This document shows, in pieces, positions 1 through 43,617 of a DNA stretch of 43,617 nucleotides. Numbering within the stretch: the first letter of the stretch is position 1; each line of letters starts with the position of its first letter. The stretch spans positions 779 to 44,395 of the forward strand of contig JACPBO010000017.1 in NCBI GenBank assembly GCA_016180285.1, given 5' to 3'. The DNA is from Candidatus Woesearchaeota archaeon (GTDB lineage: Archaea; Nanobdellota; Nanobdellia; Woesearchaeales; JACPBO01). The notes below the pieces were generated by a model, which saw only the letters and a list, made by a program, of their open reading frames with translations, ran no database searches and was not told the DNA's origin. A program made the translations under genes and the position numbers.

Positions 1-572
1 ATCTGAAGGGTAATTTGTTATTGGCGGCTGTTGGAGAGTTGTAGGTTGCAGGGCAAGCTCAGGTGTAAACTAAATCTAGGGGGAGTTTGAAAAGAATCGG
101 ATAGTGTTAATTTAATTCAATGGGAGCCTCAATGATTTGCTGGTAGTTTTGCGGGATTATCATAGTGATGGAGGAATATTGTGGTAATGGTGAATCTTTC
201 ACCTGCGGGTTCTTATGGCTGTTAGGGTGTGATGGGAGGTTACTAAGAAGATTAGAGCTCCTGTATCTACGGAGAAAAAAATTCAGTTGAATTCGGCAAG
301 ACTCCAATTTTCCCTCAGAGAATTGTTGAGGATGCGCTTGAGCATCATAAACTCTTGACCAGAATTGTAAAGAACACTTTGTCTAACCACAAAAGTTTCC
401 TCAGCACGAATGTACTATACACCAAGCGCCTGAATATTCTTGCCGATTTCTTACGATGTCGGGGCGGGATGATGGGGGAGATGACTTGGTGACGCTGTTG
501 TCGAAGCTCCCTGCGGGGCAGGTGGAGTAGATGGAGAAGTATCTTGGTTCCGAGTGTCGGTAGACGGCTGCG
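1..572. other. Region without a recognisable gene
   Basis: I see no convincing gene here. Both strands have only short open stretches with frequent stops and low-complexity translations. The minus strand has a Pro/Ser/Thr-rich reading at about 450-580. The plus strand has a 50-70 codon open reading at about 300-480 without homology I recognise. The base composition is richer in G on the plus strand than the following genes. It may be the decayed end of a gene cut by the window edge, or a non-coding spacer. Confidence 0.4.
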
Positions 573-707
573 TCAGCTCCTATCTGGATGAGTTGGATCA
601 AAAAAGATGTTAAGCTTGCCTTCATTAGCTATTGGTGTAAGCCAGTCCACCATTCCTTGTCTTCTAAGCTCTTTTTTCTCCAGCTCTTTGTCTATTTTTG
701 TTTTCAT
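573..707 (-). CDS. Small hypothetical protein (44 aa)
   Basis: A 44-residue reading frame starts with ATG one base after the stop codon of the DUF932-like gene, so it looks like the next gene of the same transcript. The N-terminal half is strongly charged and helical (Lys/Glu-rich, around MKTKIDKELEKKELRR); the second half contains WLTPIANEGKLNIFF and ends shortly after at a TGA. I do not recognise a family. The sequence beyond the stop stays open in another frame for some distance (to about 401), so this may be the front of a longer, frameshifted gene. Operon position is the main support. Confidence 0.4.
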   Translation of the reverse strand: MKTKIDKELEKKELRRQGMVDWLTPIANEGKLNIFFDPTHPDRS

Positions 708-708
708 C

Positions 709-1689
709 TTAGTTCAAGCCGACATACCTTTTAGGCAGATTGCCTGAATCCAGTCGACTTCCAACCCGCCGCGTTGTAAATAAGCCGTTCTTTATGCTGT
801 CGTAGCAAAGTATGACTTCTCCTGCTAGAAACTCTATCCTTGCTCTTGTTATGTCAGATAATTTTTCATCCTGGCACAGCAGAGTAAGCTTGTATGAAAG
901 GTCATAAGCGCTGATGCCCAGAGGGCTTTCCTGCCGTATTTGATCTGCAATCTTTTTGTTAAGGCCTTTTCCTTCATACCTGTCAAAATAATCATTAAGC
1001 TCATTGAAAGTGAACCGCTTATCTCTGCTTTCATCGATTTTTCCTTCAAGTTCAGATACTAATGCAGTTGCTTTTATCAGCCCTTTGGCAAGATCGTCAT
1101 CTCTCCTGTGAATAACCCTGCCAATGCCCCTTTTCATCGCTTTATTAAGAAATATTGTCCAGTTTGAGCATGTACGATTATACCAGCTTATTCCATAGCT
1201 TACTGCATCTAACCCAGAGCCGCCATAAACCCCATAATCGCCTGTGTTTAAAACAAGATTTATTCCCTTGAACCTTGTGTTCAGCGGGAAATTGAATTGC
1301 AGGCTCTCATTATTGCGGAAGTATCTTATTGCAGGATTTTTTCCAATTAGCTTTGATGCTTCTTTGGCGATCTCTCTTGGGCTTATTTCTATAAAGCTGT
1401 CCGTTACAACTGACAATGGCCTGCTTCCTGCAAATCTTAAGTACAGATCTTTATCCGCATTTGTTTGCCGTATTCTCTCTTTTACTTCTTTTTGTGTAAG
1501 GCCGTCTTCGCTTGCCCTTATATCAACGCTGCATTTTTGCAGAAATCTTCTGTTTAAAGCTGATGGCACAGTAAGGCCGCCATAAATTATATCTTCATAG
1601 CCCGGTTCTCCAAATATTGCTGGCCTTTCTTTAGGCACCCTAATCATTCTTGCCTGTTTTACAGGGATCTTTTCCAAGATTTCAACCAT
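709..1689 (-). CDS. DUF932-like protein (tentative)
   Basis: A 326-residue protein. The start is ATG at 1689, because GGAGG lies 8 nt upstream; a longer reading would need TTG at 1710 and would bury that site. The middle section (about residues 85-200) resembles the DUF932 phage/plasmid-related family: a GSRPLSVVTDSF stretch, then a long gap, then VYGGSGLDAVSYGISWYNRTCSN, which parallels the family pattern leading to a Cys-Asn-Gly motif. Here that motif reads Cys-Ser-Asn. There are no membrane segments or signal peptide, and the function of DUF932 proteins is not established. The gene diverges from the TrmB regulator across a 118-bp spacer with a palindrome, so control by that regulator is plausible. 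A small ORF follows immediately downstream. Confidence 0.55.
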   Translation of the reverse strand: MVEILEKIPVKQARMIRVPKERPAIFGEPGYEDIIYGGLTVPSALNRRFLQKCSVDIRASEDGLTQKEVKERIRQTNADKDLYLRFAGSRPLSVVTDSFIEISPREIAKEASKLIGKNPAIRYFRNNESLQFNFPLNTRFKGINLVLNTGDYGVYGGSGLDAVSYGISWYNRTCSNWTIFLNKAMKRGIGRVIHRRDDDLAKGLIKATALVSELEGKIDESRDKRFTFNELNDYFDRYEGKGLNKKIADQIRQESPLGISAYDLSYKLTLLCQDEKLSDITRARIEFLAGEVILCYDSIKNGLFTTRRVGSRLDSGNLPKRYVGLN

Positions 1690-1754
1690 TTTTATCGCCT
1701 CCGATATCAATTATCCTGTTGAATAGGGTGCAAAGAAAGCTATATTAATTATTG

Positions 1755-1772
1755 TGGTGATATAAATCACCA
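1755..1772. promoter_or_regulatory. Palindromic operator between DUF932-like gene and trmB-type gene
   Basis: A perfect inverted repeat, TGGTGAT-ataa-ATCACCA, lies just upstream of the TATA box of the TrmB-family gene and on the promoter side of the divergent DUF932-like gene. Its size and position fit a dimeric winged-helix repressor that would control both genes, including its own. The assignment to the adjacent TrmB protein is inference. Confidence 0.5.
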
Positions 1773-1777
1773 TAAAA

Positions 1778-1788
1778 TTTATATATGG
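1778..1788 (+). promoter_or_regulatory. TATA box of the TrmB-family gene
   Basis: TTTATATATGG is centred about 26 bp before the ATG at 1808, the usual archaeal distance from TATA box to transcription start. The transcript would therefore begin at or within a base or two of the start codon (leaderless). No ribosome binding site lies between them. Confidence 0.65.
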
Positions 1789-1807
1789 GGACCATTTAAC
1801 CGATATC

Positions 1808-2509
1808 ATGGACGAAAAATTCCTGGAAGACGCTGGCCTGACAAAAACAGAGGCAAAAATTTATCTTGCATTATTGGAGCTCGGCCCTTCATTGGCAGGC
1901 GAAATAACAAAAAAATCAGGCATACACAGAAGGAGCGTTTATGACGCAATCGAGCGCCTGATACAAAAAGGCCTTGTTTCCTATTTGAAGACAAATAACA
2001 GGAAATATTTTGAAGCTGTGGCTCCGGAAAGATTAAAAGACATTCTGAAGGAAAAGGAAAACAACATAAATTCAATAATGCCTGAGCTTAAACTAAAATA
2101 TGGTCTGTCAAAAGAAAAGCAGGAAACAGTTTTCTTCAGGGGAAAGCAGGCTTTAAAGGCCATATTTGATGACCAGATAAAAGAGGGAAAAGAAATCCTG
2201 ATTTTCGGCGCCTCTTCAAATGCAGATGAGATTGTCAAGTACTACTTTCCTCATTATGACCAAGAAAGAATAAGGCACAAAATAAATGTAAAGGCGATCT
2301 TTAATGAGAAAATAGGCAAAAAAATACCTTTATGCAAAATAAAATACCTGCCAAAAGAATTCAAGAGCCACGCAGCAACAAACATCTATGGCGATAAGGC
2401 TGCAATTATCCTCTGGTCGCAAAACCCCTTTGCAATATTGATCAAAAACAAGGAAATCGCAGAAAGCTATAAAAACTACTTCGAAATCATGTGGAAGATT
2501 GCCAAATAA
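1808..2509 (+). CDS. TrmB-family transcriptional regulator
   Basis: A 233-residue protein with an N-terminal winged helix-turn-helix (about residues 8-75; LTKTEAKIYLALLELG, then the recognition part SGIHRRSVYDAIERLIQKG) and a C-terminal TrmB/PLD-like domain (about 100-230; FFRGKQALKAIFDDQIKEGK and GASSNADEIV). TrmB proteins in archaea regulate sugar or other metabolic genes and bind small effectors through the C-terminal part. The effector here cannot be told. It has its own TATA box with a palindromic operator upstream, suggesting autoregulation. Its TAA stop abuts the first base of the tRNA-Gly gene with no spacer, so the tRNA may be processed from this transcript. Confidence 0.88.
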   Translation: MDEKFLEDAGLTKTEAKIYLALLELGPSLAGEITKKSGIHRRSVYDAIERLIQKGLVSYLKTNNRKYFEAVAPERLKDILKEKENNINSIMPELKLKYGLSKEKQETVFFRGKQALKAIFDDQIKEGKEILIFGASSNADEIVKYYFPHYDQERIRHKINVKAIFNEKIGKKIPLCKIKYLPKEFKSHAATNIYGDKAAIILWSQNPFAILIKNKEIAESYKNYFEIMWKIAK

Positions 2510-2597
2510 GCGGCTATGGTCTATCGGTATGATGCGAGCTTCCCAGGCAATTTTGCAGAAAGAGCTTGCGAGCCGGGTTCAATTCCCGGTAGCCGCA
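2510..2597 (+). tRNA. tRNA-Gly (anticodon CCC) with a 17-nt intron
   Basis: The acceptor stem is GCGGCTA/TAGCCGC with discriminator A at 2597 and no encoded CCA. The D arm follows, then anticodon stem CGAGC (2535-2539)/GCTTG (2564-2568), and T arm CCGGG-TTCAATT-CCCGG. The anticodon CCC is at 2542-2544. A 17-nt intron at 2546-2562 sits at the usual 37/38 position. The precursor folds into a relaxed bulge-helix-bulge: bulges CAG (2544-2546) and AGA (2561-2563) flank a 3-bp helix (TTC/GAA), followed by a GCA/TGC stem. Cutting each bulge after its second base gives a normal 7-nt anticodon loop. It begins directly after the stop codon of the TrmB gene. Confidence 0.9.
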
Positions 2598-2626
2598 TGA
2601 ATATGTAACGTACGAATAAACAAAAA

Positions 2627-3247
2627 ATGATTAAAAACATTATTTTTGACTGGTCTGGAACACTTAGTGATGATTGGGATAGCGGCCATGCTGCTGCAAT
2701 GCGGATTTTCAAAAAATTAGGATTAAAAGTTTTAAGTTCAGAAAAACATAAAAAAGAATTTATCCTGCCGTATATGAATTTTTATAAAAAATATAAGAAG
2801 GATATTGGTAAGAAAGAAATTGACAGATTATTCTTCAAAGAAATAAACTCAGTTAATGAGCCAAAACCATTTCCCAAAGCAGAAAAGATATTAAGCTTTT
2901 TTAAAACAAAGGGGATTAAGTTGGCCATTTTAAGTTCACACCCGCAGAAAAAACTGGAAAAAGAACTGAAAAACTATGGTTTTCAAAAATTTTTCATAGA
3001 AGTAAAAGGAAGCGTGCATGATAAAAGAGAAGCGATATCAGGGATAATGAAAAGAAATAGGTTCAATAATAAAGAGACCGCTTATATAGGGGACATGACT
3101 CATGACCTAGATGCAGGCAAAGAAGCAAAAGTAACTGTAATCGCAGTTTCTTGGGGATATCAGCCAAAAGAAAAGCTGTCAAAGGAAAACCCTGATTTCA
3201 TCATAGATGATTTGGATGAACTTAAAAATGTTATTCGCATAAAATGA
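2627..3247 (+). CDS. HAD-superfamily hydrolase
   Basis: A 206-residue haloacid-dehalogenase-fold protein of the phosphoglycolate phosphatase-like type. Motif I is IIFDWSGTL with nucleophile Asp8. The second Asp of the usual DxD is Ser10. Motif II is LAILSSHPQ, and motif IV is YIGDMTHDLDAG near residue 160. A helical cap (about 20-90) is present. It is the first gene of an operon: its stop overlaps the next start by 4 bp (ATGA), and the transporter and QueA follow. That context suggests a phosphatase acting on a nucleotide or base precursor in queuosine salvage, but the substrate is inference. The Asp-to-Ser change may lower phosphatase activity; phosphonatase-type enzymes also vary here (DWAGT). 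Confidence 0.85.
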   Translation: MIKNIIFDWSGTLSDDWDSGHAAAMRIFKKLGLKVLSSEKHKKEFILPYMNFYKKYKKDIGKKEIDRLFFKEINSVNEPKPFPKAEKILSFFKTKGIKLAILSSHPQKKLEKELKNYGFQKFFIEVKGSVHDKREAISGIMKRNRFNNKETAYIGDMTHDLDAGKEAKVTVIAVSWGYQPKEKLSKENPDFIIDDLDELKNVIRIK

Positions 3248-3942
3248 AAAAAACCCTAAAAATAAAAAACCGAGAAACAAATTTCAAGTACTTCGACATA
3301 ATCTTAGGATTATTTGTTGCTGTTTTATTGATCTCAAATATTGCAAGCTCAAAAATCCTGAATTTGGGCCCATTCACCTTTGATGGCGGCACGATCTTGT
3401 TCCCATTGGCGTACATCTTCGGCGATGTTCTGACAGAAGTTTACGGCTACAAAAGATCAAGAAAAGTAATCTGGACTGGATTTTTCTCCATAATTCTGGC
3501 GAGCATAATTTTCTGGATCGTAGGACTGCTGCCGCCGGCTATTGGCTGGGGAAACCAAAAAGCTTATGATGCAATCCTTGGAGTTGTGCCAAGGATTGTT
3601 TTAGGCTCATTAATTGCTTACTTCGCAGGAGAATTCTCAAATTCTTATGTTCTCGCTAAGATGAAAATATGGACAAAAGGAAGATGGCTCTGGGCAAGGA
3701 CAATCGGATCAACAATAGTCGGAGAGGGCGTTGATACGTTGCTATTCGTCTTGATTGCATTTCTCGGAATTTTGCCTTTATCTCTGTTGATTGCAATAAT
3801 TATCTCGAACTATATATTCAAAGTGGGAGTTGAAGTTTTATTCACGCCAATAACTTACAAAATTGTCAGATTTTTGAAAATAAAGGAAAATGAAGATTAT
3901 TATGACCATAAAACAAACTTCAACCCTTTTGCAGCAAAATGA
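3244..3942 (+). CDS. Queuosine precursor transporter (YhhQ/QPTR family)
   Basis: A 232-residue integral membrane protein with about six hydrophobic segments. Family hallmarks are visible: LLISNIASSKILNLGPFTFDGG near the N terminus, then FPLAYIFGDVLTEVYGYKRSRKVIW, and RTIGSTIVGEGVDTLLFV in the second half. These are typical of the DUF165/YhhQ transporters that import preQ0, preQ1 or queuine in bacteria. The start overlaps the HAD stop (ATGA), and its own stop overlaps the QueA start by 4 bp, so the three are translationally coupled. With QueA and QueH as neighbours the cargo is most likely preQ1 or a related 7-deazaguanine. Confidence 0.88.
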   Translation: MKKTLKIKNRETNFKYFDIILGLFVAVLLISNIASSKILNLGPFTFDGGTILFPLAYIFGDVLTEVYGYKRSRKVIWTGFFSIILASIIFWIVGLLPPAIGWGNQKAYDAILGVVPRIVLGSLIAYFAGEFSNSYVLAKMKIWTKGRWLWARTIGSTIVGEGVDTLLFVLIAFLGILPLSLLIAIIISNYIFKVGVEVLFTPITYKIVRFLKIKENEDYYDHKTNFNPFAAK

Positions 3943-4964
3943 AATTGTCTGATTTTGATTACAGTCTTGACAAAAGCTTTATTGCGCAGCATCCTGCTGA
4001 GCCGAAGGACCACTCTAAATTAATGGTTGTAAAAAACAGCAAAATTGAGCACAAGCATTTTTACAATATCATTTGTTATCTGAAAAGAGGCGACGTTCTC
4101 GTCATTAATGAAACAAAAGTCCTGCCAAATAAAATTGTCGGGAATAAGATCAGCGGAGGCAAAGCTGAATTTATCATAAATAAAAGCCTGAAAAATAATG
4201 TATGCGAATGCCTTATCAAAACAAGAAAGCCAAAAATAGGGTCAGAATTCATTTTTAAAAATAAAATAAAAGGAAAAATAACAAATAAAAAAAATAACCT
4301 GTTTGAAGTAAAATTCAATAAGAACATGAATAAAATAATAGAGAAAATCGGAGAACTCCCGACTCCGCCATATGTTAAAAGCAAAATAAGGAAAGACAGC
4401 GAATACCAGACTATCTATTCCAAAGCAAAAGGATCATTGGCAGCGCCGACTGCGGGCCTGCATTTTACAAAAAACCTGTTAAAAAAACTAAAAAACAAGG
4501 GAGTTAAAATAGCAAGATTGACATTGCACATTTCTTTCAGCACATTTTCGCACATAAGGGAAGGGGATTTTACAAAGCACAGGATGGAGCCGGAATATTT
4601 TTCAATCAGCAAAAAGAATGCAGAAATAATAAACAAAAGAAAAGGAAGGTTGTTCGTTGTCGGAACAACTTCATTAAAAGCTCTGGAATCTTTGAACAAA
4701 AATAAAAAAATAATTGCCAGATCAGGATATTCAAATCTGTTCATTTACCCGGGTTATAAATTTAAAAACAAGGTTGACGGCTTCATAACTAACTTTCATC
4801 TTCCGAAATCTTCTTTGTTGCTGTTAACCTGCGCATTTTATGGGAGAAAAAACATTCTGAAGGCCTATAAAGAAGCGATAAAAAACAATTACAGGTTTTT
4901 CAGCTTTGGAGATGCAATGCTGCTTCTCAAAGAAAACTCGCATCCACAATATCTCTGCCTGTAA
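3939..4964 (+). CDS. queA: QueA: S-adenosylmethionine:tRNA ribosyltransferase-isomerase
   Basis: A 341-residue enzyme that transfers and rearranges the ribose of S-adenosylmethionine onto preQ1 in tRNA, giving epoxyqueuosine at position 34. Full-length match to the family: N-terminal FDYSLDKSFIAQHPAEPKDHSKLMV, central GDVLVINETKVLPNKI, LPTPPYVK, the conserved GSLAAPTAGLHFT, LHISFSTFSHI, HRMEPEYFSI and C-terminal VDGFITNFHLPKSSLLLL. The length is normal. It is last in the HAD-transporter-QueA operon, and its 3' end overlaps the convergent QueH gene by 76 bp. QueA is a bacterial tRNA-modification enzyme. Archaea use 7-deazaguanines for archaeosine at position 15, so this gene was probably acquired from bacteria. 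Confidence 0.95.
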   Translation: MKLSDFDYSLDKSFIAQHPAEPKDHSKLMVVKNSKIEHKHFYNIICYLKRGDVLVINETKVLPNKIVGNKISGGKAEFIINKSLKNNVCECLIKTRKPKIGSEFIFKNKIKGKITNKKNNLFEVKFNKNMNKIIEKIGELPTPPYVKSKIRKDSEYQTIYSKAKGSLAAPTAGLHFTKNLLKKLKNKGVKIARLTLHISFSTFSHIREGDFTKHRMEPEYFSISKKNAEIINKRKGRLFVVGTTSLKALESLNKNKKIIARSGYSNLFIYPGYKFKNKVDGFITNFHLPKSSLLLLTCAFYGRKNILKAYKEAIKNNYRFFSFGDAMLLLKENSHPQYLCL

Positions 4965-5449
4965 AGATCATGTTTCTTAGCTAATTCGACAGAATGCTTA
5001 AACCCGTCTTTTTTCTTGAAATCAATATCCAAAAATCGTATTTCCCCGGTTTCAAGATTTTTCCCAATTTCAAAAATCTTCTTTGAATCCTTGTGCGGGC
5101 TTATAGTTAGTGTTGTTGTAAAGCAGTCAAAGCCCAATTCCCTGGCTTTTTCAGCAGTTTTCCTTAGATTGAATTCAAAGCATTTCCAGCATCTCTTGCC
5201 TCTTTCTGGCTCATTCTCAAGGCCTTTGACAAACTCAAGCCATTCTTTATGCTTATAGTCATCAAAAACTATTTTTAGATCAGAAACTTCTGCAATCTTC
5301 TTTGCATTCTCAGACCGTTTATCAAATTCTTCTTCAGGGCAAATATTTGAATTGGAAAAAAATAAAACTAAATCATACCTTGATTTCAGAAATTCAATTG
5401 CATGCGTCGAGCATGGCGCGCAGCAGACATGCAGCAGTAATTTTTCCAT
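4889..5449 (-). CDS. queH: QueH: epoxyqueuosine reductase
   Basis: A 186-residue protein of the QueH (former DUF208) family, the non-homologous replacement for QueG that reduces epoxyqueuosine to queuosine in tRNA. Diagnostic cysteines are present: HVCCAPCS (Cys9, Cys10, Cys13), GKRCWKCFEFN, and YCGCEFS near the C terminus, which together bind the iron-sulfur/metal centre. The characteristic TTTLTISPHKDSKKI motif is also present. It converges on queA with a 76-bp overlap of coding sequence on opposite strands. A TATA-like GTTTAAATAAC overlaps the stop codon of the upstream gene about 26 bp before this ATG, so it can be transcribed independently and leaderless. No tRNA-guanine transglycosylase is seen in the window. 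Confidence 0.94.
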   Translation of the reverse strand: MEKLLLHVCCAPCSTHAIEFLKSRYDLVLFFSNSNICPEEEFDKRSENAKKIAEVSDLKIVFDDYKHKEWLEFVKGLENEPERGKRCWKCFEFNLRKTAEKARELGFDCFTTTLTISPHKDSKKIFEIGKNLETGEIRFLDIDFKKKDGFKHSVELAKKHDLYRQRYCGCEFSLRSSIASPKLKNL

Positions 5450-5469
5450 AATGGCAGAAATTCAAATCG

Positions 5470-5904
5470 TTATTTAAACTTTTCATTAATTTCTTCTTCA
5501 GGGAGCGGATCAACTGTCTCAAACATTGCTTTCAGCCCGGTTTTTAAGGAAACATTGTCAGATATCTGCGAATGCACATAAGGATGTATAAGCCATTTTG
5601 TATCCAAGTTTGAAAACGGATTCACAAAATAAAAAACAAGCCCCTTAAACTTGGAAAATTCATTGAAGTGCTTTGCAAAAAAATCAAAATTCTCTTTTGT
5701 ATTGAATGTGACAACGCCTTTATTCTCTCCAATCTTCTGCATCAGCCCGTCATTCAGCTTCGGCTCTGCCAGATAAGCAACTTCTTTGTCCTTGAATTTA
5801 ATTGTTAGCGGATTTTCAATTATTTCTGTGATGTTTCTGGTCAAAACATCTTTGTGCTTTGCAAAATTGATGATCCAGTCTTTAAGGAAATCATTCGGAG
5901 TCAT
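5470..5904 (-). CDS. Conserved hypothetical protein (144 aa)
   Basis: A soluble 144-residue protein of unknown function. It starts MTPNDFLKDWIINFAKHKD, is mixed alpha/beta with no membrane segment and no cysteines, and contains VTFNTKENFDFFAKHFNEF followed by GLVFYFVNPF and WLIHPYVHSQIS. The C-terminal tail is acidic. I do not recognise a family. A TATA box (GTTTATAAATACC on the minus strand, near 5932) sits about 26 bp before the ATG, so the gene heads its own leaderless transcript. It lies between PCNA and QueH on the same strand; a functional link to either is not shown. Confidence 0.75.
   Translation of the reverse strand: MTPNDFLKDWIINFAKHKDVLTRNITEIIENPLTIKFKDKEVAYLAEPKLNDGLMQKIGENKGVVTFNTKENFDFFAKHFNEFSKFKGLVFYFVNPFSNLDTKWLIHPYVHSQISDNVSLKTGLKAMFETVDPLPEEEINEKFK
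5472..5482 (-). promoter_or_regulatory. TATA box of queH, overlapping the upstream stop codon
   Basis: Read on the minus strand, GTTTAAATAAC is centred about 26-28 bp before the queH ATG (5449). It lies across the last codons and stop of the preceding gene, which gives queH its own leaderless start even though the two genes are only 20 bp apart. Confidence 0.5.
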
Positions 5905-5965
5905 ATCCCGGAAAATTTGAACGGTATTTATAAACTTTAATAGAAATCAAATAGTGATGAATAAT

Positions 5966-6712
5966 TTACTCGTTCTCAACTCTTGGCGCAAGTATGAACG
6001 CAAGCTCAACCTTATTGATTGTCCTGTAATCAAGCTTCAAAGGATAATCCTTGTTGAACTGTATCAAAACCTCATCTGCTATTTTAGAGCCGCCGATCAT
6101 CTTTTTAAGGTACTCTATTGAATACTTTGCCTTTACATTATCTTTCGCATCAGAAATTATTTTAATTTCATCAGCCGGCTTTATTTCAATCCTCGCTTTT
6201 GACAAGTCGCCTTCAGCAGAAACAACAAATTTCCCCGACTCAAGCGCAAAGCTCACTGACTCGCCGACAACATCAACATCATCTATTGCGTCATTTAAAA
6301 CATTGCACGGCATTTTTATTGAAATTGGAAAAGCCAGCTCAGGGATTCTTTGCTCTCTCTCTTCTATATCGATGACAGGCAGCGAGAACACCCTTGTAGA
6401 TGCGCTTTTTAATGTTATCTTCAGGCGGTTGTCGGAATCTAGCTCCATTGTAAGCATATCAGAAGGGCCTGCTCTCCTCAATATCTGCTTCAGATTGCTC
6501 ATGTTGATTGCAAACTCCGTGGTTCCCTTCGCATCATACTCAACAAAAGAGCTGCTCAGCAGCTTATAAATAACCATTGCAACATTTGCAGGGTCCATTG
6601 CAATCAGTTCAATTGCATCCTTTGTAACCTTGAAGCGGGCTTCGTTAACAAGATCAGAAATTATAGCTATGCTTTCCTTAAGGTATTTCGGCTCAGCAAG
6701 TGTAAGTTTCAT
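5966..6712 (-). CDS. pcn: DNA polymerase sliding clamp (PCNA)
   Basis: A 248-residue archaeal PCNA, the ring-shaped processivity clamp that encircles DNA and recruits polymerase, ligase and FEN1. The two-fold repeated clamp fold is evident: the N-terminal part carries MKLTLAEPKYLKESIAIISD, AIELIAMDPANVAMV, and later ILRRAGPSDMLTMELD; the second half ends with YPLKLDYRTINKVELAFILAPRVE. The start is placed at ATG 6712 because GGGGGAT lies just upstream. A longer in-frame reading to 6787 would overlap RNase J and adds a non-homologous leader. RNase J lies 52 bp upstream on the same strand, with a TATA-like CTATTTAAAG (about 6747-6756) between the genes. Confidence 0.96.
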   Translation of the reverse strand: MKLTLAEPKYLKESIAIISDLVNEARFKVTKDAIELIAMDPANVAMVIYKLLSSSFVEYDAKGTTEFAINMSNLKQILRRAGPSDMLTMELDSDNRLKITLKSASTRVFSLPVIDIEEREQRIPELAFPISIKMPCNVLNDAIDDVDVVGESVSFALESGKFVVSAEGDLSKARIEIKPADEIKIISDAKDNVKAKYSIEYLKKMIGGSKIADEVLIQFNKDYPLKLDYRTINKVELAFILAPRVENE

Positions 6713-6764
6713 TTTATCCCCCTGGGTTGATGTTATATCAAACTTCTTTAAATAGATTTCGCTT

Positions 6765-8093
6765 TTACAAAGAAAGCTTACTGCCATTCTGCATTAAATG
6801 AGCATTCTCCTTTTTGTACCCCATTTCAATTGACAAGTCTATCAAAGAAGAAAGCATCGAAGGCTCTCCGTGCGCGGGGATTACATGCTTGGGCTTTACA
6901 AGATTTATCATATCCCTTAAGTCTTCCCTTGCAGCATGGCCGCTTACATGAATGTCTGTGAAAATCCTGCATCCAAGCTCTCTTAATTTCTTCTCGAGAA
7001 TTGCCCTGTTTTCAATGTTTGTTGGGGTAGGAATGACTCTCGCAGAAAAAATAACGTGATCTTCCGAATCAAAAATAAACGGCGTTTTCAGGTCAGCCAT
7101 TCTCGACAATGTCGATTTAAGCTCGCCTTGATGGCCAGTTACAACCAAAAGATATTTTTCCTTGCCTTTTTTCATTATTTCGTTTAATTTTCTCTTCACC
7201 TTGCTGCCAAATTTTACTATTTCAGCATCTTTTGAGAAATAAGCCAGTCCAATATCTTCTGCTGCATAGCTGTACTTTGCCAGGCTTCTTCCAAGAAAAA
7301 CAATCTTTCTGTTCATTTTCCTTCCAAATTCAATTATCGACTTAAGCCTCGCAATATGGCTTGAAAAAGTTGTGATAACAACAGCTTTTCCTCTTGAGTT
7401 TGTGCCAAGCATAACGTCTTTAAGCATTTGCTGCGCAACTGATTCTGAAGGCATTTTTTGCGCCAAAGAAGCGTATGTTGAATCGACAATTAAAGCAAAA
7501 ACTCCTTCCTTGCCAAGTTCTTCTAACCTTTCAAAATTCGGCTTCTGCCCTGATGTCGGGTATAAATCAAACTTAAAGTCATTAGCATATAAAATAACGC
7601 CTTCTTTAGTGTGCAATGCAACAATTATTGTCTGGGGGGTGGAATGTGTTACATTTATAAATTCAACAGTAATGTCTTCTGATAATTTTATTTTTGAATT
7701 TATGTTTAAGGATTTTATTTCATTTCTTAAATTTATTTTTTCATCCCTCATGATTGCCTTTATAACGGCTGCCGTGAATGGCGTGCATATGATTGGAGCG
7801 TCATACTTATTGGAGCAGTATGGGATGGCGCCAACATGGTCCAGATGCGCGTGGCTTGGAATAATCGCTATAACTTTTTTTCTTAAATCATATATCAGCA
7901 TATCGTCAGGAACAGCCCCTGCCTTTCTAAGGTCTGATTCTTTTAAATTTTCAATATCCTCATCTTGCGTGTATTTTATATAGCTGTCCAGGTGTATGCC
8001 CATATCAAGAATAACAATTTCATCTCCGACTTTGATGGCAGTCATATTCTTTCCAACTTCATTATAGCCGCCAATTGCAAAAATCTCAACCAT
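6765..8093 (-). CDS. rnj: RNase J (archaeal beta-CASP ribonuclease)
   Basis: A 442-residue metallo-beta-lactamase/beta-CASP enzyme. Archaeal RNase J is a 5'-3' exoribonuclease of RNA turnover. The metal-binding motif SHAHLDHVGAI (His81, His83, Asp85, His86) is clear, with the N-terminal GGYNEVGKNMT. Further ligands lie in NVTHSTPQ and LYANDFKFD; the beta-CASP region has VITTFSSHIAR and VTGHQGE; and the C-terminal HVSGHAAREDL and VIPAHGE complete the motifs. Length is typical for archaea. A TATA box (GTTTATAAAG, minus strand, about 8118-8127) lies about 27 bp before the ATG, so the gene is leaderless. It diverges from the rRNA operon. Confidence 0.95.
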   Translation of the reverse strand: MVEIFAIGGYNEVGKNMTAIKVGDEIVILDMGIHLDSYIKYTQDEDIENLKESDLRKAGAVPDDMLIYDLRKKVIAIIPSHAHLDHVGAIPYCSNKYDAPIICTPFTAAVIKAIMRDEKINLRNEIKSLNINSKIKLSEDITVEFINVTHSTPQTIIVALHTKEGVILYANDFKFDLYPTSGQKPNFERLEELGKEGVFALIVDSTYASLAQKMPSESVAQQMLKDVMLGTNSRGKAVVITTFSSHIARLKSIIEFGRKMNRKIVFLGRSLAKYSYAAEDIGLAYFSKDAEIVKFGSKVKRKLNEIMKKGKEKYLLVVTGHQGELKSTLSRMADLKTPFIFDSEDHVIFSARVIPTPTNIENRAILEKKLRELGCRIFTDIHVSGHAAREDLRDMINLVKPKHVIPAHGEPSMLSSLIDLSIEMGYKKENAHLMQNGSKLSL

Positions 8094-8170
8094 TCATGCA
8101 TTAAAAGAAACAGCATCTTTATAAACTTTATTTAATTTAAAATGATAATGCCCGCATCAAAATAGAAATC

Positions 8171-8180
8171 TTTATAAATA
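8171..8180 (+). promoter_or_regulatory. Probable rRNA operon TATA box
   Basis: TTTATAAATA lies about 110 bp before the 16S 5' processing stem, with a purine-rich stretch in front that could serve as a BRE. A second TATA-like element, CTTTTTAAATGC, lies at about 8237-8248, so there may be two start points. Between the second element and the processing stem a hairpin (ATGCTCGATA/TATCGGGCAT, about 8262-8286) forms in the leader. Confidence 0.5.
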
Positions 8181-8283
8181 AACAACCTTTCCCCTCTTTA
8201 TCCAAAAATAAACATCACCTCCAAAAAAAGTTTCTGCTTTTTAAATGCACAATTACCATGTATGCTCGATATTGGTATCGGGC

Positions 8284-8301
8284 ATGAATTAGGGCAATGA
8301 T
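8284..8301 (+). other. 16S rRNA processing stem, 5' arm
   Basis: ATGAATTAGGGCAATGAT pairs with the sequence at 9968-9987 downstream of 16S (ATGAATT and AGGGCAATGAT blocks, with a 2-nt bulge). This is the long stem that brackets pre-16S rRNA in archaea and is cut by the splicing endonuclease. Confidence 0.8.
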
Positions 8302-8330
8302 ATTGACAAGTTAGTCTGCGATTAACTATA

Positions 8331-9945
<1,615 letters not shown>

Positions 9946-9967
9946 TTTATTTTTATATTGTCGATGT

Positions 9968-9987
9968 ATCATTGCCCTAAAATTCAT
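9968..9987 (+). other. 16S rRNA processing stem, 3' arm
   Basis: ATCATTGCCCTAAAATTCAT is the complement of the 5' arm at 8284-8301, apart from two extra bases. It lies between the 16S 3' end and tRNA-Ala. Confidence 0.8.
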
Positions 9988-9992
9988 AATAT

Positions 9993-10119
9993 GGGCCCGT
10001 AGCTCAGACTGGTAGAGCATCGCCCTTGCATAATATTAAAGAAAGGCGGGGGCCTCGGGTTCAAAAAATCACGTTTATTATGGCCCAGCGGACCATTTTT
10101 GAAAGTCCCGACGGGTCCA
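9993..10119 (+). tRNA. tRNA-Ala (anticodon TGC) with two introns
   Basis: The acceptor stem is GGGCCCG/CGGGTCC with discriminator A. D arm GCTC/GAGC, anticodon stem TCGCC/GGCGG with anticodon TGC at 10027-10029, and T stem TCGGG/CCCGA follow. The gene is 127 nt; the mature tRNA would be 74 nt. Intron 1 (10031-10043, 13 nt) is at position 37/38, with bulges CAT and AAA. Intron 2 (10066-10105, 40 nt) is in the T loop at position 59/60: helix TTCA (10060-10063)/TGAA (10100-10103), flanked by bulges AAA (10064-10066) and AGT (10104-10106). Cutting restores the standard T loop TTCAAAT. The 16S-tRNA-Ala-23S order is typical of euryarchaeal and related operons. Confidence 0.9.
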
Positions 10120-10203
10120 TTTTTAATCAGATATTCGGTATTGTAATATCGAATATTAAAGGTAGAAAAATTACATCTTAATCCTAGTGTAATGATTATG
10201 AAG

Positions 10204-10216
10204 CCATGCATAGAGT
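10204..10216 (+). other. 23S rRNA processing stem, 5' arm
   Basis: CCATGCATAGAGT is perfectly complementary to ACTCTATGCATGG at 13804-13816. The pair brackets 23S rRNA and is the expected pre-23S processing helix. Confidence 0.85.
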
Positions 10217-12166
10217 GTTCAGAAAAATGTTATTAGGTGAAGGACTCGGCTCTAACGCCGAAGAAGGATGCGACAAGCTGCATTAAGCTCTGGCTAGCTG
10301 CATGTAAGCTTTGAACCAGAGATCTCTGAATGAGACTTCTCATTAGATCCGAAAGGATCGGGAACGCAGGGAATTGAAACGTCTTAGTACCTGCAGGAAA
10401 AGAAATCAACGAGATGCTGTTAATAAGAGCGACTGAAAACAGCAAAGAGCAAACTGAATCTTTTATTGAAAGATAAAAGAGATGTGGTGTTGAAGACTGC
10501 CTTTTAGTCCTACTGTTTGACTTGAACTCTTCTGGAAAGGAGGGCGCAACAGGGTGATAGTCCCGTAAAGGTAAAACAGAGGATGTGGCAGTATCTTGAG
10601 TACTGTTTACCGGATACTAAACAGGAATTTGGGTGGCATCAACATCCAACTCTAAACACGTATAGAGTCCGATAGCGTAGAAGTACAACGATGGAAAGTT
10701 GAAAAGAACCCTTAACAGGAAGTTAAAAGAACCTGAAACCTAATAACAATAGTGGGGTGCGGCTCTTAGGAGTTGCACCATGCGTTTCGAATAACGTGCC
10801 AGGGAGTGCATTTGAGTGGCAAGGGTAATCTTAAAAAGAGAACCCGAAGCGAAAGCAATTGCCCGCAAGCAATGAGGGGCAAGGTGTGAAAGTGCCTTTA
10901 GTCACTTGAGTGCGACCCGAAGCCAGACGATCTAACCCAGGGTAAGGCGAAGCGGGGGTAAAACCTCGTGGAGGCCTGCAACTCTGCTACGAGCAAGTGC
11001 TATCCTAACCTTGGGCTAGGGGTGAAAAGCCAATCGAGTCTGGTGATAGCTGGTTCCTGCTGAAGTTGGCCGCAGTCAAGTCTCAGGTGAGACAGCTAAG
11101 ATGGTAGAGGTACGGATTTTGGATTTAGGCTTCGAAAGAAGTCGGTCCTCTGTCCAACTCCGAATATTTTAGCGTCTAAGACCTTGGGAAACGGGGATTC
11201 GGGGTAAACTTGAATTCCGAGAGGGGAACAACCCAGACTATAGTTAAGGTCCCAAAAACCAATTAAGTGTTATAGGCTGAAGAGCGTCAATAGTCTAAGA
11301 CAGCGAGGAGGTTGGCTCAGAAGCAGCCACCCTATAATAAGTGCGTAACAGCTTACTCGTCAAGACTATTGGCCTCCAAAATGGACGGGGCTAAATTGGT
11401 TACCGATACTATAGACCATCTTCGGATGTGTGGTAAGCAGGCGTTCTATGAGGGCAGAAATATTCTCGCGAGAGGATGTGGACCTCATAGAAATGAAAAT
11501 CCTGGCGTCAGTAGGATCATAGCAGTGTTAGAATCACTGCCACTGAAAGGGCAAGGGTTCCTTGACAATGCAAATCAGTCAAGGGTAAGTTAGTCCTAAC
11601 TAATCTCCCAATTGGAGTGTATTAGGAAAGGGAAAAAGGTTAATATTCCTTTACTGTTCGAGTATGTGCGGCAACGCAAGTTCAGTTTCTGAAATTTTTG
11701 GCTGGACCAACATGGTTATTTATCATGCCAATCAGAATAAATCTGGGGAGTATCGTAACGATGAGAACCAGATTAAATCTGAGATGAGTATTCCTATGGA
11801 ATATTTGGTTTAGGCCAGGAGTCCATGAAAAAGGAACTGAAAAAAATCTTGAATAACTATACCCAGAACCAGCACAGGTGCCCCTAGGTGAGTAGCCTAA
11901 AGTGTGAAGGATTAATTCAATTGAGGGAACTCGGCAAATTAGCCCCGTAGCTTAGGTAGAAGGGGTCCCTGCGGTCGTGCTGCATAAGTGCGATTGCAAG
12001 GTGCAATAACAAGGAGGGTCCGACTGTTTAACAAAAACTTAGCTTTCCGCTAGCCCGCAAGGGTGCGTATGGAAGGTGACGTCTGCCCAATGCTTGTATC
12101 TCAAACCTCTATTCAAGGAGGCTAAGGACAGGTCAATGGCGGGAGTAACTATAACTCTCTTAAGGT

Positions 12167-12856
12167 GATTTTGTCGCCTTAATAAAATCTGGCTATTTGC
12201 TGGAAAATCCGAGAATCTCACACTACCAGTGGACAAGTGTGCGCATAAAGCTTATAAAGCTGAATGCGCAAGTGTTATTGGTGAAAATGTGATGAGTGCG
12301 GACAATCAGCAGGAAAGACTAGATGATAAGTGGATCACAGGGTTTGTCGATGGAGAAGGTTGTTTTTATGTAGCCATAAACAAGCTACCAAAAATGACTC
12401 TAGGTTGGCAAGTTCTTCCCGAATTCAGAGTTGTTCAGCATCAGCGTGATGAACAAGTGCTTCATAAGTTGAAATTATTTTTTGGCTTTGGAAGCGTTGA
12501 AAGAAATCACGATGAGCGAAAAGAGTTCAGAGTAAGGGGAATCGAAAACTTGAATAAATTGATAAAATTTTTCAAGGAAAATCCTCTTGAAACTTCGAAG
12601 AAAAGAAGCTTTGAAATCTTTGCTCAAATCATCGAATTGATGAACAGCAAACAGCATCTGACAAAGGAAGGATTACATGAAATTGCTAACTTGGCTTCTC
12701 AGATGAACCGACAAGTCAAAAGAAATCTAGAATCCTCAGAGACTATATGCCGGAACTCCAAACAGGAGTAAGATATAGTCCGACCCTAACAGCGATGTTA
12801 GGAGCTGTGCAGAAATGCGCAGCCGCCTCTAAGAGGCCATTAAAGTAACAGATGTG
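12167..12856 (+). mobile_element. Group I intron in 23S rRNA (L1931 site)
   Basis: The exon ...TTAAGGT pairs with the internal guide GCCTTAA (12176-12182), giving the T-G wobble at the 5' splice site. The intron ends in G (12856), and exon 2 resumes AGCGAAAT. Core elements are visible: P3 TCTGGC (12189-12194)/GCCGGA; the R-type TCAGAGACTA (about 12736-12745) and S-type AAGATATAGTCC (about 12770-12781) forming P7; P8 ACTCC/GGAGT; and a P9 hairpin CCTAAC/GTTAGG. A GCGCAT/ATGCGC stem precedes the endonuclease ORF, so the ORF lies in the P6 region. Insertion follows E. coli U1931 inside the I-PpoI-like CTCTCTTAAGGTAGC region. This is a self-splicing class, not a bulge-helix-bulge intron. Confidence 0.93.
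12292..12771 (+). CDS. LAGLIDADG homing endonuclease inside the 23S intron
   Basis: A 159-residue single-motif LAGLIDADG protein similar in size to I-CreI, expected to act as a homodimer and cut intronless 23S genes. The motif is WITGFVDGEGCFYV, residues 14-27 from this start; Glu22 takes the place of the catalytic acid of I-CreI. FRVVQHQRDEQVLHKLK and FFGFGSVERN correspond to the DNA-binding sheet. ATG at 12292 is preferred (GGTGA upstream); the frame stays open to a GTG at 12229. The last dozen codons overlap the ribozyme's P7, P3 and P8 strands, so the C-terminal sequence is constrained by RNA folding. Confidence 0.9.
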   Translation: MSADNQQERLDDKWITGFVDGEGCFYVAINKLPKMTLGWQVLPEFRVVQHQRDEQVLHKLKLFFGFGSVERNHDERKEFRVRGIENLNKLIKFFKENPLETSKKRSFEIFAQIIELMNSKQHLTKEGLHEIANLASQMNRQVKRNLESSETICRNSKQE

Positions 12857-13803
12857 AGCGAAATACCTTGTCGTTTGAATGACGACGCGCATGAATGACG
12901 TAACGAGATCCTCACTGTCCCCAATTGAAGTCCTCTGAACACTCTTTTCTGGTGTAAAAGCCAGAGATTTCCAGTGGGAAGTGAAGACCCCGTGAAACTT
13001 TACTGTAGTCTGTTGTTGCAACGTGAGTTTTGGTGTATAGCGTAAGTGGGAGTCGTTTGAAGCTTAATCGTTAGGTTAAGTGTAGACGCCAATGTAACAC
13101 CACTCATTAAGACTTACGTCGCTAATTAACGAAAGTTAAAACAGCGATAGATAGACAGTTTGGCTGGGGTGGCACTCTGCTGAAAAAGTATCAGCAGAGC
13201 CCAATGGCTGACTCATTCGGGTCAGAAATCCGAAGTTGAGTGCGAGGGCAAAAGTCAGCCTGATTGGATTTCCACTAAGAAAGAATCCAAACATGAAAGT
13301 GTGGCCTAGCGAACCTCTATGTCCTCCTTGCTGGGGGCTAGAGATGACCGAAAAGTTACTCCGGGGATAACAGAGTCGTCGCGCCTGAGAGTTCACATCG
13401 ACGGCGCGGCTTGCTACATCGATGTCGGCTCTACCTATCCTGGCCGTGCAGAAGCGGCCAAGGGTGCGGGTGTTCACCGATTAAAAGGGATCGTGAGCTG
13501 GGTTCAGAACGTTGTGAGACAGTTTGTTTAATATCTACTGGAAATGCTTTGTGTCTGAAAGGAAGAATGCTCTAGTACGAGAGGAACGGGCATTCGAAGC
13601 CTCTGGTGAATCAGTTGTCTGCAAAGGCACGCTGAACAGCTACGCTTTTAAGGGATAAGAGCTGAAAGCATCTAAGCTCGAAGCCCTCCTTGAAAATAGA
13701 CACAATGAACACAAGCAAAAGACTTGTTCAATGGAATCGGTGTGTACGTGCAAAGCTTCGGCAATGCATTCAGCATGCGATTTCCAACAGTTCGACTTTG
13801 AAT

Positions 13804-13816
13804 ACTCTATGCATGG
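13804..13816 (+). other. 23S rRNA processing stem, 3' arm
   Basis: ACTCTATGCATGG is the perfect 13-base complement of the 5' arm at 10204-10216. A T-rich stretch follows at about 13820-13835 and could contribute to termination of the rRNA transcript. Confidence 0.85.
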
Positions 13817-13884
13817 TTATTCTTTATTTTTTTAAAAATTATTTTGATAGTGTGAACTACGATTTCTAAATCTGTCGGGCAAAG

Positions 13885-13894
13885 TTTTATATAC
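13885..13894 (+). promoter_or_regulatory. TATA box of the 222-aa gene
   Basis: TTTTATATAC is centred about 27 bp before the ATG at 13917 with no Shine-Dalgarno site between, so the message is probably leaderless and independent of the rRNA operon. Confidence 0.55.
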
Positions 13895-13916
13895 GTGTCA
13901 ATACTCCATAAGCGCC

Positions 13917-14585
13917 ATGATATCGGTCGCATTAGCTGATTATCCTTTGGAGCATATTGATGAATTTGAAGGCGATTTCATACAGCTTATCAGGATGACA
14001 ATTGAACTCGACAGGGAGCTTGGCGTTGTTGATGAAAGAGTTACACGCAATATTCCGATTTGTAAGAAATATGTTGAGCTATTTAACAATAAATACAGCG
14101 GGTTGGTTGCTAAGTTCAAAGAATCTGACACAGAACCGATTCTAAGATTGTTTATTCATAATGAGAAAAGTATAAAGAGAATTTTTGACGAAGTTATTGC
14201 TAAGGTAGAGCCTGACGGCGCAATAGTTCCTATAATTGAGGGCTTAGAGTCTATTGGCTCTGATATTCTTGAGATGGACAGTATCAAGGACAAGAACGAT
14301 TTTATGCTCGAGTACAATATGATAAAAAATAAGCTCTATGTGCGGTATTGTTGCGGTAAGGAGAGCATATTTCTAAAATACAGTAAAGATGCAGACATGG
14401 TAGAGCTCATATATGATCCTATGCAGCTTATTAAAATGCACTCGCATTCATCAACATTTATAATCTGCTGCTATTATGCATTGCGTGACAAATGGAAGCC
14501 CGGTCTTGATATACTGGGCGCTTCTGTCAAGTTTTCATCCAGCGTATCGGCTTCTGGCGGTATAACTGGCAGGCCTTTAAGATAA
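13917..14585 (+). CDS. Hypothetical protein (222 aa)
   Basis: A soluble, mostly helical N-terminal half (residues 1-130; EFEGDFIQLIRMTIELDREL and LFIHNEKSIKRIFDEVIAKV), then a part with beta character and several cysteines (YCCGKESIFLKYSKDADMVELIY, and TFIICCYYALRDKW). The C-terminal tail is rich in Ser and Gly. I do not recognise a family. It lies between the rRNA operon and kae1 with its own TATA box; the following gene also has a TATA box, so there is no operon evidence. Confidence 0.7.
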   Translation: MISVALADYPLEHIDEFEGDFIQLIRMTIELDRELGVVDERVTRNIPICKKYVELFNNKYSGLVAKFKESDTEPILRLFIHNEKSIKRIFDEVIAKVEPDGAIVPIIEGLESIGSDILEMDSIKDKNDFMLEYNMIKNKLYVRYCCGKESIFLKYSKDADMVELIYDPMQLIKMHSHSSTFIICCYYALRDKWKPGLDILGASVKFSSSVSASGGITGRPLR

Positions 14586-14637
14586 TTCCGCGTAATTAAC
14601 AATACTTTTTTAAATTCATTTATTTTCTTGCATTATA

Positions 14638-15618
14638 ATGATCTGTCTCGGAATAGAATCAACTGCGCATACTTTTAGCGCAGGCGTAATAGGTGAAAAA
14701 GGAAAAATATTGGCGAATGTTAAAGACAGCTATACAACTGAGAAAGGCGGAATACATCCGAAGGAAGCGAAAGAGCATCATTTAAGGGTTAAGGATAAGG
14801 TTGTTGGCGATGCCTTGCTAAAAGCAAATATTTCTCTGAAAGATATTGATTTGATTTCATTTTCACAAGGCCCTGGTCTTGCTCCATGCCTTATTGTCGG
14901 AATGGAAAAGTCAAAAGAGCTTTCGAGAAAATTAAATGTTCCTCTTGTCGGAGTAAATCACTGCATATGCCATCTCGAGATTGGAAAGCTGTTGACAAAA
15001 TCCAAAGACCCGGTTCTGCTTTATGTTTCAGGCGCAAATACGCAGGTTATTGCCTATGAAGGCGGCAAATACAGGATTTTTGGAGAAACACTTGATAATG
15101 GCGTCGGTAATTTCATCGATGCCTTTGCCCGCGAGCTTGGGCTTGGCTTTCCAGGCGGTCCGAAGATTTATGAGCTTGCATTAAAAGGCAAGAAATATAT
15201 TGAGCTGCCTTACTGTGTTAAGGGAATGGACATTTCAGTCGGAGGGATTTTAACAAATTTAAAGCAAAAGATAAAATCCGGAGAATTCATCAAAGAAGAT
15301 TTGGCTTATTCATGCCAGGAAACTGTTTTTTCAATGCTTGTTGAAGTTGCAGAAAGGGCAATGGCGCATTGCGGTAAAAATGAGCTGCTTCTTGGCGGCG
15401 GAGTAGCGTGCAATAAAAGATTGCAGGAGATGTGCATTAAGATGTGCAATGACAGAAAGAGCAATTGTTTTATTCCGCCAAATGATGTTCTCACAGACAA
15501 TGGCCTCATGATCGCCTGGCAAGGGATCTTGGAAAGAAAGAAAGCAACTAAAGATTTAGATAAGATCGACATCAGGCCTTATTGGAGGACAGATCAAGTG
15601 GATGTGGATTGGAGATAA
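14638..15618 (+). CDS. kae1: Kae1, KEOPS complex catalytic subunit (tRNA t6A synthesis)
   Basis: A 326-residue ASKHA-fold protein that transfers threonylcarbamoyl to A37 of ANN-decoding tRNAs as part of the KEOPS complex. Motifs: N-terminal CLGIESTAHTFSAGV, SQGPGLAPCL, the metal-binding histidines His108 and His112 in VNHCICHLEIG, YVSGANTQV, FPGGPKI, LGGGVACNKRL, and TDNGLMIAW. It stands alone, without the Bud32 kinase domain that some archaea fuse to the C terminus; bud32 is not seen here. TTTTTAAAT at 14606-14614 lies about 26 bp before the ATG, giving a leaderless message. A small gene follows after one base. Confidence 0.95.
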   Translation: MICLGIESTAHTFSAGVIGEKGKILANVKDSYTTEKGGIHPKEAKEHHLRVKDKVVGDALLKANISLKDIDLISFSQGPGLAPCLIVGMEKSKELSRKLNVPLVGVNHCICHLEIGKLLTKSKDPVLLYVSGANTQVIAYEGGKYRIFGETLDNGVGNFIDAFARELGLGFPGGPKIYELALKGKKYIELPYCVKGMDISVGGILTNLKQKIKSGEFIKEDLAYSCQETVFSMLVEVAERAMAHCGKNELLLGGGVACNKRLQEMCIKMCNDRKSNCFIPPNDVLTDNGLMIAWQGILERKKATKDLDKIDIRPYWRTDQVDVDWR

Positions 15619-15619
15619 T

Positions 15620-15964
15620 ATGAATGAAAAATATAAGGGAGTAATTATTGAAGAAAGTTTAGAAAATAATAAAGTCCTCAACGATTTAGAAATTATCAAA
15701 TTAAAAATCACAAAAGAAGAAATTCCATCTGAAAGGCGGCATCTTTATACTGTAAAAGTTTCAAAAAATGACATTGAAAATTTGTCTAAAAATATTAAAC
15801 CAAAATGGTATATGCATTTTTGGAAAGGAAGAAATATTATTGTTATTTTTAAAAATAAAAAATTTGAGTTCAATTATGATAATAAAGCGACTTGGAAACC
15901 TGCTATCGAATATGGATTATTGTTGGGCATTCCAAAAAAACAATTGGATTTTCCTATAGATTGA
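15620..15964 (+). CDS. Small conserved hypothetical protein
   Basis: A 114-residue protein of unknown role. The start is ATG 15620, five bases after GGAG (15611-15614) and one base after the kae1 stop; the earlier ATG at 15602 would overlap kae1 and lacks a site. Sequence features: KGVIIEESLENNKVLNDLEI, then LYTVKVSKNDIENL, KPKWYMHFWKGRNIIVIFKNK, and an end resembling EYGLLLGIPKKQLDFPI. It resembles a family of small uncharacterised proteins found sporadically in bacteria and archaea, with no assigned activity. Tight coupling to kae1 suggests co-expression. Confidence 0.75.
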   Translation: MNEKYKGVIIEESLENNKVLNDLEIIKLKITKEEIPSERRHLYTVKVSKNDIENLSKNIKPKWYMHFWKGRNIIVIFKNKKFEFNYDNKATWKPAIEYGLLLGIPKKQLDFPID

Positions 15965-15980
15965 GTATTAAAAATCTAAC

Positions 15981-16331
15981 TCACCAAAACCTTAAAAATC
16001 CTCTTTTCTTCTTTTTGATTGATTTCGGATTTGATCTTTTTATTGCTTTTTTATTCTTTACTTTTTGCTTCTTCGCCTTTGCTTTTTTAATATTCTTTTT
16101 TGCTTTTTTAGAAACATTTGATTTTTTTGCCTTGTCAGTTTTAGCTTCTGTTTTGCTCAATGGCTTCAGGATTTCAGATGCCTGCTCATACTTTGCCTGC
16201 TGCTCAGGAGTCAACTCTGTGAATATGGCTCCGCAGTCCTGGCAGATGATTTCGGCTGCCTTTTCATTATAGAAGATATTATCAGTGCCGCACTCCGGGC
16301 AAAATTTAATTTCATCAAGCCTTACTGCCAT
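15981..16331 (-). CDS. Zinc-ribbon protein with lysine-rich tail (TFIIB-like ribbon)
   Basis: A 116-residue protein. The N-terminal zinc ribbon has CPECG and CQDCG knuckles about 17 residues apart (around residues 11-35), like the ribbon of TFB/TFIIB. The B-finger and cyclin folds of a real TFB are absent. Residues 60-116 are an extremely Lys/Ala-rich tail, expected to be disordered and to bind nucleic acid. The start at 16331 is supported by GGGGTGA about 8 nt upstream; a GTG at 16340 is possible. It could be a transcription- or chromatin-associated protein; this is inference. It converges with the small gene at 15620 and is separated by 75 bp from the Lrp-type gene upstream. Confidence 0.8.
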   Translation of the reverse strand: MAVRLDEIKFCPECGTDNIFYNEKAAEIICQDCGAIFTELTPEQQAKYEQASEILKPLSKTEAKTDKAKKSNVSKKAKKNIKKAKAKKQKVKNKKAIKRSNPKSIKKKKRGFLRFW

Positions 16332-16406
16332 ATTACTCACCCCTTACAGGCTATCTTTTACAGCTGGTTTAAATAAGTTTCGGAAAATTGAGGTTATGCC
16401 TCTCTT

Positions 16407-17366
16407 TTAGAAAGGGTAATAATTTAATTTGTCAGTTTGATACACAAACAGAGAATTATAATCTCTCATGTATTCTCCGCTAGTTTCTTTTATTTCTTTT
16501 AAGATTGCTCGCATTTCTTGAACATTAGTTACTTCAAAATCTAATTCCAAGTCCCATGAACCAATGACTTTTATAGTTCTTATCAGATTTTGGCATGTTG
16601 AAATCTGAGACAGAAATTCATTCTCGTCTTTTTCATAATTTTGATTAATTAAGATTTTATAGAAAGAGTTTCCAAACTTTTCATGATTTAGATTTATAGT
16701 AAATTTCTGCAAAATTCCTTCTTTTACCAGTTTCTTAATCCTATAGTGAGCTATATCTTTTGTTATTTTTAATTTTTCAGCTAATTCTACAATGGGTATT
16801 CTGGCATTTTGTGAGAGAATCTGCAGTAAAGAATGGTCTACTTTATTAAGTTCGATTATTTTTTCTTCTTTTTCCCTTTTTATTGGCGGAATTGATTCAG
16901 ATTTTATTAAATATCTTCTGCCAAAATACCTTGCATTAACAACTGGAAGGATTGTCCTTTCTTTAATGTACTTGCCGAAATGTTGATTTATCTCCAATAA
17001 AATTTTCTCTACGTCCTCATTATTTTTATAGAGAAAAACAAGATATGCATCAAAATTGCCATCTATTCTGGCAACATTTCCTAGGAGTCTATGATCTAAA
17101 AGAAAAGCGTAAAATCTTTTTTCTTCATCTAATGAAATGTTTTGAAGTTTGTAAAAAGCATGACAGGTAGTATAACCTATTTTTCTATAATTAACCTGCA
17201 CCATAAAGTTACTTATAATGCCCTTATTTTGCAATTTCTTTATTCTTTGATTAACAGAAACTTTAGAAAGTCTTATTTTCTTGCCTATCTCTGATGCAGA
17301 TTTTCTCGAATTCCCATCTAATTCATGAAGTAGTTTATAGTCATATAAGTCTAATTTCTTTGTCAT
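16407..17366 (-). CDS. Tandem Lrp/AsnC-type transcriptional regulator
   Basis: A 319-residue protein made of two Lrp/AsnC units. Unit 1: winged helix at about residues 5-60 (DLYDYKLLHELDGNSRKSASEIG, then LSKVSVNQRIKKL), followed by a ligand-binding-like domain. Unit 2: winged helix at about 172-225 (VDHSLLQILSQNARIPIVELAEKL, ITKDIAHYRIKKL) and a second RAM-like domain to the end (VIGSWDLELDFEV). Archaeal Lrp proteins sense amino acids or other metabolites. The gene diverges from the radical SAM gene, and a long inverted repeat lies directly upstream of its start, so it probably represses itself and controls the SPASM gene. Confidence 0.88.
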   Translation of the reverse strand: MTKKLDLYDYKLLHELDGNSRKSASEIGKKIRLSKVSVNQRIKKLQNKGIISNFMVQVNYRKIGYTTCHAFYKLQNISLDEEKRFYAFLLDHRLLGNVARIDGNFDAYLVFLYKNNEDVEKILLEINQHFGKYIKERTILPVVNARYFGRRYLIKSESIPPIKREKEEKIIELNKVDHSLLQILSQNARIPIVELAEKLKITKDIAHYRIKKLVKEGILQKFTINLNHEKFGNSFYKILINQNYEKDENEFLSQISTCQNLIRTIKVIGSWDLELDFEVTNVQEMRAILKEIKETSGEYMRDYNSLFVYQTDKLNYYPF

Positions 17367-17372
17367 AATCTT

Positions 17373-17412
17373 ATCATAATAGTAATATCTTTATAAATAT
17401 TACTATTTTGAT
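17373..17412. promoter_or_regulatory. Long palindromic operator between the Lrp-type and radical SAM genes
   Basis: Arms of 16 bp (17373-17388 and 17397-17412) are inverted repeats with a single mismatch; the inner 11 bp, AATAGTAATAT/ATATTACTATT, are perfect. The 8-bp spacer is CTTTATAA. The repeat starts 7 bp before the regulator's ATG and contains its TATA-like sequence, so binding would block the regulator's promoter. The half-site tail TTTTGATAAC recurs at 17444-17453. Confidence 0.7.
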
Positions 17413-17453
17413 AACTTTTTAATTAATAATATTATTATGTTTGTTTTGATAAC
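17406..17453 (+). repeat. Direct repeats TTTTGATAAC (two copies)
   Basis: TTTTGATAAC occurs at 17406-17415 and again at 17444-17453, 38 bp apart. The first copy overlaps the right arm of the palindrome; the second ends a few bases before the AAGGAGATAT ribosome binding site of the radical SAM gene. They are candidate accessory sites for the same regulator on the enzyme's promoter. Confidence 0.5.
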
Positions 17454-17474
17454 CACTTCTAAGGAGATATAAAA

Positions 17475-18581
17475 ATGGCAAAACTTAAGAGAGCGGCATT
17501 TACATTATGGAGCAAATGCAATGGTAGCTGTGGCTATTGTTTTAATAGAGAAAGAAAACAAGACGAACTTCAGCTCAGGGATAGCCAAAGCATTAGCTTA
17601 AATGAATTTCAAGGAATTTTAAGGGAAGCAAAATTCTTAGGGTTAGAAGATATCGAATTAAGCGGTGGTGAGCCATTTCTTCACCCCAAAATAGTTTTAG
17701 ACATGGTAAAATATGCTGGCAATAATGAAATACTTGCAGGAATTTTCACAAATGGCACTTTGCTTAATGGCGAGATATTAAATTCTCTTAGCGATGTAGG
17801 AGTTGCATGGCTAAGATTTAGTCTTGGAGGCTATGATTTTAAAACACACTCGCTTGAAAGAAAAGGCACTCCTAAAATGTTTGAGAATGTAATAAATGCA
17901 GTTAATTATTCTATCCAGAAAGGCATTAAAACACGGCTTTTTGTTCCAATAACACAAAGAACATTTCCTTTTATAGAAAGAACAAGTGATTTTATTGCCG
18001 AACAATTTCCAGGACTCGAACATGTAGCATTCGATTGTTATATCCCTAATGGAGTGCCTGAAAAAGACAAAAGATTTCTGATGTCTCCAGAACAACATTA
18101 TGCCGCCATAGATTCCCTCCTTAAATCAAGAAGAAAGCACGAAGGAAAATTAAAAGTAATCCCTTATTACGGTTGTTTTGAATTTTTAAGTCCTGAATGG
18201 GCTGGTGAAGAAGTTCTAAAATCTCAATGTGGAAAAGAAAGACTTGCATTTTTGGCTAATGGAGATGTAACTCCGTGCTTGTGCACTCTTGATGTTCTTG
18301 GAAATTTTAGAGAAGAAGGGTTCAATTTAAAGAAAATAGTTGAAACAATGCCGCATCCAGAACATTATGATTTCTCATCCTATGCGCCTTGCTCATCTTG
18401 TAATAAATATCAAATCTGCCATGATTCTTGGTGCCCTTCTTTAACTGTTAATGGAAGAGGAAATTATCAAGCAACACCTTCAACATGTCCTGCTGTAAGA
18501 AAATTCGAATCTTCCGTTAAAGATGGAATAACCCCTGAAGAAGCAATTAAACAAGCACTTGAGAGGCATAATTTAAGATGA
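17475..18581 (+). CDS. Radical SAM/SPASM-domain enzyme
   Basis: A 368-residue radical S-adenosylmethionine enzyme. The cluster motif CNGSCGYC (Cys15, Cys19, Cys22) is CX3CX2C, followed by LSGGEPFLHP (residues 62-71) and a partial TIM barrel. The C-terminal third is a SPASM/twitch-type auxiliary cluster domain: QCGKERLAFLANGDVTPCLC, GNF, then CSSCNKYQICHDSWC and a final STCPAVRKF. Such enzymes modify peptides (RiPPs) or proteins, or act in cofactor and heme pathways; the substrate here is unknown. A strong AAGGAGATAT site precedes the ATG. The stop overlaps an ATG (ATGA) that begins a small frameshifted ORF. Expression is probably controlled by the divergent Lrp-type regulator. Confidence 0.9.
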   Translation: MAKLKRAAFTLWSKCNGSCGYCFNRERKQDELQLRDSQSISLNEFQGILREAKFLGLEDIELSGGEPFLHPKIVLDMVKYAGNNEILAGIFTNGTLLNGEILNSLSDVGVAWLRFSLGGYDFKTHSLERKGTPKMFENVINAVNYSIQKGIKTRLFVPITQRTFPFIERTSDFIAEQFPGLEHVAFDCYIPNGVPEKDKRFLMSPEQHYAAIDSLLKSRRKHEGKLKVIPYYGCFEFLSPEWAGEEVLKSQCGKERLAFLANGDVTPCLCTLDVLGNFREEGFNLKKIVETMPHPEHYDFSSYAPCSSCNKYQICHDSWCPSLTVNGRGNYQATPSTCPAVRKFESSVKDGITPEEAIKQALERHNLR

Positions 18582-18699
18582 AAATTGCATTGATTAAACA
18601 ACAGATACATTAACAGAAACAAGTTCATACACTTCTCAAAAAGATTGCAAAGGAGTTTTTAAAAGACAGCACCATGGTGAACAAATAGGCTGGACATGA
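18578..18699 (+). pseudogene. Frameshifted small ORF coupled to the radical SAM gene
   Basis: ATG at 18578 overlaps the radical SAM stop codon (ATGA), reads MKIALIK and stops after 11 codons. One base of slip at the AAA run near 18596-18598 would open a second frame through to TGA at 18697-18699, giving a peptide of about 40 residues: MKIALIK followed by TTDTLTETSSYTSQKDCKGV and then FKRQHHGEQIGWT. Codon choice in the second frame matches the upstream gene. It may be a precursor peptide of the enzyme, the truncated start of a lost gene, or an assembly error at a homopolymer. I do not recognise the sequence. Confidence 0.4.
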
Positions 18700-18706
18700 T
18701 GTTTAT

Positions 18707-20575
18707 TTACTGTTTCATCTTTCTTATCCTTTTCAGAAGCCCTTCCTTGCCTTTCCAATACAATGCCTGCTCCAGAACCTGGGAAATGTTCTCAACCGGG
18801 ATGATCTCTATTTTTTCAAGCTTTTTCTTATCAATGATTATGTCCTGCATGTTTGATTTCGGAACAATTACTTTTTTGATTCCTGCTTCAAATGCAGCTT
18901 CAACTTTTGAGGAAACTCCGCCAACAGGCAGCACTTCGCCTCTGACAGACAGGCTGCCGGTCATTGCAACATCCTGCTTGACTGGAATATTTTTCAATGC
19001 AGAGATTATTGAAGCTGCAACTGCTATGCTTGCTGAGTCGCCTTCAACGCCTTCATAGGTCTGCAGAAATTGTACATGTATATCATAATCCTTAACATCC
19101 TCTCCGAAGTATTTCTTGATTATTGCAGAAACGTTTTTAACAGCCTCTCTTGCTATCTCCCCTAATTTGCCTGTTGCAATTATCTCTTTTTCTTTTCCGC
19201 CAAAAGCAACTTCCGAGTCAATGGGCAGTATTATGCCTGAGTAAGCGTCTTCTGATCCGATAACAGCCAGGCCATTTACTCTTCCTATCTTCCTGCCTTC
19301 TGTCACAATAACTTCATATTCTTTTTTCCTTTCAATATACCTGTCAGCCATCTGCTGCTCCAGTGTCCTGGCAATTTTCTTTGCCTCAGCTATGTGCTTC
19401 TTTTCAACTAGTTTGGAATTCTGCTCTTTTGCAAGATCGCCTGCCGCTCTTATCAGTCCGCCTAATTCCCTCAATCTTAATGTAAGATGGTCTTTTCTAT
19501 TAGCTTTATAGCGCGCTTCTTCAATTATTGCATCAACTGCTTCCCTGCTGAAGTGAGGGATTTTTTTGTCTTTTGCAACTTCCTGCGCAACAAAAACAGC
19601 TATTTTGTCCCGGTTTTCAGGAGTATCCTGGATAGTCTCTTTCATAAAAACTTCATATCCATAGCCTCTGATACGAGAACGCAATGCCGGGTGCATTCTT
19701 GCAACTGTTTCTGCATTTCCTGCAGCAACTAAAATAAAAGTGCAAGGCACAGCTTCTGTCCTGACCATTGCTCCTGCTGATCTTTCGCTCTGCCCTGTTA
19801 TGGGGTATTTCCCTTCCTGCAGCGCTGTCAATAATTCCTGCTGCGTTGCCGGCTCTAATGTTGCGATTTCATCAACAAAAAGAACTCCCATGTTTGCCTT
19901 GTGGATCATCCCGGCTACAACTCTTTCATGCGCAGGAGTGCCAAGGCCCCCGGATTGAAACGGATCATGAAGTACATCGCCGAGCAAAGCTCCTGCATGC
20001 GCTCCAGTTGCATCCATAAATGGCGCATGTTTCTGGTTAAAATTATCTACAATGACTTTTGGGACAGATTCCTTGACATTAGCGCTCATTCTTTTGTTCA
20101 GATTAAGGAACAGCATAAATCCGATTATGAAGATTATTCCTGTCATCATAGATGCTGCAAATATAATGTCTGATATTTGCCCGCTTCTCCAGAAATAATA
20201 AGGCAATAAAGAAACTATTAAAACAACAATGAACAGAAGGATTGTTTGATTCTTGAATGAAGATGTAGTTTGAATCCTTGCCCTGAAGACAAGGTCGCGG
20301 CCTTTTCCTGCAGGCATTGTTCTTATTAAAGGCGTATTCTCATCATTCGGATTTGGAAATGAAACAGTATCTACAAGCTTTTCCTTTGGCAGCATTTCAG
20401 CCAGGCCAAGCCCTAACATTGATTTTCCGGTTCCAGGCTCGCCTATGAGCAGAACGTGGCGCCTCTGCAATGCTGCCTTTTTCATGATTTCTACAGCTGC
20501 GTCCTGGCCTATGACCTGCTCTATTATTCTTTTTGAGACTGAAATTTCAGATGTTGACTTGAAATTAAGAGGCAT
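18707..20575 (-). CDS. lonB: LonB, membrane-anchored archaeal Lon protease
   Basis: A 622-residue ATP-dependent protease of the archaeal Lon type. AAA+ module: Walker A GEPGTGKS (45-52) and Walker B VLFVDEI (231-237). Two transmembrane helices lie in the insertion between them (about 111-129 and 137-159), anchoring it to the cytoplasmic membrane. The C-terminal protease domain has the Ser514 (GVEGDSAS) and Lys557 ([10 protein letters not shown]) dyad. The length is typical and no intein is present. It converges with the radical SAM region. A TATA sequence exactly between this ATG and that of the OB-fold gene serves a leaderless start in both directions. Confidence 0.96.
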
Positions 20576-20592
20576 ATTTTTCTGTAAGAGGG

Positions 20593-20604
20593 GAATATTT
20601 AAAA
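20593..20604. promoter_or_regulatory. Symmetric bidirectional TATA box for lonB and the OB-fold gene
   Basis: The palindromic core TTTAAA (20598-20603) is centred at 20600.5, about 26 bp from both divergent start codons (20575 minus, 20627 plus). No other TATA-like element fits either gene in this 51-bp spacer, so a single box appears to drive two leaderless transcripts. Confidence 0.6.
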
Positions 20605-20626
20605 ATGTTGCGAATTATGCTGGTTT

Positions 20627-20959
20627 ATGGCCAATAAATTGCTGAAAATAAGCTTTATCGGAGCAATAGCCGGAATTATTTTGTTGTTCATTATATCTGA
20701 GAATATTGGCATAAATAAGATTTCCATTGACAGGATAGATGAAATCTATATCGGCAGAAGCATAAGGTTTTCAGGAGAAATAACAAAGATCAGCAGCAGC
20801 GAGAAATTCAGCTCTATAGAGGTTGACGGAAAGATATTGGTTGTCTTGTTTGACAAAGTGAATCTGAAGAAAGGCAATAAAATAGAAGTGATTGGTAAAG
20901 TTGATGAATATAAAAACAAGATAGAGGTTGTTGCGGATTCGATAAGGACGATAAATTAA
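20627..20959 (+). CDS. Membrane-anchored OB-fold protein
   Basis: A 110-residue protein with one N-terminal hydrophobic helix (about residues 7-24; ISFIGAIAGIILLFIISENI) and an OB-fold-like domain: IYIGRSIRFSGEITKIS, FSSIEVDGKILVVLF, then KKGNKIEVIGKVDEYKNKIEVVA. This is the pattern of the nucleic-acid-binding OB family (tRNA-anticodon/RPA-like), here tethered to the membrane. Many small archaeal proteins of this kind have no assigned role. It shares a promoter with lonB, which suggests co-expression only. Confidence 0.75.
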   Translation: MANKLLKISFIGAIAGIILLFIISENIGINKISIDRIDEIYIGRSIRFSGEITKISSSEKFSSIEVDGKILVVLFDKVNLKKGNKIEVIGKVDEYKNKIEVVADSIRTIN

Positions 20960-20976
20960 AAGAGAAAAAATAAAAA

Positions 20977-21477
20977 TCAGAATGCCGGTTTATACATTTC
21001 TTGAAGTTTACAGTATGTTATCGCTGCTTCCATAGATTTCATAACCGGTTGCATCTTTGCAACATCTTCACCAGCAATTTTTTGACCACGTTTGTGGCTT
21101 AAAGCATTAGCATAATGCGCAACGCTTCCTTCTAAGTCACCACTCAAGGCAGCCTGTGCAGCATCATGAACTTCTTGAATTTGTTCTAATGGTAAGCTAT
21201 CAATTGCTACTTTAGCTGCTTTCGTTGCTCTTATTGCCTTTGCCATTTGGAATGGTTTAAATATGCCATATTCCTTACCTACTTCAGGATTTTCTATTGT
21301 ATTGACAACATTTCTAAAATAACTTTTTGCTGCTGCAAGCGGTATATCTAATCCATAAGCAATTTCGTGATGATATGTTCCCTCTGTCATAGAGCTTGTT
21401 ATTCCTGCATTATGGACTCTCTCGCATAGAGTTTCAACTGCTTGAAATGTTGCTTTTATAAGTTTAATTTTATCCAT
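20977..21477 (-). CDS. Hypothetical helical protein (166 aa)
   Basis: The start is ATG 21477, preceded by AAGGAGG at a good distance; the frame continues upstream to 21504 but that would overlap the preceding gene. The protein is soluble and mostly alpha-helical with many alanines (AKAIRATKAAKVAIDSLPLEQ, VHDAAQAALSGDLEGSVAHYANAL) and contains TEGTYHHEIAYGLDIPLAA. I do not recognise a family. It is the second gene of a two-gene operon, one base after the upstream stop. Both genes have nearly identical, very strong ribosome binding sites, implying high and matched translation. Confidence 0.7.
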   Translation of the reverse strand: MDKIKLIKATFQAVETLCERVHNAGITSSMTEGTYHHEIAYGLDIPLAAAKSYFRNVVNTIENPEVGKEYGIFKPFQMAKAIRATKAAKVAIDSLPLEQIQEVHDAAQAALSGDLEGSVAHYANALSHKRGQKIAGEDVAKMQPVMKSMEAAITYCKLQEMYKPAF

Positions 21478-21478
21478 T

Positions 21479-22285
21479 TTACTTGCCTCCTTGGTCAAAA
21501 ACATATTTCAGCATATATGTGTGAAGCGGATCACTGGATTCGCTAAAGTCCATTGTTCCTACATATATGTCTGTGTGGAATGTCTTTCCGTCGCTTAGGC
21601 CTCTTGTTACTATAGCTTTTCGTTCTTCAGTAAGGACTTTCTCTCCCTTAACTATCAGTGTTAAATCGGGCTTTCCTGTAGAAGGCAGCATATCTCTTAC
21701 AATCTGCGTTATTTCACTAACATGGCCAGCCCTATCAAAGCCAAGTCTTCCTGGTATTATGTCTATAAAACTAGAATCTGGCTTGTCGCCAGTAATGGTT
21801 ATGCTATGGGGTCTATTTTGATCTCCCAGAATAGTGTATGAAAGCGGCTTTCCATTAACTTCTGATTCTTCATCAATCAAAACGCTCCTTGTAATGTGCC
21901 CTGGCTCATCAAAATACGGGCTTTTTGCCCTTGCAACTAATACGCCAATGCTCATGCCGTGCGTTGACCAGACATGTATTGAGCCATCATTTCCTAATGC
22001 TTCTGGAAGCAGGTAGCATGGTTTTCTCGGGTTTTCAACAATATATGTGTCAACAGGAGCAATGCCTGTCGGCTTATAATGAACACTTCTTGCAGAAATT
22101 TTGTCTGGCAGCAAATCCTGTTCTTTCAATTCCTCGAGATCAGGGCTGTAACCGCCAATAAGTCTTATGACACTAAGCTCTCTGTCAAGCATTCTTTTTC
22201 TGTCATCAGTCCATACCATGCCTTGCGTAAGCTTGCTTTGTGTTAAGCTGTTTTTCATAATTTCAATTTCCTGTGCTCTGTTCAT
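21479..22285 (-). CDS. Hypothetical protein (268 aa)
   Basis: A soluble 268-residue protein with no recognised domain. The N-terminal helix-rich part (MNRAQEIEIMKNSLTQSKLT) leads to an alpha/beta region containing ELSVIRLIGGYSPDLEEL, HVWSTHGMSIGVLVARAKS, HITRSVLIDEESEVNG and LTLIVKGEKVLTEERKAIV. AAGGAGGCAAAGAAA precedes the ATG, and a TATA-like CATATATATAG (minus strand, about 22346-22356) gives an untranslated leader of roughly 40 nt. It forms an operon with the 166-residue gene downstream and diverges from the AbrB-PhoU regulator, whose promoter region contains the palindrome AACATATGTT (22369-22378). Confidence 0.72.
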   Translation of the reverse strand: MNRAQEIEIMKNSLTQSKLTQGMVWTDDRKRMLDRELSVIRLIGGYSPDLEELKEQDLLPDKISARSVHYKPTGIAPVDTYIVENPRKPCYLLPEALGNDGSIHVWSTHGMSIGVLVARAKSPYFDEPGHITRSVLIDEESEVNGKPLSYTILGDQNRPHSITITGDKPDSSFIDIIPGRLGFDRAGHVSEITQIVRDMLPSTGKPDLTLIVKGEKVLTEERKAIVTRGLSDGKTFHTDIYVGTMDFSESSDPLHTYMLKYVFDQGGK

Positions 22286-22426
22286 TTTCTTTGCCTCCTT
22301 ATTAATTTATTACTTGTTCGTAATTACAAAATGTAAAATGCGCTACTATATATATGTTTTCCATATTAAACATATGTTACATAATTTTTAGAAAGATTTA
22401 AATACGGGCCAGGATTAACAGCATTT

Positions 22427-23353
22427 ATGAGAAGGAAAGTAATAAAGCAAAGGGATTCTTATACAATCACCTTGCCTATAAAATGGGCAAAAGAAAAAGG
22501 CATATCTGAAGAAGTGGATATCGAAGAAACCCAGAATAATCTGCTTATCAGACCAATAAGCAATGGCTATGAAAAGAAGTCAATAACATTCACGCTTGAT
22601 TCAAGCTTTTCGCCCTTTGTAACCCATGTAATAACCAATCTCTACAGGCTGGGGTTTGACAGCATTAATTTGAATATTAAAAACAAGGAGCAGGTTAACA
22701 TTATCCAGGAAACGCTGGACAAATATACTATTGGCTTTGAAATTACGCGCCATGATGATAAAATCTGCGTGCTTGAAAGCATCAGCGAGCCTACTGAAGA
22801 AAAATCAGAAACAATTCTAAGGAGAATTTTTTTGCTTATTAAAGAAACATTAGATGCGCTTGCCAAACATATTACGGAGCATAAGCCCCTCGACATCAAT
22901 ATCTTGAAAGCAAATGCAATGAAAGTGGATAAATACTCCTATTTTTCAAGAAGGACCATCATAAAGCACAATTTTGCTGAAAAATCTGTATTCAACTATG
23001 TTATATTCTATCAGTTAATGCTCATAGAGCACAGTTTATTAAGGATAGCGCATGCATTGGCTGAAGACAAAAAAATATCAAAGGAATTTATCGAGATTAT
23101 TGAGAAAGCGCAGCCTTATTTTGACAATTTCTATCAGGGGTATTTTGAAAAAAACCTAGAAAAACTGCATATTGCAAACAGGGCAGGCCAGGAATTACTA
23201 TACGCCGGCATTTATGGCATCTTAAGAAAAAAGAAAGGGGATATTGCAGTGTACCATCTTGCTGAATTTATAAGATTAGTTTATTTATCAATAAGCCCGA
23301 CAGTGGGGATTATTATTGATGCAATGACAAAGAAAGAGAAAGAACTAAAATAA
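22427..23353 (+). CDS. AbrB/PhoU-type phosphate uptake regulator-like protein
   Basis: A 308-residue protein with an N-terminal AbrB/MazE-type swapped-hairpin DNA-binding domain (MRRKVIKQRDSYTITLPIKW, residues 1-50), a short alpha/beta part (about 60-125) and a long helical PhoU-like region (about 130-305; RRIFLLIKETLDALAKHI and MKVDKYSYFSRRTI). This layout is common in archaea and annotated as a phosphate uptake regulator. No phosphate transporter gene is seen nearby, so the target is unknown. GATTTAAATAC (22397-22407) lies roughly 25 bp before the ATG, so the message is leaderless or nearly so. Confidence 0.85.
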   Translation: MRRKVIKQRDSYTITLPIKWAKEKGISEEVDIEETQNNLLIRPISNGYEKKSITFTLDSSFSPFVTHVITNLYRLGFDSINLNIKNKEQVNIIQETLDKYTIGFEITRHDDKICVLESISEPTEEKSETILRRIFLLIKETLDALAKHITEHKPLDINILKANAMKVDKYSYFSRRTIIKHNFAEKSVFNYVIFYQLMLIEHSLLRIAHALAEDKKISKEFIEIIEKAQPYFDNFYQGYFEKNLEKLHIANRAGQELLYAGIYGILRKKKGDIAVYHLAEFIRLVYLSISPTVGIIIDAMTKKEKELK

Positions 23354-23378
23354 TCAGTATTTTTCAAGCGGATTTTAC

Positions 23379-23846
23379 TCAGTCAATCATTCCCTTGGGT
23401 TTAAGTTCTCTGGGTGCAATACAAGGGAGCTTATAGCCCCCCATATTTTTTAAAACATACATTTGCAAAACATGATGTGTAGTAGATTGATTTATGTCAT
23501 CCCATTTTAAAGCAACTCTCGGATCATCTTCACTCATAGCTACTACTTTAGGATTGGACTTATGAAACTGTCTTGCAGTGATATCAATGAATAATCTTAA
23601 CTCAGGGTCATATGAAAAATCATGAGGAACCTTGACAAAATCTTCTGACAGATCTCCCCAAGCTGCACGCGCCTGGCGGTATTCTTTATCAAATGGCCCA
23701 TAATACTCTCCTTTTACAATTAAAAATCCAAAGTCATCATATAATGCTAAACGTGCGAGTTTACAACACATAAAAGGAAAACCACTAAATTCTAATCTCA
23801 TCCAGTTTACTTTTGCTTCTAGTTTCTTAATTAACTTATCTATCAT
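23379..23846 (-). CDS. Hypothetical protein (155 aa)
   Basis: A 155-residue protein of unknown function. Features: an N-terminal helix (MIDKLIKKLEAKVNWMRLEF), then FPFMCCKLARLALYDDFGFL, which has two adjacent cysteines. It continues with YGPFDKEYRQARAAWGDLSE, VPHDFSYDPELRLFIDITARQ and HVLQMYVLKNMGGYKLPC. The pattern FMCC...RLALY...HAW-like region and FIDITARQ somewhat recalls small papain-like or transglutaminase-like proteins, but I cannot assign it. The start overlaps the stop of the phosphotransferase by 4 bp (ATGA), so it is the third gene of a coupled RHH-kinase-hypothetical set. Confidence 0.65.
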   Translation of the reverse strand: MIDKLIKKLEAKVNWMRLEFSGFPFMCCKLARLALYDDFGFLIVKGEYYGPFDKEYRQARAAWGDLSEDFVKVPHDFSYDPELRLFIDITARQFHKSNPKVVAMSEDDPRVALKWDDINQSTTHHVLQMYVLKNMGGYKLPCIAPRELKPKGMID

Positions 23847-24997
23847 TTAAAAGCTACCCCGATGCGCTGCAAAAATGAATATTTCGCATTTTCCAAACTT
23901 TCAGCAAGCAAATAGCCTAATTCATTGAATCTTTGATCCTGCTTTCTCAATTGCTTTACGATCTTGAATGATTCTTCCGCCATAACAGCGGCATTTTTCA
24001 ACATCTGCTGATCCGGCTCTGCTCTCTTGCAGCTAGAGTCGTATTTGGCAATATAAGAACCGACATGAAGGATTGCTTCCCTCAGCTTCTCTTTCTGATA
24101 TGTGCGCTTTAAATCACCCTGTTTTAAATATGAAAGTCGTGGATTTAGGCTGATTGCTTCATCAATAGTTTTTCTGTAAGCAGAAATTATTGTATCTTCG
24201 TTAAAAAGAATCTCGCTTCTTGGATCAAGTCCGGCAATAAGGTTGCATAAAGCAACATCTTTTAATGGGTTGCCGAACTGAAGTCTTTCAAAATCATTCA
24301 ATGCGATTCTGCCTTTATACCAGGCAACATTGCAGCTGCCAAGATCGCCATGAATAATCGCATCTCCTCCGCTCGTCAATAATTCCAAAAATTTTTCTTT
24401 TAATGATTCAGAGCTGCCAATTCTTGCAGAATATCTCCTGTCGAATTCATTTGCCTCTTCCTCTTTAGTTGGCTTTTTCAGAGTAATGCCTTTTTGCATA
24501 AGCTCCTGTATTATTTTATCGCGGTTAGCTGCCATATCGATTTGGAATTGCGCTATTGCATGGCCAGCATCCTTGGCATAAATGCCATGCAGCAACATAA
24601 TAGAATATTCAAAAAACCGGTCTAAAATACCTTGTTTTTGGCGGACTATTTCGGGCATAAAACGCGGACCGATGTATTCCGTTTCTATCCTGCCAAACGT
24701 ATCGAGATTTTCAACAGGGATTGTTTGAACATCTGTATATCTGCGAATAACTTCTTCCAATACAGATACACTAGGATCGCCAGTTGGTTTATCCACAGTC
24801 TCAAATGTGTGTTGAGTAGCTTCTACTTCCTTGGAAAAGAGAGGGCTTTTTGTTTTAAATAGTCGGGATAACCACAAAGGCACTCTTTGCTTTACCTGGG
24901 TGCCTTTAGGAGAAAAATATGTTTTGCGATAAATAGAATGCCTAGCAAAACAAGGCAATTCTTCAATCCTCAATACATAAGCATCATAAGGGATCAT
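23843..24997 (-). CDS. Aminoglycoside phosphotransferase-like kinase
   Basis: A 384-residue protein with the APH/choline-kinase fold signature in the second half: IIHGDLGSCNVAW (residues 215-227; catalytic Asp218, Asn223) followed by RIALNDFERLQFGNPLKDVAL (metal-binding Asp235). The N-terminal lobe is divergent, about 200 residues, with an FSPKGTQVKQRVPLWLSRL stretch. Such kinases phosphorylate small molecules (sugars, choline, antibiotics) or proteins; the substrate is unknown. The start overlaps the stop of a tiny ribbon-helix-helix gene, and the stop overlaps the next start, both by 4 bp, making a tightly coupled three-gene set. Confidence 0.8.
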   Translation of the reverse strand: MIPYDAYVLRIEELPCFARHSIYRKTYFSPKGTQVKQRVPLWLSRLFKTKSPLFSKEVEATQHTFETVDKPTGDPSVSVLEEVIRRYTDVQTIPVENLDTFGRIETEYIGPRFMPEIVRQKQGILDRFFEYSIMLLHGIYAKDAGHAIAQFQIDMAANRDKIIQELMQKGITLKKPTKEEEANEFDRRYSARIGSSESLKEKFLELLTSGGDAIIHGDLGSCNVAWYKGRIALNDFERLQFGNPLKDVALCNLIAGLDPRSEILFNEDTIISAYRKTIDEAISLNPRLSYLKQGDLKRTYQKEKLREAILHVGSYIAKYDSSCKRAEPDQQMLKNAAVMAEESFKIVKQLRKQDQRFNELGYLLAESLENAKYSFLQRIGVAFK

Positions 24998-25098
24998 TCA
25001 ATCGCCTCTTTTACAGCATACTCAAAGGCATGCGACCTGTTCCTGAACCTGCCCTCTCTGATCTTTTCTCTTATTGCCAAGAGGGTGTCGGTATCCAC
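24994..25098 (-). CDS. Short ribbon-helix-helix protein (possibly truncated)
   Basis: A minus-strand reading of 34 codons (GTG start at 25098) ends in a TGA that overlaps the kinase ATG (ATGA). The translation includes DTLLAIREKIREGRFRNRSH and AFEYAVKEAIE, the helix-turn-helix part of a CopG/Arc-type ribbon-helix-helix protein. The preceding residues HISV in the same frame would be the end of the DNA-binding strand, but no ATG opens that frame before an upstream stop, and a TATA-like AATATTTAA lies there. Either a non-ATG start is used or the N terminus has been lost. Confidence 0.5.
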   Translation of the reverse strand: MDTDTLLAIREKIREGRFRNRSHAFEYAVKEAIE

Positions 25099-25184
25099 GC
25101 TAATGTGGTTAAATATTAAAAGAAAAAGAGTTTATTTTGCCTAAATGAACTAGAAATCCTAGCAAATTGGATAATTTAGAAAAT

Positions 25185-25310
25185 TTAATCCCTATTCCTA
25201 TATTTAACAAAACACGCGTTCTTCACCCAGCATGCCTGGCACTGCTCTATTTTCTCATAGTTTTCGCCATAGCACTTGTCGCTCGCATATTTGACTAATT
25301 TTGTTTTCAT
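25185..25310 (-). CDS. Cysteine-rich small protein (41 aa)
   Basis: The ATG at 25310 directly abuts the TAA of the YdjM-like gene (TAA-ATG). The 41 residues begin MKTKLVKYASDKCYGENYEK and continue IEQCQACWVKNACFVKYRNR. Four cysteines are spaced C-x10-C-x2-C-x5-C, which suggests a small metal-binding knuckle. Tight spacing to the upstream gene implies co-translation. I do not recognise a family. Confidence 0.55.
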   Translation of the reverse strand: MKTKLVKYASDKCYGENYEKIEQCQACWVKNACFVKYRNRD

Positions 25311-25790
25311 TTAAATTCCACCCATTAACTTAAATATGATCATGGCTGTTAAGGCAACAACCAATATATGCTCTATAAGTGAATTTGTATTTATAAAACC
25401 TTCGATTTTAAGCTTCGAAAATGGGTATAAAAAGTTAATTCCTTCCTTCGTCAATGAATCGAGAAATAAGTGAGAAGTATATCCGAGGATTATTGCGTAA
25501 ATTATTGATTTATTTATGAAGTTAAATAGCATAAATAAAAAAACAAATAATAAAAATATAAAAAACAAGCTGTGGAATAATTTTCGATGTCCAAATATGG
25601 ATTTTATAATGTTTGACAACGGCCTTATTCTTCTGCCGAGCTTTGATCTTGGTGTGTCAATGTCAGGGAAAATGGAGAAAAACAAGATTATTGCCAAGAA
25701 CATCAAATAGTTAAAGAGGTTTAAATTAAAAAGATCCTTTGCGAATAGAGAGAGCAAAAATGCGAATAAAATGTGGGTTATGAAGAGCAT
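25311..25790 (-). CDS. YdjM/DUF457-type membrane-bound metal-dependent hydrolase
   Basis: A 159-residue integral membrane protein of the YdjM (LexA-regulated, DUF457) family. Hallmarks: FPDIDTPRSKLGRRIRPLSN, IFGHRKLFHSLFF, and GYTSHLFLDSLTKEGINFLYP; the His and Asp residues are the proposed metal ligands. About four transmembrane helices are visible. The start is placed at ATG 25790, because the TATA box TTTATAAA (25813-25820) is 26-27 bp upstream, giving a leaderless message; a TTG at 25802 is also in frame. The family is tentatively linked to phospholipid or cell-wall metabolism. A 41-residue Cys-rich ORF follows immediately. Confidence 0.85.
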   Translation of the reverse strand: MLFITHILFAFLLSLFAKDLFNLNLFNYLMFLAIILFFSIFPDIDTPRSKLGRRIRPLSNIIKSIFGHRKLFHSLFFIFLLFVFLFMLFNFINKSIIYAIILGYTSHLFLDSLTKEGINFLYPFSKLKIEGFINTNSLIEHILVVALTAMIIFKLMGGI

Positions 25791-25849
25791 ATTTTTATTC
25801 AATAAGTTGAAGTTTATAAAGATGGTGAAAAAAATTATAACACATCAAA

Positions 25850-26941
25850 TCATTCTCCTTCGACAATTTTTCTCAGATTATATACAAATGCAGACATACC
25901 TATAAAGGCTAAAGATATAATGCCCCATTCAAACGATCTTATTTTAATGATGGTTTCGTTGTATTGTTGTTCAGTCATTGGCCTTCCATTTATTTTAAAC
26001 CAGAAAACAGGTTTTGTAAGAGTTGAACCATTATTTAGATTTATGTTGAAGTACAATGATCCCCAATAATCTGTCTTCGGTACTAAAAATCCAATGTGAT
26101 ATTTACTGAATCCAATGTTAATGGGAGATATGTTTAAGTATTCATCTTTGCCAGTGTAAAGAATGTCTAAATCTGAAGGGTAACCTGTTATGCTGGCTAA
26201 ACGATATGGTGCATTAAATTCTATGTTTAAATTACAATACACCGTATCATTAATGACAAGATAGCCGTAATTTTTATTTGAATAGCAATAGGCAGAAGAA
26301 ATATTTGTATTTTTGAAAAATGAATCAAGCAACCCATTTTCATTTGAATATCTGAGAACATTTATCTCTTTTGAAAGAGAAAATGGTGGAAAGTTTTGAT
26401 GAATGAAATAATTACCAAGAATAATACAGCCTGCTGCCAAAACCACCAATAATACAACATACCAAGAAGAATGTTTTTTTATTTTTTCATGAAATGCGCA
26501 TCCTTCAAGGCATTTTAGTACAAAAGGTCTTATAACTAAAAGACCCACGAAAACCACTACGATGAAAGATAAAATGTATTTGATGTATGAACCATCATAA
26601 TTCCCATAATCTGAAAAAAGTTTATCCAAAGATGTTTTTGCTACGAATACTAAAACTAAAATAACAACTATGAAAGAAAATATGAAGAATAGTTTACCCG
26701 GCATCTGGCTTCGTGAAGTCTGAGAATTTCGTATAATTTGATTTTCACCTGCGCTTAAAAAATATAAGTTATGATCATTTACCCTTCTCGTTGTAAGTAT
26801 ACCTCTTCTTTCCATTTTTTGTATATTGCTCTTTGCTACAGAATAAGGAATTTTGAGTGTATCAGAAATTCCTGAAATGCGTTTTCCCCGATTTACATCT
26901 TTATTCAATAAGTCAAAAATTTTTATAAAATAGTCTCTCAT
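25850..26941 (-). CDS. Membrane protein with N-terminal winged helix
   Basis: A 363-residue protein. Residues 1-65 form a winged helix-turn-helix (MRDYFIKIFDLLNKDVNRGK, ISGISDTLKIPYSVAKSNIQ, KMERRGILTTRR, then a wing). Transmembrane segments follow at about 82-103, 120-142 and 160-182. Residues 185-335 are an extracytoplasmic, Asn- and Tyr-rich beta domain, and a last helix at about 340-357 returns through the membrane. The layout suggests a one-component membrane-bound transcription regulator that senses an external signal. This is inference from topology; I do not recognise the outer domain. A TATA-like ATTTAAAG lies at about 26977-26984 on the minus strand. Confidence 0.65.
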   Translation of the reverse strand: MRDYFIKIFDLLNKDVNRGKRISGISDTLKIPYSVAKSNIQKMERRGILTTRRVNDHNLYFLSAGENQIIRNSQTSRSQMPGKLFFIFSFIVVILVLVFVAKTSLDKLFSDYGNYDGSYIKYILSFIVVVFVGLLVIRPFVLKCLEGCAFHEKIKKHSSWYVVLLVVLAAGCIILGNYFIHQNFPPFSLSKEINVLRYSNENGLLDSFFKNTNISSAYCYSNKNYGYLVINDTVYCNLNIEFNAPYRLASITGYPSDLDILYTGKDEYLNISPINIGFSKYHIGFLVPKTDYWGSLYFNINLNNGSTLTKPVFWFKINGRPMTEQQYNETIIKIRSFEWGIISLAFIGMSAFVYNLRKIVEGE

Positions 26942-27175
26942 AAATCACCCAATAAATGATTTAATCCTTTGCTTCTTTAAATACATTTATGAAGTCCAAC
27001 GAATATATCGCAGTGATCTTATAGGATGCCATTCTATAATTCTGTAACTTTAAATCCAACAGTACAGCAATCCAATTTTTTTGATGAAGCATGATAAAAA
27101 CTACACTAAAAAACCCAAACCTTTAAATAGTAGCTGTGCATTTAAAGTGTATGTTGGGTGTATGCGAGGTGTAAA

Positions 27176-27439
27176 ATGGAAAACAAGATGATCTCGGCAA
27201 GGATGCAAGTGAATGAGTATGCTAATAAGGTGCTGGGTGTGATAAAAGCGAAATTCGGTCTTAAAGACAAATCTGAAGCTCTAAATAAGTTTGTTGAAAT
27301 CTATGGAGAGGATGTAATTGAAAGGGAAGCCAGCGATGAATATGCAAAGAAAGTCATGGATATTGCAGACAATCATTTTAAAAAATATGGAAACAGAAAG
27401 ATGAGCTTGAAGGAGCTGGATAAATTCTGCGAGGCATAA
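27176..27439 (+). CDS. DUF2683-type antitoxin
   Basis: An 87-residue protein of the archaeal DUF2683 type, usually found next to RelE-like toxins. Features: MENKMISARMQVNEYANKVL, VIKAKFGLKDKSEALNKFVE, YGEDVIEREASDEYAKKVMD and a C-terminal KKYGNRKMSLKELDKFCEA, which fits toxin wrapping. The N-terminal strand-helix resembles a ribbon-helix-helix DNA-binding start. ATG 27176 is chosen because GAGGTG lies 4 bp upstream; a GTG at 27158 is in frame. CTTTAAATAG (about 27120-27129) is the likely TATA box. The toxin gene starts 4 bp after the stop. Confidence 0.82.
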   Translation: MENKMISARMQVNEYANKVLGVIKAKFGLKDKSEALNKFVEIYGEDVIEREASDEYAKKVMDIADNHFKKYGNRKMSLKELDKFCEA

Positions 27440-27443
27440 TTTC

Positions 27444-27716
27444 ATGTTTGACTTTGAACTTTCTGATGAGCTTAAATTTAAAATAAAGAAGCTGGTCAAA
27501 AGGGATAAAAAGAAAGTCGACATAATAAACAAGAAAATAAGGGAGATTGTCAGCAGCGATGAAGATTCTGTAAACCATTATAAAAATCTAAGGCATGATA
27601 TGAAGGAATTTAAGGCAGTTCACATTGACAGCCATTTTGTATTGACATTTAAAGTGGATATGCAAAATAAATTCATCTTGTTTGTTGACTTTGACCATCA
27701 TGACAACATTTATTGA
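27444..27716 (+). CDS. RelE-family toxin
   Basis: A 90-residue RelE/ParE-fold protein: MFDFELSDELKFKIKKLVKR, RDKKKVDIINKKIREIV, HYKNLRHDMKEFKAVHID, then SHFVLTFKVDMQNKFILFVD and the C-terminal FDHHDNIY. The order of basic helices followed by a beta sheet with a terminal HHDN...Y is typical of mRNA-cleaving RelE/YafQ toxins. Located 4 bp after the DUF2683 antitoxin, it completes a type II toxin-antitoxin module, presumably autoregulated by the complex. Key catalytic residues of this family vary, so activity cannot be judged from sequence alone. Confidence 0.85.
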   Translation: MFDFELSDELKFKIKKLVKRDKKKVDIINKKIREIVSSDEDSVNHYKNLRHDMKEFKAVHIDSHFVLTFKVDMQNKFILFVDFDHHDNIY

Positions 27717-27769
27717 GAATCATCTATAAAAAACCAAAACTATAAAAGCCAAATTAAAAACAACCCTAT

Positions 27770-28975
27770 ATGCTTTTACTTGAAATAGCAATCGCTATTC
27801 TGATCGGCATCTGCTTCGGCATCATAACGGGCATTACTCCAGGCATTCACATCAACCTTGTTGCATTATTGCTGCTCAGCTTTGCTCCGTTCTTTCTCGG
27901 CTTCACTTCAGCTTTGGTTCTTGCTGCATTCATTATTTCAATGTCAATAACCCATACTTTTTTGGATGCATTGCCGTCAATCTATCTCGGCGCTCCAGAC
28001 TCTGACATGGTAATGGGCGTTCTGCCAGGTCACAGGTTATTGCTGAAAGGGCAGGGATACGAAGCTGTAAAATTGACAATAATCGGATCAATGGGCGGCC
28101 TGATTTTGGCCATAGTTTTAGTTCCAATATTGATCCCGCTGACAAGCTTTTTCTATCCGTTCATAAGCGATTATATTGGGTGGTTTCTGCTGCTCGTTGT
28201 TATTTTCATGATTTACAGGGAGAAGAACAAGTTAATGGCTTTATTCATTTTTTTATTGAGCGGCATACTGGGAATAGTGGTTTTTTCAACGCCAAACTTA
28301 AAGGACCCTTTATTGCCAATGCTGTCCGGCTTGTTTGGGATAAGCATGCTTACAACAAGCATTTTTGAAAAAGTAAGGATTCCAAAGCAGAATATAGCGA
28401 GCAGGATAAAAGTGCCTAAGCTTGAAACAATAAAAGCATTGTTTTCAGGGACATTTTCAGGATTTTTGACAACAACATTCCCCGGGTTGGGGCCTGCGCA
28501 GGGCGCAGTTATATCAATGCAGCTCACCCCAAATTTAAGCGAGTACGCTTATCTTATACTTGTTGGCTCGATAAACACAGTAAATATGATTCTGAGCCTT
28601 GTAACAGTATATACATTGGATAAGGCAAGAAATGGGGCAATAATAGCTTTAAAAGAGATTATTGTCAGCTTAAGCCTTCAGAACATGATAATATTGTTTG
28701 CATGCGGCCTTGCTGCAGGAGTTATTTCTTGCTTCCTGGCAATGTGGTTTGCAAGATTTTTTTCAAGCATTGTAAGCAAAGTCAATTACGGAATGCTCTG
28801 CTTGGTCATCATTCTGTTTGTTTCAGTTCTTGTCTTTATCTTTACAGGGTGGCTTGGAATGCTTGTCATGATCACAGCAGCATTTATCGGACTGATGGCT
28901 CCGATGACTGATGTCGGAAGAGCCCATGCAATGGGCTGCCTGATGCTGCCGGTGATTTTGTATTTTCTTTTATAG
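27770..28975 (+). CDS. TctA-like (DUF112) tripartite tricarboxylate permease family protein
   Basis: A 401-residue polytopic membrane protein with about ten to twelve hydrophobic helices. Two inverted signature loops are seen: GIITGITPGIHINLVALLLL near the N terminus and TTTFPGLGPAQGAVISMQL in the second half, plus DALPSIYLGAPDSDMVMGVL and LPGHRLLLKGQGYEAVKL. These are the archaeal branch of the TctA/DUF112 family. The usual partners (small membrane subunit TctB and binding protein TctC) are not present, so it may act alone on another organic acid. ACTATAAAAG (about 27739-27748) is about 26 bp before the ATG, giving a leaderless message. It overlaps the convergent YkgJ gene by 6 bp. Confidence 0.87.
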   Translation: MLLLEIAIAILIGICFGIITGITPGIHINLVALLLLSFAPFFLGFTSALVLAAFIISMSITHTFLDALPSIYLGAPDSDMVMGVLPGHRLLLKGQGYEAVKLTIIGSMGGLILAIVLVPILIPLTSFFYPFISDYIGWFLLLVVIFMIYREKNKLMALFIFLLSGILGIVVFSTPNLKDPLLPMLSGLFGISMLTTSIFEKVRIPKQNIASRIKVPKLETIKALFSGTFSGFLTTTFPGLGPAQGAVISMQLTPNLSEYAYLILVGSINTVNMILSLVTVYTLDKARNGAIIALKEIIVSLSLQNMIILFACGLAAGVISCFLAMWFARFFSSIVSKVNYGMLCLVIILFVSVLVFIFTGWLGMLVMITAAFIGLMAPMTDVGRAHAMGCLMLPVILYFLL

Positions 28976-29515
28976 AAGAATATGATCCAATGGCTCAAAA
29001 TTTCTCATTCGGTTCAAAGCAAGCTTTGCAGTTTCTAGATCTATCTTGTCAAACAATTTATTGAATTTTTTCATATACTCTTCAAATTTTAATGGCGTTC
29101 CGTGAGCTATACTTCTTATGTGGAGCTGAACAACTTTTTGTTTAGTATTTTCTATGACTCTTGCTTCAATATCTGCTTGATTAAGGTTGTTTGAATCACC
29201 TTCACAATCCACTCTTTTTCTGAACGAGATAACAAGTCCTTTTTTTCTGTCATCAAGAGCATATTCATTAGGAAAAGACCAGCAAGTATATGGTTTTACA
29301 TTAAGCTCATGAAGAGCGCACTTACCTTTATCAAGAAAAAAACAATCATGCCTTTTTTTAATAAATAAATGGCTATCGTCAGAATAATATGCGAAATCAA
29401 GCGGATGTTTTTTTATCGCTTGCGCTACCTTCAGGGCTTCATTAGGATATATATTAATTTCGCCATAATTAGCGCAACATTTGGCACAATTATTGCAGCT
29501 ATACGTTGAAGTCAT
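28970..29515 (-). CDS. YkgJ-family cysteine cluster protein
   Basis: A 181-residue metal-cluster protein of the YkgJ (CxxCxxCC) family. The N-terminal CNNCAKCCANYGEI has the diagnostic cysteines, followed by HDCFFLDKGKCALHELNVKP and YTCWSFPNEY, with a later VDCEGDSN. The family is thought to bind zinc or iron; its role is unknown. The C-terminal 60 residues are helical. The gene converges on the TctA-like permease with a 6-bp overlap. ATG 29515 is the natural start. Confidence 0.87.
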   Translation of the reverse strand: MTSTYSCNNCAKCCANYGEINIYPNEALKVAQAIKKHPLDFAYYSDDSHLFIKKRHDCFFLDKGKCALHELNVKPYTCWSFPNEYALDDRKKGLVISFRKRVDCEGDSNNLNQADIEARVIENTKQKVVQLHIRSIAHGTPLKFEEYMKKFNKLFDKIDLETAKLALNRMRNFEPLDHILL

Positions 29516-29584
29516 AAATCTTGCACATCCTTAAGCATCTGTCGTTTATATGAGTCATTTTAAGATTTTAATGTTTGTTTAACA

Positions 29585-30493
29585 TCAATCCATTTCTTTA
29601 TAAAGTTCGGAATGCACAAGATACTTGGCCATAACAGCATCCAATGGAAGTTTTGCTTCTTCTGGATTTTTCAAAAGCTCTTCCAACGCCCTCAAGTCAG
29701 ACTTCCACATTAATTCATGAGAAGGCGCAATAATTTTTCCGCATTGGGAAGTTGGTTTGTCGATATTTTTATTTACAGTTTCTTCAAGCACAGATAGCGT
29801 TAAATTTTGATTTTTAATGGCTACATTTTGAAATATAAAAACATCTCCTTTATCTACTAAATACAAATTTCCTTCAATGGCAAAGTATGTTGATTTACCG
29901 TCAGGTGAGAAGTTCAGCCCAATGCAGTTTAATTGGTCGCCTAATAGTAGGTAATAGGAAGTAGAATTTTCTACTTCAAATCCTGGCAAGTTCTCGGGAA
30001 GTGTTATCAGTTCTTGCGGCTTGAACCACATTTTTATTTCCCTTTTTGCTTCTGTTATATTTTTTGATGCATGTATTACATTTTCGTAAATGCCGTCTTT
30101 TGCTATCCTGCCATATGCCCCTCTAATGGATGTGGGATCTGCTTCCAGCGGGTTTGTTTTACCGCATAATCCTCTCAATTTTTCAACAGCATCATCTCCA
30201 TAATAAACAATTGCAAGAACCTTTCTTCTATAATGTTCCCACCCTGCTTCTCTATCTTTTTTCCCTTCATCGTGGAATAAACCCATTACAAACTTTATTG
30301 TTCCTTCATAGATCTCCTTATTGTCTTTAAGATGAGCGTAATGCACTGCTGCTAATTCTCTGCTAACTCTCACAATTTTAGCTCCAACAAAATCCAAGTT
30401 AGTTTCATTAGAAATTTTGGTTATTATATTGCCTGTTAAATTTCTTTTCAGCCCATCCGGTTTTATAAAAACAAAGGTTTGCTCAACTGCCAT
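29585..30493 (-). CDS. ndk: Nucleoside diphosphate kinase with C-terminal extension
   Basis: Residues 1-158 are an NDP kinase, which balances NTP pools by phosphate transfer through a phosphohistidine: TFVFIKPDGLKRNLTG, PTSIRGAYGRIAKDGIYENV and active His141 in NVIHASKN. There is a short insertion (around HDEGKKDREAGWEHYR, 74-89) before the core resumes. Residues 160-302 are an additional domain unlike any NDK part: STSYYLLLGDQLNCIGLNFS, STYFAIEGNLYLVDKGDVF and a helical C terminus (DLRALEELLKNPEEAKL). Most NDKs stop at 140-155 residues. The extension has no recognised family. Confidence 0.9.
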   Translation of the reverse strand: MAVEQTFVFIKPDGLKRNLTGNIITKISNETNLDFVGAKIVRVSRELAAVHYAHLKDNKEIYEGTIKFVMGLFHDEGKKDREAGWEHYRRKVLAIVYYGDDAVEKLRGLCGKTNPLEADPTSIRGAYGRIAKDGIYENVIHASKNITEAKREIKMWFKPQELITLPENLPGFEVENSTSYYLLLGDQLNCIGLNFSPDGKSTYFAIEGNLYLVDKGDVFIFQNVAIKNQNLTLSVLEETVNKNIDKPTSQCGKIIAPSHELMWKSDLRALEELLKNPEEAKLPLDAVMAKYLVHSELYKEMD

Positions 30494-30616
30494 CCCAACA
30501 TCGCTCTGTATATGGTAAGGGTATTCTTTATTTAAATCTTTCTATATTTTAGTATTTATCAATAGTAACATACCTAAAAAGAAAGCTTTTTAAATTAACC
30601 CTTATTTTGATGTCTT

Positions 30617-30880
30617 ATGGAAGGAACAATTTCGAATTACAGGGGGAGCAGAAGAGTAAAGAAAGGCAACCACATGATCATTGTAGTTGAAGGTGTTGAT
30701 AATAAAGAGAAAGCAGCTTCTTTAGCAGGCAAAAAGGTCGTTTACAAGACTGAAGGCAAAACCGGCAAGGAGATTGTAGGCAAAGTTGCTGCTAGCCACG
30801 GCAACAGCGGCGCAGTAAGGGCTATTTTCGAAACAGGCATGCCGGGCCAGGCAATTGGCAAAAAGGTTTTGATAGAGTAA
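30617..30880 (+). CDS. rpl35ae: Ribosomal protein L35Ae
   Basis: An 87-residue archaeal/eukaryotic large-subunit ribosomal protein. The family pattern is complete: MEGTISNYRGSRRVKKGNHM, KAASLAGKKVVYKT, GKEIVGKVAASHGNSGAVRA and FETGMPGQAIGKKVLIE. TTTTTAAAT (about 30589-30597) is centred about 25 bp before the ATG, so the message is leaderless. It stands alone between two minus-strand genes. Confidence 0.95.
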   Translation: MEGTISNYRGSRRVKKGNHMIIVVEGVDNKEKAASLAGKKVVYKTEGKTGKEIVGKVAASHGNSGAVRAIFETGMPGQAIGKKVLIE

Positions 30881-30908
30881 GATCAGCGTTTTCTGAATTT
30901 TAATGCCT

Positions 30909-31322
30909 TTAATGCTCTGTAAAGCCGCCGATTATCAGCAGGATTCCTTCAATGGTTATTAATACCTGATACGGTGTAAGGCTTGCTCCGAGGAAAGGCA
31001 ATGAAAACGGAATCACATGGAATTTGTTCAATATAGGAATTAACCCTATTGCAAGCAGTATTATGCCAACACCTATCAAAAACGGATGCAAAGCATTCAT
31101 CTTAGGCTCTATAAGTCCGTCTACAACAACATAAGCTCCGCCTACTGCAACAACCCATATCAGTATCTCTGCAGGCAGGCCTGTGAGAAACGCAGGCAAA
31201 GTGAATTTCAAGAGCCCTATTGCGTTTAACAGCGGAATTATTCCGTATGCCGCCAGTATTAATCCAACAACAAAGCTGATCGAGTCCCTTGGCCTTGTGA
31301 AGATCATTCCTTTTTTGTTCAT
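30909..31322 (-). CDS. Small four-helix membrane protein
   Basis: A 137-residue integral membrane protein with four predicted transmembrane helices (about residues 14-35, 48-68, 77-97 and 112-133) and little else. The two halves look alike: SFVVGLILAAYGIIPLLNAI and PFLIGVGIILLAIGLIPILN each end in a Leu/Pro-rich turn, which suggests an internal duplication. I do not recognise a transport function. It is 20 bp after the 331-residue helical protein, so the two are probably one transcript. Confidence 0.75.
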   Translation of the reverse strand: MNKKGMIFTRPRDSISFVVGLILAAYGIIPLLNAIGLLKFTLPAFLTGLPAEILIWVVAVGGAYVVVDGLIEPKMNALHPFLIGVGIILLAIGLIPILNKFHVIPFSLPFLGASLTPYQVLITIEGILLIIGGFTEH

Positions 31323-31342
31323 AAGATCACCTCTTAATATTG

Positions 31343-32335
31343 TTAATGTACTGTCCTTGATTCTGCATAGCTTGCTTCTGTTCTGAGCTGCTCAAGAAGC
31401 CTTTTTCTTTCTCCTTTCAATACATTTTCATCAATTTTTCTTAAAAAGTCTGCAACAACCATTGGTGGGAAGCCCTCTTGTCCCAATTTTTTAAAGAAGT
31501 TAGCTATTTTATTTATGTCTTCATCCTCATACATAATTAATGTAAGTTGGTCATAAAATAAAACATTCATCATGTTTAATTCATCTTTGGAGACTATTTT
31601 AATTTCATTTATAGTTTTTGTAAGTTCATCTGAACCATTTTTGAATGTTTTGAGGGCCTTTTCAATTAGCTGATTTTCTGCTGCGGATGGCGGTGTTACT
31701 GGTCTTACTAATCGTATTGCATTTTCTGCATTTAGTGTTGATGCTGCTATGAAGTGCAAACGTTCAAAAAGATTCGTTGTTCTTTTTACATCCCTTGCTT
31801 CATTCCTGCTTAAGCTAATATTTTCACTAGCTGCTCCGCCTTCAGAAATTTTTATCAATCCGGTAAAAATCTGCCCTTTAGTTATCATCCTATTAATCAT
31901 CACTATCTCCTTGTCCAGCAAAGCAATAACCTGCCTTCTCAATTCTGCTAAATCGGCAATGTTTTTGTCTATTAAAGGCAATATTTGCTGCAAAATGCTA
32001 TTTTTTTCATATTTTACTAAACTTAATTGTTTTCTTGTGTTTTTTAATCCGTTTAATGCCCTATTTATTGCCCATCCCAGACGCTCTTGTATGATAAACT
32101 GCCTATGCATGCATAGATATAACGTCCTCAGATCTTTGATTAATGTTTTGATCGTTGAATTCTCAAGATCGATAATCTTTTTCATGCTGTCTTCTTTTTC
32201 TGCTTTAAGGAATTTTTCATAGATCTTATGCCTTTTTATTGAAAGAGCACGGGCTGCCCTTATCGAACCTCGCTCAAACATAGGAATCCAATTATCAGGT
32301 ATCCAAGCACCAAGCATTCCTATATGTTTTCCCAT
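31343..32335 (-). CDS. Helical, coiled-coil hypothetical protein (330 aa)
   Basis: Predominantly alpha-helical with extended coiled-coil segments. The N terminus MGKHIGMLGAWIPDNWIPMF may be amphipathic. Later segments include SIRAARALSIKRHKIYEKFL, ALNGLKNTRKQLSLVKYEKN and IADLAELRRQVIALLDKEIV. The last part has ENQLIEKALKTFKNGSDELT and a Glu/Lys-rich end. ATG 32335 is preferred over GTG 32344 because AAGGTGA sits just upstream. I do not recognise a family. It lies between the 938-residue surface/membrane protein and a small membrane protein on the same strand, so a role in the same envelope assembly is conceivable but unproven. Confidence 0.7.
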   Translation of the reverse strand: MGKHIGMLGAWIPDNWIPMFERGSIRAARALSIKRHKIYEKFLKAEKEDSMKKIIDLENSTIKTLIKDLRTLYLCMHRQFIIQERLGWAINRALNGLKNTRKQLSLVKYEKNSILQQILPLIDKNIADLAELRRQVIALLDKEIVMINRMITKGQIFTGLIKISEGGAASENISLSRNEARDVKRTTNLFERLHFIAASTLNAENAIRLVRPVTPPSAAENQLIEKALKTFKNGSDELTKTINEIKIVSKDELNMMNVLFYDQLTLIMYEDEDINKIANFFKKLGQEGFPPMVVADFLRKIDENVLKGERKRLLEQLRTEASYAESRTVH

Positions 32336-32447
32336 TTTTCTCACCTTGTCAGTTTTCTAGTTGATTATTCTTTATTTTTAATAAATTTTTCTAATTTTTG
32401 CCTTATTTCATTATCTTGGAATAGTTAGTATTTAAAGGTTTTTGTTG

Positions 32448-35264
32448 TTATCGGGGATGTTTATGCCAAGGATCTATTCTTTTATCTAAAAAATCAGATA
32501 TTATTTCTGCAATCTTAAATACTTTCTCATAAGTATATTGTTCATATCCCCTAAATAAACTGGCATTTCCTGCGGATCGAGCTTTATAAATCTTCTTGAT
32601 TGAGTCATAGTTGATTTTAAATTTTGGCTCTTTCAAAATACGATTATATTCTTCCTCGTTCATTTCTCCAATTATTTTAATTTTGTTATCTATGTTATCT
32701 ATAAGTAACTTCAGTTCATCTAACATTTTTTCATTAGCCCACTTGACACTGGTCTTTGCTTCACCGCTTCTTATACTTTTTTCTGCCGCCTTTTTAGCTT
32801 CAGCGGTTTTCTTCTTTACTTCTTTGATTTCTTTTTCTATTCCTTTTTTGATAACGTCAACAATATACCATTTTGTATCGTGTCCAAATTCTTCTGTATA
32901 GTATTCCTTATTTCCTGGCCTCAAAGCCGCTGCTGTCAGCTGAATATGATAAATCCCTTGCGCATTTTTCGGTATTTCAAATTCTATTTGTACCATTGTC
33001 CCCTTTGCCATAGTTAATTCCATTAAACGCTTGCTATTATCTGCTCTAACATCTATAAAGTCCCCTCCAACCAGCCTTTTGATGTTTAGCCGCCATTGTC
33101 CAGCATTTATCTCTTTGAATTGTCGCGAAGCATCTAATCTTCCGTAATCTATATTACCTGCCTGATCTGTAATATAGCTGCCAACATATTTGTATAAGTT
33201 CACAAAAAGACGAATACGCGCTTTACCACCATCATTTTTTATTTTAAATATCAAATGATCGTATTTATCTCCAGCTGTTAATTTCTGTATTGTTTGGCTA
33301 TCAAGTTCGACTTTAATATTCGGGAGTTCTGTTGGTCCCGGCGGCGTTCCTCTTGGCTTAAGCGGAACAACAACGTCCATTTGGTTTGGATTTGTATCGT
33401 TAATTGTAATAACGTGTGGTGGATTGCCGCCTGGCTGGTCAGTATGTTTTCCTATTTCTGAGTTGCCATTAATATTCACATAACCATTTGCTTTTCCATA
33501 AACAAAATAGTTGCCGTGTGGAACTTCAAATTCAAATTCGCCGTTTGTTAGTCGTCTAAGTTGCGTATTTGTTGGGTACTGTCCTTCTTCTGTTGCGATT
33601 GATACTTCTGAATCAGGGATGGGGCGGTCATTATTTGTTACATCAGCAATCTTGCCTTTTATTTTGCCTGTTTGTACTGGTTGCATTCTCAATGGTACCC
33701 TTACTCTAATTTTTATTTCCTTAAGTTCAATTTTTTCTTGAGGGTATCCTTTTTCATCCATGTGGTTTCCTATCACATCTCTAAACTTAGCATGAACTAT
33801 GATGTTTTTAGTATTCAAGGGCACATTTTCTATCTTAAAATAACCATCATTTTCATTTTCATACTCGCTACCCCCCCATATACTTGTTGCCTCATTACCA
33901 ACTTTTCCACCACTCGATTCTGCCCACACTATCGCACCATTTATTCCTTTTTGTGGAAATTCTTCAGCCAATTCTGAAACTATAACCCTGCCTTCAATAT
34001 ATCCCATTTGTGTTGGAGGAAGAGGAACATCAAGAACAACAAGCACATCTTTTCGTTCTGGATGGGTCTGGTCAAGATCAAAAGGTTCTGCAGGTCTGCC
34101 TCCCATGGTGTGTGTATTTGGCTTTCCTTCTTTTTCAGCGTAAACTACAACTTTAGTTTTTGGTAAAGTTAAATCTTTGAATATAAATTTTCCATTTGCA
34201 TCAGAAGTTTGAGGATCTATCGGTAAAATGTAATAATGATCTGGACCTTGTGTTAAAAGCTTAACTATTGCTCTATCTACGCCTTTATTCATATCATTTT
34301 TATAAACAATCCTTCCTTCTACGAGTCCTTTTACTCCGCCAATTGGCGTCATCTTTATATTATGTATTAACCTGTCTTTGCTTTGAACTGTTATTGGTTG
34401 TGAATTATATTGTTCATAACCTTCTTTCGTTGCTTGAAGCTGGTAAGTACCAGCAGGGATTTGAATATAATAAGTGCCATTAGCATCTGAAGAAAACATG
34501 CCCCCTGTTCCAGAGCATTGTATCCTAGCAAAAGGTACCTTTTCATTAGTGTCATTAATATCTGTAACAACACCATATATTATTCCATAGCCATCTGACG
34601 GTTCAGGCGGCACTGGTGGCGGCGTTGGCTCCTTTTCTTTATCTTCCCCAAACTTAAACCCTCCTGTAAGCGCTGTCAGGATCAAGGCGATCACAAACAG
34701 CACAGCTCCTATAGTTGTGATTGTCCTGTTTTTTGAAATAGAGCCGTACATCACAAGTATGAATGAAATCACCCAAAGCAATGCAGTTAATTTCTTCAGG
34801 TTTGCGTCAAAATCGCCTTCGCCCAAAATGCCCTTGCCCTTTTTCCGCAATGCAAAAAACACAACTGCCAGGATCAGCAATGCAAGCAGAATCCATCCCC
34901 ATGATCCAATTCTGTTTGTGAAAAATCCGGATGCATAGCCGGCTCCGCCTCTTCCCTGCATATAAGAAAACAGGGATAAGGTTGCAATTGCTGAAAGCGA
35001 TAATGCGAATATCTGCCCTGCAGGACCGACACTTCCGCCGCTGGCTTTGAAAAACGGTATATTCTTTGACAGAGCGAAGAATATGGAAAATAAGAAAATA
35101 AATATCACTAAAAACATTATTGTGTAGAAAGCATACTGGTTTTCAACCAATCCGTAGAAGTTCTGGAAGAAATCATTAACAGTCAGGGCATTTGCAAATG
35201 GCATTAAAAGCAGAGACAGCCCTAGTAAAATTGTCAGCTTTGCATTTATTTTATTCAAGCTCAT
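32448..35264 (-). CDS. Large membrane-anchored protein with carboxypeptidase-regulatory-like repeats
   Basis: A 938-residue protein. Residues 1-26 resemble a signal peptide (ending FANA). Transmembrane segments follow at about 45-66, 84-101, 122-140, 160-175 and 181-200. A Pro-rich linker (EPTPPPVPPEPSDG, about 212-225) leads to several beta-sandwich repeats of the carboxypeptidase-regulatory (CarboxypepD_reg/prealbumin-like) type, each with the pattern G-x-V-x-D...A-x-V...T-D-A-N-G-x-Y/F (about 228-310, 313-410, 415-515 and 525-640). Then comes another beta domain (about 640-770) and a charged coiled coil (about 785-860). It is likely a cell-surface or envelope protein. Its start overlaps the stop of a small ribbon-helix-helix gene. 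Confidence 0.82.
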   Translation of the reverse strand: MSLNKINAKLTILLGLSLLLMPFANALTVNDFFQNFYGLVENQYAFYTIMFLVIFIFLFSIFFALSKNIPFFKASGGSVGPAGQIFALSLSAIATLSLFSYMQGRGGAGYASGFFTNRIGSWGWILLALLILAVVFFALRKKGKGILGEGDFDANLKKLTALLWVISFILVMYGSISKNRTITTIGAVLFVIALILTALTGGFKFGEDKEKEPTPPPVPPEPSDGYGIIYGVVTDINDTNEKVPFARIQCSGTGGMFSSDANGTYYIQIPAGTYQLQATKEGYEQYNSQPITVQSKDRLIHNIKMTPIGGVKGLVEGRIVYKNDMNKGVDRAIVKLLTQGPDHYYILPIDPQTSDANGKFIFKDLTLPKTKVVVYAEKEGKPNTHTMGGRPAEPFDLDQTHPERKDVLVVLDVPLPPTQMGYIEGRVIVSELAEEFPQKGINGAIVWAESSGGKVGNEATSIWGGSEYENENDGYFKIENVPLNTKNIIVHAKFRDVIGNHMDEKGYPQEKIELKEIKIRVRVPLRMQPVQTGKIKGKIADVTNNDRPIPDSEVSIATEEGQYPTNTQLRRLTNGEFEFEVPHGNYFVYGKANGYVNINGNSEIGKHTDQPGGNPPHVITINDTNPNQMDVVVPLKPRGTPPGPTELPNIKVELDSQTIQKLTAGDKYDHLIFKIKNDGGKARIRLFVNLYKYVGSYITDQAGNIDYGRLDASRQFKEINAGQWRLNIKRLVGGDFIDVRADNSKRLMELTMAKGTMVQIEFEIPKNAQGIYHIQLTAAALRPGNKEYYTEEFGHDTKWYIVDVIKKGIEKEIKEVKKKTAEAKKAAEKSIRSGEAKTSVKWANEKMLDELKLLIDNIDNKIKIIGEMNEEEYNRILKEPKFKINYDSIKKIYKARSAGNASLFRGYEQYTYEKVFKIAEIISDFLDKRIDPWHKHPR

Positions 35265-35434
35265 TTTAATTTTTTAAGCAATTCCCTGTTTTTTTCTATA
35301 AACTCCTTTAATGCCTTTTCAACAACTTTTGATCTTATCAGGCCCAGTTCCTCACAGAGCAGAGAGAAATCCTCATACGTTGCTTTATCTATCAGAAAAT
35401 TATACCTTTCTTTATTCTTCTTTTCCTTAGGCAT
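35261..35434 (-). CDS. Small ribbon-helix-helix protein (57 aa), coupled to the 938-aa gene
   Basis: A 57-residue frame beginning MPKEKKNKERYNFLIDKATY and continuing EDFSLLCEELGLIRSKVVEK, ALKEFIEKNRELLKKLK. The strand-helix-helix pattern (YNFLID, then GLIRSKVVEKAL) is that of CopG/Arc-type DNA-binding proteins. Its TGA overlaps the ATG of the 938-residue gene (ATGA), so the two are translationally coupled. Three phased ACTTAAT repeats lie just upstream of its start and are a likely autoregulatory operator. It may control expression of the large surface protein. Confidence 0.75.
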   Translation of the reverse strand: MPKEKKNKERYNFLIDKATYEDFSLLCEELGLIRSKVVEKALKEFIEKNRELLKKLK

Positions 35435-35444
35435 TGTGTGTATT

Positions 35445-35504
35445 ATTACTTAATTCTACTTATATTTAAGTTTTATTACTTAATTTAAAGTATTTTAACT
35501 TAAT
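35445..35504. promoter_or_regulatory. Phased ACTTAAT operator repeats before the small RHH gene
   Basis: ATTACTTAAT occurs at 35445-35454 and 35475-35484, and TTAACTTAAT at 35495-35504. Offsets are 30 and 20 bp, whole turns of the helix, so all three lie on one face. This is the arrangement expected for cooperative ribbon-helix-helix binding, and the sites overlap the presumed promoter. Confidence 0.6.
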
Positions 35505-35589
35505 ATTATATATTAATACACACAAAACTTTATAAAGATTTCGGTTTCGTAAAGTAAATTTTTCGATGTACAGTAAACCATATAGTGTG

Positions 35590-35705
35590 AAAAATCCAGC
35601 CATGGCGGAGACGAGGCAGGGGTTGTCCCTGCGGGATGCCGAGTAGGGCAAAACCGAGCAAAGCGAGGTTTTGACCGTCTCCCGCCATGGTTGGCTGGAT
35701 TTTTT
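35590..35705. other. GC-rich structured element (multi-stem inverted repeat)
   Basis: A closing stem of about 23 bp is formed by AAAAATCCAGCC plus ATGGCGGAGAC (35590-35612) and GTCTCCCGCCAT plus GGCTGGATTTTT (35677-35705), with small bulges. Inside are two perfect hairpins, GCAGGG/CCCTGC (35616-35632) and CAAAACC/GGTTTTG (35649-35673). The element is far richer in GC than its surroundings and ends in a T run on either strand. It could be a non-coding RNA with a terminator (a TATA-like ACTTTATAAAG lies at about 35527-35537 on the plus strand) or a MITE-like or dispersed repeat. Confidence 0.6.
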
Positions 35706-35739
35706 AAGCAATATGAGTTGGAATTTCTTTTAAGCCAAA

Positions 35740-36075
35740 TCAGCATGTTGAATGCATTATCGCAGCAACCTTCTTCTTATCCTTCAGAATCGCATTGTAA
35801 GCTTCGCATGCCTCTTTTGTCTTCAGTATGATCAGCTCAATATTTTTCTCTTTCGCAATGTTAATAACTTCATCTCTTACCTCAACTAACCCTGAAAATC
35901 CTATTCCTATAACAACAGCATCAGGCTTTGAGTCAAAGATTTCAAACATGTCCTGCTCTACAACTGCATGATGCTCTACATAATGCCACGGAATGATCTT
36001 ATTGCCTATTATCTTGATATCTCCAAAGCTTTTGCTGTTGATCACAATTGATCCGAATGAACAGGATTGTATCAT
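35740..36075 (-). CDS. Mth938/NDUFAF3-like domain protein
   Basis: A 111-residue protein of the Mth938-like (also NDUFAF3, C6orf125) fold. Features: FGSIVINSKSFGDIKIIGNK, IIPWHYVEHHAVVEQDMFEI, PDAVVIGIGFSGLVEVRDEV, and IELIILKTKEACEAYNAILK. In eukaryotes a relative helps complex I assembly; in archaea the role is unknown. A TATA-like TTTATATTTAA (minus strand, about 36090-36100) is about 20-26 bp before the ATG, so it is likely leaderless. The GC-rich structured element follows its stop. Confidence 0.82.
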   Translation of the reverse strand: MIQSCSFGSIVINSKSFGDIKIIGNKIIPWHYVEHHAVVEQDMFEIFDSKPDAVVIGIGFSGLVEVRDEVINIAKEKNIELIILKTKEACEAYNAILKDKKKVAAIMHSTC

Positions 36076-36108
36076 AAATTGGGAATAGCCATTAAATATA
36101 AAAAGTTA

Positions 36109-36213
36109 TTGAAAATTGTCTGCTCAGCAGCGGGTTTAAGCCCAACAATTTTCAATCCCAAAAACCGCATGATAAATGCCCCTAGCTTAGCCTGAATATC
36201 AAATGCGGTTTTT
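36109..36213. other. Two adjacent hairpins between divergent genes
   Basis: The first hairpin is TTGAAAATTGT (36109-36119)/ACAATTTTCAA (36145-36155), perfect over 11 bp, with smaller stems CTGC/GCAG and GGG/CCC in its loop. The second is AAAAACCGCAT (36160-36170)/ATGCGGTTTTT (36203-36213), also perfect, with a 32-nt loop. They lie between the minus-strand Mth938-like gene and the PAC2 gene, outside both coding regions. A small RNA is one reading; simple transcript-end or regulatory stems are another. I do not see C/D or H/ACA boxes with confidence. Confidence 0.5.
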
Positions 36214-36269
36214 GTTATTGGAAACTTTTATATATTACATACATCAAATTCAATTAAAAAGAGGTTGAA

Positions 36270-36983
36270 ATGGAAATTAAATTAAGCAAAAAGCCTAAAA
36301 ATCCAATAATAATAGAGGGTTTTCCAGGTTTTGGCTTAGTTGGAACAATTGCAACTGAATTTCTGATAGAGCACCTTAAATGCGAGCAGATTGGAAAATA
36401 CTACTTTGATGACCTTCCGGCAACAATTGCAATCCATGACGGCAAGGTTGTTGACCCTATTGGAATATTTTACAATAAAAAATATAATATTGCGATCATC
36501 CATTCAATATCCGCTGTTGCAGGAATGGAATGGAAAGCCGCTGATTTAATCCTCAATGTTGCAAAGCAGCTGGCTGCAAAAGAAGTTATCTGCCTGGAAG
36601 GAGTTGGCGGCCTTAATGCCGGGTTAGGCGAGGAAAACAGGGTTTTCTTCAATTCGAACAATGCAAAAATCAAAAAGGATTTGGAAAGCACAGGAATAAA
36701 AGAGCTGAAAGAAGGCATAATAATAGGCGTTACATCTGCATTGCTTTTAAAATCAGATTTTCCTCTCACATGCATCTTTGCAGAAGCCCATACAAATCTT
36801 CCGGACAGCAGGGCGTCTGCGCAGATAATAAAGGTTCTGGATAAATATCTCAGTTTGGAAGTTGACTACAAGCCATTGCTTGAGCAAGCCCATAAATTCG
36901 AGGAAAAACTAAAAGGCCTGCTTGAAAAGAGCCAGAAGGCGATGACAGACCAGGAAAAGAAGCAGCTCAGCTATGTTGGCTGA
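36270..36983 (+). CDS. PAC2-family protein (proteasome assembly chaperone-like)
   Basis: A 237-residue protein of the PAC2 family. Features: KPKNPIIIEGFPGFGLVGTI at the N terminus, ATEFLIEHLKCEQIGKYYFD, the IAIIHSISAVAGMEWKAADL block, VICLEGVGGLNAG, and IIIGVTSALLLKSDFPLTCI; the last 35 residues are a charged helix. Archaeal PAC2 homologues (PbaA/PbaB) are proteasome-assembly chaperone relatives. CTTTTATATATTA (about 36226-36238) and a GAGGTTG site before the ATG give a short leader. No proteasome genes are in this window. Confidence 0.88.
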   Translation: MEIKLSKKPKNPIIIEGFPGFGLVGTIATEFLIEHLKCEQIGKYYFDDLPATIAIHDGKVVDPIGIFYNKKYNIAIIHSISAVAGMEWKAADLILNVAKQLAAKEVICLEGVGGLNAGLGEENRVFFNSNNAKIKKDLESTGIKELKEGIIIGVTSALLLKSDFPLTCIFAEAHTNLPDSRASAQIIKVLDKYLSLEVDYKPLLEQAHKFEEKLKGLLEKSQKAMTDQEKKQLSYVG

Positions 36984-36991
36984 TGGAAAAT

Positions 36992-37797
36992 TCATTTGAT
37001 GCCAATCATAACCTTCACATCTTTGGGTAAAGAATTAAGTTTTCTTCTTGCTATTGCTTCATAATCCTGTCCTTTGACTTTTGTTTCTGAATAATCGCAC
37101 AACCATAAAAAATGCTCATCAAAACATTTCCAGGGATTATTAGTCTCGAATCCAGAAGATTCTATTGCGTATATGTGTTCTTTCAGCCTTCTCTTACATC
37201 TCGATCGATACAAATAGCTTCAAACCTCATTAGTGGACTATGACTGCATGTCTCCAATACATTTCCCAACAATATTATTTCCAATTCATTTAGTTCTTCA
37301 TACGGTTTGCGAATATTTAGTTCATAATACAACTTTGTTGAATTCATGCATTCTCCATTAAAACTTTCTGCTGCGAGCAAAAGTGCTTTTTTATCTTCAA
37401 CCCAAAGTGTATACTCTTCTTTTACTTTTTTACCAAAAGGGTTCGCTTCAAACTCATAAGAAAGAACTCTCCTAAATCCATTTTCTTCTAGAATAGCCTT
37501 ATAACTTTTCCAAGGCATATTGAAATGGCTATCGCCATTCGCGGTGTATCTTGCTTTTTCAATTTTTCCACTAAGCCTATGTAAAAAAAGAGCTGCTCCT
37601 TGTTCTCCTTTCTCAAACTTATCCCATCCTTTCCCAAACATAATTTCAGAAGCAAGAACAGCATCTTTATATCTCTTTAAAACTGCTAAAGCCAATTTGG
37701 CCCTATATTCTTTCTCGCTTTCACCCCGCACAGGATGGACTTCTAGTTCTGTTGCATACATTTCTAAACTTTTTATATCTGGAAAATCTTGTGGCAT
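36992..37797 (-). pseudogene. Hypothetical gene split by a one-base frameshift
   Basis: Two frames follow one another. The first (37797 down to TGA at 37183-37185) gives 204 residues ending IDRDVREG. The second, in another frame, overlaps it by about 30 bp and continues to 36992. If one base is missing in the GAAGGCTGAAAG sequence around 37183-37190, the product reads on as VREGLKEHIYAIESSGFETN and NPWKCFDEHFLWLCDYSETK, ending DVKVMIGIK, about 267 residues. The N-terminal part has GDSHFNMPWKSYKAILEENG. I recall a similar continuous arrangement in uncharacterised archaeal proteins. ATTTATAAAG (about 37821-37831) gives a leaderless start. The break is either a true mutation or a sequencing error. 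Confidence 0.7.
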
Positions 37798-37915
37798 TTT
37801 ATAATAAATAACAATAATGCCTTTATAAATCTTTCGTTTTTACTACTACTCTTTAGTAATTATGGATAAGCGAGACATATTTTTGGTATTATGGAATAAT
37901 TCAAAGTATTACCTT

Positions 37916-38662
37916 TTAAGATGAACCCTTCCCCTTATTCAGCCTTGCAAATATTACCCCAACAACAGTCAGCGCTATCCCGATCGCAACCAGCACAATA
38001 AAATCCGCAGCTATGTTGCCTGAAAGCTTTGATATTACCGGCAGAAGCGCTGCGTTTTCTTTTGGCAAAAGCAAATTAGTTAAAAATCCCACTATAAAGA
38101 ATGTTGCTCCAATAGTTAAGCAGCGAATTCCGATGCTTCTCACTTCTTTAAACCATTTTTCCGCGATAAGAATGGATATTGCTGCAAAAACTATAGTGAT
38201 AATGAGAAAAATATTAAAAAGATTCCAGAACATTGCATTTGTTGACGCATTAAACAAAACAAGCATATTGCTTTTATCCGGCTTTGCAAGGCATTCAACA
38301 AGGGAGCAGTCATATTTTTTATTGTAAAGAGAGTCAAACAAAGACATTATAATAAGATTCATCAATCCAGAAGGAGGAGTTGCATTTAGCTCTGCGCAAT
38401 TCACTGAAACCATCATTCCTGAGAATTCCCGCTCTATTGCTTCCTTGTTTCCGCATTCCTGCACCAGCTGCGCATGCGCTTCCTCCAGATTTGCCTCCCC
38501 GATTCCCTGCTGAAGCTGCGCTGTCAGAATGTCATTTATCACCGGCTTTATAGCATCCTTATTTGTTAGCTGCGCAAAGGAAACAAGAAAGATTGTTAAA
38601 AATAAAGCAATCACAAAAACAAGCTTTACAATGAATCTTAAAAATCCCTTCCAAAACACCAT
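37916..38662 (-). CDS. Membrane protein with large extracytoplasmic loop
   Basis: A 248-residue protein. The first segment (FIVKLVFVIALFLTIFLVSF, about residues 9-30) is a signal anchor. A loop of about 110 residues follows with several cysteines (QECGNKEAIE, VNCAEL, DCSLVECLAKP), suggesting disulfides outside the cell. Three more helices follow (about 148-170, 180-205 and 220-240). I do not recognise a family. ATG 38662 is chosen because AAATATATAAA (about 38682-38692) is about 26 bp upstream; a TTG at 38680 is also in frame. Confidence 0.7.
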   Translation of the reverse strand: MVFWKGFLRFIVKLVFVIALFLTIFLVSFAQLTNKDAIKPVINDILTAQLQQGIGEANLEEAHAQLVQECGNKEAIEREFSGMMVSVNCAELNATPPSGLMNLIIMSLFDSLYNKKYDCSLVECLAKPDKSNMLVLFNASTNAMFWNLFNIFLIITIVFAAISILIAEKWFKEVRSIGIRCLTIGATFFIVGFLTNLLLPKENAALLPVISKLSGNIAADFIVLVAIGIALTVVGVIFARLNKGKGSS

Positions 38663-38771
38663 TCTAAGTTTACATGACAAGAAATATATAAACCTTTGCA
38701 GAATCTCAGAAAGTTATTGAAGAATTCTGTATGTAATTATTGGTATCTGCGCTTTAAAAAAGAACGTAAAA

Positions 38772-39065
38772 TTAGTTATCTTCAGGAATAATTATGTTTT
38801 GAGCTGCACCAAATTGAACTAAAAGAACAGGAATTTTTTTCTCTAATGCTTCTTTTGTCATATTCTTTAACCCATCAATGTGGATGTTGTATGCCCTCAT
38901 TTCTCCATTAACAAAAAGACCCCAACTTCCCCTCCAGGAACCATCAGGAATGCTTTTCTGCATTATAGCTTCAATTTCTTTAAGTGCTCGATAATTTGGT
39001 ATTTGATCTGGTCGGTATTTCATATCAAGTTCATTATCAGGTACTAATTGATATTCATCATCCAT
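38772..39065 (-). CDS. Hypothetical protein (97 aa)
   Basis: A short soluble protein. ATG 39065 is chosen because GGAGGCAATAAA precedes it; the frame continues upstream to 39179 but would overlap leuS. Contents: MDDEYQLVPDNELDMKYRPD, YRALKEIEAIMQKSIPDGSW, RGSWGLFVNGEMRAYNIHID and KKIPVLLVQFGAAQNIIIPE. No family is recognised. It lies 106 bp after leuS on the same strand with a TATA-like ATTTATAAATAAAA (about 39136-39149) in between, so it has its own promoter and a leader of roughly 50 nt. Confidence 0.65.
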   Translation of the reverse strand: MDDEYQLVPDNELDMKYRPDQIPNYRALKEIEAIMQKSIPDGSWRGSWGLFVNGEMRAYNIHIDGLKNMTKEALEKKIPVLLVQFGAAQNIIIPEDN

Positions 39066-39171
39066 TTTATTGCCTCCAAAATCTCCCATAATTCGCTGGA
39101 GTGATTTACTGCCCCTTTCTCTTTGACAAAATATTATTTTATTTATAAATCTGTTGGCTAAGCGTGCATAT

Positions 39172-42100
39172 TTATTCAACTAAAATCGCAGCTTTTCCAG
39201 GCGCTGCATTGTTCGCCTTCTGCTCTTTGGAATCCTCTGCATTTACAACTTCAATCCCGCAGTTAAATTCTTTTTCAATCGCTTCCTTGTTTTTCTCCAA
39301 AGCTTCAAACTCTGTTTTCTGATCCAATACAATAACAGGCATCTTTCCCATATCCTTCACAACAGCAGGGATTATTTTTGAAACTTCGGCTCCATGCTGT
39401 TTAAAATCTTTCATCAAAACACTCATCAACTCCCTTACATCATGCGTTTTCTTAAGTTCTTTTTTCAGCGTTTTAAAGAAATCATACTTCCATTTATGGC
39501 TTATGATTAATGTTATCCTGCCAGGTTTTTCTTTTTTAATAAGCGTTAAAACATTTCTTGCATCTGAAATGGTATTCCTGACAAAGTTCTCAGAAGCATC
39601 TAAGCTTTCATCAATGTATTTCTCGTTATAAGAAGGCCATTCTGCCAAAGAAACAAACCCTTTATTTCCCATCATCTCCCATAATTCTTCTGCCAGATGC
39701 GGCGCAAAAGGCTGCAGCATCTTGATAAAAGCTTCAGCAGCTTCTTTCGATGCGCTGTACTTTGCAAGGTGATCGAAATAGTCTGAAAGCCGTATTATTG
39801 CTGTATTGAATTCAAGGGCATCCATGTGATCTGTAACATCCCTTATTGTTTTGTGCATCTTATTCAATAATTCTTTTGAGCTTTCCTTTGAAAGCTTTGC
39901 TTCTGAGACAAAAGAATAGATTTTATTCACAAGCCTATACATCCCCTCTATTCCCTGGTCGCTCCATTCAACTTCCTTGTCCGGAGAAGCGACAAACAAT
40001 AAAAACAATCGCGCCGTGTCTATTCCGTATTTCTGGGCAATCTCTTCCTGCGTTACAACATTGCCCCTGCTTTTGCTCATCACAAAGCCGCCTTTGTGCA
40101 GCATCCCCTGGTTAAACAAGCGGGGAGCAGGCTCGTCAAAATTTACCAATCCCAAATCGCGCAAAAACTTTGTAAAGAACCTGAAATAAATCAAATGCAT
40201 GCATGCATGCTCCTTTCCCCCGATATACAAATCAATCGGCATCCAATAGGCCGCTTTCTTTTTATCAAAGATCTCTTTTTCATTTTTTGGATCGCAATAT
40301 CTCAGGAAATACCAGCTTGAATCAATAAAAGTGTCCATCGTATCCGTTTCTCTTCTTGCCTTTCCCTTGCATCCGGGGCATTTTGTGTTTACAAATTCGC
40401 TGACATTTTCCAGCGGATTTCCTTTTCCGCCAAACTCGACATTTTCAGGAAGCCTGACTGGCAGCTCTTTTTCCGGAACAGGCACAATGCCGCACTTCTC
40501 GCAGTAAACAATTGGGATCGGGCAGCCCCAGAATCTCTGCCTTGAAATCAGCCAGTCTCTTAACTTGTACTGCACAGTTTTCTTTCCAATGCCCTCTTTC
40601 TCTAAAAATTTGTTTATCTCAGGAATCGCTTCTTTATTGTTCATATCATTGAATCTGCCTGAATTGACAAGATAGCCCTCTCCAATAAAAGCCCTCGACA
40701 TCTTATCTGCATTCAGCTCATACTCTCTTGGGTTAATTACAGCCTTTATTGGAATCTTGAATTTCTTTGCAAAATCAAAATCTCTTTGATCATGAGCCGG
40801 AACAGCCATTATTGCGCCAGTTCCGTAATCAAGCAGAACAAAATTTGCAATGTAAATCGGGATCTCGGCATTTGTCAATGGGTTTATTGCATACCTTCCG
40901 ATAAACATTCCTTCTTTTTCTTTGTCTTCAGCTGTTCTTGTAAATCTGTCTTCTATCACAACCTTTTCTATGAACTTCTTGACATCTGCCTCATACCTTG
41001 TTCCCTTTACAAGCTCCAGAACTTTTGGATGCTCAGGAGCATAAACCATGAATGTAACTCCGTATAATGTATCCGCCCTTGTTGTAAATATTGGGATTTT
41101 TTCTAAGCATCGATTAAGAACGTCTGGTTCTTTCTCTCCGCATATATGACTTGCCTCAGCTTTAAAATCAAAAATAACGCCGCCAATAACTTTTTTTATT
41201 TTATCTGCTCTCTCTGGAGGCAAAGCATAATCATTTTTAGCCCTAAGTATTGCAATATCTTTTACATTTTTTTTGATTTTGTCAAAATCAAACTTCCAGT
41301 TGAAAGTTTCATCGAAAGGCCTTTTCTTATCTTTAAATTTTGGCTCGATAAATCCGGCAGCCAAAATTAGCTTTTTAATAGGTTTTTCTAATCTTTCAAG
41401 AATCTTTAATGCTACTGCAGCTCCCAAGCTGTGCCCCAATAAAACAGTATTTTCATCAAATCTCTCATTTTTTAAAACATATTCAGCTTGTTTTATAACA
41501 TCAGGATTATCAGTATCAGGCAAATTAGGAACATTAACTTTATATCCTTTGCCTTCAAGTTCTTTTCTAAGCCATGGGAAAAAAAGTGCATCAGGCGAAC
41601 CAGCATATCCGTGAATCAAAACATAATTATTATCTGTCTTAATTTCAAAATCAACCAATGTTCCTTCGCTTCTTCCGATCCAGTTGCGCTGCATTGTCTT
41701 TACATCTTCACTCCATTGCAGCCCATCAATATCCTTAAGCAATTCTTCAGCGTAATCTGTTATCTTGAAGAACCACTGCTCCAGATCCCTTACTTCAACA
41801 TTTGTATCCTCATGCCTCCAGCATTTGCCGTCATGCACCTGCTCATTTGCCAGAACAGTGGCGCATTTAGGGCACCAGTTGACAACGGATTTTTTCCTGA
41901 AAGCTAATCCTTTTTCAAACATTTTCAGGAAGATCCACTGGTCCCATTTGTAATACTCAGGAGTATGAGATGCAATAACCCTGCTCCAATCATAGCTCAA
42001 TCCAAGCTCTTTCTGCTGCCTTATGAAATTTTTAATAGCATCTTCGGTGAATATCTTGGGATGCGACTTGGCTTTTATTGCAGCGTTTTCAGCCGGCAAT

Positions 42101-42342
42101 CCAAAGCTGTCATAGCCCATTGGATAAAGCACATTAAATCCCTGCATTCTTTTAAAGCGGGCAAAGCAGTCTCCTATTGTATAATTGCGGACATGCCCCA
42201 TATGGAGCCCTGACCCAGATGGATATGGATACATCTCAAGGCAGTAGAATTTCTTCTTTTTTGGATCCTCTTTAACTTCAAATATCTTGGCATCTTCCCA
42301 CTTCTTCTGCCATTTCCTGCTTATCTTATTGAAATCTGCCAT
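39172..42342 (-). CDS. leuS: Leucyl-tRNA synthetase with an inserted alpha/beta hydrolase domain
   Basis: A 1,056-residue bacterial-type LeuRS (numbering from ATG 42342). HMGH is at 47-50 after YPYPSGSGL, a zinc-binding block NWCPKCATV near 155-163, RDWLISRQRFWG near 595-606, DTMDTFIDSSWYFLRY, and VMSKSRGN near 754-761. The CP1 editing domain keeps FTTRADTLYG (Thr421-type positions) and the conserved Asp518 in AHDQRDFDF. Between LVDFEIK (ends about 235) and IPIFTTR (about 416) lies a foreign insert of about 180 residues: VLIHGYAGSPDALFFPWL, VLLGHSLGAAVALKI with nucleophile Ser305, ILRAKNDYAL with Asp371, and EASHICG with His399, an RBBP9/YdeN-like hydrolase. TTTATAAA (about 42365-42373) is 26 bp before the ATG, giving a leaderless message. 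Archaea normally carry the archaeal type, so this gene was likely acquired. Confidence 0.93.
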   Translation of the reverse strand: MADFNKISRKWQKKWEDAKIFEVKEDPKKKKFYCLEMYPYPSGSGLHMGHVRNYTIGDCFARFKRMQGFNVLYPMGYDSFGLPAENAAIKAKSHPKIFTEDAIKNFIRQQKELGLSYDWSRVIASHTPEYYKWDQWIFLKMFEKGLAFRKKSVVNWCPKCATVLANEQVHDGKCWRHEDTNVEVRDLEQWFFKITDYAEELLKDIDGLQWSEDVKTMQRNWIGRSEGTLVDFEIKTDNNYVLIHGYAGSPDALFFPWLRKELEGKGYKVNVPNLPDTDNPDVIKQAEYVLKNERFDENTVLLGHSLGAAVALKILERLEKPIKKLILAAGFIEPKFKDKKRPFDETFNWKFDFDKIKKNVKDIAILRAKNDYALPPERADKIKKVIGGVIFDFKAEASHICGEKEPDVLNRCLEKIPIFTTRADTLYGVTFMVYAPEHPKVLELVKGTRYEADVKKFIEKVVIEDRFTRTAEDKEKEGMFIGRYAINPLTNAEIPIYIANFVLLDYGTGAIMAVPAHDQRDFDFAKKFKIPIKAVINPREYELNADKMSRAFIGEGYLVNSGRFNDMNNKEAIPEINKFLEKEGIGKKTVQYKLRDWLISRQRFWGCPIPIVYCEKCGIVPVPEKELPVRLPENVEFGGKGNPLENVSEFVNTKCPGCKGKARRETDTMDTFIDSSWYFLRYCDPKNEKEIFDKKKAAYWMPIDLYIGGKEHACMHLIYFRFFTKFLRDLGLVNFDEPAPRLFNQGMLHKGGFVMSKSRGNVVTQEEIAQKYGIDTARLFLLFVASPDKEVEWSDQGIEGMYRLVNKIYSFVSEAKLSKESSKELLNKMHKTIRDVTDHMDALEFNTAIIRLSDYFDHLAKYSASKEAAEAFIKMLQPFAPHLAEELWEMMGNKGFVSLAEWPSYNEKYIDESLDASENFVRNTISDARNVLTLIKKEKPGRITLIISHKWKYDFFKTLKKELKKTHDVRELMSVLMKDFKQHGAEVSKIIPAVVKDMGKMPVIVLDQKTEFEALEKNKEAIEKEFNCGIEVVNAEDSKEQKANNAAPGKAAILVE
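41098..41640 (-). other. Alpha/beta hydrolase domain inserted in LeuRS
   Basis: The insert within leuS at the start of the CP1 editing domain. It carries an oxyanion-type HGYAGS near its start, the GHSLG nucleophile elbow, and Asp and His triad candidates in the order Ser-Asp-His with normal spacing. It looks complete and not decayed. Neighbouring LeuRS sequence reads through without it. Confidence 0.88.
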
Positions 42343-42364
42343 TTTGATTACAGTTTGCAACTTG

Positions 42365-42373
42365 ATTTATAAA
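42365..42373 (-). promoter_or_regulatory. TATA box of leuS
   Basis: On the minus strand, TTTATAAAT is centred about 26 bp before ATG 42342, supporting that ATG over the TTG at 42360 and implying a leaderless mRNA. Confidence 0.6.
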
Positions 42374-42391
42374 TTTTTATGCTTTTACTGG

Positions 42392-42772
42392 CTAAAGCTC
42401 TATTTTCTCATAGCTATACCCTGTTTTCAGCTCGTCTTCAATTGGTTTGCCAGGATCGCCATTATCAGCATAGCCTTTTCTCTTTCTTGTTATGCCTTTT
42501 ATGCACATCAGCACACCATTCCCTGTCGGAACATATGCGATTGAACGATCATATTTTAAAATGCAGTTCTCTTTTCTTAGCCTTTCAGCAAGGCCAGAAT
42601 CAACAGTATTTGCTCCTATTATTCCTGTGATCCCCGAACCATTTCTTATCAGAATATGCTCAAAACCCGGCTGCACTGAAACTATGTTGGCTCTATTGCA
42701 TGAGCCGTTGTACAAGCTAACAATATCCTTGCCGTGCTTTTCCAGCAATTCCTTCAATGCGCCGTTTTCCAT
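42392..42772 (-). CDS. Hypothetical protein (126 aa)
   Basis: A short soluble protein. ATG 42772 follows AAGGAGGTAAAA, a strong ribosome binding site; the frame is open to 42841 but the upstream residues look non-coding. Contents: MENGALKELLEKHGKDIVSL, YNGSCNRANIVSVQPGFEHI, LIRNGSGITGIIGANTVDSG, then ENCILKYDRSIAYVPTGNGV and a charged tail with KGYADNGDPGKP. I do not recognise a family. It is 49 bp upstream of leuS on the same strand, but leuS has its own TATA box. Confidence 0.65.
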   Translation of the reverse strand: MENGALKELLEKHGKDIVSLYNGSCNRANIVSVQPGFEHILIRNGSGITGIIGANTVDSGLAERLRKENCILKYDRSIAYVPTGNGVLMCIKGITRKRKGYADNGDPGKPIEDELKTGYSYEKIEL

Positions 42773-42971
42773 TTTTACCTCCTTCTGATTTTTATTTTTT
42801 AAATTTTTTAGAGAAAAATAAAATGATAAACAATGATGCAAAGCCCGAAAATCAATTGAGCTTTACAATAGCAATACCACTAGCACAAAGAACAAAATCG
42901 CATTTTGCATAGTGGTTTTAATGTTCATAATGCATGGAAAACAGAACAGATATTTAAGTTTTTCCATTAAT

Positions 42972-43499
42972 TTAAGCGCTAAACGCTTCCAGATCCTCAT
43001 AAACCGGGCCTTCGCCGGTCAAAGTGCTTTTCATCAATTTAAAATTTTTAATCATGACTTCTTTTGGCTCAATTTTTATCTTGCCGACCAAATTCATAAG
43101 CTCATTTTTATCTTTTACAAACTTAACCCTGCAAAGCGTAATATGCGCTGCAAAGCCTTTTTCTTTTTTGAAAAGAGGAGCTAAAGCTTCGTCAATCTTC
43201 TGCTGCAATTCCAGGATCTTATTATCTGGCTTAAGCCCGATCCAAACAACTCTTATATAGTTTTCATTCGGAAAAACTCCGATTTTATCCAGTTTTGCTG
43301 AGAATGGCTCAAATTTTATATTTTTTAAAGAACCCTTGATCAAATCAGCATTCTTTTCATCAACTTCTCCAAGAAACTTCAAAGTCAGGTGATGCTTTTT
43401 GGTTAAGGCGGTCTTTGCATTATCGCTTACAAGTTTGCTCTGTATTGCTTTGAAATAATCCTTTAATTCTCCAAACTCAAGAGCAATGAACAATCTCAT
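42972..43499 (-). CDS. thpR: RNA 2',3'-cyclic phosphodiesterase (2'-5' RNA ligase family)
   Basis: A 175-residue 2H phosphoesterase. Both His-x-Thr-x motifs are present, HLTLKFLG (His37, Thr39) and HITLCRVK (His119, Thr121), in the expected spacing, with MRLFIALEF at the N terminus and GVFPNENYIRVVWIGL between them. Archaeal ThpR opens 2',3'-cyclic phosphates of RNA and can join tRNA halves with a 2'-5' bond in vitro. Given four predicted introns in the two tRNA genes and the 16S gene here, an RNA-end processing role is sensible, though not shown. The length is normal. Confidence 0.93.
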   Translation of the reverse strand: MRLFIALEFGELKDYFKAIQSKLVSDNAKTALTKKHHLTLKFLGEVDEKNADLIKGSLKNIKFEPFSAKLDKIGVFPNENYIRVVWIGLKPDNKILELQQKIDEALAPLFKKEKGFAAHITLCRVKFVKDKNELMNLVGKIKIEPKEVMIKNFKLMKSTLTGEGPVYEDLEAFSA

Positions 43500-43566
43500 A
43501 GAGCATCAACAAAAATGAAGATATAAATAATTAACTAAAAAAATAAGAAAAAAACAAATATTCTGC

Positions 43567-43617
43567 TTATTCTTCGCCGAAGTTCTCGCTGTCTTCTGTT
43601 TCTTCTTGTGTCTCTTC
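43567..43617 (-). CDS. C-terminal end of a partial gene (acidic tail)
   Basis: The window's right edge cuts a minus-strand gene. Only the last 16 codons are visible: EETQEETEDSENFGEE then TAA. The acidic tail resembles ends seen on several archaeal ribosomal or chaperone proteins, but the family cannot be told from 16 residues. Confidence 0.5.
   Translation of the reverse strand, partial: EETQEETEDSENFGEE

Follow-up and report, generated by a model that had tools for sequence, protein, structure and literature searches.

A tRNA-Ala(UGC) gene with anticodon-loop and T-loop introns in an archaeal rRNA operon, and the spread of the T-loop 59/60 intron among its relatives

Non-canonical archaeal tRNA introns have been described in Crenarchaeota, including Thermoproteales, and in Nanoarchaeota; position 59/60 is among the intron positions listed, and the 59/60 position, (here predicted) BHB-type splice sites and two introns per gene are features that the gene reported here shares (PMC4090602). 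Permuted tRNA genes, namely Thermofilum pendens tRNA-iMet and tRNA-Tyr and Cyanidioschyzon merolae tRNA-Ala(UGC), have their junction at the same 59/60 site of the T-loop, and the C. merolae gene even represents the same isoacceptor (PMC3218864). The closest DPANN parallels are Nanoarchaeum equitans and ARMAN-1/2, which likewise combine several introns per tRNA gene with relaxed BHB motifs, and which possess a broad-specificity (alpha-beta)2 or epsilon2 EndA (PMC4033280). According to reviews, non-canonical introns go with (alpha-beta)2 or loop-bearing EndA, whereas the euryarchaeal alpha4 and alpha2 enzymes are restricted to canonical BHBs (PMC4090602, PMC4033280, PMC12397907), and loop-less homotetrameric EndA has been reported to require strict BHBs (PMC4033280). 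A literature search, which left most subscription journals outside its reach, turned up no description of T-loop introns for Woesearchaeota or other DPANN archaea.

The gene examined here, a tRNA-Ala(UGC) gene with two introns, lies at positions 9993-10119 (plus strand) of the window, the whole 43,617-nt stretch of DNA analysed, where it occupies the spacer between the SSU and LSU genes of an archaeal rRNA operon. Because 59/60 is already a listed archaeal position, its T-loop intron is of a known kind. Unlike the non-canonical introns of PMC4090602, however, it occurs in a tRNA-Ala gene of the rRNA spacer in what is very probably Woesearchaeales, recurs across families of that order, and is accompanied by a single EndA gene in each genome checked, with no partner subunit found there. 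In contrast to the permuted tRNA genes of PMC3218864, the exons stand in normal order and the intron is in cis. The features of the operon are as follows.

8289..8302, plus strand: 5' arm of the SSU processing stem, TTAGGGCAATGATA, pairing with 9967-9980
8331..9944, plus strand: SSU rRNA gene, upstream of the tRNA gene in the same operon
9103..9208, plus strand: SSU rRNA intron in the 790 loop, 106 nt, BHB-type
9967..9980, plus strand: 3' arm of the SSU processing stem, a 14-nt perfect inverted repeat with 8289-8302
9993..10030, plus strand: tRNA-Ala exon 1, positions 1-37, with the same sequence in the sister species (G001)
10031..10043, plus strand: anticodon-loop intron at 37/38, 13 nt, TAATATTAAAGAA; intron-less relatives read CGCCCTTGCAAGGCGG
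10044..10065, plus strand: tRNA-Ala exon 2, positions 38-59
10066..10105, plus strand: T-loop intron at 59/60, 40 nt; site filled or empty in relatives
10106..10119, plus strand: tRNA-Ala exon 3, positions 60-73, CCA not encoded
10204..10212, plus strand: 5' arm of the LSU processing stem, CCATGCATA, pairing with 13808-13816
10213..13807, plus strand: LSU rRNA gene of this operon, downstream of the tRNA gene
13808..13816, plus strand: 3' arm of the LSU processing stem, TATGCATGG

The position of the tRNA-Ala gene between the SSU and LSU processing stems makes it very probably a part of the pre-rRNA transcript. The intron in the 790 loop of the SSU rRNA forms a near-textbook BHB (central helix TTAG/CTAA, bulges ATA/CTA, inner helix CGAG/CTCG), its excision restores GGATTAGATACCCGAGTAGTC / GATTAGATACCCGAGTAGTC, and it is probably another EndA substrate within the same transcript. 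The LSU rRNA gene also contains an insertion of ~690 nt (window about 12167-12856) with a LAGLIDADG open reading frame at 12229-12771 (PF00961, E=6e-25); the insertion's match to the group I model is below threshold (RF00028, 30.1 bits), and this archaeal LSU gene thus probably carries a homing intron of group I.

The host genome comprises 1.33 Mb on 51 contigs with a completeness of 96%. The best full-length SSU matches among the named sequences fetched showed ~76-80% identity and were mostly Woesearchaeota and Nanoarchaeota metagenome-assembled genomes. The order to which the genome belongs comprises dozens of families, which fits Woesearchaeales (DPANN), and this is very probably the host lineage.

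Removal of both introns yields a standard 74-nt tRNA-Ala whose T-loop is exactly TTCAAAT. A first, sequence-only reading had proposed a tRNA-Ala with an anticodon-loop and a T-loop intron, the latter a 40-nt insertion at 59/60; the sequence and coordinates agreed with this proposal, the double-spliced form was called as tRNA-Ala(tgc), and the joined sequence was that of uninterrupted relatives. The same reading had suggested that standard finders may miss the gene, which holds for ARAGORN and the Rfam tRNA model. ARAGORN called no tRNA on the unspliced gene and a wrong one, Ser(tga), after removal of the T-loop intron alone; only the 74-nt double-spliced form was recognised as tRNA-Ala(tgc). 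The Rfam tRNA model missed the gene whether run on the window or on the genome. tRNAscan-SE 2.0 was built to detect such introns (PMC8450103).

The failure of ARAGORN on the gene as it stands could suggest a pseudogene, that is, a tRNA-Ala copy broken by a random insertion and out of use. Such a copy should show relaxed constraint or an intact replacement, and neither was seen. A second tRNA-Ala(UGC) gene, which the sequence-only reading had named as a possible sign of a pseudogene, was sought in the 96%-complete assembly and not found. Comparison with the sister species showed no change in the 74 exon positions and an identical 13-nt intron, while the upstream spacer differed at 9 of 53 positions; the T-loop intron differed at 3 of 40, all of them unpaired in the fold. 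Given, in addition, the exact restoration of TTCAAAT and the many families filled at the same site with a co-varying motif, as described below, we attach almost no probability to a pseudogene.

To describe the site in relatives, rRNA spacers were fetched by SSU similarity without consulting the T-loop, and 23 spacer tRNA-Ala genes were resolved. An insertion at exactly 59/60 was present in 16/23 genes, which include the window and the sister species, and 7/23 were uninterrupted. All 16 insertions ended in GAA or GGA followed by two variable bases and then T60, an ending that the extraction did not demand; the motif is beyond chance because all of these blindly chosen insertions share both site and ending. 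In an order-wide pattern scan of 353 genomes, 38 matched the interrupted gene and 39 the uninterrupted gene, a single genome being counted on both sides; the remaining genomes had other sequence forms or lacked the locus in the assembly. Of the interrupted genes that were fetched, 34/35 lay downstream of an SSU end. Within a single genus (g132), G205 carried a 20-nt T-loop intron and G204 was empty at the site, with the rest of the two tRNA genes, other introns included, closely alike; together with the seven empty spacer genes, this pair provides both states of the site among near relatives. By these counts, the T-loop 59/60 intron is common and patchily spread in the order. The sequence-only reading had called it notable in this lineage: the intron is present as claimed, but it is not rare, since T-loop introns are carried widely (16/23 spacer genes; 38/353 genomes).

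Several further observations were made during this comparison. Extra D-loop introns occurred in the spacer tRNA-Ala genes of some relatives (L169, L146, L161, L158, L166 and L206-L208), giving up to three introns per gene. Two assemblies each contained two differing spacer tRNA-Ala genes (L140 and L175 in G122; L183 and L184 in G211), and in the G122 pair one gene had a T-loop intron and the other did not; such pairs reflect either two rRNA operons or contamination. Multi-intron tRNAs with one intron in the T-loop were encountered in Nanoarchaeota, Aenigmatarchaeota and Nanohalarchaeota (L072, L079, L104, L110, L119, L123 and similar), and these are apparently tRNA-Lys, as judged by reading. 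T-loop introns may thus reach beyond the order. A contig labelled Thermoprotei archaeon B15_G2 (L091) contained a tRNA whose T-loop is interrupted at 59/60, the sole non-DPANN case among the archaeal pattern matches. One bacterial pattern match (L071) was taken as chance.

The same comparison bears on whether the 40 nt might instead be retained in the mature tRNA as a longer T-arm. The insert does fold as a stem that extends the T-arm. Nevertheless, across relatives its sequence varied freely and its length ranged from 15 to about 105 nt while the flanking bases stayed fixed, and the joined sequence was exactly that of uninterrupted relatives. A normal T-loop is, moreover, required for the contact between the D-loop and the T-loop. 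Retention is accordingly rated as extremely improbable, and both this reading and that of a pseudogene are rejected because of the conservation and the comparative evidence. In a third alternative, the splice sites are displaced by 1-3 nt, for instance to 58/59, giving a TTCAAGT loop. Repeated A and G residues at the intron edges make the cut ambiguous from sequence alone, and TTCAAGT would also be acceptable as a T-loop. However, uninterrupted relatives had TTCRAAT in 39/41 matches, only a cut at 59/60 yields TTCRAAT from all introns, and this cut agrees with the 2+1 rule by which 3-nt bulges are cut; a displaced site therefore appears very unlikely.

We are highly confident that this is a working tRNA-Ala(UGC) gene, as far as found the only one in the genome, and that both introns are spliced out to give the standard 74-nt tRNA-Ala. 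In the proposed route, the tRNA would be transcribed inside the SSU-tRNA-LSU pre-rRNA; the T-stem, a 3-nt bulge and a short helix between T-loop positions 54-57 and the intron's 3' end would together mark its T-loop splice sites; EndA would cut after A59 and before T60, and likewise at 37/38; and RtcB would ligate the exons.

The predicted central helix at the T-loop site pairs T54-R57 with YGAA at the 3' end of the intron, and all four pairs are possible in the window copy. The BHB drawn in the sequence-only reading (TTCA/TGAA with bulges AAA and AGT) holds up in part: it can form, and its 3' AGT bulge is open in >95% of the ensemble. Its 5' bulge, however, is open in <10%, as the minimum-energy fold zips the AAA onto UUU and the strict form lies ~3.5 kcal/mol higher; for these reasons the BHB of the window copy is best described as possible but relaxed. 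R57 and the intron base predicted to face it, which make up pair four of the central helix, were compared in 36 distinct introns: they formed A-T in 21, G-C in 5 and G-T in 4, were mismatched in 6 and were never A-C. Pairing in 30/36 exceeded the permutation mean of 26.4 (P about 0.001) and C was enriched opposite G57 (Fisher P 0.0007), P values to be read in the light of the shared ancestry of these phylogenetically non-independent rows. These counts indicate that R57 and the facing intron base co-vary. In the set found by pattern, this pair is the sole real test because the search pattern itself required GAA. Inner stems without gaps and 3 bp or longer were present in 13/36 introns, against 2.2 expected in shuffles. 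In most predicted folds of isolated RNA from relatives, the 4-bp central helix was weak and the splice-site bases remained open; with the helix so often unstable alone, the enzyme would need to hold it.

Both enzymes that archaeal splicing needs are encoded. EndA (PF01974) had one match in the genome, a single 209-aa open frame, and RtcB (PF01139) also had one; 12 relatives had one PF01974 match each. A second EndA subunit was sought in the genome at E<=10 and none further was found, a search that a very divergent subunit might escape. With one gene found, EndA probably works as a homotetramer. The established archaeal pathway, EndA excision at the BHB followed by RtcB ligation, is the most likely route for these introns. 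The protein aligned almost without gaps to Methanocaldococcus jannaschii EndA (1a79; query 23-194 against chain 2-171) and gave its highest score against the catalytic subunit of N. equitans. In contrast to the enzymes of N. equitans and ARMAN-1/2, it is a single alpha-type EndA without an extra loop of 11-18 residues relative to M. jannaschii: no CSL or ASL specificity loop of that size was present in the alignment, the Tyr-Lys of the ARMAN loop had no aligned counterpart, and neither a second structural subunit nor a fused three-unit enzyme, the hallmarks of broad-specificity EndA, was found in the genome. This account only partly explains how enzyme and substrate fit each other, given the strict BHBs that a loop-less homotetramer reportedly requires (PMC4033280). 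A single loop-less EndA would here serve many non-canonical introns, and the lineage does not neatly fit the EndA loop/intron rule. A possible but tentative extension, to which we give somewhat less than even weight, is that short T-loop introns were gained repeatedly at 59/60 across the order and are processed by a single-subunit EndA without the supposedly necessary specificity loop.

The T-loop intron of the spacer gene has candidate counterparts elsewhere in the genome. They lie in at least six other tRNA candidates: Ala(GGC), Ala(CGC), Cys(GCA), a tRNA of Leu type, one resembling tRNA-Ser and another with multiple introns. The tRNA-Ala(GGC) and tRNA-Ala(CGC) genes stand in tandem (L209, G000:C35:4300-4800) with T-loop introns of 29 and 105 nt, so that all three alanine isoacceptors appear to need T-loop splicing. 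The class II Leu-type tRNA (L214/L215; G000:C4:34358-34478 and G001:C6:18403-18523), kept in both species together with its T-loop intron, has the anticodon loop CTTATGA (UAU, nominally Ile AUA), and unusual AUA decoding is possible. Just upstream (L216/L217) lies a tRNA-Ser-like 5' half that has a TATA-like box and a 17-nt stretch also present in the Leu-type tRNA's variable arm; a pattern search for its 3' half gave no match in its own genome and five candidate matches in the sister species, and it may be either a split-tRNA half or a decayed copy. In the window, positions 39172-42360 (minus strand) encode a LeuRS of 1062 aa in which a serine/alpha-beta hydrolase domain (PF06821, aa 246-406) is inserted ahead of the editing domain.

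Taken together, T-loop introns are documented here as a common, patchy trait of a large DPANN order, and they explain why simple tRNA finders report absent alanine tRNAs in such genomes. Natural pairs of filled and empty sites are available for the study of tRNA intron gain and loss. If the order-wide gains at 59/60 and their processing by a loop-less EndA were true, they would contradict the current model of loop/intron co-evolution, and how a loop-less EndA copes with non-canonical substrates is a puzzle that can be tested.

Follow-up and report, generated by a model that had tools for sequence, protein, structure and literature searches.

A dispersed three-armed repeat of Woesearchaeales, probably a mobile element without genes and defined by its folded shape

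What kind of element is the GC-rich island (58%) that lies at positions 35590-35705 of the window, the whole stretch of 43,617 nucleotides analysed here from a contig (JACPBO010000017.1) of a Candidatus Woesearchaeota archaeon? It is surrounded by an AT-rich spacer whose neighbours, both on the minus strand, encode a ribbon-helix-helix protein (35261-35434) and a DUF498 protein (35740-36075). A preliminary description, made from the letters alone, had presented the island as a multi-stem element with a 23-bp closing stem, two perfect internal hairpins and T runs on both strands, had offered a small RNA, an insertion element lacking genes and a dispersed repeat as possible identities, and had proposed a search of the genome and its relatives for further copies and a covariation check on an alignment. 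Its coordinates and sequence proved right, and the island folds far more stably than shuffled sequence on both strands: the RNA of the 151 nt around it is predicted at -71.4 kcal/mol for the plus strand (z -6.9, a stability reached by none of 200 shuffles) and at -62.0 kcal/mol for the minus strand (z -6.6), and folding as single-stranded DNA gives z-scores of -7.6 and -7.4 for the two strands. The T runs are also present, one terminating each strand. Spurious protein translations had also been linked with archaeal genomes of this kind, a remark that the locus bears out only by three ORFs of 52-81 aa lying across the element, of which the one at 35466-35711 has no Pfam match.

The element turned out to be a dispersed repeat, as had been suggested. 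A plain DNA search places it at 14 sites of its own genome, the window copy included, and a covariance model (R1), built from 20 copies, detects 20 copies there (E <= 0.1, the weakest at 0.01). These repeats are roughly 105-118 nt long, gene-free and three-armed in fold; they are located in spacers with unrelated flanks, and ORFs of at least 200 aa overlap copies in two cases. Among 20 exact matches to the stem motif in this genome, two (C5 and C8) fall outside copies and both are without a matching second arm; among these matches no solitary outer stem lacking the core was found. The spread across the order is wide and patchy: a DNA search of relatives was positive in 13 of 60 genomes, and a covariance-model search of the order found the repeat in 121 of 352 genomes, the copy numbers per genome in this search being lower bounds, as no more than 10 candidates were scored in each. 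In a sample of the phylum 68 of 371 genomes were positive, every match among those listed belonging to the same order, and none of 80 genomes from other orders of the class carries the repeat. When named genomes were searched by pattern, the eight stretches retrieved were all from Woesearchaeota, and no stretch with the core pattern was found in viral contigs. Rfam 15 gave no match at the gathering score, the best match below it (E 0.32) being at chance level. No published description was found in the literature searched, mainly titles and abstract openings, and the excerpt of PMC12306157 contains no mention of Woesearchaeota; the repeat family is real, order-wide and, within that literature, undescribed.

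An alignment of 20 copies (A1) yields a three-way junction formed by P1, by P2 with an apical P2b hairpin, and by P3, in which P1 consists of an outer (P1b) and an inner (P1a) helix with a bulge of 3-4 nt on the 3' side. The parts of the window copy are as follows.

35590..35705, plus strand: entire element, an A run at its start and a T run at its end, a member of the family described by model R1
35591..35602, plus strand: P1b, 5' arm of the outer closing stem, differing in sequence among copies
35603..35610, plus strand: P1a, 5' arm of the inner closing stem
35611..35644, plus strand: P2 arm, its outer helix pairing 35611-35618 with 35637-35644
35619-35625, plus strand: conserved GGGGTTG within the P2 arm
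35626-35636, plus strand: P2b apical hairpin, TCCC-TGC-GGGA, its loop being the site of module M in other copies
35643..35646, plus strand: GTAG tetranucleotide at the junction, a REP-like tag whose T pairs with A35611
35646..35676, plus strand: P3 hairpin, its arms forming perfect pairs at most positions, letters free to vary among copies
35677..35678, plus strand: conserved GT at the junction between P3 and P1
35679..35687, plus strand: P1a, 3' arm, base 35682 being bulged
35688..35691, plus strand: bulge TGGT in the 3' half of the closing stem
35692..35703, plus strand: P1b, 3' arm, the T run extending to 35705

The closing stem of the preliminary description is thus real, at about 20-22 bp and interrupted by bulges of 4 nt (35688-35691) and 1 nt. 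The two inner arms likewise exist, though not as perfect hairpins: P3 contains G.A mismatches in this copy, and the 6-bp P2 hairpin given by energy only differs from the fold conserved among relatives, in which CCC pairs with the downstream GGG and GGCA with TGCC.

This shape is supported by strong covariation. Both sides have changed in 22 of the 40 pairs of A1, a figure reached by none of 500 shuffles; pairing holds in 85.5% of cells, and covariation scores 0.308, compared with 0.149 for shuffles and no more than 0.108 with the partners slid. The result was repeated on 85 distinct rows of a larger alignment (A2), which was fitted to the structure and so leans towards it, and on which the G-T counts given below rest. 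In P1b many copies are wholly different in sequence with pairing kept. At the T of the GTAG tag, 69 of 84 rows of A2 have T and 15 have C, and together with the partner the combinations are A-T (62), G-T (7) and G-C (15); since GTAG turns into GCAG where the partner changes, the T of the tag behaves as a base pair, placed at the junction rather than at the end of the element. In orthologous copies of the own genome (L010) and of G001, a genome of the same genus (L083), both arms of P2 and of P3 have changed together while the flanks can still be aligned.

A covarying fold is also what would be expected of a structured RNA family, either trans-acting small RNAs or elements of untranslated regions, with genes spread by duplication. 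In keeping with this reading, T runs stand at both ends, the P2b loops are UNCG-like (TTC, TAC, TGC), the centre of P2 holds tandem G.A pairs (about 41 rows of A2) or Watson-Crick pairs, and about 910 P1b pairs of A2 include 28 G-T against 6 A-C, which indicates that the plus-strand fold is the one kept. P3, whose loops are frequently C(GNA)G or C(AAA)G triloops, speaks otherwise. G-U pairs are normally tolerated in RNA under selection, yet P3 columns 119, 120 and 122-126 of A2, with freely varying letters, contain 583 Watson-Crick pairs, 1 G-T and 1 A-C (585 pairs). The near absence of G-T from arms that vary freely favours DNA-level palindromes over an RNA gene, and the perfect P3 arms would fit palindromes maintained by template switching or gene conversion, although three pairs outside P3 (columns 17, 30 and 43) do show many G-T. 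Furthermore, the flanks revealed no common promoter on reading, divergent gene pairs surround many copies, no strand is preferred relative to genes (in codirectional spacers 11 copies run with the genes and 7 against), and the set of copies differs between two species of one genus. Taken with these observations, a structured RNA family appears possible but rather unlikely.

The arrangement of neighbouring genes bears also on a bidirectional transcription terminator, a function that a stem bordered by T runs on both strands might suggest. By simple ORF calling at 100 aa, without annotation, the 54 spacers holding copies comprise 25 codirectional, 21 divergent and 8 convergent ones, and the other spacers of the same loci 42, 18 and 15, respectively. 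There is thus no convergent preference, and termination does not need an elaborate conserved core, so that we give this explanation very little credence. No duty of the repeat towards neighbouring genes is evident.

Comparison within the genus points instead to movement. In G001 the position orthologous to that of the window copy lacks the repeat and has two genes in its place, presumably a nucleotidyltransferase/HEPN pair; the position orthologous to that of copy L003 lacks it too and holds a different structured repeat. Two copies of the own genome are 97% alike, sharing the element and not the flanks. Three pairs of orthologous loci have copies in both genomes, and some copies must therefore be old. 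No base-exact empty site was obtained from these comparisons. A second dispersed structured repeat occupies the next spacer of the window (36106-36219), with relatives in G001 at C6:65963-66078 and C13:7314-7384, and it is one of the G001 copies of this type that lies at the ortholog of the L003 site.

If the repeat were a classical MITE, it would have terminal inverted repeats, would be cut by a DDE transposase and would leave target duplications. It resembles MITEs in being non-autonomous, dispersed and bounded by inverted-repeat ends, and in one relative (G031) four copies do lie within true MITEs, 184-bp units with the terminal inverted repeat GGCTTCATCC and 9-bp duplications. These inverted repeats, however, lie some 37 bp beyond the element, and units of the same inverted repeats and stem hold other interiors, so that the element looks like cargo and the duplications belong to the enclosing units. 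Outside G031 target-site duplications are not in excess: flank repeats of at least 8 bases accompany 3 of 78 copies, where about 3.8 are expected. REPs, too, are not known to duplicate their targets. Moreover, the pattern of conservation is the reverse of that of MITEs, the terminal stem varying (P1b still paired) and the core being conserved, and we accordingly regard a classical MITE as improbable. An autonomous parent with terminal copies was not seen; the sole plus/minus pair, 2.9 kb apart (L094), flanks ordinary genes, as judged from their translations. The flanks of L094, L091 and L093 (G315) show further multi-stem elements with a GGCAACAACA stem, as if related families were nested.

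Neighbouring copies are arranged in a single manner. Among 135 listed copies at 111 loci, 23 pairs lie within 300 bases of each other and all 23 are head-to-head, although these pairs are not independent, some having been inherited or copied together; in nine of them the 5' arms overlap by 17-21 bases. Such dimers recall the REP/BIME/REPIN repeats, which are described in the excerpted text of PMC3733652 (Di Nocera et al. 2013) as palindromes of 20-40 bp tagged with GTAG and CGTC. In common with the REP/BIME system as given in that excerpt, the repeat is a short non-coding palindrome of spacers with a patchy distribution between species, occurs predominantly as head-to-head dimers, is in some cases inserted in other palindromes and has GTAG beside a hairpin. 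It differs from the single 20-40 bp palindrome of that source in its 105-118 nt and three helices, from an end tag in having GTAG at the junction with a T that changes along with its partner, and from the whole system in having no tie to RAYT, the Y1 tyrosine transposase, none of 10 Y1 loci being flanked by the repeat. The repeat probably works like REP/BIME elements, and departs from them in size, tag and RAYT association.

Two kinds of enzyme were searched for as possible movers, and no mobilising enzyme was found among the Y1 transposases and reverse transcriptases. Genes for Y1 transposases are enriched in genomes with the element (66 of 121, against 54 of 231 without it; uncorrected for genome size or kinship). 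Despite this, we reject Y1 as the mover: it occurs in 27 of 48 copy-rich genomes and is absent from the other 21 and from the own genome (96% complete), and none of the 10 Y1 loci fetched carries the repeat. Retroposition, in which a reverse transcriptase would copy back a terminated transcript, would account for unit ends lying exactly at T runs, and reverse transcriptase genes are somewhat commoner with the element (44 of 121 genomes against 51 of 231, a weak enrichment uncorrected for genome size or kinship). Such genes are nevertheless found in only 20 of the 48 copy-rich genomes and not at all in G001, which is listed as 100% complete and has 12 DNA-search matches. The own genome has a single match (G000:C36:18762-19387), split into two adjoining pieces and perhaps a broken gene. 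A reverse transcriptase was not accepted as the mover, and retroposition seems highly improbable. Neither kind of enzyme is a requirement, given the lack of Y1 in the own genome and of reverse transcriptase in G001.

The account that we consider probable is that of a mobile repeat of Woesearchaeales that is non-coding and non-autonomous and is set by a conserved three-way-junction shape instead of fixed ends and REP/BIME-like in its working. It corresponds to the gene-free insertion element of the preliminary description, which is the best fit to the data; we infer it, given that target duplications are not in excess outside one relative and that the enzyme searches gave no mover. On such a model the plus strand would fold while single-stranded in replication or transposition, and the core (junction, GGGGTTG, and the P2b and P3 hairpins) would be recognised by an enzyme encoded elsewhere, which would move or copy the repeat unit and as a rule leave no target duplication. 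Template switching or gene conversion may then keep the short palindromic arms perfect or swap them between copies.

In addition, some copies of the repeat hold a second structured module. Copy L014 has 133 extra bases (module M) in the P2b loop that its ortholog L081 is without, and module M is found at the identical place in L088 and L039. Of 352 genomes of the order, 39 contain M-like DNA, mostly in the form of the final 30 bases of M, which make up a hairpin with GAGCGTAACC. Among 34 distinct M end hairpins in the fetched loci, 8 were assigned by reading to a P2b loop (L014, L039, L088, L190, L191, L194, L195 and L197; L196 and L202 are doubtful). At 9 of the 34, excision of the hairpin restores a tRNA according to ARAGORN, against 1 of 204 control positions, although two of the nine (L208 and L218) adjoin an intact tRNA and may be fragments. 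Independently, the Rfam tRNA model places long anticodon-loop inserts in L203, L207 and L213, which contain the hairpin: at L207:1423-1570, L203:1426-1586 and L213:1460-1595 there is a near-identical insert hairpin CAAC(T/G)GGTTACGC..., followed by GTTGACACGCAA. The M end hairpin thus resembles archaeal tRNA introns in lying in anticodon loops of tRNA genes; unlike them, the repeat itself was found inside a tRNA gene in none of 66 clusters, and its identity as a tRNA intron was rejected. In G299 (C7:321570-321834) the M end hairpin appears three times at a regular spacing of 118 bases. It is conceivable, if rather doubtful, that mobile structured modules of Woesearchaeales target the apical loops of hairpins for insertion, giving hairpins within hairpins, with M entering the P2b loop and its relatives acting as putative tRNA introns.

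Two further loci of the window have apparent inserts of other kinds. The rRNA genes at 8331-9944 and 10213-13807 exceed the Rfam models in length (1614 nt against 1478, and 3595 against 2987), which makes inserts or introns likely, above all in the 23S gene. A leucyl-tRNA synthetase-like ORF (39172-42360) shows, on reading of its translation, an apparent insert HGYAGS...GHSLGAA, which we take to be alpha/beta-hydrolase-like, in what is presumably the editing region of the synthetase.

For archaea known mostly from metagenomes, the repeat adds an order-wide family of shape-conserved repeats, probably mobile, which exemplify ends that change freely around a folded core that is kept. In practical terms, the covariance model can be used in annotation for masking spacers and the spurious ORFs that overlap copies. 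Module M provides a clue to the way in which archaeal tRNA genes acquire introns: if insertion into hairpin loops is true, one loop-seeking mobility would create both repeats and new tRNA introns, and the origin of archaeal tRNA introns would become directly testable.
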